Positions 1 through 64,000 of a stretch of 64,000 nt of DNA are shown piece by piece. The translations under genes and the position numbers were made by a program. Source of the DNA: an uncultured Clostridia bacterium (GTDB lineage Bacteria; Bacillota; Clostridia; Christensenellales; Borkfalkiaceae); NCBI GenBank assembly GCA_944367045.1, contig CALVWI010000006.1:32709-96708 (forward strand). The letters are read 5' to 3'. Every line of letters starts with the position of its first letter. The stretch's first letter is position 1. The notes beneath the pieces are model-generated. The model worked only from the letters and a program-made list of their open reading frames with translations. It did no database searches and was not told the DNA's origin.

Positions 1-1
1 G

Positions 2-187
2 GAGCGCGGCGGGAGCGTGCTCCTCACGGGCCATACGGACGAGGGCAGCGAGGCGGAACGGCTGCTCCTTGAGGGCAGGGCGCGCGCCATTCCCTTCAAT
101 GCACACAGCTGCATGGAGGACGACGAGGCCCTCCTTGCCCGCAACAACTTTGCCCGCGTCGTGTTCAATCACAGCAAGGACGTGTGA
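2..187 (+). CDS. 3' end of a gene, possibly MBL/beta-CASP-type hydrolase (truncated by window edge)
   Basis: Only the last 61 codons are visible, open in frame from base 2 to a TGA ending at 187. The segment reads LLTGHTDEGSEAERLLLEG, then a basic stretch, a PFNAHS motif and a closing NNFARVVFNHSKDV. The pattern GxxxxGSxxxxLLxEGxA followed by a His-containing beta strand resembles the C-terminal end of metallo-beta-lactamase/beta-CASP proteins, but the catalytic part is outside the window, so this is a weak family guess. A short imperfect direct repeat (gcAAGGACGTGTGA, then again near 204-217) straddles its stop codon. Confidence 0.5.
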   Translation, partial: ERGGSVLLTGHTDEGSEAERLLLEGRARAIPFNAHSCMEDDEALLARNNFARVVFNHSKDV

Positions 188-271
188 CTTTTTTAAGAAA
201 CAGCGAAGGACGTGTGATTTGACTTTGAAATTCGCGGCGGGCGCGCCGCCGCTCTTGAAAGATACCGTTGA

Positions 272-318
272 TAAAAACACCGCGGCGGGCGCCCTGCATC
301 TTGCAGGGCGCCCGCCGC
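272..318 (-). terminator. Rho-independent terminator, 17-bp GC stem
   Basis: A perfect 17-bp inverted repeat (282-298 with 302-318) has a 3-nt loop. Read on the minus strand it is followed by a GTGTTTTTA tract, so it should end the transcript of the minus-strand gene at 336-770. The plus-strand side lacks a U-tract. Confidence 0.8.
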
Positions 319-335
319 TTTCCATATAATAATAG

Positions 336-770
336 TCAGGCGATCATGGCCTTCCAGATGCGCTCGAAGCCCTCCTCGCGGGCGAGGGTGTCGCGGAAGA
401 GTTCCTCGATGTCCCCGTCCATCCTTTCCGAGCTGTCCGCAAGCGTGCTCTTGAGGCTCGTGATGCCCATCACCGTGCCCTGCGTCATCATCTCGGCGAT
501 GTGCGCGCGCGAGTCGTCCTTCATCGTGCTGAGCTTGATGCTCCCCCACATCATCGCCTTCTTGAAGGGCCCGGGCTCCTTGAGCTCGATGTGCTTCTCG
601 CGGGCGAGCGCCGCGGCGCGGGCGCAGAGTTTTTCGTATTCGTCGTGCTCGCGCTTGAGTTCCTCTTTCAAGGGCTCCTCCGCCGCGGGGAGGATGTCCT
701 CGATGGACTGCATCGCAAGGCAGCAGTTGCGGTAGAGTTCCGCCAAAATTTCTTCGCTCTTCTTTTCCAT
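336..770 (-). CDS. Small all-helical protein, possible ferritin-like four-helix bundle; function unknown
   Basis: This encodes 144 residues if it starts at the ATG at 768-770 (MEKKSEEILAELYRNC); an upstream in-frame TTG would add 12 residues. The product is highly charged and predicted by eye to be entirely helical, with blocks resembling four long helices. It carries acidic/amide residues at helix positions (NCCLAMQSIEDILP, EELKREHDEYEKL, TMKDDSRAHIAEMM) that recall DUF2383/ferritin-like bundles, although no complete metal-binding set is evident. There is no signal peptide or membrane segment. No Shine-Dalgarno sequence is seen before the chosen ATG. It is divergent from rplU and ends at the strong terminator at 272-318. 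I do not recognise a named family. Confidence 0.7.
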   Translation of the reverse strand: MEKKSEEILAELYRNCCLAMQSIEDILPAAEEPLKEELKREHDEYEKLCARAAALAREKHIELKEPGPFKKAMMWGSIKLSTMKDDSRAHIAEMMTQGTVMGITSLKSTLADSSERMDGDIEELFRDTLAREEGFERIWKAMIA

Positions 771-822
771 GACAGCAGTATGGGAAGTCCGCCGAAAAAT
801 ATCCAAAATGGTAAAAAACCGC

Positions 823-851
823 TTGACAAAACCCGTCGGGTATGGTAAAGT
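823..851 (+). promoter_or_regulatory. Promoter of the rplU-rpmA operon
   Basis: TTGACA at 823-828 and TAAAGT at 846-851 are separated by exactly 17 nt, and a TGg just before the -10 makes it an extended -10. Transcription should begin near 858, leaving an 85-nt leader before rplU. Confidence 0.75.
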
Positions 852-857
852 ACCTTC

Positions 858-926
858 TGAGCCGCTAAGGTCGGGCCGCTAAGTGCCGAAAAACGTTCGG
901 CCGCCTTGCATCTTGCGAGACTGGAA
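858..926 (+). promoter_or_regulatory. Structured 5' leader of rplU, candidate L21 leader
   Basis: The leader can form a perfect 6-bp hairpin (GCCGAA 885-890 with TTCGGC 896-901), enclosed by an imperfect helix pairing AAGGtCGG (867-874) with CCGcCTT (901-907). The 9-mer GCCGCTAAG occurs twice (861 and 875). L21 leaders that bind ribosomal protein are known upstream of rplU in Firmicutes. Position and structure fit, but I have not matched the Rfam consensus. Confidence 0.4.
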
Positions 927-942
927 AGAGGAGGTAAAATCT

Positions 943-1248
943 ATGTACGCGATCATCGAAAACGGCAACAAGCAGTATAAGGTCTCCGAAGGCGACGTCG
1001 TGAGAGTGGAAAAGCTCAAGGCGGAAGTCGGCCAGGAAGTTTCCTTCAACGTGCTCATGGTGGCAGACGAGAACGGCGTCAAGGTCGGCAGCGACGTTGC
1101 GAACGCCAAGGTCACGGCAACCGTCGAAGCGCAGGACAAGTACCGCAAGATCATCGTCTTCAAGTATAAGTCCAAGAAGAACGAGCGCAAGAAGCAGGGT
1201 CACCGTCAGCCTTTCACCGCAGTCAAGATCCAGGCGATCTCCCTTTGA
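943..1248 (+). CDS. rplU: 50S ribosomal protein L21
   Basis: The protein has 101 residues, the usual size for L21. It begins [18 protein letters not shown], which is the conserved L21 N-terminus (YAIIxxGGKQYxVxxGD) with the family beta-barrel pattern throughout, and ends in the basic rRNA-binding tail [18 protein letters not shown]21 is an early-assembling 50S protein that contacts 23S rRNA. The start was chosen at 943 because AGAGGAGGT sits seven bases upstream; the longer frame back to 883 would run through the leader hairpin. rpmA follows 55 bases later in the same transcript. The prp (ysxB) gene that normally separates them in Firmicutes is absent. Confidence 0.97.
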
Positions 1249-1303
1249 CTGCACGGGGCGCATAAGTTAAGCGTCCGAAAATCTTGAATAAGGAGAAATA
1301 ATC

Positions 1304-1570
1304 ATGATCTTTATCAGTTTATTCGCTCATAAAAAGGGTACCGGTTCTTCCCACAACGGCCGCGACAGCAACGCGAAGCGCCTCGGCGTCAAGCGTCAGG
1401 ACGGTCAGACCGTGCTCGCCGGCAGCATCCTTGTGCGCCAGCGCGGGACGAAGATCCACCCCGGCAACAATGTCGGCATCGGCGGCGACGATACCCTCTT
1501 CGCCCTCAAGGACGGCGTTGTCAAGTACGAGCGTCTCGGCAAAGACAGAAAGCAGGTCAGCATCTATTAA
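1304..1570 (+). CDS. rpmA: 50S ribosomal protein L27 with cleavable N-terminal leader
   Basis: The 88 residues match L27: [19 protein letters not shown], then [24 protein letters not shown]27 reaches toward the peptidyl-transferase centre. Seven extra residues, MIFISLF, precede AHKKG. This is the Firmicutes-type leader, normally removed between F and A by the cysteine protease Prp to expose the mature N-terminus. Prp is expected between rplU and rpmA but is not here, so it must be encoded elsewhere. The start has a good ribosome binding site (AAGGAG). An intrinsic terminator follows directly. Confidence 0.97.
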
Positions 1571-1575
1571 GTTTA

Positions 1576-1603
1576 AAACCCCGCAAATCACGCGGGGTTT
1601 TTT
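1576..1603 (+). terminator. Terminator of the rplU-rpmA operon
   Basis: AAACCCCGC (1576-1584) pairs with GCGGGGTTT (1592-1600) around a short AT-rich loop and runs into six Ts. It lies just after the rpmA stop. Confidence 0.9.
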
Positions 1604-1730
1604 CATGCACTTTCAAGGAGCGGCGCGGCCCTTCGGGCGGTGAAAAAAGGCGGGCGGGAAAAGGCAGAAACGAGCGGAAAATTTCCCTTGAAAAAAAGAA
1701 AAAAATTTCCGATTTTCCCGCGAAAAATGC

Positions 1731-1759
1731 TTGCATTCTTTTCTCTCTTATGCTATTAT
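1731..1759 (+). promoter_or_regulatory. Promoter of the tRNA-Val/Gly/Cys cluster
   Basis: TTGCAT at 1731-1736, 17-nt spacer, then TGc and TATTAT at 1754-1759. Transcription would begin about 1766, eight bases before tRNA-Val. Confidence 0.75.
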
Positions 1760-1773
1760 AATCAAGCAAGTTC

Positions 1774-1849
1774 GGAAGCTTAGCTCAGCCGGGAGAGCAT
1801 CTGCCTTACAAGCAGAGGGTCATAGGTTCGATCCCTATAGCTTCCACCA
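1774..1849 (+). tRNA. tRNA-Val (anticodon TAC)
   Basis: The cloverleaf closes with acceptor arms GGAAGCT (1774-1780) and AGCTTCC (1839-1845). The anticodon stem TCTGC/GCAGA surrounds loop CTTACAA, giving anticodon TAC. The T arm contains GGTTCGATCC. CCA is encoded at 1847-1849. It is first in a three-tRNA transcript. Confidence 0.95.
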
Positions 1850-1871
1850 TACAGTGCGGATAGTTGATTAT

Positions 1872-1946
1872 GCGGGAATAGCTCAGTGGTAGAGCGTCAC
1901 CTTGCCAAGGTGAATGTCGCGGGTTCGAGTCTCGTTTCCCGCTCCA
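1872..1946 (+). tRNA. tRNA-Gly (anticodon GCC)
   Basis: Acceptor arms GCGGGAA/TTCCCGC, anticodon stem TCACC/GGTGA with loop TTGCCAA (anticodon GCC), T-loop GGTTCGAGTC, encoded CCA at 1944-1946. It lies 22 bases after tRNA-Val. Confidence 0.95.
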
Positions 1947-1973
1947 AACGTACTTTCCGCACTGTTTTTGTTT

Positions 1974-2048
1974 GGCGCCATAGCCAAGTGGTAAGGCAAA
2001 GGTCTGCAAAACCTTGACTCCCCGGTTCAAATCCGGGTGGCGCCTCCA
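1974..2048 (+). tRNA. tRNA-Cys (anticodon GCA)
   Basis: Acceptor arms GGCGCCA/TGGCGCC, anticodon loop CTGCAAA giving GCA, T-loop GGTTCAAATCC, encoded CCA at 2046-2048. It is the last tRNA before the terminator at 2056-2082. Confidence 0.95.
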
Positions 2049-2055
2049 TGCGAAA

Positions 2056-2082
2056 GGCATCGTCTCGAGGCGATGCTTTTTT
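2056..2082 (+). terminator. Terminator after tRNA-Cys
   Basis: GCATCG (2057-2062) pairs with CGATGC (2071-2076), followed by six Ts at 2077-2082. Confidence 0.85.
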
Positions 2083-2302
2083 CGTAACAAAGAGCACCCT
2101 CCCCTTTTGGCCGCGGGACGGTAGGCCCCCGAAGGGCCGGACGCAACGCTCGTGGTTTTGGCCTCCGCAGGACGCAAGGGATCATAAGTCCTTCGGAAGT
2201 TGCGCCCCTTTTGGCCGCCGGACGGCCGCACGGCGCAAGGGCGAACCTCTGCAAGGGGCGGCGAGATCGCCGTGAAGAGGGCAAAGACAAGTAAATATTG
2301 AC
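2083..2302. other. Intergenic spacer with an imperfect 21-bp direct repeat
   Basis: No gene is seen here. The sequence CCCCTTTTGGCCGC(G/C)GGACGG occurs at 2101-2121 and again at 2205-2225 with one mismatch. The spacer is GC-rich and separates the three-tRNA transcript from tRNA-Leu. I see no clear promoter for tRNA-Leu; it may be read through. Confidence 0.5.
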
Positions 2303-2389
2303 GCCGCTGTGGTGGAATTGGCAGACGCAAGGGACTTAAAATCCCTCGGTAGAGATACCATACCGGTTCGATCCCGGTCAGCGGCACCA
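2303..2389 (+). tRNA. tRNA-Leu (anticodon TAA)
   Basis: This is an 87-nt class II tRNA with a long variable arm. Acceptor arms are GCCGCTG/CAGCGGC, the anticodon stem AGGGA/TCCCT encloses CTTAAAA (anticodon TAA), the T-loop is GGTTCGATCCC, and CCA is encoded at 2387-2389. Confidence 0.95.
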
Positions 2390-2565
2390 CCTCGTCGGCG
2401 CAACCCACGCTTTATAGGCAGCTTGCTAACGCAACCCGCCCGTTTTGCGTGGGTGCGCCTCCTCTTCCCAAAAAATCTTTGCAAAGCAAATCTTTTTTGG
2501 GATCCCTATGTCTTATGCAAGGCGCGGTTCCAACAGGGCAGGAGGTTTCCTGCCCTGTTCCTTTT
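2390..2565 (+). other. Three consecutive hairpins between tRNA-Leu and the LRR gene; possible small RNA or compound terminator
   Basis: No convincing coding frame lies in 2390-2793. Three inverted repeats follow one another. GGCGCAACCCACGC (2397-2410) pairs with GCGTGGGTGCGCC (2447-2459) with one bulge. A near-palindrome lies at 2467-2501 (CCCAAAAAA...TTTTTTGGG around TTTGC/GCAAA). ACAGGGCAGGA (2533-2543) pairs with TCCTGCCCTGT (2548-2558) before CCTTTT. The third looks like an intrinsic terminator. The set may be a processed downstream RNA of the tRNA-Leu transcript. Confidence 0.4.
2532..2565 (+). terminator. Terminator hairpin upstream of the LRR gene
   Basis: An 11-bp perfect stem with a 4-nt loop (2533-2543/2548-2558), followed by TCCTTTT. 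Confidence 0.7.
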
Positions 2566-2728
2566 ACGCCTGCGGTCCGGAGTTGCCGCAATATGAGAAG
2601 TATTTTCAACAAATGCCTCTCATGTTCGTTTTTTTGGCGGTTCGGCAAAGCAACGCTCCCCCCGATCGCGCCCGAACCGCAGCGCCCTCCCCCGCCGCAC
2701 TTTTTTCTCTTGAATTCGTTTGGAAGTA

Positions 2729-2757
2729 TTGTAATCTCCGCTGCCGTGTGATATAAT
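2729..2757 (+). promoter_or_regulatory. Promoter of the LRR lipoprotein gene
   Basis: TTGTAA (2729-2734), 17-nt spacer ending in TGA, and a perfect TATAAT (2752-2757). The start site should be near 2764, inside a small inverted repeat (ATAATTC 2764-2770, GAATTAT 2777-2783) that would form the very 5' end of the mRNA and could protect it or be an operator. Confidence 0.75.
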
Positions 2758-2793
2758 ATTCTCATAATTCATTTGAGAATTATGGAGGGTATT

Positions 2794-5700
2794 ATGAGAG
2801 GAAAATTTGCGGCGACACTGCTTGCCCTGGCGGCGCTGTGCACGGGCCTCACACTTGCTGCCTGCGGAGAGAAACCCGTGGACGAGCACGTGCACGAACT
2901 GACACACGCTGCAGCCGTCGAAGCGACCTGCACCGAGCCGGGCACAGTCGAACACTGGACCTGCTCCGGCTGCGGCAAGAACTTCGCGGATGAGGCGGCG
3001 AGCGAGGAGCTTTCGGACGTCACCATCCCCGCCAAGGGACACACCCCGGGCGAACCCGTCCGCGAGAACGAGAAAGCACCGACCTGCACCGAAAGCGGCC
3101 GTTACGACGAGGTCGTCTTCTGCACGGTGTGCAAGGAGGAGCTGAGCCGCGAGACGATAGAGATCCCCGCGGCGGGACATGATTACGAGGACGGCGTCTG
3201 CACCGTGTGCGGCGAGAGCCAACCCGCCGCCACCGAGGGATTCTTCTTTTCGCTCTCCTCCGACGGAACTTACTACAGCGTCGCGGGGTATATGGGAACA
3301 GAGACCGAAGTCTATATCCCCGCCGAATATCAAGGGCTCCCCGTCCTCGATATCTGGTCACAGATCTTTTATTACATGCCGGTCACTTCCGTCACCATCG
3401 GAAACGGCATCAAAGCCATTTCCACCGGAGCGTTTGCGATGTCGCCCGCTCTGGAATATGTCTTCATCCCCGAAAGCGTCGAAATGATCGGCAACTCCGT
3501 GTTCCATGGCTGCAGCTCTCTCAAAGAGATCGAGGTGGCAGCGGGGAACCCCGTCTATCACAGCGTCGGGAACTGCCTCATCGAGACGGAGAGCAAGACA
3601 CTCCTTCAGGGCTGCAACAACAGCACGATCCCTGCAGACGGCAGCGTGGAGCATATCGGAGCATGGGCGTTCACCTACTGCACGGAGCTTTCATCCGTCA
3701 CGATCCCCGACGGCGTCGTATCCATCGGAGAAAGTGCTTTCGGGGGCTGCCTTGGCCTTGAGAGCATTGCGCTCCCCGACAGCGTTGTATCCATCGGCAA
3801 GGATGCGTTTCGGTCCTGCGAGGCCCTGAAGTCCGCAGCGTTGGGCAGCGGTGTAATGAGTATCGACGCCGGCGCGTTCGCGGCTTGTTATGAGCTTGCT
3901 TCCATTGAGATAGGGGGCGGAGTCGAAAGCATCAGCAGCGCCGCATTCTCCAACACCGCATACTATGAGGACAAGCGCAATTGGGAGGACGGCGTTCTCT
4001 ACCTCGGCAATTACCTGGTCGCAGTCGACCCCGCCGCCACCCCGTCAGCGCTCGAGATAAGGGATGGGACTACCCTCATTGCCGGAGACGCCTTCACGGG
4101 CTGTTACGGGCTGACCGCCATCGACCTTCCCAACAGTATCGCTTACATCGGAGACTTCGCCTTCGATTCCTGCGGCGATCTCGCTTCGATCGATCTTCCG
4201 GACAGCATCCGCTCCATCGGCGAAAGCGCCTTCACGAACTGCACCTCCCTCACGTCTGCCGAGATCCCCGAGGGCATCGAACACATCGCGAATTCGATGT
4301 TTGCCATGTGCCGCTCCCTGACTTCCGTCACCCTTCCCGCAAGCGTTAAGAGCATCGGGGAGTACGCCTTCTCCGATTGCGCAGCCCTCACCGACATTAC
4401 CCTTCCCGATGGACTGACGTCCATAGGCGACAGCGCGTTCCGCTACTGCAGCTCGTTGGAACATCTGAGTATTCCGAACACCGTCGAAAGCATCGGTGAA
4501 CAGACATTCTTGGGCACGTGGAGTCTCTCTTCCGTCACGCTCCCCGAGAGCATTAAGAACATCCCCTCGCACGCATTCGAAGACAGCGGGTTGGAGTCCA
4601 TCGTCATTCCCGACGGCGTGACGAGCATCGGCGAAGCGGCGTTCATGTTCTCGGCGCGGCTGACCTCCGTCCTCATTTCCAAGAGCGTGGAGCATATCGA
4701 CGAGTTTGCGTTCCGTTTCTGCACCGCCCTTTCGCAATTGCAGGTGGAAAGCGGGAACCCCGTCTTTCACAGCGCGGAAAACTGCATCATCGAAACGGCA
4801 AGCAAGACGCTTCGCGTGGGCTGCAGGACGAGCAGGATCCCTTCGGACGGGAGCGTGGAGCATATCGGCGACGCCGCCTTCGCAGGCTGTGAAGGGCTTA
4901 CTTCGATCGAGATCCCCGAGGGCATTCTTTCCATCGGAGAAAGTGCGTTCGTGCAATGCGCGGACCTTGTCTCAGTCAACATCCCCGAAGGAATTACGCG
5001 CATCGGAGATTCCGCCTTTGAATTTTGCTATAACCTCACATCCGTCACCCTTCCCGAAACGCTCAAGGAGATCGGGTACGCGGCATTCTCGAGCTGTCCC
5101 GTTTTGGAGAACGTAGCGCTGCCCGCAGGATTGGAGATCCTTGAAGGATTTGCGTTTTCTTTCTGCGAGACGATCACATCCGTCGTCATCCCCGAAGGCG
5201 TAAAGACCATCGACGGCGGGGCATTTTATGAGTGTGCCGAACTCTCTTCCGTCACGCTCCCCGAAGGCCTTACGACCATCGGCGAACAGGCATTCTCGGG
5301 CTGCTCCCGCCTCACCTCCATCACCATTCCCGAAAGCGTCACGCGCATCGAAGAGGAAGCCTTTTTCAACACGGGCCTGACCTCCATCGTGATCCCGGGA
5401 AAAGTCGAGAGCATCGGCGACGGCGCGTTCTCTTCCTGTTTCCTGACTTCCGCGCTGATCGGCGACGGCGTAAAAACGATCGGCAGCGAGGCATTCGCGT
5501 TCTGCTCCGAACTTTTCTCCGTCACGATCGGCGACGGAGTCGAAAAGATCGGGGAAGATGCCTTCTACTATACCGGACTTTACAACAAGAGCGAAGAGGA
5601 GGGAGGCGTCTTCTATATCGGCGATTACCTGTTCGGCGCAGAGTGGTATTTCACAGGCTCCCACGAGATCAAAGAGGGAACTAAGCTGATCGCCGACGCG

Positions 5701-6090
5701 GCCTTCAGCGGCTGCGACGGGCTAACCGCGATCACTATTCCCGACAGTGTGAAATACATCGGCGACAGCGCCTTCTTTGGCTGCAGTCAACTGACTTCCA
5801 TCACCCTCCCGGACGGCCTTCTGACCATCGGCACCGAGGCGATCTCCGGCTGTGACGGTCTCACCGAGATCGTCATTCCCGAGAGCGTCACGCGCATCGG
5901 GAAAAAAGTATTTGCATGGGACCACGCCCTGGAGTCTGTCGTCTTTGAAAGACCCGATGGCTGGACTGTGACCGATTCCTGGAACGGGGAGACGATGGAT
6001 ATCTCTCGGCAAGACCTCGCCGATCCCACCCTCGCCGCGGAGTATCTTCTAGACAGATACTACGACTTCATTTGGGAGCGTTTGAGCTAA
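2794..6090 (+). CDS. Very large BspA-type leucine-rich-repeat surface lipoprotein
   Basis: This is a 1098-residue exported protein. Residues 1-24 form a lipoprotein signal ending LTLAAC, with the lipid-modified Cys at 24. Residues 30-150 hold three CxxC modules of zinc-ribbon look (TCSGCGKNF, FCTVCKEEL, VCTVCGE). The rest is about 35 LRR_5 repeats of roughly 23 residues (pattern LTSITIPDSVxxIGDxAFxxCxx), as in BspA and Treponema LRR proteins that mediate adhesion or protein binding. Two long segments are duplicated: AGNPVYHSVGNCLIE recurs as SGNPVFHSAENCIIE, and a DGVLYLGNYL segment recurs as GGVFYIGDYL. There is no sortase motif or C-terminal anchor, so attachment is through the lipid. The start at 2794 follows TGGAGGG. 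The gene is monocistronic. Confidence 0.9.
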   Translation: MRGKFAATLLALAALCTGLTLAACGEKPVDEHVHELTHAAAVEATCTEPGTVEHWTCSGCGKNFADEAASEELSDVTIPAKGHTPGEPVRENEKAPTCTESGRYDEVVFCTVCKEELSRETIEIPAAGHDYEDGVCTVCGESQPAATEGFFFSLSSDGTYYSVAGYMGTETEVYIPAEYQGLPVLDIWSQIFYYMPVTSVTIGNGIKAISTGAFAMSPALEYVFIPESVEMIGNSVFHGCSSLKEIEVAAGNPVYHSVGNCLIETESKTLLQGCNNSTIPADGSVEHIGAWAFTYCTELSSVTIPDGVVSIGESAFGGCLGLESIALPDSVVSIGKDAFRSCEALKSAALGSGVMSIDAGAFAACYELASIEIGGGVESISSAAFSNTAYYEDKRNWEDGVLYLGNYLVAVDPAATPSALEIRDGTTLIAGDAFTGCYGLTAIDLPNSIAYIGDFAFDSCGDLASIDLPDSIRSIGESAFTNCTSLTSAEIPEGIEHIANSMFAMCRSLTSVTLPASVKSIGEYAFSDCAALTDITLPDGLTSIGDSAFRYCSSLEHLSIPNTVESIGEQTFLGTWSLSSVTLPESIKNIPSHAFEDSGLESIVIPDGVTSIGEAAFMFSARLTSVLISKSVEHIDEFAFRFCTALSQLQVESGNPVFHSAENCIIETASKTLRVGCRTSRIPSDGSVEHIGDAAFAGCEGLTSIEIPEGILSIGESAFVQCADLVSVNIPEGITRIGDSAFEFCYNLTSVTLPETLKEIGYAAFSSCPVLENVALPAGLEILEGFAFSFCETITSVVIPEGVKTIDGGAFYECAELSSVTLPEGLTTIGEQAFSGCSRLTSITIPESVTRIEEEAFFNTGLTSIVIPGKVESIGDGAFSSCFLTSALIGDGVKTIGSEAFAFCSELFSVTIGDGVEKIGEDAFYYTGLYNKSEEEGGVFYIGDYLFGAEWYFTGSHEIKEGTKLIADAAFSGCDGLTAITIPDSVKYIGDSAFFGCSQLTSITLPDGLLTIGTEAISGCDGLTEIVIPESVTRIGKKVFAWDHALESVVFERPDGWTVTDSWNGETMDISRQDLADPTLAAEYLLDRYYDFIWERLS

Positions 6091-6112
6091 GCAGCAGCTT
6101 CCCAAACCAATG

Positions 6113-6150
6113 AAAAAAAAGCCGCCCCGCGGGGACGCGGGGCGGCTTTC
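6113..6150. terminator. Bidirectional terminator between the LRR gene and pnp
   Basis: GCCGCCCCGC (6121-6130) pairs with GCGGGGCGGC (6137-6146). Eight As precede it and TTTCTC follows, so it can end the converging LRR and pnp transcripts. Confidence 0.85.
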
Positions 6151-6196
6151 TCTATGCCGTTTGGCTTCTCTATGCCGTTAATTTTCGGCGGAACAT

Positions 6197-8287
6197 TCAG
6201 TTGAGCTTTTCGAGGAGCTTGAAGTCGATGCCCTTCTCACCGATCTTGATGATCTGGACCTTGACCATGTCGCCGATCGCAAGCACGTCCTCGACGGAGT
6301 CGATGCGGTGGTCCGCCATCTTGGAGATGTGGATCATGCCGTCCTTGCCGGGAGCGAACTCGACGAACGCGCCCACCTTGGAGAGGATACGCACGACGTT
6401 GCCGATGAACATATCCCCCACCTCGGGCTCATGGACGATGGACTCGACGATGGCCTTAGCGCGCTGTGCCGACTCGGGATCGCCGTAGGAGGCGATACAG
6501 ACGGTGCCGTCGTCCTCGATGTCGATCTTGGTGCCCGTCTCGGCGATGATGGAGTTGATGACCTTGCCCTGCTTGCCGACGACGTCGCCGATCTTCTCGG
6601 GGTCGATCTTAAACGAGATGATGCGGGGCGCGTACTTGGAAAGCTCGGGCGCGACCTCGGGCACCACTTCGAGCATCTTGGAGAGGATGAACTGCCTGCC
6701 CTCGTTTGCCTGCTCGATGGCGGCGTGCATGATCTCCTCGGAGATGCCCTTGATCTTGATGTCCATCTGAATGGCCGTGATGCCCTTGACGGTGCCCGCG
6801 ACCTTGAAGTCCATGTCGCCGAGGAAGTCCTCAAGGCCCTGGATATCGGTGAGGACGCGGAATTCGCCCGTTGCCTGGTTCTTGATGAGGCCCATTGCAA
6901 CGCCCGCGACGGGAGCCTTGATGGGCACGCCTGCGTCCATCAGCGCCATCGTGGAGCCGCAGACGGAGGCCATCGAAGAGGAACCGTTGGAGGAGAGGAT
7001 ATCGTTCACGACACGGATGGCGTAGGGGAACTCCTCCTCGGAGGGAATGACGGGAATGAGCGCGCGCTCTGCAAGGGCGCCGTGGCCGATCTCGCGGCGG
7101 CCGGGGCTTCTGAGCGCCTTCGCCTCGCCCGTGCAGTAGCCGGGGAAGTTATATTGGTGCATGTAGCGCTTGCTCGTCTCGTCGTCGAGGCCCTCGAGCT
7201 TCTGCGCCTCTGCAAGCATCGCGAGCGTGCAGGTCGCAAGCGTCTGGGTCTGACCTCTCGTGAAGACGGCGGAGCCGTGGACGCGGGGCAGGACGTGGCG
7301 CTCGCACCAGATGGGACGGACGTCCTTGAGGCCTCTGCCGTCGGGACGGATGCCCTTATCGAAGATCTTCGCACGCACCTTCTCCTTGTTGAGGTAGTAG
7401 AGGCTGTCCTTGATCTCGCGGGTGTTGTCGGGATAGATGTCGGCGAAGTGCTCTAAGGTCTCCGCCTCGACCTGCGCCTGGCGCGCCTCGCGCTCCTTGC
7501 GGTCGAAGGTGTCGATGGACCACTCCACTTTCTCGGTCGCATATGCACGCACAGCGGCGTCCAGCTCCTCGGGGATATGGTAGAGCTCGATGGGGAGCTT
7601 GGGCTTGCCGACGGCGGGGACGATCTCGTCTTCGATGAAGGCGCAGATCTTCTTGATCTCGTTGTGGCCGAACATGATGGCGCCGACCATCTCCTCGTTG
7701 GAAACTTCGTCCGCGCCCGCCTCGATCATGAGGATGGCGTCCTTGGTGCCCGCGAGGTTGAGGTGGATGGTGCTCTTTTCGCGCTGAGCGGCGTCGGGGT
7801 TGATGACGTACTCCCCGTCCACAAGGCCGACGACGACCGAACCCGTGGGGCCCGCCCAGGGGATATCGGAGATGGAGAGCGCGACGGAGGAGCCGATCAT
7901 GGCGAGGGGCTCGGGTGCGATGTCGGGCTCGACGGAGAGCGCGGAGGCGACGACCACCACGTCGTTGAAGAGGCCCTTGGGGAAGAGGGGACGAAGAGGA
8001 CGGTCGATGAGGCGAGCAGTGAGGATGGCCTTGTCGCTCGCTCTGCCCTCACGGCGCTTGAAGCCGCCCGGGATCTTGCCGACGGCGAACATCTTCTCTT
8101 CATAGTCCACCTGAAGGGGGAAGAAGTCGATGCCCTCTCTGGGGGTCGCCGACATACAGACGGTGACCATGACCGCCGTTTCGCCGCAGCGGACAACGCA
8201 CATGCCGTTGGTCTGCTCGGCGTACTTGCCCGTCTCGATGGTGACTTCTCTGCCGCCCACCGTGAGTTTGAACTCTTTGTAATTCAT
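6197..8287 (-). CDS. pnp: Polyribonucleotide nucleotidyltransferase (PNPase)
   Basis: The 696 residues cover the complete family layout: RNase PH domain 1 (about 10-140), an all-alpha linker, RNase PH domain 2 (about 310-460, with FTRGQTQTLA and GRREIGHGALAERAL), a KH domain (about 550-610, KIGDVVGKQGKVIN) and an S1 domain (about 620-690). The enzyme degrades RNA 3' to 5' using phosphate and forms a trimer. The start follows AAGGAGTAACGT. rpsO lies upstream, the classical rpsO-pnp order, but a strong terminator separates them. I see no clear separate pnp promoter, so read-through is possible. The intact GSSSMAS motif suggests an active enzyme. Confidence 0.97.
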   Translation of the reverse strand: MNYKEFKLTVGGREVTIETGKYAEQTNGMCVVRCGETAVMVTVCMSATPREGIDFFPLQVDYEEKMFAVGKIPGGFKRREGRASDKAILTARLIDRPLRPLFPKGLFNDVVVVASALSVEPDIAPEPLAMIGSSVALSISDIPWAGPTGSVVVGLVDGEYVINPDAAQREKSTIHLNLAGTKDAILMIEAGADEVSNEEMVGAIMFGHNEIKKICAFIEDEIVPAVGKPKLPIELYHIPEELDAAVRAYATEKVEWSIDTFDRKEREARQAQVEAETLEHFADIYPDNTREIKDSLYYLNKEKVRAKIFDKGIRPDGRGLKDVRPIWCERHVLPRVHGSAVFTRGQTQTLATCTLAMLAEAQKLEGLDDETSKRYMHQYNFPGYCTGEAKALRSPGRREIGHGALAERALIPVIPSEEEFPYAIRVVNDILSSNGSSSMASVCGSTMALMDAGVPIKAPVAGVAMGLIKNQATGEFRVLTDIQGLEDFLGDMDFKVAGTVKGITAIQMDIKIKGISEEIMHAAIEQANEGRQFILSKMLEVVPEVAPELSKYAPRIISFKIDPEKIGDVVGKQGKVINSIIAETGTKIDIEDDGTVCIASYGDPESAQRAKAIVESIVHEPEVGDMFIGNVVRILSKVGAFVEFAPGKDGMIHISKMADHRIDSVEDVLAIGDMVKVQIIKIGEKGIDFKLLEKLN

Positions 8288-8393
8288 ACGTTACTCCTTA
8301 TTCTTTTTGGTTCTTGTGCCCCGCGGCCGCCCGACCGCACGGCGGTGCCGCCTCCCATTCCCCCCGAAATCGGCGAAAAACACGGGCAAACGG

Positions 8394-8421
8394 CAAAAAA
8401 AGAGCGGCAAAAAGCCGCTCC
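8394..8421 (-). terminator. Terminator of rpsO
   Basis: On the minus strand GAGCGGC and GCCGCTC form a 7-bp stem with a TTTTT loop, followed by seven Ts. Confidence 0.85.
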
Positions 8422-8425
8422 TTCT

Positions 8426-8680
8426 TTACTTTCTCAGCTCGAGCGCAGCAATGACCGCTCTGTAGCGCTCAATGTCCTTGGCCTTGAGATAGTCCAAAAG
8501 ACCGCGGCGCTTACCGACCATCTTCAAAAGACCGCGGCGGGAGTGATTGTCGTGCTTGTGCACTTTGAGGTGTTCGTTGAGGTGGTTGATGCGCTCGGTG
8601 AGGAGTGCGATCTGGACCTCGGGCGAACCCGTGTCACCCTCGTGGGCCGCAAACTTGCGAATGATCTCCTGCTTTTCCAT
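8426..8680 (-). CDS. rpsO: 30S ribosomal protein S15
   Basis: The protein is 84 residues against the usual 88-89. It carries the S15 signature [25 protein letters not shown] in pieces and the rRNA-binding [24 protein letters not shown]15 binds 16S rRNA early in assembly of the 30S platform. The start has an excellent AGGAGG ribosome binding site. Its own promoter (8763-8791) and terminator make it a compact transcription unit upstream of pnp. Confidence 0.97.
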
Positions 8681-8762
8681 TTGCGTTTATCCTCCTATGG
8701 AAGTAGTTGCGATGCGCCAAGGGGAACGTGGAGAGCGATCCTCCTCGCGCACGTCTTATATT

Positions 8763-8791
8763 AGAATACCATATTTTTGCGCCGCTGTCAA
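8763..8791 (-). promoter_or_regulatory. Promoter of rpsO
   Basis: Read on the minus strand: TTGACA (8786-8791), 17-nt spacer ending TGG, and TATTCT (8763-8768), an extended -10 promoter in the 149-bp gap between the hemZ-like gene and rpsO. Confidence 0.7.
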
Positions 8792-8829
8792 AGGATTCTT
8801 ACCATCTTTCGGCGCAAATTTTATACGAT

Positions 8830-10209
8830 TTATTCGTTCCGCATGAAGAGGGCGCGCTTCTCCTCGATGAGCTTGTCCGTCTTTTCAAGGTATGTGGGAA
8901 GGTCTTTGGGACTTCCGATGCGCTCGATGCGGCCCTCATTCAGAAACACTTTCTTTGTGACCGCGCCCGCGCCGACGGCGAAGTTGTCCGCCGTCTCCTC
9001 CATGACGTCGACGTTGTAGACGGACGCCGTGCCCTTTTTGCACCAGCCCGTGTTCTCGTGCGCGCCCGCCATGTACTTCTGGCGGTAGAGGTAGTAGGGC
9101 TCGTACCCCGCCGCGGTGAGCTTCTCGCGCGCGTAGGCGATCATCTCGCCCATGTCGCCCTCGGTGAGGCGGCCGACCTCCTCTTTGAGGCGCGCGCCCT
9201 TCTTCAAACACAGCGTATGCACGGTGATGTTGTCGGGCGAGAGCGCAACGGCGCGGTCGATGCTCATGCAAAACTCCTCGAGGCTCTCCCCCGTGAGGCC
9301 CGCGATGAGATCGCAATTCGTCAAAAACCCGAAGGGACGGGCAAGTTCGAACGCCTCCCCCACCTGCGCCGCCGTGTGCTTGCGGCCGATGGCCTCGAGC
9401 GTGCGGTCGGAAAACGACTGCGCGTTGATGCAGATGCGCGTCACGCCATATTCCTTCAAGAGGGCGAGTTTTTCCTCGGTGAACACGTCGGGCCTTCCCG
9501 CCTCCACCGTATATTCGCAGCCGTTGGTGCGAAGGGGTTTGACGGCTTCCAGCACGGCGCGGAGTTCCTCCGTCTCCAAGGCGAAGGGCGTGCCGCCGCC
9601 GATGTAGACGGAGCGCAGGTTCTTCCAAAGGCCTTCCGCCCCCTCGAGTTCGCGCTTCAAACTCTCCAAGTAGGCGGGAATGAACTTCTTCGTCTTGTCG
9701 ATGGGCGCCGTGACAAAGGAGCAGTAGACGCAGCGCGTCGGGCAGAACGGGAGGGAGACGTATAGATCGCAGTTGCCGTCCTTCTTCTCGTAGATGCCCT
9801 CCTGTGCGCGAATGACGCGGGAGACGAGCTCGATGTTGTCCTCGGAGACGTCCATCTCGTGAAAGAGCGGCAGAAAGTCGCGGCCCTTTTCCATTTCCCC
9901 TCTCGCGAGGCGGGTGGGACGGATGCCCGTCAGCGCGCCCCACGGAAGGTGGGTGTGAAAATGCTCGGAAAGCGCATTGTAGAGCGCGAGTTTGGAATAG
10001 CGGCGGGCAAGGCTCTTGTAGACAAGCTCGTTCTCCGCCCTCCCCTCGTGGGAATAGGCAATTTGCTTTTCGCCGAGGGTGAGCACGCCCGAAAAGGTCT
10101 CGCCGTCGAAGTTTTGGGAGAGCGCAATGTCGAGCGCCTCCGCCCCCGGGAAGAGGCGGACAACTTCTCCGAGCTCCTGTTCGAGGAAGGCGGGGTTTGC
10201 CGTCAGCAT
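8830..10209 (-). CDS. HemZ-like radical SAM coproporphyrinogen dehydrogenase family protein
   Basis: The 459 residues contain an N-terminal HemZ-specific domain (1-140, with GALTGIRPTRL) and a radical SAM barrel with the 4Fe-4S motif C156-x3-C160-x2-C163 (LPFCPTRCVYCSF). The HemZ/HemN family includes oxygen-independent coproporphyrinogen III dehydrogenases, but many clostridial members sit outside any haem pathway, and no haem gene is nearby, so the substrate is uncertain. The start at 10209 overlaps the end of the upstream MBL gene by seven bases, indicating translational coupling. The longer upstream frame is a shadow of that gene. It is the last gene of the recJ-rel-MBL run. Confidence 0.85.
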   Translation of the reverse strand: MLTANPAFLEQELGEVVRLFPGAEALDIALSQNFDGETFSGVLTLGEKQIAYSHEGRAENELVYKSLARRYSKLALYNALSEHFHTHLPWGALTGIRPTRLARGEMEKGRDFLPLFHEMDVSEDNIELVSRVIRAQEGIYEKKDGNCDLYVSLPFCPTRCVYCSFVTAPIDKTKKFIPAYLESLKRELEGAEGLWKNLRSVYIGGGTPFALETEELRAVLEAVKPLRTNGCEYTVEAGRPDVFTEEKLALLKEYGVTRICINAQSFSDRTLEAIGRKHTAAQVGEAFELARPFGFLTNCDLIAGLTGESLEEFCMSIDRAVALSPDNITVHTLCLKKGARLKEEVGRLTEGDMGEMIAYAREKLTAAGYEPYYLYRQKYMAGAHENTGWCKKGTASVYNVDVMEETADNFAVGAGAVTKKVFLNEGRIERIGSPKDLPTYLEKTDKLIEEKRALFMRNE

Positions 10210-10811
10210 CTGATCACCCCGTTGTACTTGCGCTCGAAGGAGAGCGTCGTCTTGTCGCCGTGGCCGGGGTAGACGGTATAGTCGCCCTCGAGGGCATACA
10301 GCTTTTTGACGCTCCGTTCGATGGCGCGATAGTCTCCGCCCGGGAGGTCGCACCGCCCCACGCTGCCCTGAAAGAGGGTGTCGCCCGAGAAAATCTTGTC
10401 GCCCGAAAGGAAGCAGACGCCGCCCTGCGTGTGGCCCGGGGTCGCGATGACCTCGAACGTCATGCCGTCGAAGGTGAGCTTGTCGCCGTCCGCAAAGGTG
10501 AAGTCGGGGGTGAAGTCGGGTGCAGCCGGAAGGCCGAAGAGGCGCGCACCCTCGGCTTGATGTTGGAGCTGGTAGAGTTCGTCCTTACAGCAGCCCACCT
10601 TCGCGCCCGCCCTTTGGAGCGCGGCGCACCCGCCGATGTGGTCGAAGTGGCAGTGTGTCAAAAGGACGTGCGTCACGGTGAGCCCGCGCTTTTCGGCCTC
10701 AGAGAGGACGTTCTCCTCGCCGGGGTCGACGGCAACGGCCGTCTTTCCGTCCTCGGTCACAAGATAACAGTTGGAAGCGAACCGCAGGGGTTCGATGAGA
10801 ATGACTTGCAT
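10203..10811 (-). CDS. MBL-fold metallohydrolase, glyoxalase II-like
   Basis: A 202-residue single-domain protein with the zinc-binding motif THCHFDH (H53, H55, D57, H58) and later metal ligands in TPGHTQGG and YPGHGDKT. The overall layout matches the small YcbL/GloB-like hydrolases that often follow rel in Clostridia. It probably hydrolyses a thioester or similar small substrate in the cytosol; the actual substrate is unknown. AAAGGG precedes the ATG. The gene begins nine bases after the rel stop and overlaps the hemZ-like gene, so the three are likely cotranscribed. Confidence 0.88.
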   Translation of the reverse strand: MQVILIEPLRFASNCYLVTEDGKTAVAVDPGEENVLSEAEKRGLTVTHVLLTHCHFDHIGGCAALQRAGAKVGCCKDELYQLQHQAEGARLFGLPAAPDFTPDFTFADGDKLTFDGMTFEVIATPGHTQGGVCFLSGDKIFSGDTLFQGSVGRCDLPGGDYRAIERSVKKLYALEGDYTVYPGHGDKTTLSFERKYNGVIRC

Positions 10812-10820
10812 AAGTTCCCT

Positions 10821-12956
10821 TTAGTTGGCCGTTCTTCTGACGTCGATGATCTTCTGGTGGCCCATGATCTTCTTGATGAGCACCTCGACGTCCTGACGGT
10901 TGGTGAGCGAGACGGTGACGTCCACGATGGCGCTGCCGTTCTTGTCGTAACGGCCGTTGATGGAGGTGATCTCGAGGTGCATCTCGGCGACGCTCGCACT
11001 GATGGCCCCGATGGCCGCGCCCTGGTCGTCCGCCGTCACCACGATGGCCGCCTTGAAGCGCGCACCGCCCTCCTCCGCGACCCACTCCGCCGCCTGAAGC
11101 CGTGCGGGGTCTGCGCCCTTCAGGTTGGGGCAATCCTTGCGGTGGACGACGACGCCGCGCCCTCTTGTCACGAAGCCGACGATCTCGTCGCCGGGCACGG
11201 GCGAGCAGCAGCCTGCAAAGGAGACGAGGAGGCCCGTCTGCCCGTTGATGGTGACGGTGCCCTTCGCGAGCCGTCCGTGGTATTGAGGCTCCGCCGTGAC
11301 GAGGGGCTGCGGCACCTCCTTGCGGTAGAAGTCGATGAGCTTATAGAGGACCTGATTGACCGTGACCGCGCCGTAGCCGACGGAGGCGAACATCTCGTCC
11401 TGCGAGTTGAACGCGAGCTTTTCCGAGACCTTCTTGAAGCTCTCGTCCGTGAGGATATCGGAGAGGGCGTACCCCTTGCGCTTGGCGGCGTCCTCGAGCA
11501 TGTCGCGCCCCAAACGGATGTTCTCGTCCTTCATCTCGCGCTTGTAGAAGGACTTGATCTTCGCCTTCGCAGAAGTCGACTTGATGAATTTGAGCCAGTC
11601 GCGCGAGGGACCCTTGCTGTTGGGCGAGGTGATGATCTCGACGACGTCGCCGAGTTCCAAAGTCGAATTGAGGGGCACTATTTTGCCGTTGACCTTTGCG
11701 CCCGTGCAGTGGTTGCCCACTTCCGAGTGAATGGCGTACGCAAAGTCGACGGGGGTCGCCTCGTTGGGAAGCGAGATGACCTTGCCCTGCGGCGTAAAGA
11801 CGAGAAGTTCGCTGCTGAAGAGGGAGCCCTTGACGGTATCCATGAACTCCTTGGAGTCCTTGAGACCGCCCTGCAGCTCCATCATCTCGCGGATCCACGA
11901 GATGCGCTGGTCTAAGGTCGTCTCCTCCGTCGTCTGTTCCTTGTACTTCCAGTGCGCCGCGATACCGTACTCCGCCGTGCGGTGCATCTCCTCGGTGCGG
12001 ATCTGAATTTCAAACGGCTGGCCGAAGTTGGTGACGACCGTCGTGTGGAGCGACTGATAGAGGTTGGGCTTGGGGGTCGCGATGTAGTCCTTGATGCGCC
12101 CCGGCACGGGCTTCCACTCCTTGTGGATCTTGCCGAACACTTCGTAGCACTCGTCCACCGTGCCCACGATGACGCGCACCGCGGTGAGGTCGTAAATTTG
12201 GTCGAGCGTCTTGTTCTTCGTCTTCATCTTCTTGTAGATGGAGTAGAAGTGCTTGGGCCGCCCGAACACTTCGCCGTGAATGTTGCACTCGACGAGGATC
12301 TTCTTGATCTCCTCGACGACGTAGTCGACGAAGCGGTTCCTCTCTTCCAACTTCTGGTGAATGTTCTCAACGAGGTACTCGAACGCCTCGGGGTCGAGGT
12401 ATTTGAGGCAGAGGTCTTCAAGCTCGCACTTCACTTGCGAAATACCCAGCCTGCCCGCAATGGGGGTGTAGATGTCGAGCGTCTCGCGCGCCATGCGCTG
12501 CTGCCGCTCCTTGGAGAGGAAGTTGAGGGAACGCATATTGTGCAGGCGGTCGGCAAGTTTGATGATGATGACGCGGATGTCCTTCGCCATCGCAATGAAG
12601 AGCTTGCGGAAGTTCTCCGCCTCCTCCTCTTCCTGCGACTTAAAGACGATCTTATCGAGCTTGGTGACGCCCGAAACGAGGGAGAGAACTTCCTCGCCGA
12701 ACTCGCGGCGGATGTCGTCCTCGGTGACGGGAGTGTCCTCGATGACATCGTGAAGGAGCGCCGCGGCGATCGTCGCGGGGTCGAGGCCTAAGTCGACGAG
12801 AATTTCCGCAACGGCGCAGGGGTGGATGAAGTAGGGCTCGCCCGAGGCGCGCTTCTGGTTGGCGTGCGCCGCCTTGGCGTAGTCGTAGGCGTGGAGCAGC
12901 ATATTGCGCTCGTCGCCGGTGTAGTATTCGTAGATCTTCATCAGGATGGCTTCCAT
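10821..12956 (-). CDS. rel: Bifunctional (p)ppGpp synthetase/hydrolase, RelA/SpoT family
   Basis: This 711-residue long RSH protein has an HD hydrolase domain (about 20-180, with H45, H69-D70 and E73-D74 intact and HNMRSL downstream), a synthetase domain (about 230-345, with DLTAVRVIV and FEIQIRTEEMH), a TGS domain (about 390-455) and a C-terminal ACT domain (about 635-711). Intact hydrolase residues suggest it both makes and degrades the stringent-response alarmone, as in other Firmicutes Rel proteins. The start follows AAGGAGGG. recJ is 25 bases upstream, which is the common clostridial order recJ-(apt)-rel, here without apt. Confidence 0.95.
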   Translation of the reverse strand: MEAILMKIYEYYTGDERNMLLHAYDYAKAAHANQKRASGEPYFIHPCAVAEILVDLGLDPATIAAALLHDVIEDTPVTEDDIRREFGEEVLSLVSGVTKLDKIVFKSQEEEEAENFRKLFIAMAKDIRVIIIKLADRLHNMRSLNFLSKERQQRMARETLDIYTPIAGRLGISQVKCELEDLCLKYLDPEAFEYLVENIHQKLEERNRFVDYVVEEIKKILVECNIHGEVFGRPKHFYSIYKKMKTKNKTLDQIYDLTAVRVIVGTVDECYEVFGKIHKEWKPVPGRIKDYIATPKPNLYQSLHTTVVTNFGQPFEIQIRTEEMHRTAEYGIAAHWKYKEQTTEETTLDQRISWIREMMELQGGLKDSKEFMDTVKGSLFSSELLVFTPQGKVISLPNEATPVDFAYAIHSEVGNHCTGAKVNGKIVPLNSTLELGDVVEIITSPNSKGPSRDWLKFIKSTSAKAKIKSFYKREMKDENIRLGRDMLEDAAKRKGYALSDILTDESFKKVSEKLAFNSQDEMFASVGYGAVTVNQVLYKLIDFYRKEVPQPLVTAEPQYHGRLAKGTVTINGQTGLLVSFAGCCSPVPGDEIVGFVTRGRGVVVHRKDCPNLKGADPARLQAAEWVAEEGGARFKAAIVVTADDQGAAIGAISASVAEMHLEITSINGRYDKNGSAIVDVTVSLTNRQDVEVLIKKIMGHQKIIDVRRTAN

Positions 12957-12981
12957 CGCTCTCCCTCCTTATGTCAAGTAT

Positions 12982-15300
12982 TTATGCCCTGTCCGCAAGC
13001 GCGCAGACGGTCGAATAGATCTTCGAGCGCTCGAGCTGCGTCTTCTTGCCGCGGATGAGGCGCACCCGCCCGCCCGCGATCTGCAGGAGCCCGAGCTCTT
13101 CAAAGACCATGAATGCAAACAAGAAACGCTCCGCCCCGAAGCCGAGGAAATCGGCACCTCTTCCCGCCTCGGCGGCGTCCGCACCGATGAGCTGCCCTTC
13201 TGAAGCGCGGATCGCGGAGAACACCTCCGCCATGTCCGCCCGCGTGTGGGGAATGGACGTGAGCTTCTCCCAGCCGCAGAGTTCGGAATTGGCAATGAGT
13301 TTTGCGCTGCCCGTGGGCTGGGCGACGAGGGGCGGCGATTCGAGGAACACCACCTCGCGGTAGGCGGAAAGGTCGCAGTCGGGCGCGGGAGACAGGAGCA
13401 CCACGTTGGCGGCGTTGCCCGAGGAGAGGCGGAACACCTCGGCGGGCAGGCCCTTAAGGCTCGGGAAACGGGCGAGGGTCGCCCGATCGTACGCGACGGC
13501 GGCGAGGCCGTAGGCGCAGTTCTTCCGCGCCTCTTCGATGTGGGCGTTGAGTTCCTCCTCCCCCATGCGCTCGAATTTCACCTTGCGCCCCTCTTTTAAG
13601 GCGAGCAGCGCCTCCGTGAAGCCCTCGGCGGGCAGGTCGTCGCCCTTTGCGCCGTCGTAGATGACCGCGCGCACGAAGCCCTTGATGCTCTCCTTGCCGC
13701 GGAATTTGGAGACGTTGCACTCAAAGACGAGGTCTTTGGGAACGTCGCTCCTCAGGAGCGTCAAGTCCTTTTCGCCCCAGAAGTACATGAAGTCGAGCGT
13801 CTCGCCCGCAATCGAGATGTGCGGCGAGGCGGGCTTGACGGGCGCGGCCTGCATGCGCTCTGCGCGGTACACAAAGAGCGGGCGGCGGTTGCCCACGCCG
13901 AAGGGTTCGAGCGCCTCGATCTCCTTCGCGAGCTTCTTGGGGAACTCCCCCTTGACTTCGCCGCTGACGACGAGCGAGGGAATGAAGTCCTCGCGCGTGT
14001 AGTGCGAGGAGATATAGCTGTCCAGATCGTTCTTTAGGGCCTCGAACTTATCGAGACGCACGTTGACGCCCGCGGCCTGCGCGTGCCCGCCGAATTCCTC
14101 GATCTCGTCCGAGCAGCTCTTGAGCGCCTCGAAGATGTTGACGGCCTCGATGCTCCGTGCGCTGCCGCGCAGCATATCGCCGTGCCGCACGAAGAGCAGC
14201 GCGGGGCGGGAGAATTCCTCGACGATGCGCGCCGCCACGATGCCGATGAGCCCGGGGTGCCAGTCGTCCCCCTCCGCCATGACGACGCTGCCGTAGGCGC
14301 CGTCCGCCGCGATCTGCGCGCGCGCCCGCTCGAAGAGCTCGTCGCACAATCTTTGCCGCTCGGAGTTGTAGTTGTTTAAAAGTTCCGCAAGGACGCGGGT
14401 CTCCTCGTCGTCCTCGGACGTAAAGAGGCGAAGGGCGGCGTTGGCGTCCCCCATCCTGCCCGCGGCGTTGACGCGGGGCGCCAGCGTGAAGGCGAGCGTC
14501 TGCGCCGTCACTTCCTGCGGTTTCCCCAAGAGGGCGGTGAATGCGGGGCGGGGGCGGCTCTTGATGAGCTCCAAACCCGCCGCCACGATGTCGCGGTTCT
14601 CTCCTAAGAGGGGCACACTGTCCGCGACGGTCGAGAGGGCGCAGAAGTCCAAGAGCTCGTCCGCCTTCTCGCCGATGAGCGCGCGCGAGAGCTTGTAGGC
14701 TACGCCCGCGCCGCACAAATTGTCGTAGGGATAGTCGTCCTTTAACTTGGGGTTGATGCAGATGCAGTCGGGGAGCTCCTCGGGCAGTTCGTGGTGGTCG
14801 GTGACGATGACGTACGAGCCCTGCTCCTTGATGTACTCGACTTCCGCGGCGTTGGAAATGCCGCAGTCCACCGTGATGAAGAGGTCGGGCAGGAAGTCGT
14901 CGAAGATCTTGTCGATGGCGCGCGTCGTGAGGCCGTACCCCTCCGCCCGCTCGGGAACGTAGAGATAGGGCTCGATGCCGTAAAGTTTGAGCGCCCGCGA
15001 GAGAATGGAGACCGCGCCGATGCCGTCCGCGTCGTAATCGCCGAAGATGGCGACCCGCCACTCCTCCTTCTTCGCACGCTCGATGAGGAGGACGGCCTCC
15101 TTCATGCCCTTCATGAGGAAGGGGGAGAGAAGGTGCTCCTTCGAGGGCGCGAGGAAGCGGCGCATCTTGTCCTCGGTGTCCTGTCCGCGCGCAAAGAGGA
15201 TGCCCGCCGTCGTCTCGGTGATGCCGATCGCACGCGCGAGCTCCCCGACGCGCTTCTTCTCGTCGGGGGTAAATTCAAATTCGCGCACGATCCGCTTCAT
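12982..15300 (-). CDS. recJ: Single-stranded-DNA-specific exonuclease RecJ
   Basis: The 772 residues contain the DHH phosphoesterase motifs FGDYDADGIGAVS and VTDHHELPEELP, a DHHA1 region with GGHAQAAG, the RecJ OB-like domain and a C-terminal extension of the Firmicutes type. RecJ digests 5' ends of single-stranded DNA in recombination and repair. I placed the start at 15300 because AGGAGGAGCT precedes that ATG; an upstream in-frame codon would add 11 residues without a ribosome binding site. A possible promoter lies at 15376-15403. Confidence 0.95.
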   Translation of the reverse strand: MKRIVREFEFTPDEKKRVGELARAIGITETTAGILFARGQDTEDKMRRFLAPSKEHLLSPFLMKGMKEAVLLIERAKKEEWRVAIFGDYDADGIGAVSILSRALKLYGIEPYLYVPERAEGYGLTTRAIDKIFDDFLPDLFITVDCGISNAAEVEYIKEQGSYVIVTDHHELPEELPDCICINPKLKDDYPYDNLCGAGVAYKLSRALIGEKADELLDFCALSTVADSVPLLGENRDIVAAGLELIKSRPRPAFTALLGKPQEVTAQTLAFTLAPRVNAAGRMGDANAALRLFTSEDDEETRVLAELLNNYNSERQRLCDELFERARAQIAADGAYGSVVMAEGDDWHPGLIGIVAARIVEEFSRPALLFVRHGDMLRGSARSIEAVNIFEALKSCSDEIEEFGGHAQAAGVNVRLDKFEALKNDLDSYISSHYTREDFIPSLVVSGEVKGEFPKKLAKEIEALEPFGVGNRRPLFVYRAERMQAAPVKPASPHISIAGETLDFMYFWGEKDLTLLRSDVPKDLVFECNVSKFRGKESIKGFVRAVIYDGAKGDDLPAEGFTEALLALKEGRKVKFERMGEEELNAHIEEARKNCAYGLAAVAYDRATLARFPSLKGLPAEVFRLSSGNAANVVLLSPAPDCDLSAYREVVFLESPPLVAQPTGSAKLIANSELCGWEKLTSIPHTRADMAEVFSAIRASEGQLIGADAAEAGRGADFLGFGAERFLFAFMVFEELGLLQIAGGRVRLIRGKKTQLERSKIYSTVCALADRA

Positions 15301-15375
15301 AGCTCCTCCTGCGGCCGAAGCCGCACGCCCCATGAAAGGCGGGGCCGCCCTCCCCGCAATGCACGGGGCTATCCT

Positions 15376-15403
15376 ATATTATTACCACATTTTTTAAGAG
15401 CAA
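15376..15403 (-). promoter_or_regulatory. Probable promoter of recJ
   Basis: Minus strand: TTGCTC (15398-15403), 16-nt spacer, TAATAT (15376-15381). It overlaps the U-tract of the secF terminator, so recJ would start right where secF transcription ends. Confidence 0.45.
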
Positions 15404-15428
15404 AAACGGCGGGGTGTTCTCCCGCCGT
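15402..15428 (-). terminator. Terminator of the secD-secF operon
   Basis: Minus strand: ACGGCGGG and CCCCGCCGT pair around a 6-nt loop and run into TTTTGC. Confidence 0.8.
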
Positions 15429-15444
15429 TCCGGTCTTTTCGAAA

Positions 15445-16446
15445 TTATTCTTCGGCTTTTTCCGCCTTTTTCTTTCCGACGTAACGGGCTTTCTTGGCAT
15501 TGCTGCGATCGTCCATCCGCTTCATGGGAAGGTAGACCATCGGCCCGAGCACGAGCGAAGAGTAGGTGCTCACGGCGAGGGGGAGCAGCAGGGGCAGGAA
15601 GAAAGCTCTCACCCCGGGAGCCGCCACGGCACCGACGACGATGAACACGACGGCGACCGCCGCGACCACGTAGAGCACCGTCTTGTTGGATGTCTTGAGG
15701 CACTCGTTGACTGCCTCTTCGGCGTCCATCGTGCGGAAGGCGGGATCCTTAAAGGTCTCGCGCATCTTCATGCACTGCACCATCCAGATAAAGAGCGAGA
15801 TGACGACCGCTGCCGCCGCAAAGAGAAGGGGCGTGAACGCCGCCACGGGGATGCGGGTGATGGCGAGGAGCGCGAGCGTCAGAAGAACGTCGTGCACGGT
15901 GAGAACGAGCCCGGTGAGCGTGCGGCCCCAGCCGAAGCGGAAGCCGATATACACGAGCACCACGATGGCCGCGACGATGAGCGCCACGGCGCCGCGCCAG
16001 ACGGGTTCAACAAAGCTTGCGCCCGCTGCGACTTCATGGACGACGACATACACGGATGCGCCTTCGAACTCGCCCGTGAGCGTGCTCTCGACAGTGTCTC
16101 TCGCCGAGGCGAGCGTCTCCGAAGAGACATCCTCCGCAAAGACATAGGTGACGGTGTAGTCGCCGTTCTCTGCAAGCGAGCTGTTGTCGAGGTCGGGAGC
16201 GGTCTCGCTTTTGCTTTCATAGTTGATGCCGAGGGAGTCGAAGGTGTTCTCGCACACTTCCTCCACTCTCTCGCCGCCGTCCGCAATGGTGACGACTGCG
16301 TCGTAGGTGACGGAAAAGCTCTTGCCTGCGCCGCTCTCCACGTTGAAGCCGAAGAGGGCGAAGAGCACGATGCCCACGATGAGGATGACGGCGGAGATCG
16401 CCGCAAACAGGGGCAGTTTCTTTAAGGAATAGAAATGTTTAGTCAT
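15445..16446 (-). CDS. secF: Protein translocase subunit SecF
   Basis: A 333-residue membrane protein with one N-terminal membrane segment (about 12-32), an extracytoplasmic domain (about 35-160) and five C-terminal membrane segments. These contain the SecF-type region AIVVLVYIGFRFGWGRTLTG and a VHDVLLTLALLAI segment, the VHD motif of SecD/SecF that carries the proton-relay Asp. SecDF pulls exported proteins outward using the ion gradient. The start overlaps the end of secD by eight bases. The C-terminal tail is basic (KKARYVGKKKAEKAEE). It is the last gene of the operon. Confidence 0.93.
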   Translation of the reverse strand: MTKHFYSLKKLPLFAAISAVILIVGIVLFALFGFNVESGAGKSFSVTYDAVVTIADGGERVEEVCENTFDSLGINYESKSETAPDLDNSSLAENGDYTVTYVFAEDVSSETLASARDTVESTLTGEFEGASVYVVVHEVAAGASFVEPVWRGAVALIVAAIVVLVYIGFRFGWGRTLTGLVLTVHDVLLTLALLAITRIPVAAFTPLLFAAAAVVISLFIWMVQCMKMRETFKDPAFRTMDAEEAVNECLKTSNKTVLYVVAAVAVVFIVVGAVAAPGVRAFFLPLLLPLAVSTYSSLVLGPMVYLPMKRMDDRSNAKKARYVGKKKAEKAEE

Positions 16447-17932
16447 CTTCTTCCACCTCCTCTCTCTTGAAGCGGCAGAACTTGGCCTTGTCCTTTGCGA
16501 AGGGCATCATGATGTACCAGCAGAAGCGGTTGACCGCCAGCGAGCACAGCCCTGCGAAGAACATCCCGATGCCGAGCGTGAAGGCGAACACGGAAAGTTC
16601 GGTGAGCGCGATGAAGTAGGTGATAAAGCCGAGTGCCGCGAGCACGATGTGCGCGTCGAAGATGTGGAAGAAGCACTTCTTGTAGCCCGACTTGACGGCG
16701 AACGTCATCGTCTTGCCCGTCGCGTACTCTTTCCTTGCGTACTCATACGACATCGCATCGGAGACGCTCAGGGTGATCGCGCCGAAGAGCACCGCAAGCA
16801 CCGAGCCCATCCCCAGCGTGAGGAAGTCGATCGCCCAGATGCACAGCGTCATCGCAATGAGGTAGACGAGCATCGTGTAGAGGTGGGCAAAGCCCAGTCT
16901 CCCGTAGCGGACGAAGAAGAACACGAGGGAGGCAAGGAGCAGCACGCCGAGGGCGATGTAGAGCATCATCTGCGCGCTGTTGCCGTAGGAAGCATAGTCG
17001 CGGTGGAGCTCCCCGACGGAGAGGGCGAGACCGTCCTCCGTGCCGCTTTCAAGCGTCGTGTCGAGAATGGCCGCCACGAGCTCGGAAGAGTCCTTATCGT
17101 AGGAGCCGCTGATATACAGCGAGCTCTGGTCGATCTGTTCGCTGACGGTGAGCGTGATGAGCGCCTCATCGCCGATATTGAAGTAGAGGTACGAGCTCGA
17201 AGCCCCGCTCGTCGCGTTCGCAATGGCAGCTCTCCCCTCGTCCGTCATGTTGAAGATGACGTAGGAAACGCCGCTTGCCGTGCGGGCCGTGACGCTCTTG
17301 ATATAGTAGCTTGCGGGGTGTTCGGTGCCCGTCTGTGCGGGGATGATGGTCTCCGCGCTCGACGCATCCGAGCCGAAGCTCACCGAAAGCTCGCCCATGC
17401 GGCCGAGATACTCGAACGCCGCGCCCGCCACGGAATACGAAGCGGGAAGGGAGACTTGCACCGTGTAGTCGTCGACGACGTTGACGCTCGCCGAGGGAAG
17501 ATGCAGCCGCTCGATGCGCTCCGTTAAGACTTCGACGGAGTGCGCGAAGTTCTTCTTGAAGGACTCGCTCACTTCCGTGCCGTCGAGCACCGTCTCTTTT
17601 TCAAGATAGATGGCGCCGTCCGCATAGGAACTGTACTTTTCTGCGTACTCTGCCTGATCCTCTTCGGCGGAAGCCGAGAGGTCGTTTTCGTAATCTCTCC
17701 CGGAGATGACCCCTTCGGGATAGAGGACGGCCGTGTAGCCGCCGCCGACGTACTCCGTCTCCCCGATGAGGTATCCGCCCAGTTCGGCGTCCTTCTCCGC
17801 AATGCCCAGAATAGAATTAAAATAATTTAATCCGTTGCCGTCGCAAGGAAAGGGCACGAAGCATACCACGCATAAAACGGCGATCACGACCGTGATCAAT
17901 GCAAGACAGATCGCCGATTTTACCTTGCCCAT
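16439..17932 (-). CDS. secD: Protein translocase subunit SecD
   Basis: 497 residues: a first membrane segment (about 7-27, CLALITVVIAVLCVVCFVP), a large extracytoplasmic region with the SecD P1-type beta-alpha domain (about 130-310), and five membrane segments from about 320. The extracytoplasmic region is divergent, and the canonical DPGGS-like motifs are not obvious, but the partner gene secF and the size fit. CAGGAGGCAACA precedes the ATG. Expression comes from a near-consensus promoter at 17993-18021. YajC, the SecDF partner, lies 2.2 kb upstream, beyond the SCIFF genes. Confidence 0.9.
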   Translation of the reverse strand: MGKVKSAICLALITVVIAVLCVVCFVPFPCDGNGLNYFNSILGIAEKDAELGGYLIGETEYVGGGYTAVLYPEGVISGRDYENDLSASAEEDQAEYAEKYSSYADGAIYLEKETVLDGTEVSESFKKNFAHSVEVLTERIERLHLPSASVNVVDDYTVQVSLPASYSVAGAAFEYLGRMGELSVSFGSDASSAETIIPAQTGTEHPASYYIKSVTARTASGVSYVIFNMTDEGRAAIANATSGASSSYLYFNIGDEALITLTVSEQIDQSSLYISGSYDKDSSELVAAILDTTLESGTEDGLALSVGELHRDYASYGNSAQMMLYIALGVLLLASLVFFFVRYGRLGFAHLYTMLVYLIAMTLCIWAIDFLTLGMGSVLAVLFGAITLSVSDAMSYEYARKEYATGKTMTFAVKSGYKKCFFHIFDAHIVLAALGFITYFIALTELSVFAFTLGIGMFFAGLCSLAVNRFCWYIMMPFAKDKAKFCRFKREEVEEDD

Positions 17933-17992
17933 TGTTGCCTCCTGTCATGTGTGAAGGTCTTTCCGCAAAAGCGGAAGAACCCCGTCTTGTTC

Positions 17993-18021
17993 ATTATATA
18001 AGTTTTGGCTTTCGGCGTCAA
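17993..18021 (-). promoter_or_regulatory. Promoter of secD-secF
   Basis: Minus strand: TTGACG (18016-18021), 17-nt spacer, TATAAT (17993-17998). The -35 box lies in the loop of a 7-bp hairpin (TTTCGGC/GCCGAAA, 18011-18029) that probably acts as the end of the scfB transcript. A second hairpin (TTCCGC/GCGGAA, 17960-17976) is in the secD leader. Confidence 0.85.
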
Positions 18022-18051
18022 GCCGAAATGCGCCGCTTTTTCGGATTTTTG

Positions 18052-19359
18052 TTATTTTTCACGACATTTCCGCGTCGCCAGAATGTGCATCGCACACTCG
18101 ATGCGCTTCTTCATCATGGCGCACGTCATCGCGTACGGCTCCTCGATATCGCCGTTGTAGTGGTAGTTGTTGGCGCTGCATCCGCCCGAGCAGATGAACT
18201 TCGCAAAGCAGTCTTCGCACTTCTTCCGCGTGAAGAGGCAGCTGTTTGCGAATTGAGAGCGGATCCCTTCGTCGAGCGTGCCAGAAAAGACGTTGCCCAT
18301 CTTCCACTTGCTGTCGCCCGCGAACTGGTGGCAGGGGTAGATGTCGCCGTTGGGCACGACGGAGAAGTACTCGTTGCCCGCGCCGCACGCCGAGACGCGC
18401 TTCTGAAGGCAGGGCCCGCCCTCGAGATCGATGTTGAAGTGGAAGAAGTTGAACCCCTCCCCCTTCTCCTCCCGTTCGAGGTACGCCTCGCAGAGGTTCT
18501 CGTACTCCTGCTCGATGCGGGGAAGGTGCTCCTCTTTGATCTGCAGCTCGGGAATGTCGGTGACGACGGGCTCCATCGAAATGGAGTCAAACCCCTGGTC
18601 GGCAAGGAACAAAACGTCCTTGGAAAAATCGAGGTTCTTTGCGGTGAACGTGCCGCGGACGTAGTAGTGCTTGTCCCCGCGGGAGCGGACGAACTTCTTG
18701 ATCTTGTCGATGACGAGCGCGAAGCTCCCCTTGCCGTTGACGGTCTTTCTCACCGCGTCGTGCACTTCGGGGCGGCCGTCGAGGGAGAGGACGACGTTCT
18801 CCATCTCCTCGTTGAAGAACTTGATAGTCTCATCGTCCAAAAGAAGGCCGTTGGTGGTCGTCGTGAAGAGGAATCTTTTGCCGAGTTTGGCGGCCTCCTC
18901 CTTGGCGTAGTAGACGGTATCCTTGACGACGCCGAGGTTCATGAGGGGTTCGCCGCCGAAGAAGTCGACTTCGAGCACCTTCCGATTTCCGCTGTTCTTT
19001 AAGAGGAAATCGATGGCGGCAAAGGCGGTCTCGCGGCTCATCACCTCGCGCTTAGAGTGGTAGGCGCCCTCGTCCGCGAAGCAGTACTTGCAACGCAGGT
19101 TGCAGTCGTGGGAGACGTGCAGGCACAGCGCCTTGACTTCGTGGCTCTTCATGGGGTACGCCTTGACCTCTTCTTTATATAGAAGACCCTGCTCTTTGAG
19201 CCCCTCGACGTCAGCCATGATGGACTTGAGCTCTTCGTCGGTGACGTCCGTCCTGTCGCCCTCCAAGACGCGCGCCGTCTTTTCGTCGCACTCATGCAAA
19301 GAGCCGCTGCCGACGTCGTAGATATAATAATGGTCGTGATAGGAAAAAATGTGGATCAT
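18052..19359 (-). CDS. scfB: SCIFF peptide maturase, radical SAM/SPASM thioether-forming enzyme
   Basis: 435 residues. An N-terminal peptide-recognition region (1-75) is followed by a radical SAM domain with C86-x3-C90-x2-C93 (HDCNLRCKYCF) and a C-terminal SPASM domain with many Cys (GGPC, SACGAGNEYF, YPCHQF, CEDC, ICSGGCSANNYHYNG) for auxiliary iron-sulfur clusters. It belongs to the family that installs Cys-to-alpha-carbon thioether links in the six-cysteine SCIFF (ranthipeptide) precursor. The precursor gene scfA is immediately upstream. The start was chosen at 19359 (MIHIFSYHDHYYIYD); the ribosome binding site is weak (AAGAGAAG). Its end carries a hairpin overlapping the secD promoter. 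Confidence 0.95.
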   Translation of the reverse strand: MIHIFSYHDHYYIYDVGSGSLHECDEKTARVLEGDRTDVTDEELKSIMADVEGLKEQGLLYKEEVKAYPMKSHEVKALCLHVSHDCNLRCKYCFADEGAYHSKREVMSRETAFAAIDFLLKNSGNRKVLEVDFFGGEPLMNLGVVKDTVYYAKEEAAKLGKRFLFTTTTNGLLLDDETIKFFNEEMENVVLSLDGRPEVHDAVRKTVNGKGSFALVIDKIKKFVRSRGDKHYYVRGTFTAKNLDFSKDVLFLADQGFDSISMEPVVTDIPELQIKEEHLPRIEQEYENLCEAYLEREEKGEGFNFFHFNIDLEGGPCLQKRVSACGAGNEYFSVVPNGDIYPCHQFAGDSKWKMGNVFSGTLDEGIRSQFANSCLFTRKKCEDCFAKFICSGGCSANNYHYNGDIEEPYAMTCAMMKKRIECAMHILATRKCREK

Positions 19360-19377
19360 AACTTCTCTTGAATGGGA

Positions 19378-19449
19378 TAAAACAGGGCACAGCCGCCCTG
19401 CCCTTTGTTTTTGACATGGAAACAAAGGAGCAACGCTGCCGCTGCTCCC
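19378..19449 (-). terminator. Hairpin cluster between scfA and scfB; partial terminator or attenuator
   Basis: Three inverted repeats occupy the 121-bp gap: GGAGCA/TGCTCC (19428-19449), CCTTTGTTT/AAACAAAGG (about 19402-19428), and CAGGGC/GCCCTG (19383-19400). The last runs into TTTTA on the minus strand. This layout would let the small precursor mRNA end or be processed before the maturase gene, so that precursor exceeds enzyme. Confidence 0.55.
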
Positions 19450-19480
19450 CGTTTTGCTGCTTTTGAAAGAAAAACCGAAC

Positions 19481-19633
19481 TTATCTCTTTTCGATCTTGC
19501 TCTCTCTCGTCACGCGCTCGCACGACTGGTTGCCGACCGTGCAGCTCGTCTTGCAGGCGGACTGGCAGGTGCTCCTGCACTCGCCGCAGCCCGTTACCTT
19601 TCTTTCCTGAGGTCTTGCGATGGTCTTGATCAT
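19481..19633 (-). CDS. scfA: SCIFF precursor peptide (six cysteines in forty-five residues)
   Basis: This 50-residue peptide begins MIKTIARPQERKV. It has exactly six Cys in the core GCGECRSTCQSACKTSC followed by TVGNQSC, then a charged tail. This is the defining SCIFF pattern, and the matching maturase follows. The start at 19633 is set by GGAG eight bases upstream; a longer frame is not supported. It has its own near-consensus promoter. The modified product is expected to carry thioether crosslinks; its biological role is still unclear, and no dedicated exporter is visible here, although the genes lie among Sec-accessory genes. Confidence 0.95.
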   Translation of the reverse strand: MIKTIARPQERKVTGCGECRSTCQSACKTSCTVGNQSCERVTRESKIEKR

Positions 19634-19660
19634 AATTTCATCTCCGAAATCTTTTTTCCC

Positions 19661-19689
19661 ATTATACAATAAAAAGCGGCGTTTGGCAA
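19661..19689 (-). promoter_or_regulatory. Promoter of scfA
   Basis: Minus strand: TTGCCA (19684-19689), 17-nt spacer, perfect TATAAT (19661-19666), giving a leader of about 21 nt. Confidence 0.8.
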
Positions 19690-19697
19690 CCGATTTT

Positions 19698-20075
19698 TTA
19701 TTCTTTCCGCAATTTCCTGCCGACGGCCGCCCCGCCGCCGCCCGCAAGCGTGCATAAGAGGACGTCCAAAAGGAACATCGGCGTAAAATGAAAGCCGCCG
19801 ATCGCCCCGAAGAGGAGGGTCGTCAATAGGAGAGAAAGGACGCCCGCCGCCATGCCCTTGAAGAGCGCGCGCTCGCCCCGAATGAAGATGAGCGCGAACG
19901 CGAACGCCCCCGCCGTCTTGATGAGTAGGTTACTTGCGGTGATGACAGCCTCCGAGAGGGCATATGCCCGCACGAAGACGGCAAGGAGCGCCTCCGCCAA
20001 AAGGCAGTAGACGGCAGCAAATGCCGCGGCGAGCAGCACCTCTTTGAAAGCATTCTTCCAGAAGTTTTCGCGCAT
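19698..20075 (-). CDS. TIGR04086-type small membrane protein
   Basis: A 125-residue protein with four predicted membrane segments (about 12-34, 40-62, 72-92 and 98-117) and a basic C-terminus GRKLRKE. TIGR04086 is a clostridial membrane family found next to SCIFF genes and yajC. Position and size match, although assignment rests on context more than on a motif. Function is unknown. It might take part in export or handling of the SCIFF peptide, which is inference. It lies between the yajC terminator and the scfA promoter; I see no strong promoter of its own. Confidence 0.75.
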   Translation of the reverse strand: MRENFWKNAFKEVLLAAAFAAVYCLLAEALLAVFVRAYALSEAVITASNLLIKTAGAFAFALIFIRGERALFKGMAAGVLSLLLTTLLFGAIGGFHFTPMFLLDVLLCTLAGGGGAAVGRKLRKE

Positions 20076-20095
20076 ATCCCCTCCCTTCGGGCGCG

Positions 20096-20134
20096 AAAAA
20101 ACCTCCGCACCCTTGCTATAAGGTATGCGGAGGT
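20096..20134 (-). terminator. Terminator of yajC
   Basis: Minus strand: ACCTCCGCA (20126-20134) pairs with TGCGGAGGT (20101-20109) around a 16-nt loop and runs into six Ts. Confidence 0.85.
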
Positions 20135-20150
20135 CAGCTTCAATATGAAT

Positions 20151-20651
20151 TTACTTATTCTCGTCCTTGTTCTCGGCGGGAGCTTCCTCGGTCTTTTCTG
20201 CGGGCTCCTCCTTTGCGGGAACGGGAGCGGGCACTTCGCCCGACTTCTTGGCCTTCTTCTCGGCCTCCTCTGCCTTCTTGGCGGCCTCGGCCTGCTCGCG
20301 CGCGATCTGCGTGGCGCCCTTGGCGTCCGTCTGCGCGATGAGCTCCTTATCCATCTTGATGTAGGACTTACCTGCCGTCTCGCTGCCCGTCTCCATGATG
20401 ATGGTGTTGTCGTCGCAGACCTCCACGACGATGCCGCAGATGCCGCCCGCCGTCTTGACCTTGTTGCCGGGGCGGATGGCCTCGAGCTGCTCGGTGTACT
20501 CCTTCTGACGCTGCTTGTTCTTCCTGCCCGAGAAGATCATCCAGACGACAAAGATGACGATGACGACGCCGAGGACGATGTACATCGCCCAGCTGTTTGC
20601 GGGCGAATCGGTGGTCGTGCTGCCCGTCTGTTCCAAAAGGCTCCAAAACAT
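20151..20651 (-). CDS. yajC: Sec translocase accessory subunit YajC with extended acidic/basic tail
   Basis: A 166-residue protein. One membrane segment (about 22-42, MYIVLGVVIVIFVVWMIFSG) is followed by the YajC core RPGNKVKTAGGICGIVVEV. After the core comes a long low-complexity tail (about 110-166) rich in Ala, Glu, Lys and Pro. YajC is usually about 90-110 residues, so the tail is an expansion. YajC associates with SecDF in the membrane. The start follows AAGGAGAG; its own promoter is at 20687-20715. Confidence 0.95.
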   Translation of the reverse strand: MFWSLLEQTGSTTTDSPANSWAMYIVLGVVIVIFVVWMIFSGRKNKQRQKEYTEQLEAIRPGNKVKTAGGICGIVVEVCDDNTIIMETGSETAGKSYIKMDKELIAQTDAKGATQIAREQAEAAKKAEEAEKKAKKSGEVPAPVPAKEEPAEKTEEAPAENKDENK

Positions 20652-20686
20652 AAGCCGTTACTCTCCTTATAAAATGATTATTTCAG

Positions 20687-20715
20687 ATTTTACCTGTTTT
20701 ACCGCTTTTTGGCAA
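20687..20715 (-). promoter_or_regulatory. Promoter of yajC
   Basis: Minus strand: TTGCCA (20710-20715), 17-nt spacer, TAAAAT (20687-20692). Confidence 0.75.
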
Positions 20716-20784
20716 GCGTTTTAAAGATAATTTTGCCCTTTCACTCATTTTTCATGTGCAAAACGCGGCGAAAACGGGCGATTT

Positions 20785-21942
<1,158 letters not shown>

Positions 21943-22063
21943 TTAAACCGAAGATGAGGAGCGGAGAAGCGAGCAGGTCGAGGAGCGCGAGGAAAACCCG
22001 AAGGAGTTTACAAAGACGTAAATGACTGAGGGTTGCCGCAAGCGCGACAAAGAGATGCGACGC

Positions 22064-23092
22064 TTATACGATCATCATCGCATCTCCAAAAGAGAAAAAC
22101 CTGTAGCGCTCCTGCACCGCCGTCTTATACACATCGAGGATCTCTTCTCTCGAGCAGAGGCAGGAGACAAGCATGATGAGCGTGCTCTCGGGGAGGTGGA
22201 AGTTGGTGATGAGCGCGTCGACGCACTTCATCTTGTAGGGCGGATAGAGGAAGATGCTCGTATCGCCCTTGCAGGCGTGGAGCATGCCCTTCTCGTCCGC
22301 GACGGTCTCCAAGGTGCGCACGGACGTCGTTCCGACGGCGATGACCCGCCGCCCCTCTCGCTTTGCGGCATTGATGCGCTCGGCCGCCTCCTCGCTCACC
22401 TCGTAGTACTCCGAGTGCATCTTGTGGTCGAGCACGTTCTCCTCCTTGACGGGGCGGAAGGTGCCGAGGCCGACGTGAAGGAGCACTTCGACGATCTCCA
22501 CGCCCATGCCCTTGATTTTTTCCAGAAGTTCGGGCGTGAAATGCAGCCCCGCCGTGGGAGCGGCCGCCGAGCCCGTCTCGCGGCTGTACACCGTCTGATA
22601 GCGCTCGGGGTCTTTGAGCTTCTCGTGAATATACGGCGGCAGCGGCATATTGCCGACGCGGGAGAGGACGTCCTCGAACGTGCCCTCATAGAAGAATTTG
22701 ACGATGCGCTCGCCCGTCTCGGTGACGGAGAGAACTTCGAGGGAGAGCTCATCGGAAAAATACAGCTTTGCCCCGGGGCGGCACTTGCGGCCGGGGCGCA
22801 CGAGGACTTCCCACTCGTCGAGCTGCAAGCGCTTTAGAAGCAGTACTTCGACGGCCCCGCCGTGCTCGGTGTGGGCATAGAGGCGGGCGGGCAGCACACG
22901 CGTGCGGTTTAAGACGAGCACGTCGCCCTTCTTGAGATAGTCCGTGATATCGTGAAAGATGCGGTGGTCGATGGTTTTCGTATCCCGATGATACACTAAG
23001 AGGCGGGAGGAGTCGCGCGGCTCGGCGGGAGTCTGCGCGATGAGTTCCTTTGGAAGATCGTAATAAAAATCGCTCGTCTTGAGTTCCGGCAT
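22064..23092 (-). CDS. queA: S-adenosylmethionine:tRNA ribosyltransferase-isomerase
   Basis: The 342 residues match Que[25 protein letters not shown] at the N-terminus in two motifs, [35 protein letters not shown] and [13 protein letters not shown]. It adds the epoxycyclopentane ring from SAM to preQ1 in tRNA, giving epoxyqueuosine. The start codon is one base after the ruvB stop, so the gene is translationally coupled to the ruv operon. The 145-bp gap before tgt has no clear terminator. Confidence 0.97.
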
Positions 23093-23093
23093 A

Positions 23094-24167
23094 TTATTCC
23101 TCTTGGAAGATGGAGATCTGCTTGTTTCCCTCCGTTCCCTCGGGCGGGGTGACGCCCATGTGTTCGTAGCCGCCCTTCAGGCAGATGCGGCCGCGCGGCG
23201 TGCGGGCGATGAGCCCGAGCTGCAAAAGGTAGGGTTCGTAGACGTCCTCGATGGTGTTGACGTCCTCGTTGACGGTCGCGGCGAGCGTCTCGAGCCCGGC
23301 GGGGCCGCCGTGGAACTTTTCGATGAGGGCGCGGAGGTACCCCCTGTCCGTCTCGTCGAGGCCGATCTCGTCGATCTCCATCTTCTCAAGCGCGGCACGG
23401 GCGGAGGCGCGCGTCACCGTCTCCCCGCCCGAGACGGCCGTGAAGTCGCGCACGCGCTTTAAAAGGCGGTTGGCAATACGCGGCGTGCCGCGGGAGCGGC
23501 GGGCGATCTCGTAGCTGCCGTCCTCCTCGATAGAGATGCCCAGCGTCTTGGCAGAGCGCGCGACGATGCGCTGGAGCTCGGAAGGGAGGTACATCTCAAG
23601 GCGGCAGATGATGCCGAAGCGGTCGCGAAGGGGCGCGGAGAGAAGTCCTGCGCGCGTCGTCGCCCCGACGAGCGTGAACTTCTTGATGGGGAAACGGATG
23701 CTGCGCGCCGACGGGCCCTTGCCCACGATGATGTCGAGCGCGTAGTCCTCCATCGCGGAATACAAAATTTCCTCCACCGTGTGGTTGAGGCGGTGGATCT
23801 CGTCGATGAAGAGGACGTCGCCGTCGTCCAGATTGGTCAGAATGGCGGCGAGATCGCCCGAGCGCTCGATGGCGGGGCCGCTCGTCACCCGTATCTGCGA
23901 GCCCATCGTGTTTGCGATGATGTGCGCGAGCGTCGTCTTCCCGAGCCCGGGCGGGCCGTATAAAAGGACGTGGTCGAGGGACTCCCCGCGCGCCTTCGCG
24001 GCGGACATGTAGACGGAGAGGTTCTCCTTCACCTTGTCCTGCCCGACGTAGTCCTCCATCGTCTTGGGGCGGAGGACGTTCTCCTCGAGGTCGTAGTCGC
24101 CCCGCGTGCTCGAGATGAGCCGATCGCCCTCTGCGCCGTCGAAATCGTCAAAATCGTCAAACATCAT
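23094..24167 (-). CDS. ruvB: Holliday junction branch-migration helicase RuvB
   Basis: The 357 residues contain the Walker A motif GPPGLGKT (71-78), Walker [10 protein letters not shown], sensor GATTRAG, the arginine finger region LRDRFG, and the C-terminal winged helix. RuvB rings drive branch migration with RuvA at Holliday junctions. The N-terminus ([15 protein letters not shown]) is unusually acidic. TGGAGG precedes the start. Order on the minus strand is ruvC-ruvA-ruvB-queA-tgt, a frequent clostridial arrangement. Confidence 0.98.
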
Positions 24168-24221
24168 GACGAAGCCTCCAAAATATCACTCAAATTGCCC
24201 GTTACAATGGGCATGGTACGT

Positions 24222-24812
24222 TCACATTCCCTTGAGGGCGGCCGCGATGACGTCCTCGATGCTCTTTGCGCCCTCCCTTCTCGCGCGCTCGACGGCGCGG
24301 GCGCTCTCCTGGCGGGTGAAGCCGAGGTTCATGAGCGCGGAGACGGCGTCCTCGTCCTCCAAAGAGGCCTTGACGGCGGCGGGCGCGGCGGGCGAATCGC
24401 TCAAGATGGCGGTCGCGGAGATCTTCCCGTGCAGCTCCAAGATGATGCGGTCGGCCGTCTTTCTCCCGACGCCCTTGACGGTCGCAAGCCTTCTCGCATC
24501 GGCGGAGGCGATGACGTCGTACAGTTCCTCGGGGCGCATGGCGGAGAGAATGGCAAGCGCCATCTTCGCCCCCACGCCCTGCACCGAGGTGAGCTTCAAA
24601 AAGAGTTCCTTTTCCTTGAGATCGGCAAAGCCGTATAAGGAGATGCCGTCCTCCTTGACCTGCAGGAAGGTGTAGACCTCCCCCTCGCCGCCGCGGGCGA
24701 GCCGCGAAAACGCCGCGCCCGTGCAGGCGACTTCGTACCCGACGCCGTTCACTTCGATGAGCGCCGCTTCGGGCGTCAAGTCGAGCACTTTTCCCTTTAA
24801 ATATCCGATCAT
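24222..24812 (-). CDS. ruvA: Holliday junction DNA-binding subunit RuvA
   Basis: 196 residues beginning MIGYLKGKVLDLTPEAALIE. It has an OB domain (1-65), two helix-hairpin-helix motifs (SVQGVGAKMALAIL and TVKGVGRKTADRIILEL) and a C-terminal UBA-like domain III (about 148-196, ALMNLGFTRQESARAV). It binds the four-way junction and loads RuvB. The start at 24812 follows AAAGGATAATT. Confidence 0.97.
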   Translation of the reverse strand: MIGYLKGKVLDLTPEAALIEVNGVGYEVACTGAAFSRLARGGEGEVYTFLQVKEDGISLYGFADLKEKELFLKLTSVQGVGAKMALAILSAMRPEELYDVIASADARRLATVKGVGRKTADRIILELHGKISATAILSDSPAAPAAVKASLEDEDAVSALMNLGFTRQESARAVERARREGAKSIEDVIAAALKGM

Positions 24813-24822
24813 AATTATCCTT

Positions 24823-25320
24823 TTATTTGATGCCGAACAGCCCCGAGAGGCGGTTGGTGAAGGCATGGCAGAGCGCCACGCCGAGGGCGTCCGCCGCGTC
24901 GTCGGGACGGGGGATCGATTTCAGCCGAAGGTGCGAGGCGACGCACCGCTGCATCTGGCCCTTGTCGGCCCGTCCGTACCCCGTGAGCGCCTGCTTGATC
25001 TGGTTGGGGGTATATTCGAAGATGCGCCCGCACCGCTTGCAGCACGTCATGAGGATGACCCCGCGCGCGTGGGCGACGGCGATGCCCGTCGTCACGTTCT
25101 TGGAGAAGAAGAGCTCCTCCATCGCGGCCTCCTCGGGCGAAAACTTGTCGAAGAGGGCATTCACGCCCTGCTCGAGCATGCAGAGGCGCACGGCAAAGTT
25201 TTCCGTGGGAGGCGTCTTGACGACGCCGTAGTCGACGGCGCGGCAATTGCCGTGGCTGTCGCGCTCGATGACGCCGTACCCCATCGTCCCGAACCCGGGA
25301 TCGAGCCCCAGAATGATCAA
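24823..25320 (-). CDS. ruvC: Holliday junction resolvase RuvC (TTG start)
   Basis: 165 residues read from a TTG at 25320 as MIILGLDPGFGTMGYGVIE. A nearby upstream ATG (25350) would add ten residues, but AAAGGAGGGG sits five to nine bases before the TTG and decides the start. Catalytic acids are visible: D7, the Glu in AMEELFFSKN, and the C-terminal DDAADALGVALCH. RuvC cuts Holliday junctions symmetrically. It is the first gene of the ruv operon; the divergent argH promoter lies about 140 bp away. Confidence 0.96.
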   Translation of the reverse strand: MIILGLDPGFGTMGYGVIERDSHGNCRAVDYGVVKTPPTENFAVRLCMLEQGVNALFDKFSPEEAAMEELFFSKNVTTGIAVAHARGVILMTCCKRCGRIFEYTPNQIKQALTGYGRADKGQMQRCVASHLRLKSIPRPDDAADALGVALCHAFTNRLSGLFGIK

Positions 25321-25459
25321 ATACGCCCCTCCTTTTTTCGCCCTCCGCACCCGTTGAAAGTGCAGAAAACCGCATTTTTCTTCTTCGCTTATTTTAAACT
25401 AACGGGGGGCAGATTGTCAATCGAAACGGGGGCAAATTTGCGTATCCCCTTGAAATCGC

Positions 25460-25488
25460 TTGCTTTTTGGGGAAAAAGCGTGTAAAAT
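25460..25488 (+). promoter_or_regulatory. Promoter of argH
   Basis: TTGCTT (25460-25465), 17-nt spacer, TAAAAT (25483-25488). The leader is about 28 nt with no room for a riboswitch. Confidence 0.7.
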
Positions 25489-25522
25489 CAAGAGTACAAA
25501 CAATCCTTTGAGAGGTAATATA

Positions 25523-26899
25523 ATGAAACTTTGGGAAGGAAGGTTCGACGCGCCCACCGCGCAGGACGCCGACGCCTTCAACGAATCGCTCTCCTTTGAC
25601 AGAAAACTCTACCGCGTGGATATCACCGCGAGCATCGCCCATGCGACCATGCTCGGCGAAACCAACATCATTCCCCCCGAGGAGGCCGCCATCATCTGCG
25701 AGGGCCTCAAGGGCATTCTGAAGGACATCGACGAGGGCACTCTCAAGGTCGAGGGCGCGGAGGACATCCACTCCTTCGTCGAAAACGAGCTCGTCGCGCG
25801 TGTCGGGGAAGTGGGCAAGAAGCTGCACACCGCCCGCTCCCGCAACGACCAGGTGGCGACCGACTTCCGCCTCTACATCCGCGGCTCCATCGACCGCCTC
25901 ATCGCCACCCTCCACGCCTTCGTGACGACGCTCACGATGGTCGCGCACGACAACATCAAGTGCATCCTCCCCGGCTATACGCACCTGAGGAAGGCGCAGC
26001 CCGTCAACTTCGCACAGTACCTCAACGCGTACTCGGAGATGTTCCTCCGCGACATGGAGCGCCTCGAGGACTGCCGCAAGCGCGTCAACGTCATGCCCCT
26101 CGGCAGCGCGGCGCTCGCAGGCACCTCCTTCCCCATCGACCGCGAACTCACCAAAAAACTCTTAAAATTCGACGACATCTCCAACTGCTCCATCGACGCC
26201 GTCTCCGACCGCGACTTCGTGGCCGAGTACCTCTTCTGCCTGACGGGCGTCATGTTGCACCTCTCGCGCTTCTGCGAGGACACCATCATGTACACCTCCG
26301 ACGAGTTCGGCTTCTGGGAAATTTCCGACGCCTACTCGACGGGCTCCTCCATCATGCCGCAGAAGAAGAATCCCGATATCCCCGAACTCATCCGCGGCAA
26401 GTGCGGGCGGGTCATCGGCGACCTCACGGGCTTCCTCGCGACGATGAAGGCGCTGCCCCTCGCCTACGACAAGGACCTCCAAGAGGATAAAGAGGCCGTG
26501 TTCGACGCCGAAAAGACGGTGTTCGACTGCGTGACCGTCTTCCACGCCATGTTCAAGGAGATGAAGTTCAACTCCGAGGCGATGTACAACGCGGCGGGGC
26601 TCGGCTTCTCGACGGCGACGGACGTTGCCGACTACCTCTCCAAGAAGGGCGTGCCCTTCCGCGACGCGCACGCCATCACGGGCAAGCTCGTAAGATACTG
26701 CCTCGAGCGCGGCAAGGCGCTCAACGAGCTCTCTTTGAAGGAATTCAAGGACGTGAGCGACGTGTTCGAGCGCGACGTCATGGGCGTGGTGCTCGCGCGC
26801 ACTTCCGCCGAGGCGAGAAACTCCGTGGGCGGCTCCTCGCAGCAGGCCGCGCGGAAATCGCTCATCCGCATCCGCAACCGCCTCAAGCATTTCGGCTAA
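25523..26899 (+). CDS. argH: Argininosuccinate lyase
   Basis: 458 residues starting MKLWEGRFDAPTAQDADAF. It shows the fumarase/aspartase superfamily signature GSSIMPQKKNPD and the ArgH motifs HTARSRNDQVATD and GYTHLRKAQP. It releases arginine and fumarate from argininosuccinate, the last step of arginine synthesis. The start at 25523 follows GAGAGGT. The gene is alone; argG and the rest of the pathway are not in the window. A terminator follows immediately. Confidence 0.97.
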   Translation: MKLWEGRFDAPTAQDADAFNESLSFDRKLYRVDITASIAHATMLGETNIIPPEEAAIICEGLKGILKDIDEGTLKVEGAEDIHSFVENELVARVGEVGKKLHTARSRNDQVATDFRLYIRGSIDRLIATLHAFVTTLTMVAHDNIKCILPGYTHLRKAQPVNFAQYLNAYSEMFLRDMERLEDCRKRVNVMPLGSAALAGTSFPIDRELTKKLLKFDDISNCSIDAVSDRDFVAEYLFCLTGVMLHLSRFCEDTIMYTSDEFGFWEISDAYSTGSSIMPQKKNPDIPELIRGKCGRVIGDLTGFLATMKALPLAYDKDLQEDKEAVFDAEKTVFDCVTVFHAMFKEMKFNSEAMYNAAGLGFSTATDVADYLSKKGVPFRDAHAITGKLVRYCLERGKALNELSLKEFKDVSDVFERDVMGVVLARTSAEARNSVGGSSQQAARKSLIRIRNRLKHFG

Positions 26900-26904
26900 T
26901 CGAG

Positions 26905-26931
26905 AAGGACGCTTCAAAGCGTCCTTTTTTT
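26905..26931 (+). terminator. Terminator of argH
   Basis: AAGGACGCTT (26905-26914) pairs with AAGCGTCCTT with a minimal loop and runs into seven Ts. Confidence 0.9.
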
Positions 26932-26982
26932 GCATAATTATACAGATTCTGTACATTCATCTCGAAAATATCTCACAAAGGC

Positions 26983-27011
26983 TTGACAGAAACGAATATT
27001 TCTCTTAAAAT
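26983..27011 (+). promoter_or_regulatory. Promoter of ilvB-ilvN-ilvD
   Basis: TTGACA (26983-26988), 17-nt spacer, TAAAAT (27006-27011). The leader is only about 30 nt, so no T-box or leader-peptide attenuator precedes these branched-chain genes. Confidence 0.85.
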
Positions 27012-27047
27012 AATAGGAAGCACACTTTTATGTAGGGAGGTCTTCAA

Positions 27048-28712
27048 ATGAAATGCAACGGAGCAGAGATCCTCATCAACTGCCTCAAAGAACAGGGCGT
27101 TGACACGATATTCGGCTACCCCGGCGGCACCGTGCTCGACATCTACGACGCACTCTACCGCGACGGGACCATTCACCACATCATCACGTCGCACGAGCAG
27201 GGCGCGGCGCACGCGGCAGACGGGTATGCGCGCGTCACCGGGCGCGTCGGCGTCTGTTTGGCCACGAGCGGCCCCGGCGCCACCAACCTCGTCACGGGCA
27301 TTGCGACGGCTTTCATGGACTCCATCCCCGTCGTCGCCATCACGGGCAACGTCGGCCTCAACATGCTCGGCCGCGACTCCTTCCAGGAGATCGACATCTC
27401 GGGCATCACCATGCCCATCACCAAACACAACTTCATCATCAAGGACGTCAAGGACCTCGCCCCCGCCATCCGTCAGGCATTTAAAATTGCCAATTCGGGC
27501 AGAAAGGGCCCCGTCCTCATCGATATCTTAAAGAACGTACAGGTCGCCGAGACGGACTACGAGCCCTACACGCCCGAAGTTTCCGTCAAAAAGCCCGTTC
27601 CCAAGAGCGCCGTCGAGGACGCCGTGAAGGCCATCAACGCCGCAAAGAAGCCGCTCATCATGCTGGGCGGCGGGTGCATCGCTTCGGAGGCGGAAAAGGA
27701 AGTTGCGGAACTTGCCGAAAAGCTGGACGCGCCCGTCGCCTGCACGCTCATGGGCATCGGCGCGTACCCCGCGGGAGACGCCCGCTTCATGGGCATGATG
27801 GGCATGCACGGCACCGCGACGTCCGCCCGCCTCGCCCTCGAGAGCGACTGCATCATCGCACTCGGCACCCGCTTTTCCGACCGCGTCGCCCTCAACCGCG
27901 ACAAGTTCGCCGAGAACAAGGTCGTCGTGCAGGTGGAGATCGACAACGCGGAGATCGACAAGAACGTCAACGTCACCTATCCCGTCCTCGGCGACGTGAA
28001 GGAGGCCTTAAAGACCATGCTTCCGCTCATCGACGAGGTCAAGGACCGCCCCTTCATGCACGAGGCGAAGGAGCTTAAAGCCGCCGAAAAGGCGAAGCGG
28101 CCCAACCTCGAACTGGGGCACAAGGTCATCATCGGCGCCTCCGAAATCGCAGGCGACGACGACATCGTCGTCACCGACGTCGGCCAGCACCAGATGTGGA
28201 CGGCGCAATACTACCCCATCAAGAAGCCCCGCACGTTCTGCTCGAGCGGCGGACTCGGCACGATGGGCTACGGGCTCGGCGCTGCCATCGGCGCGGCGTT
28301 CGGGAGCGGGAAGCACGTCATCCTCGTCACGGGCGACGGCTGCTTCAACATGAACCTCAACGAGCTTTCGACGGCGGTGACGGAGAACCTGCCCATCACC
28401 ATTTTGCTCATGAACAACCGCGCGCTCGGCATGGTGCGCCAGTGGCAGAAGCTCTTCTACAACAACCGCTTCTCGCAGACGGACATCCGCAAGAAGACGG
28501 ACTATGTGAAGTTCGCCGAGAGCTTCGGCGCGAAGGGCATGGTCATCTCCAAGGAGGAGGATATCATGCCCGTCCTCAAGGAAGCGCTTGCGACGCCTTC
28601 GCCCGTGCTCGTCGACTGCCGCATCAGCAGCGATGAGAACGTGTTGCCCATGATCAGGCCCGGTGCGACCTACGACACCATCATCACCAACTGGGAGGAC
28701 AGGAATAAATGA
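27048..28712 (+). CDS. ilvB: Acetolactate synthase, catalytic subunit
   Basis: A 554-residue thiamine-diphosphate enzyme. It has the N-terminal catalytic Glu region ITSHEQGAAHAADGYAR, a central FAD-type domain, and the C-terminal ThDP motif GDGCFNMNLNEL closing with NN (ILLMNN). It condenses two pyruvates, or pyruvate and 2-oxobutyrate, as the first common step of branched-chain amino acid synthesis. GGGAGGT precedes the ATG. It overlaps ilvN by four bases. Confidence 0.97.
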   Translation: MKCNGAEILINCLKEQGVDTIFGYPGGTVLDIYDALYRDGTIHHIITSHEQGAAHAADGYARVTGRVGVCLATSGPGATNLVTGIATAFMDSIPVVAITGNVGLNMLGRDSFQEIDISGITMPITKHNFIIKDVKDLAPAIRQAFKIANSGRKGPVLIDILKNVQVAETDYEPYTPEVSVKKPVPKSAVEDAVKAINAAKKPLIMLGGGCIASEAEKEVAELAEKLDAPVACTLMGIGAYPAGDARFMGMMGMHGTATSARLALESDCIIALGTRFSDRVALNRDKFAENKVVVQVEIDNAEIDKNVNVTYPVLGDVKEALKTMLPLIDEVKDRPFMHEAKELKAAEKAKRPNLELGHKVIIGASEIAGDDDIVVTDVGQHQMWTAQYYPIKKPRTFCSSGGLGTMGYGLGAAIGAAFGSGKHVILVTGDGCFNMNLNELSTAVTENLPITILLMNNRALGMVRQWQKLFYNNRFSQTDIRKKTDYVKFAESFGAKGMVISKEEDIMPVLKEALATPSPVLVDCRISSDENVLPMIRPGATYDTIITNWEDRNK

Positions 28713-29224
28713 ACCGCTATACCATCTCTGCACTCGTAGACAACAAGAGCGGCGTTTTGACGCGCGTCGCGGCGCTCTTCGCAAGAAGGGGATACAACAT
28801 CGAATCGCTCTCCGTCTGCACGACGGAGGATCCCACCGTCTCGCGCATGACCATCGTCCTCTGCGGCGATGAGTATATCCTCGGCCAGATGATGAAGCAG
28901 ATGGACAAGCTCATCGACGTGCGGAAAATTTCCAAAGTGGAGGACGACGCCGTCTCGCGCGAACTTCTCCTCTGCAAGGTCAAGACGGACGCGACGACGA
29001 GAAGCCAGGTACTGGAGATCAGCCAGATCTTCCGCGCGAAGATCGTCGACGTCTCCACCGAGGCGACCATCATGGAGCTGACGGGCAAGCCCTCCAAACT
29101 CGACGGCTTTGTCAACATGCTCATGCCCTACGGCATCCTCGAGCTTGCGCGCACGGGCGTCACGTCCATCGGAAGAGGCGCGGCTTGTTTAAGAGACATA
29201 CCTGACTACAAAGAGACGCTTTGA
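28709..29224 (+). CDS. ilvN: Acetolactate synthase, regulatory subunit
   Basis: A 171-residue protein with an N-terminal ACT domain (1-75, TISALVDNKSGVLTRVAALFARRGYNIESL) split by the usual ALFxRRGYNIxSL motif, and the C-terminal ALS small-subunit domain. It binds valine to inhibit IlvB and stimulates its activity. It starts inside the ilvB stop (ATGA), so the two are coupled. Confidence 0.96.
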   Translation: MNRYTISALVDNKSGVLTRVAALFARRGYNIESLSVCTTEDPTVSRMTIVLCGDEYILGQMMKQMDKLIDVRKISKVEDDAVSRELLLCKVKTDATTRSQVLEISQIFRAKIVDVSTEATIMELTGKPSKLDGFVNMLMPYGILELARTGVTSIGRGAACLRDIPDYKETL

Positions 29225-29264
29225 TCTCGCGAAGATCTTTGCATAAACAAACAGAGGTAAAATC

Positions 29265-30929
<1,665 letters not shown>

Positions 30930-30946
30930 ACCCTTTATAAAGACCG

Positions 30947-30984
30947 CGCCGCCCGAGGCAAAGCCTCGGGCGGCGCTCCCTTTC
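30947..30984. terminator. Convergent terminator between ilvD and lysR
   Basis: A perfect 14-bp stem (30947-30960 with 30964-30977) with an AAA loop. TCCCTTTCC follows on the plus strand and GGTCTTTAT on the minus strand, so either direction may use it, though the U-tracts are weak. Confidence 0.7.
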
Positions 30985-30996
30985 CCCCAAAACCGT

Positions 30997-31818
30997 TCAA
31001 ATACAGCGGGTCTCCTCATCGGCACGGCAGATGCGGTAGCTCAAAATGGGCATACTGTCGAAGTCGAGCGGGCGCACCTCGGCGAACAGCCCGCTCTCGA
31101 GCTCCTTCCGCACGATCCCCCGCGGCAGGAAGGCATAGCCCAGCCCCGCGGCGAGGTAATCTTTGACCTTGTTGGAGTTGTCCACCTCGAAGGGAAAGAC
31201 GTGCCCCGCAGGGAAGAGCTCGCGAAGATAGGAACCGATCTCGGCGAGGGAGAAATTGCACATGGCGAAGGGCAGGGCGGGGAGCTCGGCGCGCGAGACG
31301 CCGTCCGGGAAGGCGTTTTTGTCGGTGCGGGCGAGCAAGATGAGCTCATCGCGCGAGAAGGGCGTACAGCGGTACCCCGCCCGCCGCACGTTCTGATAGA
31401 CGTACGCCGCGTCGAGAACGCCGTCCCACAGCATCTCCAAGAGCTCCGCCGAGTGACCGAGCGTGAGGCGGTAGGCGCGCCCCTCGGCGATGCCCGCGAG
31501 GATACGCTCCTTGAGCACGCCCTCGTACACGGCGTTGGTCGCACCCAGCCTGATCTGCCTGACGCCGCCCTTGACGGCGGACAGGCACGCGTCCTCCATC
31601 TCGACGATGCGGCGCGCGTATTCATAGAACGTCTTGCCCTGCTCGGTGAGGGCGACGCTGCGCATCTCCCGCCGCAGCAGGCGGACGCCCGTCTCCTTCT
31701 CCAGCTCGGCGATGCGGTTGGTGACGGTGGACTGCGCCACGAAGAGCTGCTCCGCGACGCGCGTGAAGTTTTTGAGTTTGACGAGGAGGAGGAAGGTCCT
31801 CAGCGTTTCCGTGTTCAC
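30997..31818 (-). CDS. LysR-family transcriptional regulator, likely controlling leu genes
   Basis: 273 residues. The N-terminal winged helix (1-60) carries the LysR signature FTRVAEQLFVAQSTVTNRIAELE, followed by a periplasmic-binding-like effector domain (about 88-273). It starts with GTG at 31818 and has only a weak ribosome binding site. It is transcribed divergently from leuC with 106 bp between the starts, the standard layout for a LysR regulator acting on its neighbour. The effector may be a leucine-pathway intermediate, which is inference. Confidence 0.92.
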   Translation of the reverse strand: MNTETLRTFLLLVKLKNFTRVAEQLFVAQSTVTNRIAELEKETGVRLLRREMRSVALTEQGKTFYEYARRIVEMEDACLSAVKGGVRQIRLGATNAVYEGVLKERILAGIAEGRAYRLTLGHSAELLEMLWDGVLDAAYVYQNVRRAGYRCTPFSRDELILLARTDKNAFPDGVSRAELPALPFAMCNFSLAEIGSYLRELFPAGHVFPFEVDNSNKVKDYLAAGLGYAFLPRGIVRKELESGLFAEVRPLDFDSMPILSYRICRADEETRCI

Positions 31819-31851
31819 GATTTGTTTTTTCGATAGCCCCTATGCAATAAT

Positions 31852-31896
31852 TCATTTTACAAATGATTGACGGAAGTATAGCATATGTGATATACT
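31852..31896. promoter_or_regulatory. leuC promoter and probable LysR operator
   Basis: TCATTT-TAC-AAATGA (31852-31866) is a perfect palindrome with T-N11-A spacing of LysR type, abutting the leuC -35 box TTGACG (31867-31872). An 18-nt spacer ending TGA and TATACT (31891-31896) complete the promoter. A second inverted repeat, GTATA...TATAC (31877-31895), spans the spacer and -10. Confidence 0.65.
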
Positions 31897-31924
31897 CTTG
31901 TCAAACGAAAAGGAGAACAAAGCT

Positions 31925-33178
31925 ATGGGAATGACGATGACACAGAAGATCCTCGCTTTCCACGCGGGGCTTCCCTCCGTGACGGCGGGCCAGCTCATCG
32001 AAGCGGAGCTCGATCTTGCCCTTGCCAACGACATCACCGCCCCCGTCGCCATCAACGAGGTGGAGAAAGTGGGCGGGTGCGTCAAGTGCAGGGATAAAGT
32101 CGCGCTCGTGATGGATCACTTTACCCCCAACAAGGACATCAAGGCCGCCTGCCAGGTGAAAAAGACGCGCGAATTTGCGAAGGCACAGCAGGTGACGCAC
32201 TTCTATGACGTGGGCAAGATGGGCATCGAACACGCCCTTCTGCCCGAACAGGGGCTCGTCGGCGCGGGCGACTGCATCATCGGCGCGGACAGCCACACCT
32301 GCACCTACGGCGCGCTCGGCGCGTTCTCGACGGGCGTCGGCTCCACCGACCTCGCCGCCGCCATGATGACGAACAAGGCATGGTTCAAGGTGCCCGCCGC
32401 CCTCAAGTTCGTGCTGAAAGGAGCGCTCCCCAAGTATGTGACGGGCAAGGACCTCATTCTCCACATCATCGGCATGATCGGCGTGGACGGCGCGCTCTAC
32501 AAGAGCATGGAATTCACGGGCGAGGGCGTTGCCTCCCTTTCGATGGACGATCGGTTCACCGTGTGCAACATGGCCATCGAGGCGGGCGCGAAGAACGGCA
32601 TCTTCCCCGTGGACGATAAGACGCTCGCCTACATGGAGGGCCGCTTTCAGCGCACCCCCAAGATCTACGAGGCGGACGCGGATGCGGAGTACGAAAAGAC
32701 GTATGAGATCGACCTCTCCGCGTTGAAACCGACGGTCGCCTTCCCCCACCTTCCGGAGAACACCAAGACGGAGTGGGACACCCTTCCCATTCAGCAGGTC
32801 GTCATCGGCTCGTGCACGAACGGGCGCATTTCGGACCTTCGCCAGGCCGCAGAAATTCTGCGCGGAAAGAAGGTTGCGGAAAACGTGCGCTGCATCGTCA
32901 TTCCCGCGACGCAGGAGATCTACCTTCAGGCCATCGAGGAGGGGCTCGTCTCCGACATGGTGAAGGCGGGCGCGGTTGTCTCCACCCCCACCTGCGGGCC
33001 CTGCCTCGGCGGGCACATGGGCATCCTCGCCGACGGAGAGCGCTGCGTCTCCACCACCAACCGCAACTTTGTCGGCCGCATGGGGCACATCACGAGTGAA
33101 ATTTATCTCGCGTCGCCCTACGTCGCCGCGGCGAGCGCGGTGCTCGGCCGCCTCGCGACCCCCGAGGAGGTATCATAA
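31925..33178 (+). CDS. leuC: 3-isopropylmalate dehydratase large subunit
   Basis: A 417-residue aconitase-superfamily protein of the short LeuC2/HacA type common in Clostridia and archaea. Iron-sulfur Cys are in [19 protein letters not shown] and [12 protein letters not shown]. It isomerises 2- to 3-isopropylmalate with LeuD. The start at 31925 ([15 protein letters not shown]) follows AAAGGAGAAC; the longer frame to 31898 would begin inside the promoter. It overlaps leuD by one base. Confidence 0.95.
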
Positions 33179-33660
33179 TGAAAGTTCAAGGAAGAGTGCA
33201 TAAATTCGGCAGCGACGTGGACACCGACGTCATCATTCCCGCTCGCTACCTCAACACGTCCTCCCCCGAGGAGCTTGCCAAGCACTGCATGGAGGACATC
33301 GACAAGGACTTCGTGAACAAGGTTGAGAAGGGCGACATCATCGTCGCCGAGGACAACTTCGGCTGCGGTTCCTCGCGCGAACACGCGCCCATCGCCATCA
33401 AGGCGAGCGGCGTCTCCCTCGTCATCGCGAACACCTTCGCGCGCATCTTCTACCGCAACTCCATCAACATCGGGCTGCCCATCCTCGAGTGCCCCGAGGC
33501 CGTCAAGGCTATTCATGACGGCGACATCGTCTCGTGCGATCTTTCGCTCGGCGTCATCCGCAACGAGACGACGGGCGAGGAGTTCAAGGCGCAGCCCTTC
33601 CCTCCCTTCATTCAGAACATCATCGACAAGGGCGGGCTTTTGAACTCGCTGAAGAAATGA
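33178..33660 (+). CDS. leuD: 3-isopropylmalate dehydratase small subunit
   Basis: The 160 residues match the swivel domain of the LeuD2 type: [32 protein letters not shown] and [17 protein letters not shown]. It completes the active site of LeuC. Its ATG shares a base with the leuC stop, and its TGA overlaps the next gene's ATG. Confidence 0.96.
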
Positions 33661-34247
33661 AGCGGCGTACGGAGCCCAAGCCCAAACGGAGCGGGGCGAG
33701 CGCCCTCTTCGTCACCATCCTTTTGGCCTTCGCCATCGCGGTGCTGACGCTGCTCGCGCTGTGGTTCGTCTATCAGAACGCCTCGATCCTCTATGCCCTG
33801 ATCGGCGTCTTCGGCGTGTACCTCGTCTACCTCGTCATCGGGCTGAGCCTCATAGGCGGGCGGCAGAAGAAGGCGGAAAAGACGGAGAAGCTCTTGAAGG
33901 CGGCGCTTTCCGAGGGCCCCTGCCTCGTGTACCTCGCCTACTTCGGCGGGGAGCGGCACATCAAGAAGCCCTCGCCGCACAGGCGGGAGTACCTCATCGA
34001 GATCTTTGAGCCGCAGGCGAAGGACGAGAGCTTGAAAAAGCACCTGTGGTTCGGCCTTTCGGAAAGAGAGGAGCACGAACTCGCCGTCTTCAAGCGGTAT
34101 GAAGCGAAAGCGGCCTATCCCGCGCTCGCCCTCTTGGAAGGGCAGACGGTGTATGTCGCCGCGGGGTTCTTTGACGCGGCGAAGGACGCCCCTTCCTTCC
34201 GGGAATTTTTCAACAAAAATCACATCGTAATTTACGGAGACAACTGA
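33657..34247 (+). CDS. Two-pass membrane protein inserted in the leu operon, function unknown
   Basis: The 196 residues start with a basic segment ([14 protein letters not shown]), then two adjacent membrane helices (about 16-38 and 44-64, [20 protein letters not shown] and [20 protein letters not shown]), then a cytosolic domain of about 130 residues ([22 protein letters not shown]). No domain is recognised. The ATG overlaps the leuD stop (ATGA) and leuB begins one base after its stop, so it is cotranslated with leucine genes. A link to leucine metabolism is only contextual. Confidence 0.8.
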
Positions 34248-34248
34248 A

Positions 34249-35337
34249 ATGAACAAGCACATCGCGGTGCTCGCGGGCGACGGGATCGGCCCCGAGATCA
34301 CGGACGGCGCCATCGCCGTCCTGAAGGCAATCGGCAAGAAATACGGGCACGAATTTACCTTCGAGCCCCTCCTCATGGGCTGCTGCGCCATCGAAAAGAC
34401 GGGCGAGCCCCTCCCCGCGTACACGGTGGAGCGCTGCCTCGCGTCGGACAGCGTGCTCCTCGGCGCCGTCGGCGGCATGGTGGGCGATCCCCGCTGGGAT
34501 AACCTCCCCGGCGACAAGCGCCCCGAAGCGGGCCTTCTCGGCATCCGCAAGGCGATGGGGCTCTACTCCAACATCCGCCCCGCGCGGCTCTGGGCGCCCC
34601 TTGCAGACGCCTCGCCCTTGAAGCATGACCTCGTGAAGGACGGCATCGAGATCGTCGTCGTGAGAGAACTCACGGGCGGCATCTACTTCGGCAAGCGCGG
34701 CACCTACGAGGACGAGAAGATGGGCACGACGGCGTGGGATACCGAGACGTACTCCGCCCATGAGATCGAGCGCATCGCCCGCATCGCCTGCGAACTTGCG
34801 AGAAAGCGCAAGAAGCGCGTCATCTCGGTGGACAAGGCGAACGTCCTCGAGAGTTCCCGCCTCTGGAGACGCACCGTGCACGCCTTTGCCGAGAAGAACT
34901 ACCCCGACGTCAAAGTCGAGGACATGCTCGTCGACAACGCGGCGATGCAGATCGTCAAGAACCCCGCGCAGTTCGACGTTTTGCTCACTTCCAACATGTT
35001 CGGCGACATCTTGGCGGACGAGGCGGCGCAGGTGACGGGCAGCATCGGGATGCTCGCGTCCTCCTCCTTGGGCGACGGCACGCGCGGCCTCTACGAGCCC
35101 ATCCACGGCTCCGCGCCCGACATTGCGGGCAAGGACATCGCCAACCCCATCGCGACCATCCTCTCCGCCGCCATGATGCTCAGAGACTCCTTCTCCCTCA
35201 CCGAAGAGTGTACCGCCGTCGAGAACGCCGTCCTTCAAGTCCTCAACGAGGGCTACCGCACGCCCGACATCATGGAAGAGGGCAAAACGAAAGTGGGCTG
35301 CCGCGAGATGGCACGCCTCATTGCAGAGCGCATATGA
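34249..35337 (+). CDS. leuB: 3-isopropylmalate dehydrogenase
   Basis: 362 residues with the isocitrate/isopropylmalate dehydrogenase pattern: NAD site and opening motif [43 protein letters not shown], and the signature [20 protein letters not shown]. It oxidatively decarboxylates 3-isopropylmalate to the leucine keto acid. It overlaps the yggS start by four bases. leuA is not in the window. Confidence 0.97.
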
Positions 35338-36044
35338 TCAGAGAGAACGTGACCGCCCTCCTCAAAGAGCTGGAGGGCGGCAATGCATATTCGGAGAAGG
35401 TGACCCTCGTCGCCGCCACCAAGACGAGGACCCCCGAGGAGATCAACGAAGCGATCGAGGCGGGCATCACCGACATCGGCGAGAACAAGGTGCAGGAATT
35501 TACGGCGAAGTTCGACGCTGTCCACGGCGGCCGCCGCCACTTCATCGGGCACCTGCAGCTCAACAAAGTCAAGTACCTCATCGGAAAGACCGACCTTGTG
35601 GAATCCGTCGACCGCGACGAACTCGCCGAAGAGCTTGCAAAGCGCAGCATGAAGGCCGGGATCGTCACCGACATCCTCATCGAAGTCAACATCGGCTGCG
35701 AGGAGAGCAAGAGCGGCTATCCCCTCGAGGAGGCGTATGCGGCCTACGAGCGCCTCAAAGCGATGGACGGGCTGCGCGTCAGAGGCTTCATGGCGATGCT
35801 CCCCATCGCGGGCGAGGAAGAATACCTCGGCGGCCTTGTCGACAAGATGCGCGCCCTCTACGACCGCGCAAAGGCAATTGACAGCAACATCGAATATCTT
35901 TCCATGGGCATGAGCGGCGACTGGCGGCTGTGCGTAAGACACGGCTCCAACATGATCCGCCTCGGCACCGCCATCTTCGGTGAACGGCACTACCCCGCGC
36001 CCGAAAACGCCGAAAACGCCCCGTCCGATACAAATACACCATAA
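35334..36044 (+). CDS. PLP homeostasis protein, YggS/PROSC family
   Basis: A 236-residue alanine-racemase-like barrel without the second domain. The PLP lysine lies in [35 protein letters not shown] and LSMGMSGDW are the family signatures. It holds and delivers pyridoxal phosphate rather than acting as an enzyme. The ATG at 35334 overlaps the leuB stop, so it is part of the leu transcript. pdxST, which makes PLP, is 4 kb downstream on the other strand. Confidence 0.94.
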
Positions 36045-36056
36045 GGAGGAACGGCA

Positions 36057-36962
36057 ATGCCGTCCGGAATCACCCATCAACTTGTCGCGGAGGAGGCGGA
36101 AAAGCTCCTCCCCGAAGGCTTACAGCACATCATCAAAAAGGCCCCCGACGAATACTACCTCGGCTGTCAGGGCCCCGATATGTTCTTCTTCTACCGCATC
36201 GGGAACAAGAGCGAGTACAACATCGGAAAGTATCTGCACCGCTACAGCGTCGCGGAGACCTTCCGCCTGTTTGCGCGCGTCCTTGCGGGCGAGCAGAACC
36301 CCCGCTTCCCCGCCCTTTCGGAGGACGACCGCACGCGCGTCTTTGCGTATATCCTCGGCTACATCACCCACTACGCGACGGACAGCACCTTCCACCCCTT
36401 CGTCTACAACTTTATGGAGAGGGAGGACTGCCCCAAGCGCATCCATCAGCTCATCGAAAACGATTGGGACGTCTACTTTTTGCGCAAGTTCCGCGGCCGC
36501 GAGGCGGAGAAGTTCCGCTGCGCCTTCAAGGTAAAGGAGATCGCCGAAAACGGCGCCGTCGCCCGCCTCTATGCCTGCCTTGCGGAGGAACTCGGCCGCG
36601 AGGAAGTCAAGCGCGGCAAGTTCAACGCGGGGCTTAAGAATTTCTGGAAATACCTTACCTTCTTCCACGGAAAGTGCTATTCCTCCCAGCGGCATTGGGA
36701 AAAACTGGAGCACTTCTTCCACGCAAAGCCCTTCCTCTCCTGCCTGTATCCGAGGAAGGAGCCCGAGCGGGAGTACCTTGCAAACGAGGACTTTTTAAAG
36801 CTTGCCGAGGGCAAGGGCGGGAATGTCGACGAACTCTTCGACAACGCCGTGAAGGAGAGCGCGCGCCTTGCCTCCCTTTTCGTGGAGTGCGTGCGGAAGG
36901 GCGAACCCCTCCCCGAGGCGGACTTTAATAAGAGCTTCCTGACGGGAAAGCCCGTTGAATGA
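36057..36962 (+). CDS. Zinc-dependent phospholipase C-like protein
   Basis: A 301-residue all-helical protein with the PF00882 pattern: an N-terminal GITHQLVAEEAEKLL, DEYYLGCQGPDMFFFYR, and ILGYITHYATDSTFHPFVY, giving His and Asp ligands for metal. No signal peptide is visible, so unlike secreted clostridial alpha-toxin it appears cytosolic; its substrate is unknown. AAGGAGG precedes the start. It overlaps the next gene by four bases (ATGA). Confidence 0.88.
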   Translation: MPSGITHQLVAEEAEKLLPEGLQHIIKKAPDEYYLGCQGPDMFFFYRIGNKSEYNIGKYLHRYSVAETFRLFARVLAGEQNPRFPALSEDDRTRVFAYILGYITHYATDSTFHPFVYNFMEREDCPKRIHQLIENDWDVYFLRKFRGREAEKFRCAFKVKEIAENGAVARLYACLAEELGREEVKRGKFNAGLKNFWKYLTFFHGKCYSSQRHWEKLEHFFHAKPFLSCLYPRKEPEREYLANEDFLKLAEGKGGNVDELFDNAVKESARLASLFVECVRKGEPLPEADFNKSFLTGKPVE

Positions 36963-38008
36963 TGCGCCCGCGGGAGAAACAACACAATTTTCCGAAACGG
37001 CCGCTCTCCGAACGGGAGACGGCGGCCTTCTGCCTGCAGCTTTCGGCACTTTCCGCCTCGGGACTTCCCGAGGCGCTCTTGTTTGCCGCGGAGAGCGCGA
37101 AGGGACGGGTGAGAGCGGCGGCTCTCGCCATGCGGGAGGACGTGCTCGCGGGCATGCTTCTTTCCGAGGCATTCGAAAAAGAGAAGTTCTCCTCCGCCGT
37201 GCTGCCCTTTCTGCGGCTTGCGGAGAGGAGCGGCTCCTATGAACGGGGCCTCGCCCTCGCCGCCGAAACAAGCGGGAAGCGGGTGCGCCTCAAGGAGGCC
37301 ACGCGCGGGACGCTGGGCTATCCCCTCCTGCTCCTCGTCCTTCTCTTCGCCGTCTTTCTCGTGTTTGCGGCGCTCATCCTGCCCGTGTTCGAGGAGACAT
37401 TTGCGGAGCTCGGGCTTGCCCTTCCCGCCCTCACAATGGCCGTGCTTGCGGCGGGGAAGTCGCTGCTTGCAGCCCTTCCGTACATCGCGGGCGGAGCCGT
37501 TCTGCTCGTCCTTCTCGTTTTGCTCCTGCGAAAATTCCCCGCGGCGAGGGAAAAACTCGATGTGCTCCGTCTCTGCTCCCGCGCGGAAAAGAGCAAGACG
37601 GCCGCGCAGTTCTGCCTTGCCCTCTCTATGCTCTTGAGGGGCGGCGCGACGCTTGCGGAGGCGCTCGGCATGGCCCCTTCGCTCCTTTCCAACGCGCGGG
37701 CGAAGGAGGGCGTGCGGCGCGCACGGGAGGCGGTGTTTGCGGGCTGTCCGCTCTTTGAAGCGCTGAAAGAGGAGCGCATCTTCCCGCCCTTTCTGCTCTC
37801 GCTCCTTGCGGCGGGGGAGAAGTCGGGCTCGGTCGGGGAACTTCTCGAGGGCGCGCTGCCGACGCTCGAGGCGGAGTATGCGGCCGCGATCAAGGTGCGG
37901 GCGAACGTCCTTCGGGCGCTGCTGTTTGCGCTGCTCGCGGCGATGCTCGTGCTGCTCTTCGCCGCCCTCTACGAGCCCATCCTGCTGCTGTTGACGGCGG
38001 GCACTTAA
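36959..38008 (+). CDS. Type II secretion/type IV pilus inner-membrane platform protein, PilC/GspF-like
   Basis: 349 residues with two T2SSF domains (about 22-135 and 215-335), each beginning with a FCLQLSALSASGLPEAL-type helix (second copy FCLALSMLLRGGATLAEAL), and three membrane segments (about 120-145, 160-185 and 320-345). PilC/GspF organises the pilus or secretion motor. No ATPase, pilin or secretin gene is adjacent. The prepilin-peptidase-like gene at 41125-41640 is the only other candidate in the window. A strong terminator follows. Confidence 0.88.
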   Translation: MMRPREKQHNFPKRPLSERETAAFCLQLSALSASGLPEALLFAAESAKGRVRAAALAMREDVLAGMLLSEAFEKEKFSSAVLPFLRLAERSGSYERGLALAAETSGKRVRLKEATRGTLGYPLLLLVLLFAVFLVFAALILPVFEETFAELGLALPALTMAVLAAGKSLLAALPYIAGGAVLLVLLVLLLRKFPAAREKLDVLRLCSRAEKSKTAAQFCLALSMLLRGGATLAEALGMAPSLLSNARAKEGVRRAREAVFAGCPLFEALKEERIFPPFLLSLLAAGEKSGSVGELLEGALPTLEAEYAAAIKVRANVLRALLFALLAAMLVLLFAALYEPILLLLTAGT

Positions 38009-38033
38009 AACGCCGCGGGCACTTTGAATCGAA

Positions 38034-38102
38034 ACGCAAAACGAACGCGCCGCGGGGCCGCCGACTTGCCCGAACGCAAAACGAACGCGCCGCGGGGCCG
38101 CC
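38034..38102 (+). repeat. 29-bp direct repeat (period 40) before a terminator
   Basis: ACGCAAAACGAACGCGCC followed by GCGGGGCCGCC occurs at 38034-38062 and exactly again at 38074-38102. Only the second copy has the complementary arm, so the first looks like a duplicated half terminator. Confidence 0.8.
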
Positions 38103-38128
38103 ATTTGGCGGCCCCGCGGCGCTTCTCA
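38087..38128 (+). terminator. Terminator between the pilC-like gene and queH, 16-bp stem
   Basis: GCGCCGCGGGGCCGCC (38087-38102) pairs perfectly with 38107-38122 around a 4-nt loop and is followed by TTCTC. Its U-tract is weak, but it is the only candidate for both converging transcripts. Confidence 0.7.
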
Positions 38129-38133
38129 ACTGT

Positions 38134-39522
38134 TTATTTCAAAATCCCGTCCGCCCAACCGAGCTTGCCGCCCGCAAGGAAATGTTTCTTCACCGCCCGT
38201 TGCAGGGAAGTGCTTTCGGGCAGGTCCTCGATGGCCGCATCCTTCGCCGAGGGGAAGATCCACTCTCGGAAGGCGGGGCTGTCCTGCTCCCACTTGGTGA
38301 CGGAAAACCGCGCCCCGAATTGCCGCACGCGGCTTTCCCTCGGCAAAATTTCTTGGAGCGCGGGCGAGAGCATCCACGAGGAACACACAAATTGCGCGCC
38401 CTCGTACGCGGGAAATTGCGCGGCGAAGAACGCCCGTGCCGCAGCGAAGGAGCTGTCCACCGCCCCGTCCGTAAGGTCACACTTCGCGGGGATATGCACG
38501 GCAACGCGCCCGTCTTCTAAGAGTTCAAATTCGAGCGCGCCGAGGCGGAACTCGTGCAAAGAGAGCTGGCGGGGAAACCACCACCCCCACACCCATCGGA
38601 CGCAGCCCGTGCGCTCGTAAGTCTCATTGATAAAGCGCGATAAAAACGCCATCGTCGCGAAGAAGACGTCCTCGCCGATATCCCGCGCCGCATATTCCCG
38701 CTTTGCCCCGAGCGCTTGCAAGCTCTGCGCGACGAAGAGCTTCATGCCGTCGCCGTCCTCGGAAAGGGCCGCTTTCAGCGCGTTCAGCCCCTCTTCATAG
38801 GAAAGTTTTCGCCACGGTTCGAGGGGCAACGCCGAAACTTCTGCGCCATATTCCTTCCACACTTCCTCGGCGCGCGCCTTCACGGGCGAAGAGAGACCGA
38901 TCTTTTCCCAAAGTGCGGAAAGTTTCTGCCCCTCGCGCGCCAGCTTCGAAAAGGCGCAACCGCAGTAGTCCTGCCGGTAGAGGCCGTATTTTTCCGAGAG
39001 CTGCACGGACCGGAGGTACCCGCCCCGCTTTTTGAAGTCGCTCGGCAAATACTTCACGCCCGTCTTTTCGGCGATCTCAAAGCCGATCTCGTTGATGAGC
39101 TGTGCGTTCTTCAGGGGGGAGACGGTGAGCGTCGTTCCGAAATAGTCGTACCCCCGCGCCTTGGCCTCCTCGGCCGTCCGCAAAAGACGCAGGCGGAAGC
39201 ACACCGCGCAGCGCGCGCCGCCCTCCCTCTCGCCTTCAAGACCCTTGACCGCCGCCGCGTAATCCTCCCGGCAGTAATCGACGTCCAAAAAGTCGGCAAG
39301 ACCCGTCTCCTGCAAAAAGCGCACCTGTTCATGCTTGCGCTTCTCGTACTCCTCGCGGCAGTCCAAATTGGGGTTGTAGTAAAAGACCGTCGTTTGGATC
39401 TTCCCTGCAAGCTCACTCAGGCAGTGCGAGGAGCAGGGCGCGCAGCAGCTGTGCAAAAGGAGGCGCCGATGTTGCGCCCCCTCCAGCTCGTTTTGCATCA
39501 ATTTGTCGAAATTTTGCTTCAT
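38134..39522 (-). CDS. queH: Epoxyqueuosine reductase QueH fused to an acyltransferase-like (NAT_N/GNAT_C) domain
   Basis: 462 residues. Residues 15-205 are QueH: LLLHSCCAPCSSHC (C26, C27, C30), YYNPNLD, CAVCFRLRL (C105, C108), and the conserved QDYCGC (C187, C189). QueH reduces epoxyqueuosine to queuosine in tRNA. Residues about 215-462 are a second module with DIGEDVFFATMAFL, RLGALEFEL, VHIPAKCDLTDGAV, AFFAAQFPAYEGAQFVCSSW and a conserved LPRESRVRQF. This matches the acyltransferase-like NAT_N/GNAT_C pair usually found as a separate protein. QueH alone is about 180-250 residues, so this is a fusion. The ATG overlaps the pdxT stop. Confidence 0.88.
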   Translation of the reverse strand: MKQNFDKLMQNELEGAQHRRLLLHSCCAPCSSHCLSELAGKIQTTVFYYNPNLDCREEYEKRKHEQVRFLQETGLADFLDVDYCREDYAAAVKGLEGEREGGARCAVCFRLRLLRTAEEAKARGYDYFGTTLTVSPLKNAQLINEIGFEIAEKTGVKYLPSDFKKRGGYLRSVQLSEKYGLYRQDYCGCAFSKLAREGQKLSALWEKIGLSSPVKARAEEVWKEYGAEVSALPLEPWRKLSYEEGLNALKAALSEDGDGMKLFVAQSLQALGAKREYAARDIGEDVFFATMAFLSRFINETYERTGCVRWVWGWWFPRQLSLHEFRLGALEFELLEDGRVAVHIPAKCDLTDGAVDSSFAAARAFFAAQFPAYEGAQFVCSSWMLSPALQEILPRESRVRQFGARFSVTKWEQDSPAFREWIFPSAKDAAIEDLPESTSLQRAVKKHFLAGGKLGWADGILK

Positions 39523-40091
39523 GCCTCGCCCTTTACGATGTTGAGGAAGTACTCGTGCACGCGCGTGTCGCCCGTGAGTTCGGGGTGGAACGCGAGCGCG
39601 AGCATCTTATCTTGCCTGACGGCGACGATCTTGCCCGCCTCTTCTGCAAGGACGTCGACGCCCTCGCCCACGCGGGAGACGTAGGGCGCGCGGATGAACA
39701 CCGCGGGGAATTTGCCCACGCCCTTGAGGTCCACATCGGCGTTGAAGGAGCCCAGCTGCCGCCCGTAGGCGTTGCGGCGCACCGCAATGTTCATGACCTT
39801 GAGGTGAGGCTCTTCGCCGCCCTCGATCTCCTTCGCGAGCAGGATGAGCCCCGCGCAGGTGGCTAAAACGGGCATGCCGCCCTCGATGGCTTTCCTCAGC
39901 GGCTCCATGAGGCCCTCTTCGCGGAGGAGCTTCCCCTGCACGGTGGACTCCCCGCCGGGGAGCACCACGCCGTCGAAGTCGTTTGTAAAGTGCTCTAAAC
40001 GGCGGATCTCCACAACTTCCGCGCCGAGCGATGTGAGTGCGTGCTCGTGCTCGATAAATGCCCCCTGCAGGGCAAACACACCGATCTTCAT
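39519..40091 (-). CDS. pdxT: Pyridoxal 5'-phosphate synthase glutaminase subunit
   Basis: A 190-residue class I glutaminase. MKIGVFALQGAFIEHEHAL is the family start; LPGGESTVQGKLL, nucleophile C79 in LATCAGLILLAKE, and the His-Glu pair in AFHPELTGDTRVHEYF are intact. It feeds ammonia to PdxS. It begins three bases after the pdxS stop and overlaps queH by four bases. Confidence 0.97.
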   Translation of the reverse strand: MKIGVFALQGAFIEHEHALTSLGAEVVEIRRLEHFTNDFDGVVLPGGESTVQGKLLREEGLMEPLRKAIEGGMPVLATCAGLILLAKEIEGGEEPHLKVMNIAVRRNAYGRQLGSFNADVDLKGVGKFPAVFIRAPYVSRVGEGVDVLAEEAGKIVAVRQDKMLALAFHPELTGDTRVHEYFLNIVKGEA

Positions 40092-40094
40092 CGC

Positions 40095-40970
40095 TTACTT
40101 GCCGCGCTCTGCCATGAGGAGGGCGATCTCCTGCTCGTTGATGCCCACCATCGCCTCGCCGAGGTCCTCGGAGAGCTCCGCCAAAATTTCGGGGTTCTCG
40201 TAGTTGGTGACGGCCTGCACGATGGCGCGCGCACGCTTTGCGGGGTTGCCGCTCTTGAAGATGCCGCTGCCGACGAACACGCCCTCGGCGCCGAGCTGCA
40301 TCATGAGCGCCGCATCTGCGGGGGTCGCAACGCCGCCCGCCGCGAAGTTGACGACGGGGAGCTTGCCGTTCTCGTGGACGTACTTCACGAGCTCATAGGG
40401 CACCTGCAGCTCCTTGGCCTCCTCATAAAGCTCGTCCTCGGACATGGAGACGACCTTGCGGATCTCGCTCATCATCATGCGCATGTGGCGGACGGCCTGG
40501 ACGACGTCGCCCGTGCCGGGCTCGCCCTTGGTGCGGATCATGGACGCACCCTCTGCAATGCGGCGGAGCGCCTCGCCGAGATCCCTTGCGCCGCACACGA
40601 AGGGAACGGAGAACTTCGTCTTGTCGATATGATACTTGTCGTCGGCGGGAGAGAGCACCTCGCTCTCGTCGATGTAGTCGATCTCGATGGCCTGCAAGAT
40701 CTGCGCCTCGGCGATGTGGCCGATGCGGCACTTCGCCATGACGGGGATGGAGACCGCCTTCTGAATGCCCTTGATCATCTTGGGGTCGGACATACGGGAG
40801 ACGCCGCCCGCGGCACGGATATCGGCGGGGATGCGCTCGAGCGCCATGACGGCGCAGGCGCCTGCGTCCTCTGCGATCTTGGCCTGCTCGGGCGTGGTGA
40901 CGTCCATGATGACGCCGCCCTTGAGCATCTGCGCGAGACCCTTGTTGAGCTCAAAACGTTCGTTTGACAT
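40095..40970 (-). CDS. pdxS: Pyridoxal 5'-phosphate synthase lyase subunit
   Basis: The 291 residues match PdxS closely: [45 protein letters not shown] with the Schiff-base lysine, [16 protein letters not shown] and [16 protein letters not shown]. With PdxT it makes PLP from ribose 5-phosphate, glyceraldehyde 3-phosphate and glutamine. The start at 40970 follows AAGGAGGAC; an upstream frame would run into the promoter. Confidence 0.98.
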
Positions 40971-41055
40971 ATCTTGTCCTCCTTGGGAGCGGAATTTTCT
41001 GTTTTTCGGCCGTGAACGTGTAAAATTCGGGCCAAAACGCTCTTTTGTGAGTGAT

Positions 41056-41084
41056 ATTATAGCACCTCTGAAAAAAACGGTCAA
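41056..41084 (-). promoter_or_regulatory. Promoter of pdxS-pdxT-queH
   Basis: Minus strand: TTGACC (41079-41084), 17-nt spacer ending TGC, TATAAT (41056-41061), an extended -10 promoter. The leader is about 80 nt. Confidence 0.85.
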
Positions 41085-41124
41085 GAAATTTTTACTCGGC
41101 GCCCGCTTTCACACAAAAGTTTTA

Positions 41125-41640
41125 TCAAAGAAAGAGCGCCGCTGCCGCCGCGAGGGAGAGCGCGGGTGCAAACGGGAGATGCCGCACCTTCAAAGCCGCC
41201 GCCGCAAGCATGGTGAGGAAGCTCCCCAAAACGATGGTCAAAAGCACGCCCTTTCCCCCGAGCAGCAGCCCGAGAGCGGCGAGAAAGTGGACGTCGCCGA
41301 GGCCGAGCGCCTCGCTCCCGCGCCTCAAAAAGAGGCCCCGCGCGAGAAGGGGCAAGATAAGGCCTAAAAGAAAGCCGAAGAGGCGGGAGGGTGCCGTCGG
41401 CGGGACAGCAAAAAGCGCTGCCGCAAGGGACAGCACCGCAAGAAGGATACAGACGAGGAACGGAATGACGCCGCGGGCGTGGTCATAAACCGCCGCCCAA
41501 AAGAGCAGGACGAGCGCGATGAAAAGAAAAACCGCCTCCAAAACGGAGCGCGAAAAAACGACGCCCGAGAGGGCAAAGCTAAGCAGCGCGGCTCCCGCAA
41601 CGCAGGAGAACGCGCGCGTATCTTTTACAAGGCCCGCCAT
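41125..41640 (-). CDS. Prepilin peptidase-like aspartic membrane protease (A24 family)
   Basis: A 171-residue membrane protein with about five or six membrane segments. The two A24 aspartates are present: the Asp of AVYDHARGVIP and that of GLGDVHFLAALGLLLGG. It lacks the N-terminal methyltransferase domain of full PilD/TadV-type peptidases and so resembles the short catalytic-only form. It starts at 41640, sharing one base with the rng stop. No pilin gene is in the window; the pilC-like gene at 36959-38008 may be a partner. Confidence 0.85.
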   Translation of the reverse strand: MAGLVKDTRAFSCVAGAALLSFALSGVVFSRSVLEAVFLFIALVLLFWAAVYDHARGVIPFLVCILLAVLSLAAALFAVPPTAPSRLFGFLLGLILPLLARGLFLRRGSEALGLGDVHFLAALGLLLGGKGVLLTIVLGSFLTMLAAAALKVRHLPFAPALSLAAAAALFL

Positions 41641-43148
41641 CAAAAGAGCAGCTGTGCGCTGTCGGGAAGAGAGAGCGGCTCGCTGTTGTCGCCGCGGACG
41701 GTGAACTTCTCCTGCGCGAACTCCTTGTTGGGAAGGAGATAGACGCGCTTGTCCACCCAGCCGCCCACAACGTCGGCGCGGAAGTAGCGGCCCGCGATGA
41801 GATTCTTTGCAAGCTCGTCGTTGAGCTCGACGACGGCGGCGCGGTAGCCCTCGGCAAAGCAATCTAAGAGGGCGCTCCGGATGAGCAGCGCCATGTAGAA
41901 GTCGGAGAGCATCTCTCCCCGCCCCTGACAGCGGCGGCAGGGCTGCAGAAGGAGCGTCGAAATTTCGCGCGTCGTGCGCTTGCGCGTAAACAGCGTGACG
42001 CACAGATCGTTCATGGGCAGCACGCGGCACTTGGAGCGGTCGGACGAGAGCGCCTTTTCGAGCTCCTCGGTGACGGCCGTGCGGTGCTCCTCCTCGGTCA
42101 TGTCGATGAAGTCGACGGCGACGATGCCGCCCACGTTGCGGAGGCGCACCTGACGGGCGATCTCGCGGGCAGCCAAGATGTTGGTCTCAAAGACGGTGCT
42201 CTCAAGATCGTTTTCGCCCGTGAATTTGCCCGTGTTGACGTCGATGACCGTCATGGCCTCCGTCCTGTCGAAGATGAGGTACGCGCCGTTTTCGAGCCAC
42301 ACCATGGGCTGGGCGAGGGCGTAGATCTGCTCGGAGAGCCCAAACTGCTTATACATGCTCGTGCTGCCCGTGTAATGGACGACGCGCTTTTCGCCGAGGT
42401 CGGCGCGCATGCGGGCGAGCGTCAAGATGCGCCTGTAGAGCTCCTCGTTGCCCACATACAGCTTGGTGACGCCGTCGCCCAAGCTGTCGCGCATGACCTT
42501 GAAGGGAAGGTCGGCCTCGCGGTAGACGGCGGTGCCCACGGGGGCGGTCTGTGCCGCTTCGATGGTGGAACGGTAGAGACGGCGCAAATACTCGCACTCC
42601 GTCTTTAAATGGCGGCGCGTCGCATTGGCGGCCGCGGTGCGCAAAATGAAGCCCTCCCCGGGAAGGCGCTGGCGCTCCGCCTCCTTCAAAAGGGCGGTGC
42701 GGATGTCGGGGTCGTCGATCTTCCGCGAGATGCCCAGAAAGTCGGTGCGGGGAAGGTAGATGAGCGTCTTGCCCACGATGGAAAGATCGAGAGAGACCTT
42801 GGCGCCCTTGTTGCCGCGGGGGGACTTGACGACCTGCACGAGCACCTCGTCGCCCTCCTTGAGATCGCGCATGAAGGCATTGCCCGAGCCGTCGTAGCTC
42901 GCAAAGCGGGATGCGCCCTCGTCGAGCGGCAGATAGCAGTTGCGCTCCAAGCCGCAGGCGATGAACGCCGCCTGCATGCCGGGCACCACGTTGGCGACTC
43001 TGCCCTTATAGATATTCCCGAGCACCGCGCCGTGATCGGCGTTTTCGCCCTCGATGTCTACGATTTTTCCGTCCTCCGCGTAGATGACGATCTGCTCGCC
43101 GCACACGCGGTCAAAAAACCATTCCTTCCTCATCGTACTTCCGCTCAT
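41640..43148 (-). CDS. rng: Ribonuclease G/E family protein
   Basis: The 502 residues match Rng/CafA: an S1 domain (about 40-120, NIYKGRVANVVPGMQAAFI), the catalytic core with FDRTEAMTVIDVNTGKFTG, the paired metal-binding region VGGIVAVDFIDMTEEEH, and the zinc-link CRRCQGRG. It makes single-strand endonucleolytic cuts in rRNA precursors and mRNA. In many Clostridia rng sits between spoIVFB and rplU; here it follows spoIVFAB but rplU lies 40 kb away. GAGGAAAG precedes the chosen ATG; a second in-frame ATG five codons later is possible. Confidence 0.94.
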   Translation of the reverse strand: MSGSTMRKEWFFDRVCGEQIVIYAEDGKIVDIEGENADHGAVLGNIYKGRVANVVPGMQAAFIACGLERNCYLPLDEGASRFASYDGSGNAFMRDLKEGDEVLVQVVKSPRGNKGAKVSLDLSIVGKTLIYLPRTDFLGISRKIDDPDIRTALLKEAERQRLPGEGFILRTAAANATRRHLKTECEYLRRLYRSTIEAAQTAPVGTAVYREADLPFKVMRDSLGDGVTKLYVGNEELYRRILTLARMRADLGEKRVVHYTGSTSMYKQFGLSEQIYALAQPMVWLENGAYLIFDRTEAMTVIDVNTGKFTGENDLESTVFETNILAAREIARQVRLRNVGGIVAVDFIDMTEEEHRTAVTEELEKALSSDRSKCRVLPMNDLCVTLFTRKRTTREISTLLLQPCRRCQGRGEMLSDFYMALLIRSALLDCFAEGYRAAVVELNDELAKNLIAGRYFRADVVGGWVDKRVYLLPNKEFAQEKFTVRGDNSEPLSLPDSAQLLF

Positions 43149-43234
43149 CTTTCCTCGAAAGTGTTGTTTACAAGTGTATTTTGCTCTATTTTAGCATATT
43201 CTTCACCATTTTACAAGCGTATGAAGGAAATTTT

Positions 43235-44161
43235 TCACTCCATTGCGCCCGTTTCGGCCTTTCCCGCACCTTCGGGGAGCGGGGAGAACACGATCTCCTT
43301 CAGTGGCACCGAATACCCGCCCGCTTCGAGGACGGCAAAGAGCTCGCCCTCGGTGACTTCGCCCAAATATTCGCCGCTTTCGTACACGACGAGCACGAGA
43401 TAGCGGTCCTCACGAAGATACCGGACGCACTCGCCCGCCGTCCGTTCCGACGGAAGCACGATGCGCCGCTCCTCCACCCCGTGCGAGAGGGTGCGCCCCG
43501 TGAAGGCGATGCGCTTGTAGCTCCCGCCGCCGAAACTCCCTGCAAACAGCATGACGGCAAACAGCAGCGCCGAGAAGTTGGGCGTTGAAAAGCAGCTCGC
43601 GACAAACAGCGCGAGGACGGCCCCCGCCGTCAAAAACGCCGCGATGCGCGAAAGGAGCCGTGCGCGCGCCTCCCCCAGCGGCTTGAAAGCTAAAAGGAGC
43701 AGCCGCCCGCCGTCCAACGGGTACGCGGGCAGGAGGTTGACGAGAAAGAGCGAGAGGGAGACCTCTGCCGCCGCCTCGGTGAAGGGGTACGTCTCGGGGA
43801 ACAGCCACCACAGCGCCGCGAACCCGAGCGCCGTCGCGGCATTGGCGAGCGGCCCTGCGAGCAGCACCTTGGCCTCCGCGCGGGGCGGAATGCCCGAAAG
43901 ATCCCCCGAGATGACCGCCCCGTACGGCATGAGCAGAATTTTGTCGAGGCAGTACCCCTCGCTGCGGGCGGCGAGCGCGTGGGCGAACTCGTGTTCGAGC
44001 GCCGCGAGCACGGCGGAGATAAAGAGCAATAATTGCCCCGTGAACGCCGAGAATACTCCCGCCGCCAGGAAGAGCGGGTGGACGCGCACGCGGAACGCCC
44101 CGAGCCGTCTCCCCTCCCGCGATTTGGGCGCGGGTTTTGACGCGGGCGCGGAGGTCGACAC
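43235..44161 (-). CDS. spoIVFB: Site-2 intramembrane metalloprotease, SpoIVFB-like (start uncertain)
   Basis: The frame gives about 308 residues from a GTG at 44161; there is no in-frame ATG near the expected start and no strong ribosome binding site, so the start is uncertain. The M50 motif LEHEFAHALAA (HExxH) and the second motif NLLPAYPLDGGRLLLL supply zinc ligands, within about six membrane segments. A CBS-like C-terminal part (about 220-308, RYLREDRYLVLVVYESGEYLGEV) follows. SpoIVFB cleaves pro-sigma-K in Bacillus sporulation. The directly upstream gene is a SpoIVFA-like protein, supporting this identity. Confidence 0.82.
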   Translation of the reverse strand: MSTSAPASKPAPKSREGRRLGAFRVRVHPLFLAAGVFSAFTGQLLLFISAVLAALEHEFAHALAARSEGYCLDKILLMPYGAVISGDLSGIPPRAEAKVLLAGPLANAATALGFAALWWLFPETYPFTEAAAEVSLSLFLVNLLPAYPLDGGRLLLLAFKPLGEARARLLSRIAAFLTAGAVLALFVASCFSTPNFSALLFAVMLFAGSFGGGSYKRIAFTGRTLSHGVEERRIVLPSERTAGECVRYLREDRYLVLVVYESGEYLGEVTEGELFAVLEAGGYSVPLKEIVFSPLPEGAGKAETGAME

Positions 44162-44183
44162 GGCCGCCGCATTCGCCGAAGCG

Positions 44184-44915
44184 TCAGCTCCACGCAAGGC
44201 CGTCCTCGGTGACGGTGCAGCTGTCGATGAGAGAGCCGTCCGAATAGAACATGACGCGCACCTCGCCCTCGCCGTCCGAGTATCCCACGGGAATGGTCGC
44301 CTTGACGTCATCGCCCGCCGTGAAGTAGACGGTATCGAGCCCGCTCATGACGGTGGAGAAGTGGTCGGAATGGCCGACTTCGACGGTGTAGCCCGTCTCC
44401 GCATCGCCGTTGACGGCTAAAAGGGTGCCGTCCGCGGGGGGATAGACGCTCGCCTCCGCCGTGAAGGAGAGAACGCCCGTATTCGAGACGGCGATGTCCG
44501 CGCCCACCGTGTCGTTGACGAGCGGGGAAAGCGTGAAGTCGGTGTAGACGCGCGTGTCGGCGGCCTCGGCTTCCTCGCCCGCAAACAGGCCGCGAAGGAA
44601 GGTGTTGACGGCGCTCCCGGGCAGGAAGATGTTGGTGAAGAAGATGGTCGCGCACAGGGCGCACGCGGCGACAAATTCGATGAGCAAGATGCGATGCTCC
44701 CGCTTCTCGCGCACGGTCTCCTCGGGGGCGCGCGCGATGGGCGTGCTCTCGGCATAGGCGGGGTCGCTCTCTGCGGCGTTCACGCGCTCGTTGACGTCCT
44801 GAATGAGCTGTTCCTTGAGATCGGGCTCCGCTTTTTTACGCTTCTCGCGCTTGTTGACGCGGACGGTCTCGACGGGGATCTCCAGCATTTCGGCATAGTT
44901 GAGTTCATCGTTCAT
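44184..44915 (-). CDS. spoIVFA: SpoIVFA-like membrane protein with degenerate M23 domain
   Basis: 243 residues: a charged N-terminal region (1-73), one membrane segment (about 75-97, ILLIEFVAACALCATIFFTN), and an external M23/LytM-like beta domain (about 145-230, VYPPADGTLLAVN, TVEVGHSDHFSTVMSGLDTVYF). The metal-binding residues of active M23 peptidases are missing, as in SpoIVFA, which holds SpoIVFB inactive until signalled. It directly precedes the spoIVFB-like gene. A good ribosome binding site (GAGAGGT) precedes the ATG. Confidence 0.78.
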   Translation of the reverse strand: MNDELNYAEMLEIPVETVRVNKREKRKKAEPDLKEQLIQDVNERVNAAESDPAYAESTPIARAPEETVREKREHRILLIEFVAACALCATIFFTNIFLPGSAVNTFLRGLFAGEEAEAADTRVYTDFTLSPLVNDTVGADIAVSNTGVLSFTAEASVYPPADGTLLAVNGDAETGYTVEVGHSDHFSTVMSGLDTVYFTAGDDVKATIPVGYSDGEGEVRVMFYSDGSLIDSCTVTEDGLAWS

Positions 44916-44980
44916 GGCAATTTACCTCTCCCAAAAACTTACACGAATACTATATGAGAGGTTTGTGCCAAATAGAAGCG

Positions 44981-45014
44981 TCGCCCGCCGTCGACTTTGG
45001 TCGACGGCGGGCGA
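44981..45014 (-). terminator. 15-bp perfect hairpin downstream of repeat copy A
   Basis: TCGCCCGCCGTCGAC (44981-44995) and its complement (45000-45014) flank a TTTG loop. It would terminate minus-strand transcription from the Dabb gene through copy A, though it is followed by GCTTCTATTT rather than a clean U-tract. Confidence 0.5.
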
Positions 45015-45024
45015 AGAAGGTCAC

Positions 45025-45233
45025 ACATTTTTCCGCGAACTGACGCGGAAAAATGTCGTGAGGGGTGGAGTGCGTGCATCTCCGTGCCCCGTCGCCCACG
45101 CACGGATATGTTCTCAAAGACACTAAGCCCGAAGTATCGGGCAAATTGGGGCCTTCAGCGGAGGGGAACCCTCCTCGAATCATTATTTTAAGGGCGCCTG
45201 TTCGGATACGGACCATGCAGGGCAACCCTGCTC
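45025..45233 (-). repeat. Dispersed structured repeat, copy A
   Basis: The 355-bp gap 44916-45270 holds no gene I can support; a 91-codon frame across it follows the repeat and is not convincing. Read on the minus strand, copy A has GAGCAGGGTTGCCCTGC (45217-45233), CAATTTGCCC and a CCCGATACTTCGGG hairpin, TGTCTTTGAGAACA (45109-45122), GTGCGTGGGCGA (45092-45103), and a terminal 13-bp hairpin ACATTTTTCCGCG/CGCGGAAAAATGT (45025-45056). The same ordered blocks occur in copies B (49598-49700) and C (62706-62833). Confidence 0.8.
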
Positions 45234-45270
45234 ACACAAGTAAATTTATCATTCCGCGCCCCGCTCGCGT

Positions 45271-45564
45271 TTACTCGACGGGATAGTCGACGGAAACGGA
45301 TTTTGCTGTCTCCGTCACGGTGTGCATATAGGGCTTGACGGTGTGGGCGTGGTAGCCCGCCGTCTGATAGCGCTCGAGCGCCTCAAAACTTTCCAGCGTC
45401 ACGATGAGGATGAGGTCGTACGAACGCGGCGAGTGCAGCGCGTCGATGCCGACTTCCACGTCGAGCGCGGTCTCCTCCTTGCCCTTCATGGAGAGAAGCA
45501 TCGCCCTGACTTCCTCGGCGGCGACGCCCTCCTTGAGTTTGAAACATACAACGTGTCTTATCAT
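45271..45564 (-). CDS. Dabb (stress-responsive A/B barrel) domain protein
   Basis: A 97-residue single-domain protein: MIRHVVCFKLKEGV at the start and SYDLILIVTLESFEALERYQ, HAHTVKPYMHTV later, the hallmarks of Dabb dimers. Members are small dimeric proteins with varied or unknown roles. The ATG is one base after the cysteine desulfurase stop, so it is probably coexpressed. Repeat copy A follows directly. Confidence 0.88.
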   Translation of the reverse strand: MIRHVVCFKLKEGVAAEEVRAMLLSMKGKEETALDVEVGIDALHSPRSYDLILIVTLESFEALERYQTAGYHAHTVKPYMHTVTETAKSVSVDYPVE

Positions 45565-45565
45565 A

Positions 45566-46666
45566 TTATTCTCCCGATGATTTTTTGATGAGCCGGACGA
45601 CGGTCCTTGCGGCCTCCTCAGCGTCCTCCTCCGTCGTTTCGAGGCCGAACGAAAAGCGCACGCCCCTCTTTGCCTCGTCCTCGCTCCTGCCCATCGCCGT
45701 GAGGACGTGGGAGGGAAGCGCCGCGTGCGCCGAACACGCCGCCCCGCCCGAGCAGGCGACGCCGCTCAAGTCGAGCGCGCTCAAAAGCCACTCGCCGCCC
45801 CGCGAAAAGGTGATGTGCGAGAGGTTGGCCGCGCGGTTTGTGCCGTCGATCTTCGCCTCACCGCCCAGTTCCTTTAAGATGTACCCCTCGAAGACGGCGC
45901 GGACGGCCTCCGTATGGGCCGCAAAGACGGCGCGCTCCTCCTGCGCGAGCGAGAGCGCCTCCGCCATGCCGACGATGCCCGCGACGTTGAGCGTTCCCCC
46001 GCGAAGGCCGCGCTCCTGCTCGCCGCCCGCGATGAGAGGCGGGCATTTCACGCCCCTTCTCACCCACAGGAGGCCCATGCCCTTGGGCCCGCCCAGTTTG
46101 TGGGCAGAGAGCGAGATTGCGTCCGCAGCGGCCGTAAGGGCCTTGAGATCGCACCTTCCCGCCTGCACGCAGTCGGAAAAGAGCAGTGCGCCCCGCTCAT
46201 GGCAGAGCGCCGCCGCCTCCGAAACAGGCTGCACGCACCCCGTCTCGTTGTTGACCGCCATGAGGCAGATGAGCTTTGCGCCCGCTTGGAGCGCGCGCTC
46301 GACTTCCGAGAGGGGCACGACGCCGTCCTCCCCACATTGGAGAAGAATGTGCTCCCCCCGCAGCTTGGCGGCAGAGAGCACCGCCGCGTGCTCGATGGCG
46401 GACACGGCGAACTGTTCGCCTGCAGCGAGCGAGCGCACCGCCCAGTTGTCCGCCTCGGTGCCGCCCGAGGTGAAGTAGATTTCGCGCGGCTGTACGCCCA
46501 AGATTTCGGCGATCTCGTCGCGCGCAGCCCCCACGAGGCCCGCCGCCCGCCGCCCGAAAGCATGCAGGGAGTCGGGGTTGCCGAACATTTCCCTGTAGCA
46601 CGGGAGCATGCGCTCTAAAACTTCCGCCCTCAAAGGGGAAGTTGCGGCATAGTCGAGATAGAGCAT
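45566..46666 (-). CDS. Cysteine desulfurase, NifS/IscS-like
   Basis: A 366-residue PLP aminotransferase-fold enzyme. LDYAATSPLR is the class V start; TSGGTEADNWAV, SAHKLGGPKGMG with the PLP lysine, and the mobile loop Cys in GGAACSAHAALPSHVL are intact. It removes sulfur from cysteine for iron-sulfur clusters or tRNA thiolation. No iscU, thiI or mnmA gene is adjacent, so its pathway is open. AAGGAGAC precedes the ATG. Confidence 0.93.
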   Translation of the reverse strand: MLYLDYAATSPLRAEVLERMLPCYREMFGNPDSLHAFGRRAAGLVGAARDEIAEILGVQPREIYFTSGGTEADNWAVRSLAAGEQFAVSAIEHAAVLSAAKLRGEHILLQCGEDGVVPLSEVERALQAGAKLICLMAVNNETGCVQPVSEAAALCHERGALLFSDCVQAGRCDLKALTAAADAISLSAHKLGGPKGMGLLWVRRGVKCPPLIAGGEQERGLRGGTLNVAGIVGMAEALSLAQEERAVFAAHTEAVRAVFEGYILKELGGEAKIDGTNRAANLSHITFSRGGEWLLSALDLSGVACSGGAACSAHAALPSHVLTAMGRSEDEAKRGVRFSFGLETTEEDAEEAARTVVRLIKKSSGE

Positions 46667-46683
46667 AGCGTCTCCTTGGTTTG

Positions 46684-46716
46684 CAAAAAAGTACCCCGCG
46701 CGAGGTGCGCGGGGCG
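46684..46716 (-). terminator. Terminator after the APH-like gene
   Basis: Minus strand: CCCCGCGC/GCGCGGGG (46694-46701 and 46707-46714) with a 5-nt loop, then TACTTTTTT. Confidence 0.85.
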
Positions 46717-46730
46717 AAAATTCCCAAAAG

Positions 46731-47471
46731 TTACTGCCAGTCGCAGACGTTGACCCACTTTGCGAGGAACTCTGCCTCTTCGGGTTTGCGCTTGACCGAC
46801 TGCGACGCCGCGACGATGGGCAGCACGCGCTGGACGTACTGGATCGCCGTATCCGTCTTGGTGCAGAAGAGTTTCAGGTACTTCTCGGCGAGCTCGTCCT
46901 GTTTGTGGAGCTTGAAGAGAAGGTAGGTGCGCGCCGCATCTGCCGAGCCGTTGCCCTGCGTGGCGTGCGACCAGTCGATGATGTAGGGCGTGCCCTCTTT
47001 GGTGATGATGATGTTGCTGGGCTGGAAGTCGCCGTGGCACAGCTTGGTGTGGCGGGGCAGCCCGTCGAGACGGACGTGCAGGTCGTATCTCACCGAAGCG
47101 GGATAGGAGCTTGCGGAGATCTTCGCGTGCATCTTGTCGCGCAAATGCCCCAAAAGCGGCACTTTTTCCTTGCTCATCTTGATCTGCAGGTCGACGAAGA
47201 AGTCGAGGTACTCGTCCTCCTTCTCGGGGTGGTCCTTCATCATCTGCTCGAGCGTCTCGCCCTCGATGAACTGCCAGATGACCGACCACTTGCCGTCGAC
47301 GACGGAGACCCCCAGGATCTGGGGAATGTTGAGCGAGGTCTGCTCAACGCGCGCCTGGTTGAGCGCTTCGTTGAGGATGTCCGCCTTCGAGTAGCTCTCG
47401 TCGAACGACTTGATGAGCTTGTCGCCGTCGCGGTAGACCTTTTTGCCGATGCCTTCGTAAATGAGTTCCAT
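46731..47471 (-). CDS. Aminoglycoside phosphotransferase-like kinase of unknown substrate
   Basis: A 246-residue protein of the APH/choline kinase fold. The catalytic loop LCHGDFQPSNIII (H-G-D...N) and the metal-binding IIDWSHA are intact, and VIWQFIEGETLEQMM is the hinge. It resembles the TIGR02172-type family found widely in Clostridia, which has no proven role in resistance. TGGAGGAAAATT precedes the ATG. A terminator follows, so it is its own unit. Confidence 0.88.
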   Translation of the reverse strand: MELIYEGIGKKVYRDGDKLIKSFDESYSKADILNEALNQARVEQTSLNIPQILGVSVVDGKWSVIWQFIEGETLEQMMKDHPEKEDEYLDFFVDLQIKMSKEKVPLLGHLRDKMHAKISASSYPASVRYDLHVRLDGLPRHTKLCHGDFQPSNIIITKEGTPYIIDWSHATQGNGSADAARTYLLFKLHKQDELAEKYLKLFCTKTDTAIQYVQRVLPIVAASQSVKRKPEEAEFLAKWVNVCDWQ

Positions 47472-47645
47472 AATTTTCCTCCAAAAAGCGGGGGTCTATC
47501 CCGCAAGATTTTCCCTTATCAAATGCCGAAAAGCGGCAAGGCGGTAAAGCTCCCCTTTCCGCCGCCCTTATTATAACCCATTCCCCGCGAAAAGTAAAGA
47601 CCTAAAATGAAAAATCTTCTCTTATTTTGCAGGTTTTTTTCTTTT

Positions 47646-48590
47646 TTACGACTCGTCGAGGACGCGTTCCCCCTCTTCTTCGTCACCGAGGACGAGGGTG
47701 AGGCACTCGAGCTCGTTTTCAAGGGCGGTGAGGCGGCGGCCGTCCTCGGTGCCCTCGTCGCGCTCGTTATCGGCAACGAGCCGCACCGCGAACACCAGCC
47801 CGCGCAGGAAGATGACAAGGCAGATGAGCGCGATGAGCGCGAGCCCGCCCGAGACCGCCATGCAAATGACGGGCCAGCTGTCAGGCGTGCGGAGAAGAAA
47901 GGCGGAGAACACGCCGACGAGCACCAAAAAGAGCACGAACGCCCCGCCGGACACGGCCGTGCGGAGAACATAGTAGCGCTTGTTGTCCTCGAGCGCCCCG
48001 CGGCGGGCCTGACGCGCCTCACGCACGGCGGCCTTCAAGGGCCTCATCTCTTCGAGGACACCCGCGCGCTCCTCCCTGAGCCTGTCCCCCACCTTCGAAA
48101 GGACAAAGCTTCTCACTTCCTCGGGCGCACCGGCGAGCTGTTCGGCGTTCTCCTCGATATAGAAGGCGGAGTCGTCGGTAAAGCCCTGCGTGCGGCTCTC
48201 CCAAGCGCCCTTCTGGGCCTCGGCGCTGTCCTCGTCGTACATGAGCGCCTGCGAGAAGAACCCCTCTGCGGCGGCATAGTCCTCGGAGGCGAGCGCCTTT
48301 TTGCCCTCCGAAATGAGCTTATCGCGCTCCTTCTCGGCCTTTTCACGGGCGCGCTCGCGCTCCTCCTGCGCCTTCTTGAGCTGCGTAGGCGTGAGCCCCA
48401 CCATGTCGTCGTCGTATTCCTCGTCGGGATAGTCGACGGCAAATTCCACTTCGTCCTCAGCGTCCGAAGCGTTGTTTTGAGCGTCGCCCTCCGTGGGTGC
48501 CGTATCGTCGACAGCGTCCTCGATGCCGCCGACGGCGTTCTTTTTCACCTTGATGATGCGGCCCTCGTCCTCAATGATCCTCTCTTCCAT
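47646..48590 (-). CDS. Membrane protein with acidic N-terminus and TPR-like helical region, function unknown
   Basis: 314 residues. Residues 1-70 are acidic and low-complexity (DAEDEVEFAVDYPDEEYDDD), 70-100 form a charged coiled coil (EERERAREKAEKERDKL), 95-125 look like one TPR repeat (GKKALASEDYAAAEGFFSQALMYD in part), and two membrane helices lie about 208-230 and 241-268. A charged tail follows. It begins ten bases after the ispE stop, so it shares its transcript. No family is recognised. Confidence 0.75.
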   Translation of the reverse strand: MEERIIEDEGRIIKVKKNAVGGIEDAVDDTAPTEGDAQNNASDAEDEVEFAVDYPDEEYDDDMVGLTPTQLKKAQEERERAREKAEKERDKLISEGKKALASEDYAAAEGFFSQALMYDEDSAEAQKGAWESRTQGFTDDSAFYIEENAEQLAGAPEEVRSFVLSKVGDRLREERAGVLEEMRPLKAAVREARQARRGALEDNKRYYVLRTAVSGGAFVLFLVLVGVFSAFLLRTPDSWPVICMAVSGGLALIALICLVIFLRGLVFAVRLVADNERDEGTEDGRRLTALENELECLTLVLGDEEEGERVLDES

Positions 48591-48599
48591 GTGTTCTCC

Positions 48600-49448
48600 T
48601 TAAAAAAGCGTTTGAGCGGCGATGGCCGCGAATTTCCCGAATTTTGCCGCCGTCATGGCCTCGTCGCGGGCGGCTCTCTCATAAAACAGCGCAAAGACGG
48701 CGCTGCCCGAACCCGTCATGCCCACCGCGTCGGGCGAGAGGTCGTGCGCCGCCTGAATGGCCTCGGCGACATCGAAATTGCTCAGGCACGCGGGCAGGAT
48801 AAGATCGTTCGCAAGCGGCGGGGTCTCCCCGCGGTGCAGGGCGGAGATGACGCGCTCCGTCGCGCCGAAGGACATGGCGATGCCCAGCTCGTCGAAAAAG
48901 GCGTAGCAGTCCGCCGTGGGAACGCCCGTCGAGGGGCATAAGAGCACGAAATAGAGCGGCGGGAGCTCGAGAACGGGCGAGAGCTTCTCCCCCCTGCCCC
49001 GCATACGGAGATACCCCGAACGAAGCTGCGCCGACGTGTCGCTGCCGAGCGTCTCGGCAAGGGGCACGAGGGCGTCTCTCTCAATGCCATGAAGCTTGGC
49101 AAGCGCCAAGAGGACGCCCGCCGCATCGGCAGAGGACCCGCCCAAGCCCCCGCCCACGGGGATGCGCTTTTCGATGTCGATGTCCGCGCCCAAGTTTCCC
49201 CTGCACTGCTCCCCGAACGCCGCAAAAAAGGCGTTGGCGGCGCGAAAGGCGTTGTTCTTTTCGAGAGGCACCTCGCACGGGATGCCGTGCATGGAGACGG
49301 TCACCCCTTCCTCGCGCGGCCGCACGGTGACGGTGTCCGCTAAATCGAGGATGGCGACGAGGGAGTCGAGCGTGTGGAACGCCCCCTCGCGGCCGGTGAT
49401 CTCGAGCGTGAGGTTGAGCTTTGCATGGGCATTGACAACAGCTTCCAT
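48600..49448 (-). CDS. ispE: 4-diphosphocytidyl-2-C-methyl-D-erythritol kinase (probably leaderless mRNA)
   Basis: A 282-residue GHMP kinase: VNAHAKLNLTLEI at the start, ATP-binding PVGGGLGGSSADAAG, and the C-terminal GMTGSGSAVFALF. It phosphorylates the CDP-ME intermediate of the MEP isoprenoid pathway. No Shine-Dalgarno sequence precedes the ATG at 49448. A clear promoter (49455-49483) puts the predicted transcription start on the A of the ATG. In Clostridia ispE often lies near SPOCS/LysM and veg genes, as here. Confidence 0.95.
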   Translation of the reverse strand: MEAVVNAHAKLNLTLEITGREGAFHTLDSLVAILDLADTVTVRPREEGVTVSMHGIPCEVPLEKNNAFRAANAFFAAFGEQCRGNLGADIDIEKRIPVGGGLGGSSADAAGVLLALAKLHGIERDALVPLAETLGSDTSAQLRSGYLRMRGRGEKLSPVLELPPLYFVLLCPSTGVPTADCYAFFDELGIAMSFGATERVISALHRGETPPLANDLILPACLSNFDVAEAIQAAHDLSPDAVGMTGSGSAVFALFYERAARDEAMTAAKFGKFAAIAAQTLF

Positions 49449-49454
49449 ACGGAT

Positions 49455-49483
49455 ATTGTAACATATTTCAGGCTTATTTGCAA
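49455..49483 (-). promoter_or_regulatory. Promoter of ispE placing the start site at the ATG
   Basis: Minus strand: TTGCAA (49478-49483), 17-nt spacer ending TGT, TACAAT (49455-49460). Seven bases separate the -10 from the A of ATG (49448), the normal distance to +1. Confidence 0.75.
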
Positions 49484-49544
49484 GGAGCGAAAAAAAGGTT
49501 CACGCATTTTTCCGCAAACGGACACGGAAGCAGGGCGATATTAA

Positions 49545-49578
49545 GCGGCGGGCGGGTGCAAATGCACCCGCCCGCCGC
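49545..49578. terminator. 16-bp perfect hairpin between ispE and repeat copy B
   Basis: GCGGCGGGCGGGTGCA (49545-49560) and its complement (49563-49578) flank a 2-nt centre. GTGTTTTCTTA follows on the plus strand; TTAATATC follows on the minus strand, where it would end the SPOCS/LysM transcript. Confidence 0.6.
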
Positions 49579-49597
49579 CGTGTTTTCTTAAAATGAA

Positions 49598-49700
49598 CTG
49601 CCGCGAGCAGGGTTGCCCTGCGGTGCGGCACTCAATTTGCCCTATGCCTAGGGCTTAATGTCTTTGAGAACAGACAAGTGCGTGGGCGATAACGAAGGGA
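49598..49700 (+). repeat. Dispersed structured repeat, copy B
   Basis: TGCCGC (49599-49604) pairs with GCGGCA (49625-49630) around an inner GCAGGGTTGCCCTGC helix. Then come CAATTTG, CCCTATGCCTAGGG (hairpin), TGTCTTTGAGAACA (49659-49672) and GTGCGTGGGCGA (49678-49689). The element ends about 20 bases from the 3' end of the SPOCS/LysM gene, transcribed toward it. Confidence 0.8.
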
Positions 49701-49712
49701 GTTGATTCAACT

Positions 49713-51212
49713 TTACCCTTCACGGAACTTATTTTGCGCAGCAAAAGAAGTTCGTGACCTGTAAATCACCACTCTCTCCCCCTCGCGGATGGGGAATTCG
49801 AGGTCGGGATTGCTCTTTAAGACCTCCTCGGGCGGCTTTTTGAGGCGCTTCGAAAGCTCCCACAGCCCGTCGCCCGTGCGGGGGATATACACGCTGACTG
49901 CCGCGTCGCTCTCCGTGAACGCCTCGCCCTCTTCCACGGCGCACACGGCGCGCAGGGGGTACGTCTTTTTCGGGACGAGGGTGAGCTTGAGCGTTGCCTC
50001 GGCGTCGATCTCCCCCTCCTCCTTTTGCCGCGCGCTCATGCCGCAGACGAGCATGGAAAGCGTGCACTCGCCCTCACAAGAGACGGGCACGGTGAAAGGA
50101 AAGCTCATCTCCACGCCCCGCCGCGCGCCGTCCGCGCTCTTGATAAGCAGCGTCGCGAACGCCACGCCCTCGACGCACCTGCCCTCGGCAGTCGCTGTGA
50201 CGCTCCCCTCTGCCCGCTGCAGGACGACGGCGAGCAGCGTATCCGAATAGTCGATGGGCGACGAGAGCGCCGCCCTGCCCGCAATGCGCTCGGTGAGGGT
50301 GATGCACTCGCCCGCGGCCGAGGTCTCCCCCTCCGCATAGGTGAGCTTTATAGCGTGCGTCAGAGAGTACGCGTCCGTGACGGCGTCCACCGTCTCCTCC
50401 GTGTAGACGCACCCCTCGGCGAGCAGCGCAAGCTCGGCGTGCAGCCCGCACTTCTTCGCCTCCTCGTCCGAATCGGCATTCAGAAAGACGTCTTTGACGG
50501 TCACGCGGCCCTCGCACGCATCCCCCGCCCGCGCGGTCTCCGCAGGAAGTTCGATGCGGAAGGGAATGAGCCGCTCAAGCGACACGGGTTCGCCCTCCTT
50601 TAAGGCGAGAAGGCACAGATTGACCTCCCCTTCGAGAACGACTGCGCCCGCCTCCGCCCTTGCCGAGCGGACGAGCGCCGACGAGGTGTGCAGCAGCACG
50701 TCGCCCAAAAAGTCCGTCTCGAAATCGTCGTCCGCCTCCGTCTCGCCCGAGAGCAGGTGCGCGCTGAAGCAGGGGAGCCCCTCGCGCCGCGTGACGAGCT
50801 CGCCGCCCGAGAGGTACTCGAATTCCCGCTCCTCGAAGAGCGCGGCCTCCGCCGTGACGAGCGCCGAAAGATACACACTCGCCCCCTCCCGCCGCAGGGA
50901 GACGTTCTCCGCCTTGAGAAGGACGCGGGGCGTCGCAGCCGCATGGCACTCCCCCGCCGCCTTCAGGGTGAACTCCGCCCCCTTCTCGGCACGGCACACC
51001 CCGCGCGACGCGTTCTCATAGACGATGGAAAAGCGGGCCCTTCCCATGATGCGCACGCCGCCCTCCTCCGCCTCCGCCCGCACGGGCGTGAGCTCTGCCG
51101 AGCACGCAAGCACCGTCTCTACCTCGCCGCCGAAGCGGCACTCCACGGCCGTCTCCGCATGGAGCGTCCCCGTTCGCGTGTAGCCGCGATATCTCTCCGT
51201 TTCAAACTGCAT
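49713..51212 (-). CDS. SPOCS (DUF3794)/LysM spore-associated protein
   Basis: 499 residues. Three repeats of the SPOCS/DUF3794 beta domain fill about 10-425 (for example VECRFGGEVETVLACSAEL, FRIELPAETARAGDACEGRVTVKDVFLNAD in pieces). A LysM domain (about 440-487, VYIPRTGDGLWELSKRLKKP, then PIREGERVVIYR) recognises peptidoglycan. Proteins of this architecture occur in spore-forming Clostridia and are linked to the spore envelope. The start at 51212 follows AAGGAGGG. The last dozen residues (RTSFAAQNKFREG) extend beyond the LysM end toward repeat copy B. Divergent from veg. Confidence 0.88.
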   Translation of the reverse strand: MQFETERYRGYTRTGTLHAETAVECRFGGEVETVLACSAELTPVRAEAEEGGVRIMGRARFSIVYENASRGVCRAEKGAEFTLKAAGECHAAATPRVLLKAENVSLRREGASVYLSALVTAEAALFEEREFEYLSGGELVTRREGLPCFSAHLLSGETEADDDFETDFLGDVLLHTSSALVRSARAEAGAVVLEGEVNLCLLALKEGEPVSLERLIPFRIELPAETARAGDACEGRVTVKDVFLNADSDEEAKKCGLHAELALLAEGCVYTEETVDAVTDAYSLTHAIKLTYAEGETSAAGECITLTERIAGRAALSSPIDYSDTLLAVVLQRAEGSVTATAEGRCVEGVAFATLLIKSADGARRGVEMSFPFTVPVSCEGECTLSMLVCGMSARQKEEGEIDAEATLKLTLVPKKTYPLRAVCAVEEGEAFTESDAAVSVYIPRTGDGLWELSKRLKKPPEEVLKSNPDLEFPIREGERVVIYRSRTSFAAQNKFREG

Positions 51213-51302
51213 ACTGCCCTCCTTGTGTTCCATGTATTGTATGAGGGAAACGGGGCGGATATGCGGGGTATATTTTGGGAGGATGTGGGGAAAAAACGGG
51301 GT

Positions 51303-51557
51303 ATGATCAGAAGCGGAAGAAATCTGAGCGACGTCAAGCGCGCCATCCGCGCCTGCCTGCAGGGCAAGGTGGACGTCATCGTGGACCTCGGGCGCAACAA
51401 AAAGCTGCGCTACCGCGGGGAGCTCTCGGGCGTGTATCCCGCCCTCTTCACCGTGCGCCCCGACGACGAGCACTTCCTCGGCAAGACGAGCTATTCCTAC
51501 GCCGAGGTGCTGTGCGGAAGCGTCAAGATCCGCCCCGTGGAGGAGAAGCGGGCGTAA
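51303..51557 (+). CDS. veg: Veg-family protein
   Basis: 84 residues with the Veg/DUF1021 layout: LSDVKRAIRACLQGKVDV, GRNKKLRYRGELSGVYPALFTV and SYSYAEVLCGSVKI. In Bacillus Veg affects biofilm formation and spore outgrowth. Only GGGG precedes the ATG at 51303; an in-frame GTG six codons upstream sits too close to the better GGGAGG. It is divergent from the SPOCS/LysM gene, the common clostridial neighbour. Two strong hairpins follow. Confidence 0.9.
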   Translation: MIRSGRNLSDVKRAIRACLQGKVDVIVDLGRNKKLRYRGELSGVYPALFTVRPDDEHFLGKTSYSYAEVLCGSVKIRPVEEKRA

Positions 51558-51591
51558 CGCGCGGCGGGCGAAGATATGCGGCTGACGAGGT

Positions 51592-51667
51592 GCGCCCCGC
51601 GCGGCGTTCCGCCGCGCGGGGCGCAAAAAGGGGCGGGCGCGCCGACTTTCGTCGGCGCGCCCGCCCC
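51592..51667. terminator. Double terminator hairpin between veg and the YcxB-like gene
   Basis: Two perfect stems stand back to back: 15 bp (51592-51606 with 51610-51624, TTC loop) and 17 bp (51630-51646 with 51651-51667, TTTC loop), separated by AAAAA. On the minus strand the 17-bp stem runs into TTTTT, serving the YcxB-like gene; on the plus strand both follow veg. Confidence 0.75.
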
Positions 51668-51684
51668 ATATCATACCGAAAAAA

Positions 51685-52209
51685 TCAACGCGACTTGAGG
51701 TGGCTCTTGAAGCGCTCGCCCAGCTTGACGCCGAAGAGCACCGAGAGGTCCTCCGCCTTGCCCTCGACCATGCCGTCGCGCGCGACGGCGATGACGAGCG
51801 ACTTCTCGACATAGATGAGCCATAAATCGGCGCGCTCGACGACCTTCTTGATGTCCTGATAGGAGACAAAGCCCTTGGCCGTGATCTGTTCGCCGCGCAG
51901 AAGGCTCATCTCGAAGCCGTCCTCGCGGAAGGAAAAGCGGTGAACGGTCTCCTTGCCGACGAGCGACTTTTTGAGTGCCGCCCTTAAGAGCGGCTTATAG
52001 CCGAAGAGGAGGAAGAGGACGAGGAGCCCCGCCGCCGCAAAGCAGAAGGCGTAGAAGAACACGTCCGACTTTAAAAAGAGCAGTATGACGCCGAGCACGG
52101 CAAACACGACGGCCATGCCGCCGCACGCCGCCGCCATGACGGGCCCGCCCGTATACAGCGTCGCCGCAAGATTGGTATTTACATCATTTTTCGTCTCATT
52201 GACAAGCAT
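51685..52209 (-). CDS. YcxB-like membrane protein
   Basis: 174 residues starting MLVNETKNDVNTNL. Two membrane helices lie at about 21-44 and 49-68, followed by a YcxB-like PH-type domain (HRFSFREDGFEMSLLRGEQITAKG, YQDIKKVVERADLWLIYVEKSL in pieces). The role of the family is unknown. The start at 52209 follows GGAGAGACC. Divergent from the secB-like gene. Confidence 0.8.
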   Translation of the reverse strand: MLVNETKNDVNTNLAATLYTGGPVMAAACGGMAVVFAVLGVILLFLKSDVFFYAFCFAAAGLLVLFLLFGYKPLLRAALKKSLVGKETVHRFSFREDGFEMSLLRGEQITAKGFVSYQDIKKVVERADLWLIYVEKSLVIAVARDGMVEGKAEDLSVLFGVKLGERFKSHLKSR

Positions 52210-52346
52210 GAAGGTCTCTCCGCAGAACTTTTCTTCTATTATACGAAATATGGGGGGATATGTCAAACTTCTGCCCAAGATTTGGCCAAATTCGCCCGCG
52301 TTCTATCCGAAAAATCGAGCGGGGCCGCCGCACATCCTTCAAAGAC

Positions 52347-52375
52347 TTGACAAAATCCTGTTTCGGGCGTATAGT
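52347..52375 (+). promoter_or_regulatory. Promoter of the SecB-like gene
   Basis: TTGACA (52347-52352), 17-nt spacer, TATAGT (52370-52375). Confidence 0.85.
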
Positions 52376-52435
52376 AGAGGGGTATAAAACATGAGAGGCG
52401 GTTTTGCCTCCGCATATCGATAAGAGAGGTACAAT

Positions 52436-52885
52436 ATGATCGAATACTCCCTGAAAGCTCTCACGGCAGACGAGCTTTCCTTCAAGGTCAATCCCATCAA
52501 GGCTGCGCCCGACACCAAGTTCGAGATCAAGCCCATGTTCACCCGCCAGATCCGTCAGGCGAACGAGAACCCCAAGGTGAACATCGTCATTCTCGAGTGC
52601 AAGATCGAGTCGACCGAAGAGTCCCCCAAGCCCTTCAACCTGCACGCGCGCTTCGTGGGCGTGTTCGAGGTCAACAACATGACGACGGATGAGGACAAGC
52701 GCATCTTCGCCATCAACGCGACGGAGACGATGTTCCCCTACCTTCGTGCAGCCGTCACCAACCTCACGGCGGACGCGCTCATCAATCCTTTGACGCTTCC
52801 CGTGGTGCCCGGCTCCACCCTCTTCCCCGAGGACAGAGGCCCCAACAAGTACACCTTGAGCTTTGACCCCAAGGTCGTGAACTGA
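52436..52885 (+). CDS. SecB-like export chaperone family protein
   Basis: 149 residues. ELSFKVNPIKAAPDTKFEIKPMF at the N-terminus in two pieces, VGVFEVNNM, FAINATETMFPYLRAAVTNLTADALINPLTLPVV in pieces and LFPEDR follow the SecB-type beta-sheet plus helix pattern seen in Gram-positive homologues. It may hold unfolded preproteins or, as for some homologues, control toxins; no toxin gene is adjacent. GAGAGGT precedes the ATG and a consensus promoter lies upstream. A GNAT gene follows 15 bp later. Confidence 0.85.
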   Translation: MIEYSLKALTADELSFKVNPIKAAPDTKFEIKPMFTRQIRQANENPKVNIVILECKIESTEESPKPFNLHARFVGVFEVNNMTTDEDKRIFAINATETMFPYLRAAVTNLTADALINPLTLPVVPGSTLFPEDRGPNKYTLSFDPKVVN

Positions 52886-52900
52886 AATCGAGGCGGCAGA

Positions 52901-53368
52901 ATGGACGTAAACGTTCGCCGCGCCGAGGAGAAGGACGCCGAAGCGATCGGGCGCATCCTCTATGAAGTGCACGCCGTGCACCATGCGATCAGGCCCGATC
53001 TCTTTCTTGCGGGCAAGCGCAAGTACGACGAGGAGGGCGTGAAGAAGCTGATCTCCTCGACGCCCGTGCTCGTCGCGGAAGATGAGAGCGGCGTACTTGG
53101 CTATGCCGTGTGTTTCTTGGAAGAGACCCCCGAGGGCGGCTCAATGCGGGCGAGAAAGACGCTGTATCTGGACGATCTCTGCGTCGACGAGGCGGCGAGA
53201 AAGCGGGGCGTGGGGCACAGGCTCTTTGCGGGCGTGGAAGCTCTCGCGCGCGAGATGGGCTGCTACGACCTCACCCTCAACGTGTGGGAGGGCAACGACA
53301 CCGCCCGCGCCTTCTACGACTCCGTCGGCATGAAACCCTTAAAAACTTACCTCGAGAAAATACTCTGA
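52901..53368 (+). CDS. GNAT-family N-acetyltransferase
   Basis: 155 residues with the GNAT core: VRRAEEKDAEAIGRIL, LYLDDLCVDEAARKRGVGHRLF (acetyl-CoA-binding R-x-x-G-x-G/A) and LNVWEGNDTARAFYDSVGM. The substrate is unknown. It lies 15 bp after the secB-like gene and before a terminator, so the two form a short operon. Confidence 0.9.
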   Translation: MDVNVRRAEEKDAEAIGRILYEVHAVHHAIRPDLFLAGKRKYDEEGVKKLISSTPVLVAEDESGVLGYAVCFLEETPEGGSMRARKTLYLDDLCVDEAARKRGVGHRLFAGVEALAREMGCYDLTLNVWEGNDTARAFYDSVGMKPLKTYLEKIL

Positions 53369-53390
53369 CTCGAAGCATGATTTAAAAAAG

Positions 53391-53424
53391 AACGCCTGTC
53401 TGACTGACGGGCGTTTTCGTTTTA
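53391..53424 (+). terminator. Terminator of the secB-like/GNAT operon
   Basis: AACGCCTGTC (53391-53400) pairs with GACGGGCGTT (53406-53415, one G-U) and is followed by TTCGTTTTATTTTTT. A nearly identical hairpin is at 62445-62475. Confidence 0.85.
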
Positions 53425-53443
53425 TTTTTTATCGAAAAATCTC

Positions 53444-53483
53444 TTGACAAGCTGCGTCATAATGTCTATAATCAATATAGACA
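53444..53483 (+). promoter_or_regulatory. Consensus promoter with overlapping GntR operator
   Basis: TTGACA (53444-53449), 17-nt spacer and TATAAT (53467-53472) match the sigma-A consensus exactly. A perfect inverted repeat, TGTCTATA (53463-53470) and TATAGACA (53476-53483) with a 5-nt centre, covers the -10 box, a likely site for the GntR protein encoded next. Confidence 0.85.
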
Positions 53484-53525
53484 ATCGTCGAGAGGCCGCA
53501 CGGCAAGCACGAGAAAAGAGGGCAG

Positions 53526-53897
53526 ATGAACATCCACATTTCCAACCTATCGCAAAAGGCGCTCTATGAGCAGGTCTACGACCAGATCAAGGAGCAAATT
53601 TTGGACGGCACGCTCAAGGCGGGCGAGGCGCTCCCGACCATCCGCGGGCTTGCAAAGGACCTGCGCATCAGCGTCATCACGACCTCCCGCGCCTATTCCG
53701 ATTTAGAGCGCGACGGCTACATCTACTCCGTTGTGGGCAAGGGGAGCTTTGTCGCCGAGCGCAATCAGGCGTTCGTCCGCGAGCGCAACCTGCAGGAGAT
53801 GGAGGAGCACCTTCAGAAGGCCGTCGACATCTCCGCCCGCTGCGGCATGAGCGAGGAGGAGCTCCTCGCGCTCGTCAAGAACATTTTCCGAGGTTAG
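53526..53897 (+). CDS. GntR-family repressor, YtrA subfamily
   Basis: 123 residues: a winged helix (about 8-78, ALYEQVYDQIKEQILDGTLKAGEALP in part, and ISVITTSRAYSDLERDGYIY) with a short C-terminal helical tail of the YtrA type and no effector domain. Such proteins repress the ABC transporter genes that follow. The palindrome on its own promoter suggests autoregulation. Spacing to the ATPase gene is three bases. Confidence 0.93.
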   Translation: MNIHISNLSQKALYEQVYDQIKEQILDGTLKAGEALPTIRGLAKDLRISVITTSRAYSDLERDGYIYSVVGKGSFVAERNQAFVRERNLQEMEEHLQKAVDISARCGMSEEELLALVKNIFRG

Positions 53898-53900
53898 AAT

Positions 53901-54740
53901 ATGCTTTCCATTCAGCATTTCACGAAAAATTACCCCAATTTCACCCTTTCGGACGTCTCCTTCGACGTGCCGGACGGCGCCGTCGTGGGGCTCATCGGCG
54001 AGAACGGCGCGGGTAAGAGCACGCTCATCAAGGGCATTTTGGGTGCGGTCACGCCCGATGGCGGGCACATCCTCATGAACGGCAAGGAGCTCTCGGCGCT
54101 TTCGAAGGGGGAGCGGCAGGACATCGCCTTTGTGCTCGACGACGTCGGCCTCCCCTTGGAGCTTTCCCTGAAAGCCACCGGGCGCGTCCTCTCGAACATT
54201 TACGAGACGTGGGACAGCGCCGGGTTTCATGCGCTGTGCGAGCGGTTCGCGCTCCCCGAGAGGAAGCCGCTCAAGAATTTCTCGAAGGGCATGAAGATGA
54301 AGGCGGCGATCGCGGCGGCGCTCTCGCACGAGAGCAAGCTCTTCGTCCTCGACGAGCCGACGAGCGGCCTCGACCCCGTCGTCAGAGACGAAATTTTGGA
54401 GCTTCTCTACGACTACGGCCGCGCCGACCGCGCCATTCTCCTCTCCTCGCACATCACGAGCGACCTCGAGAAGATCTGCGACTACATCGTCTATCTGCAC
54501 GAGGGACGGCTCATCTTTTGCGAGGAGAAAGATAAGCTGCTTGAAAAGTACGCCGTCTATACGGTGGCCGAAGGGCGGCTGAAGGAGCTCGACGAGGGTG
54601 CGATCGTTCGCGTCCTCAGGCGGGAGTACGGCACAGAGGTGCTCGCCGAGCGCGCGAGGATGCCCGAAGCGTTTGAGGCGCGGCCCGTCTCGCTCGAGGA
54701 ACTCATGCTCTTCTATGCAAAGGGGGAGAAGGTATGTTAG
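53901..54740 (+). CDS. ABC transporter ATP-binding protein
   Basis: A 279-residue ATPase. Walker A GENGAGKST, the Q-loop region, signature FSKGMKMK, Walker B LFVLDEPTSGLD and switch His in LLSSHIT are all intact. A C-terminal extension (about 215-279) is typical of YtrB/BcrA-type exporters. It pairs with the membrane protein that overlaps it by seven bases. Substrate unknown; relatives respond to cell-envelope stress. Confidence 0.94.
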   Translation: MLSIQHFTKNYPNFTLSDVSFDVPDGAVVGLIGENGAGKSTLIKGILGAVTPDGGHILMNGKELSALSKGERQDIAFVLDDVGLPLELSLKATGRVLSNIYETWDSAGFHALCERFALPERKPLKNFSKGMKMKAAIAAALSHESKLFVLDEPTSGLDPVVRDEILELLYDYGRADRAILLSSHITSDLEKICDYIVYLHEGRLIFCEEKDKLLEKYAVYTVAEGRLKELDEGAIVRVLRREYGTEVLAERARMPEAFEARPVSLEELMLFYAKGEKVC

Positions 54741-55330
54741 GATTGCTCATCAAGGATCTCATCAACGTGCGCAAACAGGCCATTTGGTACGTTGCGATCG
54801 TCGTGGTGTTCGCGGTGCTGTCCGTGGTGTTGAAGAATGGGGCGTTTTCGGCCGCCATCGGCATCTTGCTGACCATTTCGGTGCCCCTCACGGCGGCTGC
54901 CTACGAAGAGCGTGACGGCTGGCCCAAGTTCGTCGCGGCGAGCGGGCTCCCGAAGGCCGCCGTCGTTGCGGAAAAGTATGTCTTGGGGCTCCTCTTTTGG
55001 CTCTTAAGCGCGGCCGTTTACGTCGCGGCGTACGCCATCATGGGCGCGGAGGACGGCATCGTGGAATTCGTCCTTCCCGTCTGTCTGCCGCTCATCGTGC
55101 TGTCGGCGGTGATGCCGCTCGTGACGAAATTCGGCGTGGAGAAGGCGCGCGCCTACATGATCGCCGTGGTCGTGGTGTTCATGGCGCTCTACGTCGCTCT
55201 CATCCCCGCGCTGAAGGACGCACTTGCAAGCGGCCTTGTTTTCTCCCTCTGCATGGCGGCAGGAACGCTCGTCCTGCTCGGGCTTTCTTTCGCACTATCT
55301 TTGAAAATCTATAAGAGGAAAGAGTTTTAA
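54734..55330 (+). CDS. ABC-2 type permease
   Basis: A 198-residue protein with six predicted membrane segments (about 17-33, 37-55, 83-104, 112-130, 142-158 and 165-188), starting MLGLLIKDLINVRKQAIWY, which fits the ABC2_membrane_5 family of ABC-2 permeases. It overlaps the ATPase gene by seven bases and so is translated with it. It forms the membrane half of the exporter controlled by the GntR protein. Confidence 0.88.
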   Translation: MLGLLIKDLINVRKQAIWYVAIVVVFAVLSVVLKNGAFSAAIGILLTISVPLTAAAYEERDGWPKFVAASGLPKAAVVAEKYVLGLLFWLLSAAVYVAAYAIMGAEDGIVEFVLPVCLPLIVLSAVMPLVTKFGVEKARAYMIAVVVVFMALYVALIPALKDALASGLVFSLCMAAGTLVLLGLSFALSLKIYKRKEF

Positions 55331-55362
55331 AATAGTTCACGAATTTCTTTTGTAAATAAATT

Positions 55363-55398
55363 GCGGCGGCGGGGGTGCAATTGCACCCCCGCCGCCGC
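55363..55398. terminator. Perfect 36-bp palindrome, convergent terminator
   Basis: GCGGCGGCGGGGGTGCAA (55363-55380) is followed directly by its exact complement (55381-55398) with no unpaired centre. ATTCTC follows on the plus strand and AATTTATTTA on the minus strand. It lies between the converging permease and hydrolase genes. Confidence 0.75.
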
Positions 55399-55420
55399 AT
55401 TCTCGTTATATTGTCTAAGA

Positions 55421-56317
55421 TCAGTCCTTGGATGAGACGCGGTTTAGGAACTCGAGGATAGTGCCCCACTTTTCGTCGCGGCCCTGCTTCTCGTTCAAAA
55501 ACTCGTGGCGGGAGTGCTCGAAGAGCTTACACGTCACGTCCTTCATGCCCGCCTTCTCCTTGTAGAACTTCACGAGCTTTTTCACGCCCTTGCCCTTCGC
55601 GCCGACGGGGTCGTCCTGACCCGAGACGACGAGCACCGGAAGATCCCGCCTCAACTTCTTCGTGTAGTCCTTGGTGTAGAGCCTCCGAAGGCCGCGGAAG
55701 AAGTCCGAATAAAAGCGGAAGGAGCAGGTGAACCCGCAGAGCGGATCATTCTTATACGCCTGGTTGTTGGTCTTGTCCGTCGAGAGCCACGCGCCGCCCG
55801 GGAACCCCTTCGCGTAAGCGCCGAAGGAGAGCTTTTCGATGAGCTTTGCGGGCTTCTTCTCGCCGCAAAAGGCGATGCCGAGCGCCGCGACGACGCTCCC
55901 GAGATACACCTCGGCGTCCTTTTTATAGGAGCTGCCCGCGATGATGGCGCCGCCGAGCTCCTCGCCGTGGCGGGCGATGAAGTGCTGCGCCAAAAAGGAG
56001 CCGTAGGAAAAGCCGAGGACGATGACGGGCGTATCGGCGTACTTCTTTTGGAAGGTCTCCAAGATGAGCGCCTCATCGGAGAGAGTGTTCTCGAACATAT
56101 CCTTCTTGGCATAGCCGAGCGACTTCTCGTCCGTCTTGCCGTGGCCGCGGTGGTCGTCCGCAACGACGTAGTAGCCGTGCTCGTTGAGATAGCGTGCGAA
56201 TGCGTCGTAACGAGCCGCGTGCTCCGCCATGCCGTGGAAGATCTGCACGATGGCTTTCGGGCTCTCGCACGGCCATTCGTGGACGACGATCTCCTTCTTT
56301 CCGTTCTTGAGTTTCAT
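55421..56317 (-). CDS. Alpha/beta hydrolase, monoacylglycerol lipase-like
   Basis: 298 residues of the Hydrolase_4 type: VQIFHGMAEHAARYDAFA, DDHRGHGKT, nucleophile elbow GFSYGSF, acid in VSGQDDPVG, and catalytic His in HSRHEFLNE. This suggests an ester hydrolase acting on lipids or lysophospholipids in the cytosol. GAGGTAAC precedes the ATG. It starts four bases after the pheT stop, so it may be cotranscribed with pheST under the T-box. Confidence 0.92.
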   Translation of the reverse strand: MKLKNGKKEIVVHEWPCESPKAIVQIFHGMAEHAARYDAFARYLNEHGYYVVADDHRGHGKTDEKSLGYAKKDMFENTLSDEALILETFQKKYADTPVIVLGFSYGSFLAQHFIARHGEELGGAIIAGSSYKKDAEVYLGSVVAALGIAFCGEKKPAKLIEKLSFGAYAKGFPGGAWLSTDKTNNQAYKNDPLCGFTCSFRFYSDFFRGLRRLYTKDYTKKLRRDLPVLVVSGQDDPVGAKGKGVKKLVKFYKEKAGMKDVTCKLFEHSRHEFLNEKQGRDEKWGTILEFLNRVSSKD

Positions 56318-56321
56318 ATTG

Positions 56322-58721
56322 TTACCTCAATTCTGCGCCGAGATTGTGCGCAAGGTTGCCCACGATCTTGTGGAAGAAGCCGTCCACCGCCTCGGGCGAG
56401 AGCGGCTTTTCGGCGGTCTCCTCGGGGGAGAAGGTGATGCGGAAGGCCATGCTCTTCTTGCCCGCGCCCACCTGCGCGCTGCGGTAGACATCGAAGAGCT
56501 CCGCCTTTTTCGCTGCCTTGCAGGCGTGGAGGATGGCGTTCTCGAGCTCCGAACACGTCACCTTTTCGTCGACGACGACGGCGAGATCGCGCTGCACGCT
56601 CTCGAAGCGGGGCAGGTTGTGATAGACGATGTCCTTCGCGAACTTCTTAGAGAGGGCGTCGTAGTCGAACTCCGCGAGATACACGGGCTTTTCGAGGGAG
56701 AGTTCCTCCAAAATGGCGGGATGCAGCTCGCCCAGCCAGCCGACTTCGCGCTCGCCGAGCTTCAAAACCGCCGTCTTGCCGGGGTGCAGGAAGGGCTTTT
56801 CGCCGCGCACGAAGGTGAGACGGACGGAGAAGGCCTCGGCGACGGCCTCGATGCCGCCCTTGAGATCGAAGAAGTCGTACTCGCCCCAGACGGCCATCGT
56901 ACAGCGCTTGTTCTCCTTGGGAAGGGCCTTGAGGGGCAGTTCCTCGGGAATGTAGGCGTTGGCGAGCTCGAACATCTTGCCCTCGCCGTTCCCGCGGCGC
57001 ACGTTGCGCACGACGTTTTGAAGCATGGAAGGTGCGAGGAAGGTGCGCATCACGGAGAGGTCCTCGCCGATGGGGTTCAAAATACGGATGGCCTTGCGCT
57101 CGGGCGCGTCCTCGGGCAGGCGGAAGAGATCGAAATCCTTCGGCGAATAGAAGGAGTAGTTGCAGGCCTCGAAGTAGCCCTCGCCCGCAAGCACGCGCTT
57201 GAAGCGAAGTTCCTGCTGCTGCGCCGCCGTCCAGCCGCCATGCGTGACCGTCGCCCTCTGCAGGAAGGTGGGCGTGATGTGCTCGTAGCCGTACATGCGG
57301 ATGATCTCCTCCGCAAGGTCGGGCCAGCCGTCCACGTCCTCGCGCCAAAGGGGCACGGTGACGGTGAGCTTGTCGCCCTCCTCCTTCACGTCGAAAAAGA
57401 GGCGCTTTAAAATGGCGACGGCCTCAACCTCGGGCACTTCGATGCCGAGAAGGCTGTCGATCTCAGTCATGGTGCAGGTGACCTGTTTGGGGGTGAGATC
57501 CGCGGCGTTCTCGTCGGCGCGGTAGGTGGTGGACACGCCGCAGCCGAGCTCTTCCACAAGGTGCAGCGCCCTGTCCATCGCGACCGAGCAGGTGTAGGCG
57601 TCCACGCCCTTTTCAAAGCGGGAGGAGGAATCGCTGCGCTGACCGAGGGCGCGGGAGGTCTTGCGAACGCTGTCGCGCGCGAACTTGGCGGCCTCGAAGA
57701 AGACGGCCTTGGTCTCGGGTTTGATCTCGCTGTTCAAGCCCCCCATGATGCCCGCGAGGGCAACGCCGCCCTCCGCATCGCAAATGAGAAGGTTGTCGGG
57801 GTGAAGGGTGAACTCCTTCTCGTCGAGGGTGACGATCTTCTCGCCCTCCTCGGCACGGCGGACGATAATTTTCCCGCCGCGCAGGAAGTTCCTGTCGAAC
57901 GCGTGCATGGGCTGGCCCATCTCGAGAAGGACAAAGTTGGTGATGTCGACGATGTCCGAAACCGAGCGGAGACCGCACAGGGCGAGGCGGCGGCGCATCC
58001 AGCGGGGCGAGGTGCCGATCTTGACGTCCTTCACATAGTGCCCCACATAGCGCGGGCAGAGAGAAGGCTCCTTCACTTCGACGGGGATACGGACGTCCGT
58101 CTCGGCGGCGGTGTAGCTAAGGGCGGGCATCTTCAGGGGCTTTTTGAGGACGGCCGCGACTTCGCGGGCGATCCCCAAGATGCACTGGCAGTCAGGGCGG
58201 TTGGCGGTGACGGCGATGTCGAAGAGGTAGTCATCGATGCCGACCACGGGGCGGATATCCGCGCCCACGGGCTCGTTCTCGTCGAGAATGAGGATGCCGT
58301 AGACCTCCGCGCCCTCGTAGAAGTCGTTGGTGATGCCGAGCTCCTCGCCCGAGCACATCATGCCCTCGGACACGACGCCGCGGAGCTTCCCGTTCTTGAT
58401 CTTCTGCACGCCGCCCTCGTGGAGGACGGTCGCCCCGTCGAGCGCGCAGGGCACCTTTGCGCCCTCGAACACGTTGGTGGCCGCCGTGCAGATCTGCTTG
58501 ACGCCGTGCTCGCCGCAGTCCACTTTACAGATGGTGAGCCTGTCCGCATCGGGGTGCTTCTCGCAGGAGAGGATCTTGCCGACGACGACGTTCGTCACGT
58601 CCTTGCCGAGGTAGGTGAGCTCCTCCACCTCAAACCCGCACGAGAAGAGCTTCTCCTGAAGTTCCTCGGCGGAGATGTCGATATCTACATAATCTTTTAA
58701 CCAGCTGAAAGGTGCGATCAT
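56322..58721 (-). CDS. pheT: Phenylalanyl-tRNA synthetase beta subunit
   Basis: A complete 799-residue subunit: an N-terminal region with MIAPFSWLKDYVDID, the tRNA-binding OB domain (about 40-150, VVVGKILSCEKHPDADRL in part), the B3/B4 editing domain (about 210-380), B5 (about 405-475), the catalytic-like core (about 480-690) and the C-terminal anticodon-binding FDX-ACB domain (about 705-799, FESVQRDLAVVVDE). It works as an alpha2-beta2 enzyme with PheS. GAGGAGGAAGC precedes the ATG. Confidence 0.98.
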   Translation of the reverse strand: MIAPFSWLKDYVDIDISAEELQEKLFSCGFEVEELTYLGKDVTNVVVGKILSCEKHPDADRLTICKVDCGEHGVKQICTAATNVFEGAKVPCALDGATVLHEGGVQKIKNGKLRGVVSEGMMCSGEELGITNDFYEGAEVYGILILDENEPVGADIRPVVGIDDYLFDIAVTANRPDCQCILGIAREVAAVLKKPLKMPALSYTAAETDVRIPVEVKEPSLCPRYVGHYVKDVKIGTSPRWMRRRLALCGLRSVSDIVDITNFVLLEMGQPMHAFDRNFLRGGKIIVRRAEEGEKIVTLDEKEFTLHPDNLLICDAEGGVALAGIMGGLNSEIKPETKAVFFEAAKFARDSVRKTSRALGQRSDSSSRFEKGVDAYTCSVAMDRALHLVEELGCGVSTTYRADENAADLTPKQVTCTMTEIDSLLGIEVPEVEAVAILKRLFFDVKEEGDKLTVTVPLWREDVDGWPDLAEEIIRMYGYEHITPTFLQRATVTHGGWTAAQQQELRFKRVLAGEGYFEACNYSFYSPKDFDLFRLPEDAPERKAIRILNPIGEDLSVMRTFLAPSMLQNVVRNVRRGNGEGKMFELANAYIPEELPLKALPKENKRCTMAVWGEYDFFDLKGGIEAVAEAFSVRLTFVRGEKPFLHPGKTAVLKLGEREVGWLGELHPAILEELSLEKPVYLAEFDYDALSKKFAKDIVYHNLPRFESVQRDLAVVVDEKVTCSELENAILHACKAAKKAELFDVYRSAQVGAGKKSMAFRITFSPEETAEKPLSPEAVDGFFHKIVGNLAHNLGAELR

Positions 58722-58733
58722 CTTGCTTCCTCC

Positions 58734-59765
58734 TCAATCTTTGAACTGTTCCAAGAAGCGCACGTCGTTCTCCGTGAGCAGCTTGATGTTGTTGATGCCG
58801 TATTTGAGCATGGCGATGCGCTCGATGCCCATGCCGAACGCAAAGCCCGTGTATTCGTCGGGGTCGATGTTGCAGTTTTCAAGCACGCGCCTGTTGACCA
58901 TGCCCGCGCCCAAAACTTCGATCCAGCCCGTGCCCTTGCAGAGCGAGCACCCCTTGCCGCCGCACGCCGCGCAGGAGACGTCCACCTCGACGGAGGGTTC
59001 CGTGAAGGGGAAGTACGAGGGACGAAGGCGGGTCTTACTCGAGGACGAGAACATCGTGCGCGCGAACTCGTCGAGCATGCCCTGCAAATCGCAGAGGGTG
59101 ATGTGCCTGTCCACGACGAGGCCCTCCATCTGGTGGAACATGGGCGAGTGCGTCGCGTCGTCGTCCGAGCGGAACACGCGGCCGGGGGAGAGCATCTTGA
59201 TGGGCGGACGGTGCTTCTCCATGAAGCGGATCTGCCCCGCGCTCGTCTGCGTGCGGAGGAGGTACTCGTCCGAAAGATAGAAGGTGTCCTGCATGTCGCG
59301 GGCGGGGTGGTCGGCGGGGGTGTTGAGCGCCGTGAAGTTGTAGTAGTCGTTCTCGATCTCGGGGCCCTCGAAGATCTCAAAACCCATGCCTGCGAAGATG
59401 TCGACAAGCTCGTTCTTAACGCGCGTCACGGGGTGCAAGGCCCCCTTCTGCTGCCGCTTGCCCGGCATGGTGACGTCGAGCGACTCGCTCTCGAGTTTTG
59501 CGGCGAGCTCCCTCTCCTTGAGCCGCGCCTCAACGGCCGCGAAGTCCTGCTCGAGCCGCTCGCGGATGGCGTTCACGCGCTTGCCGAAGGAGGGGCGCTC
59601 CTCGGGGGAGAGCTCCCGCATCTTTTTCAGCATCGCCGTAACGACGCCCGCTCTCCCTAAGAACTTCATCTTGACTTCGTAGAGCGCGCGGCTGCCCTCG
59701 GCCTTTTCCGCCTCCTGAAGGGCAGTTTTGACGATGTCTTCCTGCATCAATTCTTTCTCTTCCAT
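58734..59765 (-). CDS. pheS: Phenylalanyl-tRNA synthetase alpha subunit
   Basis: 343 residues. A coiled-coil N-terminus (1-90) contacts tRNA, and the class II catalytic core carries [17 protein letters not shown], motif 2 [24 protein letters not shown] in pieces, and [11 protein letters not shown] before [10 protein letters not shown] (motif 3). It charges tRNA-Phe. Expression is controlled by the T-box immediately upstream. AAGGAGTAG precedes the ATG. Confidence 0.98.
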
Positions 59766-59780
59766 TTTCTACTCCTTATG

Positions 59781-59814
59781 AAAAAAGCCCCGCCGGCCGA
59801 ATGGCCGACAGGGC
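59781..59814 (-). terminator. Regulated terminator of the Phe T-box
   Basis: Minus strand: GCCCTGTCGGCC and GGCCGGCGGGGC pair (two weak positions) around ATTC and run into six Ts. Confidence 0.85.
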
Positions 59815-60023
59815 GAAGCGTTCTCGCGGTACCACCTGTCTTTACGCGGAAAAAGTCCGCGCCTCATTGCCCCTTGACGCGGGGGAAACGGCTCCCCTTG
59901 AAGTTCTGTTCGGGGGAGCGGCTCGCGGGGGAATACCGCACGCGCTTTTCGGGCGGCCTTTCAGCCTCAGGGCCTGCCTCTCTGTGCAAAAGCGGGGTGT
60001 GCGTCTCTTCCGTTCAACGCCTT
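59781..60023 (-). ncRNA. T-box riboswitch controlling pheST, specifier UUC
   Basis: On the minus strand the leader contains the T-box sequence AGGTGGTACCGCG (59825-59837) just before a terminator stem (59787-59798 with 59803-59814) and TTTTTT (59781-59786). Upstream, Stem I shows GGAAGAGACGCAC, an AGAGAGGCAGG segment and the helix CGCAC/GTGCG; directly after it lies GGTATTCCCC, where TTC (59931-59933) is the likely phenylalanine specifier. Uncharged tRNA-Phe would stabilise the antiterminator and switch on pheST. Confidence 0.88.
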
Positions 60024-60029
60024 TTCCCC

Positions 60030-60058
60030 ATTATAGCCCGTTTGCGGGGAGTTGTCAA
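60030..60058 (-). promoter_or_regulatory. Promoter of the pheST T-box transcript
   Basis: Minus strand: TTGACA (60053-60058), 17-nt spacer, TATAAT (60030-60035), both boxes consensus. Confidence 0.9.
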
Positions 60059-60100
60059 ACATTTTTCACCGTTTTTCGGGAGCGGCTCGGCGGGAGAAGG

Positions 60101-60204
60101 GCACGCGGAGAGAAGGGCGCGCGGGGAGAAAGGCACGCGGGGAGAAGGGTGCGCGGGGAGAAGGGCACGCGGGGAGAAGGGTGCGCGGGGAGAAGGGCGC
60201 GCGG
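60101..60204. repeat. Minisatellite of 16-bp units (6.5 copies) ending in an 18-bp hairpin arm
   Basis: The unit G(C/T)(A/G)CGCGGGGAGAAGG starts at 60101, 60117, 60133, 60149, 60165, 60181 and 60197. Unit variants GCACGC, GTGCGC and GCGCGC alternate. The last copy merges into GCGCGGCGGCCGCCCGCA (60199-60216), which pairs perfectly with 60220-60237. The block lies between the end of the lipoprotein gene and the T-box promoter. Frames open through it but have no ribosome binding site. Confidence 0.9.
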
Positions 60205-60237
60205 CGGCCGCCCGCAGAATGCGGGCGGCCGCCGCGC
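60199..60237 (-). terminator. 18-bp perfect hairpin after the lipoprotein gene
   Basis: The arms 60199-60216 and 60220-60237 are exact complements with a GAA loop. It lies 15 bases after the minus-strand stop at 60252, but no U-tract follows, only the minisatellite. Confidence 0.5.
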
Positions 60238-60251
60238 CATATCGCACGAAG

Positions 60252-60695
60252 TTACTTCTTCTTCATCGTGACGGACACCTCGCCGAAGGGAGCGCCGATC
60301 GTCTCGCCCGAGACGGCGTAGGAGATGGTCTCTCCGTCGCAGGGGAAGGTCTCCGTCGCGCCGTCGAGCGTGATGTCGATGTATCCGTCCGTCCCGCTCC
60401 GCTCCCAAAGAAGGTCGAAGGTGAGCGTGAGGACAAGCCTGACCGTGAACGTCGCCGTGCCGTCCTCGCGGAGTTCGAAGGTGAAGGTGTCCTCGGTGAG
60501 CGCGGATAAGAGCCAGTTGTCGCCCGCGCGCAGCGTGATCGCCGTGCCGTCGTCGCCCTCGTAGGAGAGCGATTCGAAGACGTAGGTGCCCTCGAGCGGG
60601 GCGGGTTCTTCGCCGCCCTGCTCCGTGCACGCCGCAAAGCTCAGAAGCCCCAGAAGGAGCGCCAACATTGCCCATAAACAGCTGCGTTTTTTCAT
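60252..60695 (-). CDS. Small predicted lipoprotein, function unknown
   Basis: 147 residues. Residues 1-24 form a lipoprotein signal (MKKRSCLWAMLALLLG, ending LLSFAAC). The mature part is beta-rich (EGTYVFESLSYEGDDGTAITL, TFTFELREDGTATFTVRL in part), which resembles lipocalin-like extracytoplasmic proteins of Firmicutes, but no family is certain. The start at 60695 follows AAAGGGGGG. It is 87 bp after a GNAT gene. Confidence 0.8.
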   Translation of the reverse strand: MKKRSCLWAMLALLLGLLSFAACTEQGGEEPAPLEGTYVFESLSYEGDDGTAITLRAGDNWLLSALTEDTFTFELREDGTATFTVRLVLTLTFDLLWERSGTDGYIDITLDGATETFPCDGETISYAVSGETIGAPFGEVSVTMKKK

Positions 60696-60782
60696 ATATC
60701 CCCCTTTTCGCGCGGGTTTCGCGCTTGTTTTTCGATTTGCCCGGCCGCTCAGTCGCTCGGGCGTTTCATTCCCCACGCCTGC

Positions 60783-61184
60783 TCAGTCGCGCTGCGGGAA
60801 GAAGTACATGGGGCTCGCCTCGGTGACTTCCGTAAAGCCGTGCCGCTCGTAAAAGCGCATGGCGGGGTGCTCGCCCACGAGCACGACCTTATGGAAGGCC
60901 GCATAGCGCACTTTCAGCCGCTCCAAGAGCTCCCCGCCGATGCCGTCGTTCTGATGATCGGCGCGGACGAGAAGGTAGTGCACATAGGCCGTCAAGTACC
61001 CGTCGTCCATCGCCGCGATGAGGCCGACGAGCTCGCTCCCCTCCCACGCCGTATAGACGGTGCCGTAGTTTTCGAGGGCTTTTGAAAGGGTCTCGGGCTC
61101 CCTGCCCGACTCCCAGCCGATGGAGAGGAAGAGCCTTTCGAGCTGCTCCGCGGGAAGGCGTTTTTTATCGCTGTAGTTTATCAT
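60783..61184 (-). CDS. GNAT-family N-acetyltransferase
   Basis: 133 residues with VYTAWEGSELVGLIAAMDDG, YLLVRADHQNDGIGGELLERL (the acetyl-CoA loop QNDGIGG) and HPAMRFYERHGFTEV. Its substrate is not known. Its ATG overlaps the comF stop by four bases, so the two are coupled. Confidence 0.9.
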   Translation of the reverse strand: MINYSDKKRLPAEQLERLFLSIGWESGREPETLSKALENYGTVYTAWEGSELVGLIAAMDDGYLTAYVHYLLVRADHQNDGIGGELLERLKVRYAAFHKVVLVGEHPAMRFYERHGFTEVTEASPMYFFPQRD

Positions 61185-61936
61185 TTTTTGCTCCGTTTGG
61201 GGTGAAGGGCGGTGTCCTCGACGCTCGTGAAGGTGAGAAGGCCGACGCGCTCCGCACCCGCCCGCGTGAAGAGCCCCGCAAGCTCGCCCGCCGTGGCGCC
61301 CGTCGTCATGGTGTCGTCGACGATGACGATGCGGCGGCCCCTGACTTCCCTGCGCTTTGCGAGGTGGAACGCGCCCTTCAAGTTCTCCTCGCGGGCAGTG
61401 CGGCCGAGCGTCTTCTGCGCCTTCGTCTCGCGCTGCTTCTCGGCGACGTCCAAAAGCTCCTTCCCCGTGCGGCGGGCGAGTTCCTCGGCAAGCAGGCGGG
61501 ACTGGTTATACCCGCGCGCCCGCTCCGCCCGCTTCGTCATGGGAACGAAGGTGAGCGCATCGCTCTCCTGAAATTCGCGGAGAAAAAGCGGGAGCATCTC
61601 GTCCGCGAGGGTGCTTACGAGATACCTTTCGCCCCGTTTGAGGCGCAGGACAAGGGCGGCGGCTCCCCCTTCATGCAGACAGCACGAGCGCGCCTTTTGG
61701 ACGGCGAGGGGTTGGCGTTTGCATTCGAGGCAGGGGCCCTCTTCCAGCACGCGGCGGCCGCAGAAGGGACAGCAGGTCGTGATGACGGGCAGTTCCTCTC
61801 GGCACTTTTTGCAGAGGCGCTCGTTTTCGAACACCTCGCGTCCGCACAGATCGCAGGTATAGTTATACGATTCGCCGTAGGCTTTGAGCCGCGAAATAAG
61901 GCGGGTGAACCGCTCTTTGACCGTCATTTTTTCCAT
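61181..61936 (-). CDS. comF: ComF-family protein (phosphoribosyltransferase fold), probably near-leaderless mRNA
   Basis: About 251 residues from the ATG at 61936; a second in-frame ATG three codons later is possible. The N-terminus has zinc-finger Cys pairs (CDLCGREV, CKKC, CCPFCGRR, CLEC) and the C-terminal part has the phosphoribosyltransferase motif IVIVDDTMTTGAT. ComF helps bring single-stranded DNA in during transformation in competent species, and is often kept in species without other competence genes. The promoter at 61946-61974 puts the start site two to three bases before the ATG, with no Shine-Dalgarno sequence. Confidence 0.92.
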   Translation of the reverse strand: MEKMTVKERFTRLISRLKAYGESYNYTCDLCGREVFENERLCKKCREELPVITTCCPFCGRRVLEEGPCLECKRQPLAVQKARSCCLHEGGAAALVLRLKRGERYLVSTLADEMLPLFLREFQESDALTFVPMTKRAERARGYNQSRLLAEELARRTGKELLDVAEKQRETKAQKTLGRTAREENLKGAFHLAKRREVRGRRIVIVDDTMTTGATAGELAGLFTRAGAERVGLLTFTSVEDTALHPKRSKK

Positions 61937-61945
61937 TTCGACTGT

Positions 61946-61974
61946 ATTATAGCATACCCGCCCCGCATTTTCAA
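61946..61974 (-). promoter_or_regulatory. Promoter of comF with almost no leader
   Basis: Minus strand: TTGAAA (61969-61974), 17-nt spacer ending TGC, TATAAT (61946-61951). The first ATG begins ten bases after the -10. Confidence 0.8.
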
Positions 61975-61981
61975 GAGTTAT

Positions 61982-62028
61982 CGGAAAAATGCTGCAGCGG
62001 GCGGGTGCAGATCGCACCCGCCCGCCGC
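61982..62028 (-). terminator. Terminator of the 58-residue gene
   Basis: Minus strand: GCGGGCGGGTGC (62014-62025) pairs with 61997-62008 and is followed by TGCAGCATTTTTCC, ending the small gene just upstream of the comF promoter. Confidence 0.8.
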
Positions 62029-62034
62029 GATACA

Positions 62035-62211
62035 TCACTTTTCGTTGACGGAGATCTCAAACTTCTTTCCGTCGGGCAAGGTATAGGTGAGCTTCCCGCC
62101 CTCCTGAACGCACTCGCCCACGAAGTACTCGTCGACGAGCGGCTTCAACGATGCCGCAATGTCCTCCGCCGTGACGACTGCGCCCTCTTCAAAAACGTGT
62201 TTCTCTTGCAT
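62035..62211 (-). CDS. Small acidic protein (58 residues) behind a structured leader, function unknown
   Basis: A strong AAGGAGGA lies eight bases before the ATG at 62211, and the frame runs 58 codons to TGA at 62035-62037. The product starts MQEKHVFEEGAVVTAEDIAA, with KLTYTLPDGKKFEISVNEK at the end: acidic, one helix followed by a beta hairpin, no signal or membrane segment, one Cys. No family is recognised. The gene has its own leader, promoter and terminator, so it is a complete transcription unit. That control over so short a protein is the main reason to trust it as real. Confidence 0.75.
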   Translation of the reverse strand: MQEKHVFEEGAVVTAEDIAASLKPLVDEYFVGECVQEGGKLTYTLPDGKKFEISVNEK

Positions 62212-62226
62212 CTCAAATTCCTCCTT

Positions 62227-62375
62227 GAAAAATAATAAAGCGTGCCCCCAAAGGAGACACGCTGCATTGGTATCTCCCGGAATGTGGGCACAAACCGCTG
62301 CATACGAGAAAAGAGATACGAAATGCCATTTCGTATCGTATACAGCGTATCCGCAGGTGATATTTGTTTGTGCCC
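62227..62375 (-). ncRNA. Structured leader RNA with terminator; candidate orphan riboswitch or attenuator
   Basis: The predicted RNA starts at 62375 exactly at helix P1 (GGGCACAAAC 62366-62375 with 62286-62295). An 18-nt one-sided bulge follows, then P2 (12 bp, 62336-62347 with 62296-62307, one G-U) and P3 (9 bp, 62329-62337 with 62315-62323; its last two bases compete with P2). After a single-stranded GGGAGATACC region, AGCGTGTCTCC (62253-62263) pairs with GGGGGCACGCT (62239-62249) and runs into TTTATTATTTTT: a terminator two bases before the ribosome binding site. ATGCAGCG occurs both in P2 and just before the terminator stem, so P2's 5' arm could pair with either. Confidence 0.7.
62239..62263 (-). 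terminator. Terminator within the structured leader
   Basis: An 11-bp stem including two G-U pairs (62253-62263 with 62239-62249), loop TTT, followed on the minus strand by a T-rich tract at 62227-62238. Confidence 0.8.
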
Positions 62376-62381
62376 ATCGTT

Positions 62382-62410
62382 ATTATAGCATGGCTTTCTC
62401 CAAAAATCAA
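62382..62410 (-). promoter_or_regulatory. Promoter of the structured leader
   Basis: Minus strand: TTGATT (62405-62410), 17-nt spacer ending TGC, TATAAT (62382-62387). The predicted start, seven bases downstream, is 62375, the first base of helix P1. Confidence 0.85.
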
Positions 62411-62444
62411 GACGAAAGACGAAAAATCAGGCGAAATAAAAGCG

Positions 62445-62475
62445 AAAACGCCCGTCTGGCTGACAGGCGTTTTTA
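62445..62475. terminator. Terminator-like hairpin of unclear ownership
   Basis: AACGCCCGTC and GACAGGCGTT pair around TGGCT, with TTTTTAC after it on the plus strand and TTTTCGC on the minus strand. It is nearly the same hairpin as 53391-53424. No gene on either strand clearly ends here; a transcript from the repeat block at 62.65-63.25 kb could. Confidence 0.6.
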
Positions 62476-62705
62476 CTTTAATTGCGCAAGAAGGCTATGC
62501 CTTCGCCCGCGCCCCCAATTTGCGCATACTTACGCTTACGGGGGAAAGATTGAATGCGGGCGCAGTAAATTAGAAAGCCCTGAAAGTGCGCCCGCAGAAA
62601 GAAAACGAGCCGTCGCATGCGCAAAGCGCGGGCGCGGCGGCGTTTTCTTTCAAAATCGCGGAAAGATTTTTGCCTTTGCAAAAAGAGTTTCGCGAATTAA
62701 AAATC

Positions 62706-62833
62706 TACTGCCGCGAGCAAAACCACGCTTTTGCGGTGCGGCACTCAATTTGTACCCCAAGGGCATCCCATGCGATACGTCGCACTTAGTGTCTTTGAGA
62801 ACAGAAACAGTCGCGGGCGACGGGGTTCGGAGA
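62706..62833 (+). repeat. Dispersed structured repeat, copy C
   Basis: TGCCGC (62709-62714) and GCGGCA (62738-62743) enclose an inner hairpin with sequence unlike that of copy B (GCAAAACCACGCTTTTGC), so pairing is kept while bases differ. CAATTTG, a GGGCAT...ATGCGATACG segment, TGTCTTTGAGAACA (62790-62803), GTCGCGGGCGACGGGG and GGAGATGC follow as in copy A. Confidence 0.8.
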
Positions 62834-62850
62834 TGCCGATACTTCATTTT

Positions 62851-63201
62851 CTCAAACGGCGCAAGGTGAACGCCGTTTTCGGTCACCGCTCGCGCAGGGA
62901 GAATGCGCTCGCTCATCTCGCAAGCGGAAAACAGCACACCGTGCTGTTTTTAGAACGCCCTTGCTCGTCTCAAACGGCGCAAGGTCAACGCCGTTTTCGG
63001 TCACCGCTCGCGCGGGACAATGCGCTCGCTCATCTCGCAAGCGGAAAACAGCACACCGTGCTGTTTTTAGAACGCCCTTGCTCGTCTCAAACGGCGCAAG
63101 GTCAACGCCGTTTTCGGTCACCGCTCGCGCGGGACAATGCGCTCGCTCATCTCGCAAGCGGAAAACAGCACACCGTGCTGTTTTTAGAACGCCCTTGCTC
63201 G
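62851..63201. repeat. Three tandem 117-bp units with two hairpins each
   Basis: Units start at 62851, 62969 and 63086 with CTCAAACGGCGCAAGGT. Units two and three are virtually identical; unit one has a few changes and one extra base. Each unit carries AACGGCG...CGCCGTT and AAAACAGCAC-ACC-GTGCTGTTTT hairpins. A 117-bp period keeps frames open on both strands, but no start with a ribosome binding site serves them. Confidence 0.9.
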
Positions 63202-63285
63202 ACCCTCGCGGAAAGATTTTTCGGAACGAAAAAGATTTTCGCGAATTAGACGAGACCGCCCGTTAAAACTAACAAAGTTGTATCC

Positions 63286-63813
63286 TCACAAACCTCTCAA
63301 TCGAGCGATCATCTCCTGAAGGTGCGCCTCATTTTCCTCGTCGGAGATGGTCGGGTCCTTCGTGAAGCGCTCGCACGGGAGCTTCTCGCAAGTTCCGCAC
63401 GTCTGAAGCCCCTTCTCCCCCACGCAGCAGGCGTAGACGGGGCAGCGTTCGGCGCCCGTGTATTGCAGCCAGTGCACGCGGCCCTCGATCGTGCGGCAGC
63501 CGGCGCAAGATTTGGGAAAGAGCGCGCACTCCGCGCACACCGCGCCGCAGGGCGAGGGCGAGACGAACTCGTCCTTCCAGAACCACCACGGGCATTTGGC
63601 GACATCCGGGTTTTCGGTATTGACGAAATATGCCACGGCGCGCAGCAAGTAGAGCTGGCAGCGGTCCAAAACTTCCCCGCGGAGGGCGCACTCCTCCTCG
63701 TAGAGCCGCTCAGCAGGCACGCCCTTGAGCGACGCGATGGTCGGATAACCCATCGCAATGAGGTCGGCCTCCGTCCGCTTGCCGACGTTGGGAATTTTCC
63801 TGAGTTCGCTCAT
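63286..63813 (-). CDS. Cdd1-type helix-hairpin-helix domain fused to DUF3795 Cys-rich domain
   Basis: 175 residues. Residues 1-75 match the Cdd1 helix-hairpin-helix family (LRKIPNVGKRTEADLIAMGYPT, RCQLYLLRAVAYFVNTEN in part). Residues 85-175 form a DUF3795-like domain with about 11 Cys (CGAVCAECALFPKSCAGC, CPVYACCVGEK, CGTCEKLPCERF), likely binding zinc or an iron-sulfur cluster. Function is unknown; a nucleic-acid-binding role is inferred only from the HhH part. AAAGGAGGGC precedes the ATG. Confidence 0.88.
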   Translation of the reverse strand: MSELRKIPNVGKRTEADLIAMGYPTIASLKGVPAERLYEEECALRGEVLDRCQLYLLRAVAYFVNTENPDVAKCPWWFWKDEFVSPSPCGAVCAECALFPKSCAGCRTIEGRVHWLQYTGAERCPVYACCVGEKGLQTCGTCEKLPCERFTKDPTISDEENEAHLQEMIARLRGL

Positions 63814-63885
63814 GATGCCCTCCTTTTTCTATATAGTACCATAAAGAGCGTACAAAATCAAGAGGGCAATACGACATAGGACACG

Positions 63886-63909
63886 AAAAAAGCACCTCTT
63901 TCGAGGTGC
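63886..63909 (-). terminator. Terminator of the rRNA operon
   Basis: Minus strand: GCACCTC (63903-63909) and GAGGTGC (63892-63898) with a 4-nt loop, then six Ts (63886-63891). It follows the 5S rRNA 3' end by about 15 bases. Confidence 0.88.
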
Positions 63910-63923
63910 CCTTTCCAAATTTG

Positions 63924-64000
63924 AAGGTGGCAACTACCTATCCTCCCGGGTTCAAAGACCAAGTACTTTCGGCGTAAGAGAGCTTAACTTCTGTGTTCGG
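63924..64000 (-). rRNA. rrf: 5S ribosomal RNA, 3' portion (cut by the window edge)
   Basis: Read on the minus strand the sequence begins CCGAACACAGAAGTTAAGCT, the conserved 5S loop B/helix III region, and continues through a GCCGAAAGTACT segment to GGTAGTTGCCACC at the 3' end. About 77 of the usual 117 bases are present; the 5' part lies beyond position 64000. A 16S-23S pair probably lies further right. Confidence 0.93.

Follow-up and report, generated by a model that had tools for sequence, protein, structure and literature searches.

What is the long structured leader that precedes a 58-codon gene in this stretch of DNA, and which of its strands, if any, do the switching? The window (the whole stretch analysed, 64,000 nt from an uncultured Clostridia bacterium) carries on its reverse strand a promoter, a series of helices, an intrinsic terminator, and the gene, in that order (Table 1). 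The initial annotation, made from the letters of the sequence, had read this as an orphan leader with the logic of a riboswitch or attenuator, belonging to no class that it recognised, and with the 5′ arm of helix P2 as the strand that chooses between partners. The general idea is supported by the covarying relatives of the leader, the lack of an Rfam match, and the maintained order of leader, terminator and gene; the P2-arm strands proposed for it are not supported as a conserved switch. The best reading is a new class of transcription-terminating, riboswitch-like cis-acting leader. More specifically, the RNA probably forms the 5′ leader of the message that it controls, belongs to a new class, and attenuates transcription in cis, with five strands competing for partners.

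Much of the architecture first described for the window is borne out. The promoter does have an extended -10 element, an unpaired run of 18 nt does lie on one side between P1 and P2, and the U-rich tract is followed closely by a ribosome-binding site and the gene; the lengths given for P2 (12 bp) and the terminator (11 bp) were also right, but P1 has 11 pairs rather than 10, and P3 has 8 rather than 9. The leader RNA (62382-62227, reverse strand) has a folding energy of -63.3 kcal/mol, compared to -36.6 +/- 3.7 kcal/mol for 200 dinucleotide shuffles (z -7.28); the window fold also draws a short hairpin of 4 pairs inside the J1/2 bulge. As in an attenuator, a promoter-proximal leader thus carries an intrinsic terminator ahead of the gene start. 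Since a second terminator-like hairpin lies 3′ of the 58-codon gene, the transcription unit looks monocistronic; a promoter-like sequence precedes the next gene. Two sets of tandem repeats were also noted in the window: a 117-nt unit in three copies with 98% matches (62850-63201, in the long stretch beyond the leader promoter), and a GC-rich 16/32-nt repeat with about seven copies of the 16-nt unit (60092-60204), adjoining a small predicted gene.

Table 1. Features of the leader and its gene, in window coordinates.
Feature	Coordinates	Strand	Description or basis
Promoter	62410-62382	-	TTGATT 62410-62405, 17-nt spacer, TATAAT 62387-62382; TG-n before the -10 (extended -10)
P1 5′ arm	62376-62366	-	Partner 62295-62285, 11 pairs; fold and covariation (helix 1)
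P1 3′ arm	62295-62285	-	Fold
J1/2, one-sided 18-nt bulge	62365-62348	-	Conserved AUA
P2 5′ arm	62347-62336	-	Partner 62307-62296, 12 pairs; fold and covariation (helix 2)
P2 3′ arm	62307-62296	-	Fold
P3 5′ arm (strand A)	62335-62328	-	Partner 62324-62317, 8 pairs; fold and covariation (helix 3)
Apical strand (B), GCAUUUCGUAUCUC	62326-62313	-	Loop, P3 3′ arm and next bases
Linker (strand C)	62280-62262	-	Between P1 and terminator
Intrinsic terminator hairpin	62263-62239	-	D 62263-62253, E 62249-62239, 11 pairs; covariation (helix 4)
Terminator U-rich tract	62238-62228	-	Sequence
Ribosome-binding site AAGGAGG	62226-62220	-	Sequence
58-codon gene	62211-62035	-	ATG at 62211
Terminator-like hairpin	62028-61994	-	16 pairs; 3′ of the 58-codon gene

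The term "orphan" proved wrong in number. A DNA search found further copies in the window's genome and genus, and two covariance models were built, R1 from ten copies and R2 from 109. By R2, the window genome has four clear copies, on contigs 6, 11, 16, and 19; a fifth match (E 0.9) is the opposite strand of one of these. Four clear copies in one genome, together with the covarying relatives described below, make the leader more than a chance fold. Matches extend well beyond the genus, at E limits that were unequal between the searches: R1 matched 81 of 101 genus genomes (E 0.01) and 69 of 396 order genomes, representing 31 of 142 genera (E 0.001); R2 matched 69 of 391 class genomes, representing 43 of 222 genera (E 0.001); and a sample of 299 phylum genomes gave a match in the window's own genome alone (E 0.0001), at least nine of the non-matching genomes also belonging to Clostridia. 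Eight genomes picked for richness have 8-16 copies each, the highest number, 16, being found in one genome. The loci studied were taken from the best matches, and are therefore biased toward strong copies.

A pattern scan of named genomes yielded 65 stretches, mainly under titles of uncultured Clostridia; the named taxa include Candidatus Gallimonas, Borkfalkia, and Coproplasma. R1 accepts 57 of these (E 0.001). The remaining eight, titled Desulfonema, Nitrospirota, Bacteroidetes (two), Chloroflexi, and Lachnospiraceae or Ruminococcus (three), seem to be chance hits of the pattern. Two strong copies that R1 does score are found under unexpected titles, a proteobacterium (L097) and Candidatus Scatousia (L123), and are perhaps on mis-binned contigs. 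One shortened copy (L030, 1414-1563), in which the promoter and P3 region are recognisable and the linker and terminator were not found, is perhaps a decaying remnant. A mobile-element origin was considered and set aside: searches of the plasmid and phage collections with the leader DNA of the window gave no match, and neither did an exact-pattern search of viral contigs for the main genus subtype (a search that divergent copies would fall outside).

The helices P1, P2, P3, and the terminator are real. Among 108 distinct copies, 36 of the 38 pairs show changes in both partners, and 95.2% of cells are paired, compared to 36-53% when the partners are slid by 1-3 columns; among 64 class-level copies, 37 of 38 pairs do so and 97.1% of cells are paired, compared to 32-54% in the slid control, although all of these counts lean toward the model, the alignments having been fitted to the same structure that they count. 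P1 and P2 vary almost freely in sequence with pairing kept, even among copies within one genome. The covariance-model check that the initial annotation had proposed thus recovers, with R1 and R2, homologues whose helices covary. Upstream of the terminator, P1-P2-P3 forms a conserved, covarying, sensor-like domain with few conserved unpaired bases. Outside the four helices, conservation is found in the AUA of J1/2 (A in 89%, U in 90%, and A in 86% of 72 non-redundant copies), in a few bases after P3, and in some around the start and core of the linker.

Membership of a known Rfam family, which would have told against the original proposal, was looked for with the 4227 models of Rfam 15. At gathering thresholds, only four tRNAs, all elsewhere, were found in the window, and again only tRNAs in 20 genus or order loci and 20 class loci. 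Looser scans (E <= 5 or 1) gave overlaps below threshold with SurA (13 bits against 100 needed) and MIR949 (18.3 against 100) in the window and with ncS025 (27.2 against 46) in locus L180, all of which are at chance level. The motif was likewise not recognised in the accessible portions of the literature searched (including PMC8040213, PMC11109978, PMC8632094, PMC6429828, and PMC13273304), whose survey supplements may hold it as an unnamed candidate.

The switch first proposed relied on the occurrence of ATGCAGCG twice, as the 3′ arm of P2 and again at the start of the terminator, and this duplication is indeed present in the window. Pairing of the P2 5′ arm with the second ATGCAGCG is feasible there (-11.6 kcal/mol, or -14.3 with longer arms), but is not conserved across copies: apart from the window copy, just three others carry the shared 7-mer, which makes 4 of 75 copies in one set and 4 of 107 in the other. 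In a strand-swap test, which sets each copy's strand against its own partner and against partners from other copies (with permutations that ignore phylogeny), the model's 8-nt arms gave z values of 0.0 (73 copies) and -0.2 (104). Because these arms truncate the window's own P2 arm, the test was repeated with longer ones, giving -1.6 (75 copies) and -1.0 (107). The P2-arm switch is taken as a peculiarity of the window copy.

A different pairing is found in the copies at large. The apical strand B has two possible partners, the P3 5′ arm and the linker, the latter being complementary to it in the window over 62276-62264. In divergent copies compared by eye, loop and linker change together (GUAUCUC:GAGAUAC, GUACCUC:GAGGUGC, and GCGUCUC:GAGACGC). 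A column count over the seven main pairs of this pseudoknot finds that 96.3% of cells hold and that five pairs have changed in both partners, compared to a mean of 94.7% and 1.4 pairs for shuffled controls, and 31-66% of cells for slid ones. In the strand-swap test, the apical strand prefers its own linker with z -15.0 (75 copies) and -10.0 (105). Since this signal and that of the antiterminator (below) could mirror each other, the linker was split into two parts, dropping copies without a recognisable linker G-core (2 of 75 and 1 of 105). The 3′ part against the apical strand then gives z -10.9 (73 copies) and -4.1 (104), while the 5′ part, as a control, gives 1.1 and -0.1, and the 3′ part against the terminator gives -1.5 and 0.9. 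The class set, in which 60 of 65 copies were used after removal of duplicates and of rows without a linker G-core, has a pseudoknot z of -9.8 and a control of 0.7; a thinned set of 21 copies has -7.1 (none of 5000 permutations as good) and a control of -1.1. Pairing of the apical loop with the 3′ part of the linker, as a pseudoknot, is well supported. Three loci (L017, L018, and L025) have divergent "type B" copies, with an apical loop CCAUUGNGCGG that matches a linker CCGCCGAUGG; these precede 82-aa relatives of the 58-aa protein.

The linker may have a second face. In the window, 62278-62270 is complementary to the terminator 5′ arm at 62260-62253, as a potential antiterminator. The column count over its eight pairs gives 95.6% of cells, three pairs having changed in both partners; 270 of 500 shuffles also reach three doubly changed pairs, and the 21 doubly changed cells exceed all of them. 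Strand swapping of the whole linker against the terminator 5′ arm plus loop gives z -13.8 and -10.6 (75 and 105 copies). With the linker split, the 5′ part plus G-core keeps this preference (-10.8 and -11.6) and, as a control, has none for the apical strand (-0.7 in both sets); the very short 5′ part alone gives -0.5 and -2.4 against the terminator. Two faces are therefore present in both main copy sets (A5/A6). In the class set the antiterminator z is -5.0 and its control is equally strong (-5.3), and in a thinned set of 11 copies the values are -2.6 (34 of 5000 permutations as good) and -2.4 for the control (53 of 5000). Pairing of the 5′ part of the linker with the terminator 5′ arm is thus supported as an antiterminator, with reserve and less strongly than the pseudoknot.

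The minimum free energy structure of the window leader contains only hairpins and the terminator; ViennaRNA, with which it was drawn, cannot draw pseudoknots. The energies calculated for the pseudoknot (-16.0 kcal/mol), antiterminator (-14.4), terminator (-15.6), and P3 (-8.8) in the window are of like size, which suits a switch. P3 is compatible with the antiterminator and the pseudoknot with the terminator, while strand B and the linker core are contested, which together suggest an attenuator of five strands. The RNA would start at P1, and strands A to E would compete. As long as P3 (A:B) held, the linker C would be free to pair with D as it emerged, forming the antiterminator; E would then have no partner, and the polymerase would read into the gene. 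Were B instead to leave the P1-P2 domain and pair with C in the pseudoknot, the D:E terminator would form and transcription would stop before the gene. A fold-back at the J1/2 bulge may be what lets B reach C. On this scheme a signal favouring the pseudoknot would silence the gene and one favouring P3 would activate it; this is presumably the direction of control, with a ligand or a protein presumably setting the choice.

The placement of promoters and genes across the copies bears on a second possibility, that the RNA is an independent small RNA acting in trans, perhaps through its shared apical and linker sequence, with the gene reached by leaky read-through. By simple in-house rules (used for all promoter, ORF, signal, and lipobox counts given here), an extended -10 (TG and at least 5 of 6 positions of TATAAT) is present at the expected place in 131 of 148 copies, compared to 1.9% of shuffles; a score of at least 6 is reached by 137 of 148 (11.5% of shuffles), and in 108 of these 137 the -10 ends exactly at the model start. 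An own promoter and terminator for each copy would suit a small RNA. So would the ten loci with two same-strand copies 33-108 nt apart (L006, L027, L064, L101, L116, L132, L146, L199, L237, and L263), with promoter-like sequence for both members in the seven pairs examined, and the 14 of 148 copies with no ORF within 200 nt. Of these 14, however, two run into a contig edge, three stand first in a tandem pair, and in one (L161) the ORF that follows falls short of the 30-aa limit. The other 134 are followed within 200 nt by an ORF of at least 30 aa with a ribosome-site-like motif, at a median gap of 32 nt, and in 119 copies the ORF lies within 60 nt. A small RNA would moreover leave the co-change of the linker with the terminator arm without a reason, and would not account for first ORFs rich in exported proteins. 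The tandem and ORF-less copies, some of which are unlike simple leaders, keep a trans-acting role as a minority reading, but an unlikely one.

As to the first ORFs themselves, many copies precede lipoproteins and BspA-type or other exported proteins. Among 109 first ORFs (of 131 distinct ones, those omitted being mostly very short, doubtful, or near-duplicate), LRR_5 domains of the BspA type are found in 32, LRR_8 in 20, and Zn_Ribbon_1 in 8. Among 50 class-level first ORFs, LRR_5 is found in 15, Cu_amine_oxidN1 in 3, and CHAP and SLH in one each; the two tallies overlap, the 50 consisting of 37 (of 39 class ORFs) plus 13 shared with the set of 109. Because these genomes are rich in LRR_5 proteins (17-95 domain matches per genome in nine genomes of the window's genus), the size of the LRR_5 excess is inexact. 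Signal-like starts are predicted for 61 of 108 genus or order first ORFs and 37 of 61 class-level ones, compared to 54 of 576 control ORFs, a contrast that is overstated because the controls (at least 150 aa, on either strand of the same loci) include many that are surely not genes. First ORFs shorter than 100 aa make up 33 of 108 and 18 of 61, respectively. One annotation rule placed 26 of 118 first ORFs under "other" and 9 under "none."

As a third possibility, there might be no switch, the RNA being a plain terminator behind a stable hairpin, kept as an insulator or mRNA stabiliser. The best window fold, of hairpins and terminator, is what this would predict. It would leave unexplained the bias toward exported-protein genes, the co-change of the apical strand with the linker, and the conserved AUA of J1/2, and seems highly improbable.

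Fourth, the leader could be autoregulatory, bound by the 58-aa protein or by another protein of the regulon that sets termination. All four 58-aa homologues detected in the window genome have the RNA upstream (all four clear copies precede them), as do close homologues at 9 of 9 loci searched in three genomes. Against the 58-aa protein as the binder, the RNA is class-wide while, of 25 genera in the homologue-search sample, a single one yielded the protein, most copies elsewhere precede unrelated genes, and no RNA match above noise was found upstream of distant homologues at 12 of 12 loci. These distributions make the 58-aa protein unlikely as a general regulator; another protein may be the binder, but a protein-bound autoregulatory leader is highly improbable overall. 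The protein belongs to no Pfam family; an AlphaFold model (mean pLDDT 87.3) has one helix and three strands, and gave no convincing match to solved structures (best E 0.35). Boxes resembling TTCGACAAA recur, by eye, upstream of the RNA-less distant homologues (L036-L040, L042-L044, and L046), which may have another, DNA-level regulator.

Finally, leader-peptide attenuation, in which a ribosome starting within the linker (GGAG-n6/7-RTG) and crossing the terminator would decide the outcome, is rejected as a general mechanism for want of a conserved leader ORF and is scarcely credible: in the region of window 62278-62265, genus copies do have GGAG followed by ATG, GTG, or TTG at ribosome-site spacing, and a start codon lies 4-10 nt past the linker G-core in 101 of 117 genus or order copies, but control starts at 11-17 nt occur nearly as often (97 of 117), the start codon is present in 2 of 26 class-level copies, and its frame is no more open than others (medians of 25, 31, and 22 codons).

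To return to the five-strand attenuator, the many exported targets suggest a cue connected with the envelope or lifestyle. It may be proposed, tentatively, that the leaders form a Clostridia-wide riboswitch class in which the pseudoknot between loop and antiterminator strand senses such a signal and switches adhesins, lipoproteins, and small proteins together; within that proposal, a second messenger would fit as the signal. The RNA offers a handle on the control of BspA-type surface proteins in uncultured Clostridia, as a single structural class with many copies per genome, whose candidate switching strands can be read from the sequence. If a small molecule is bound, it would be a new riboswitch class; if a protein is bound, a new regulon-wide RNA-protein switch.

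Several known systems have properties that invite comparison. Transcription-terminating pseudoknot riboswitches, such as that for fluoride, are 5′ leaders with mutually exclusive helices around an intrinsic terminator. The window RNA resembles them in being a 5′ leader with a pseudoknotted, sensor-like domain and exclusive helices at such a terminator; it differs in having no Rfam match, and in that the partner of its pseudoknot is the antiterminator strand, so that the pseudoknot is predicted to favour termination. Amino-acid attenuators of the trp type alternate between pairings 1:2 and 3:4 and pairing 2:3. The chain of alternative pairings is similar, but here there are five strands, one of them pairing out of a closed domain, and no conserved leader peptide. 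The raiA motif (ModT), a structured RNA conserved in Bacillota, has a terminator close by; the loci scanned have no Rfam match to raiA, and the window RNA, unlike it, is a multi-copy leader. Going by the portion of its description available, the nearest published system is the SLH motif, reported as a candidate orphan riboswitch in Synergistaceae, Clostridia, and Negativicutes, with about 60% of examples preceding S-layer-homology genes (PMC6429828). As far as that description goes, the two are alike in having surface-protein genes downstream and in occurring in Clostridia, and appear to differ in their target genes: SLH domains are found in 1 of 50 class-level first proteins, and are absent from the 25 families shown of the 45 in the 109 first proteins. 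Attenuating leaders as a kind are already known; this class, and its pseudoknot to the antiterminator strand, appear to be new.
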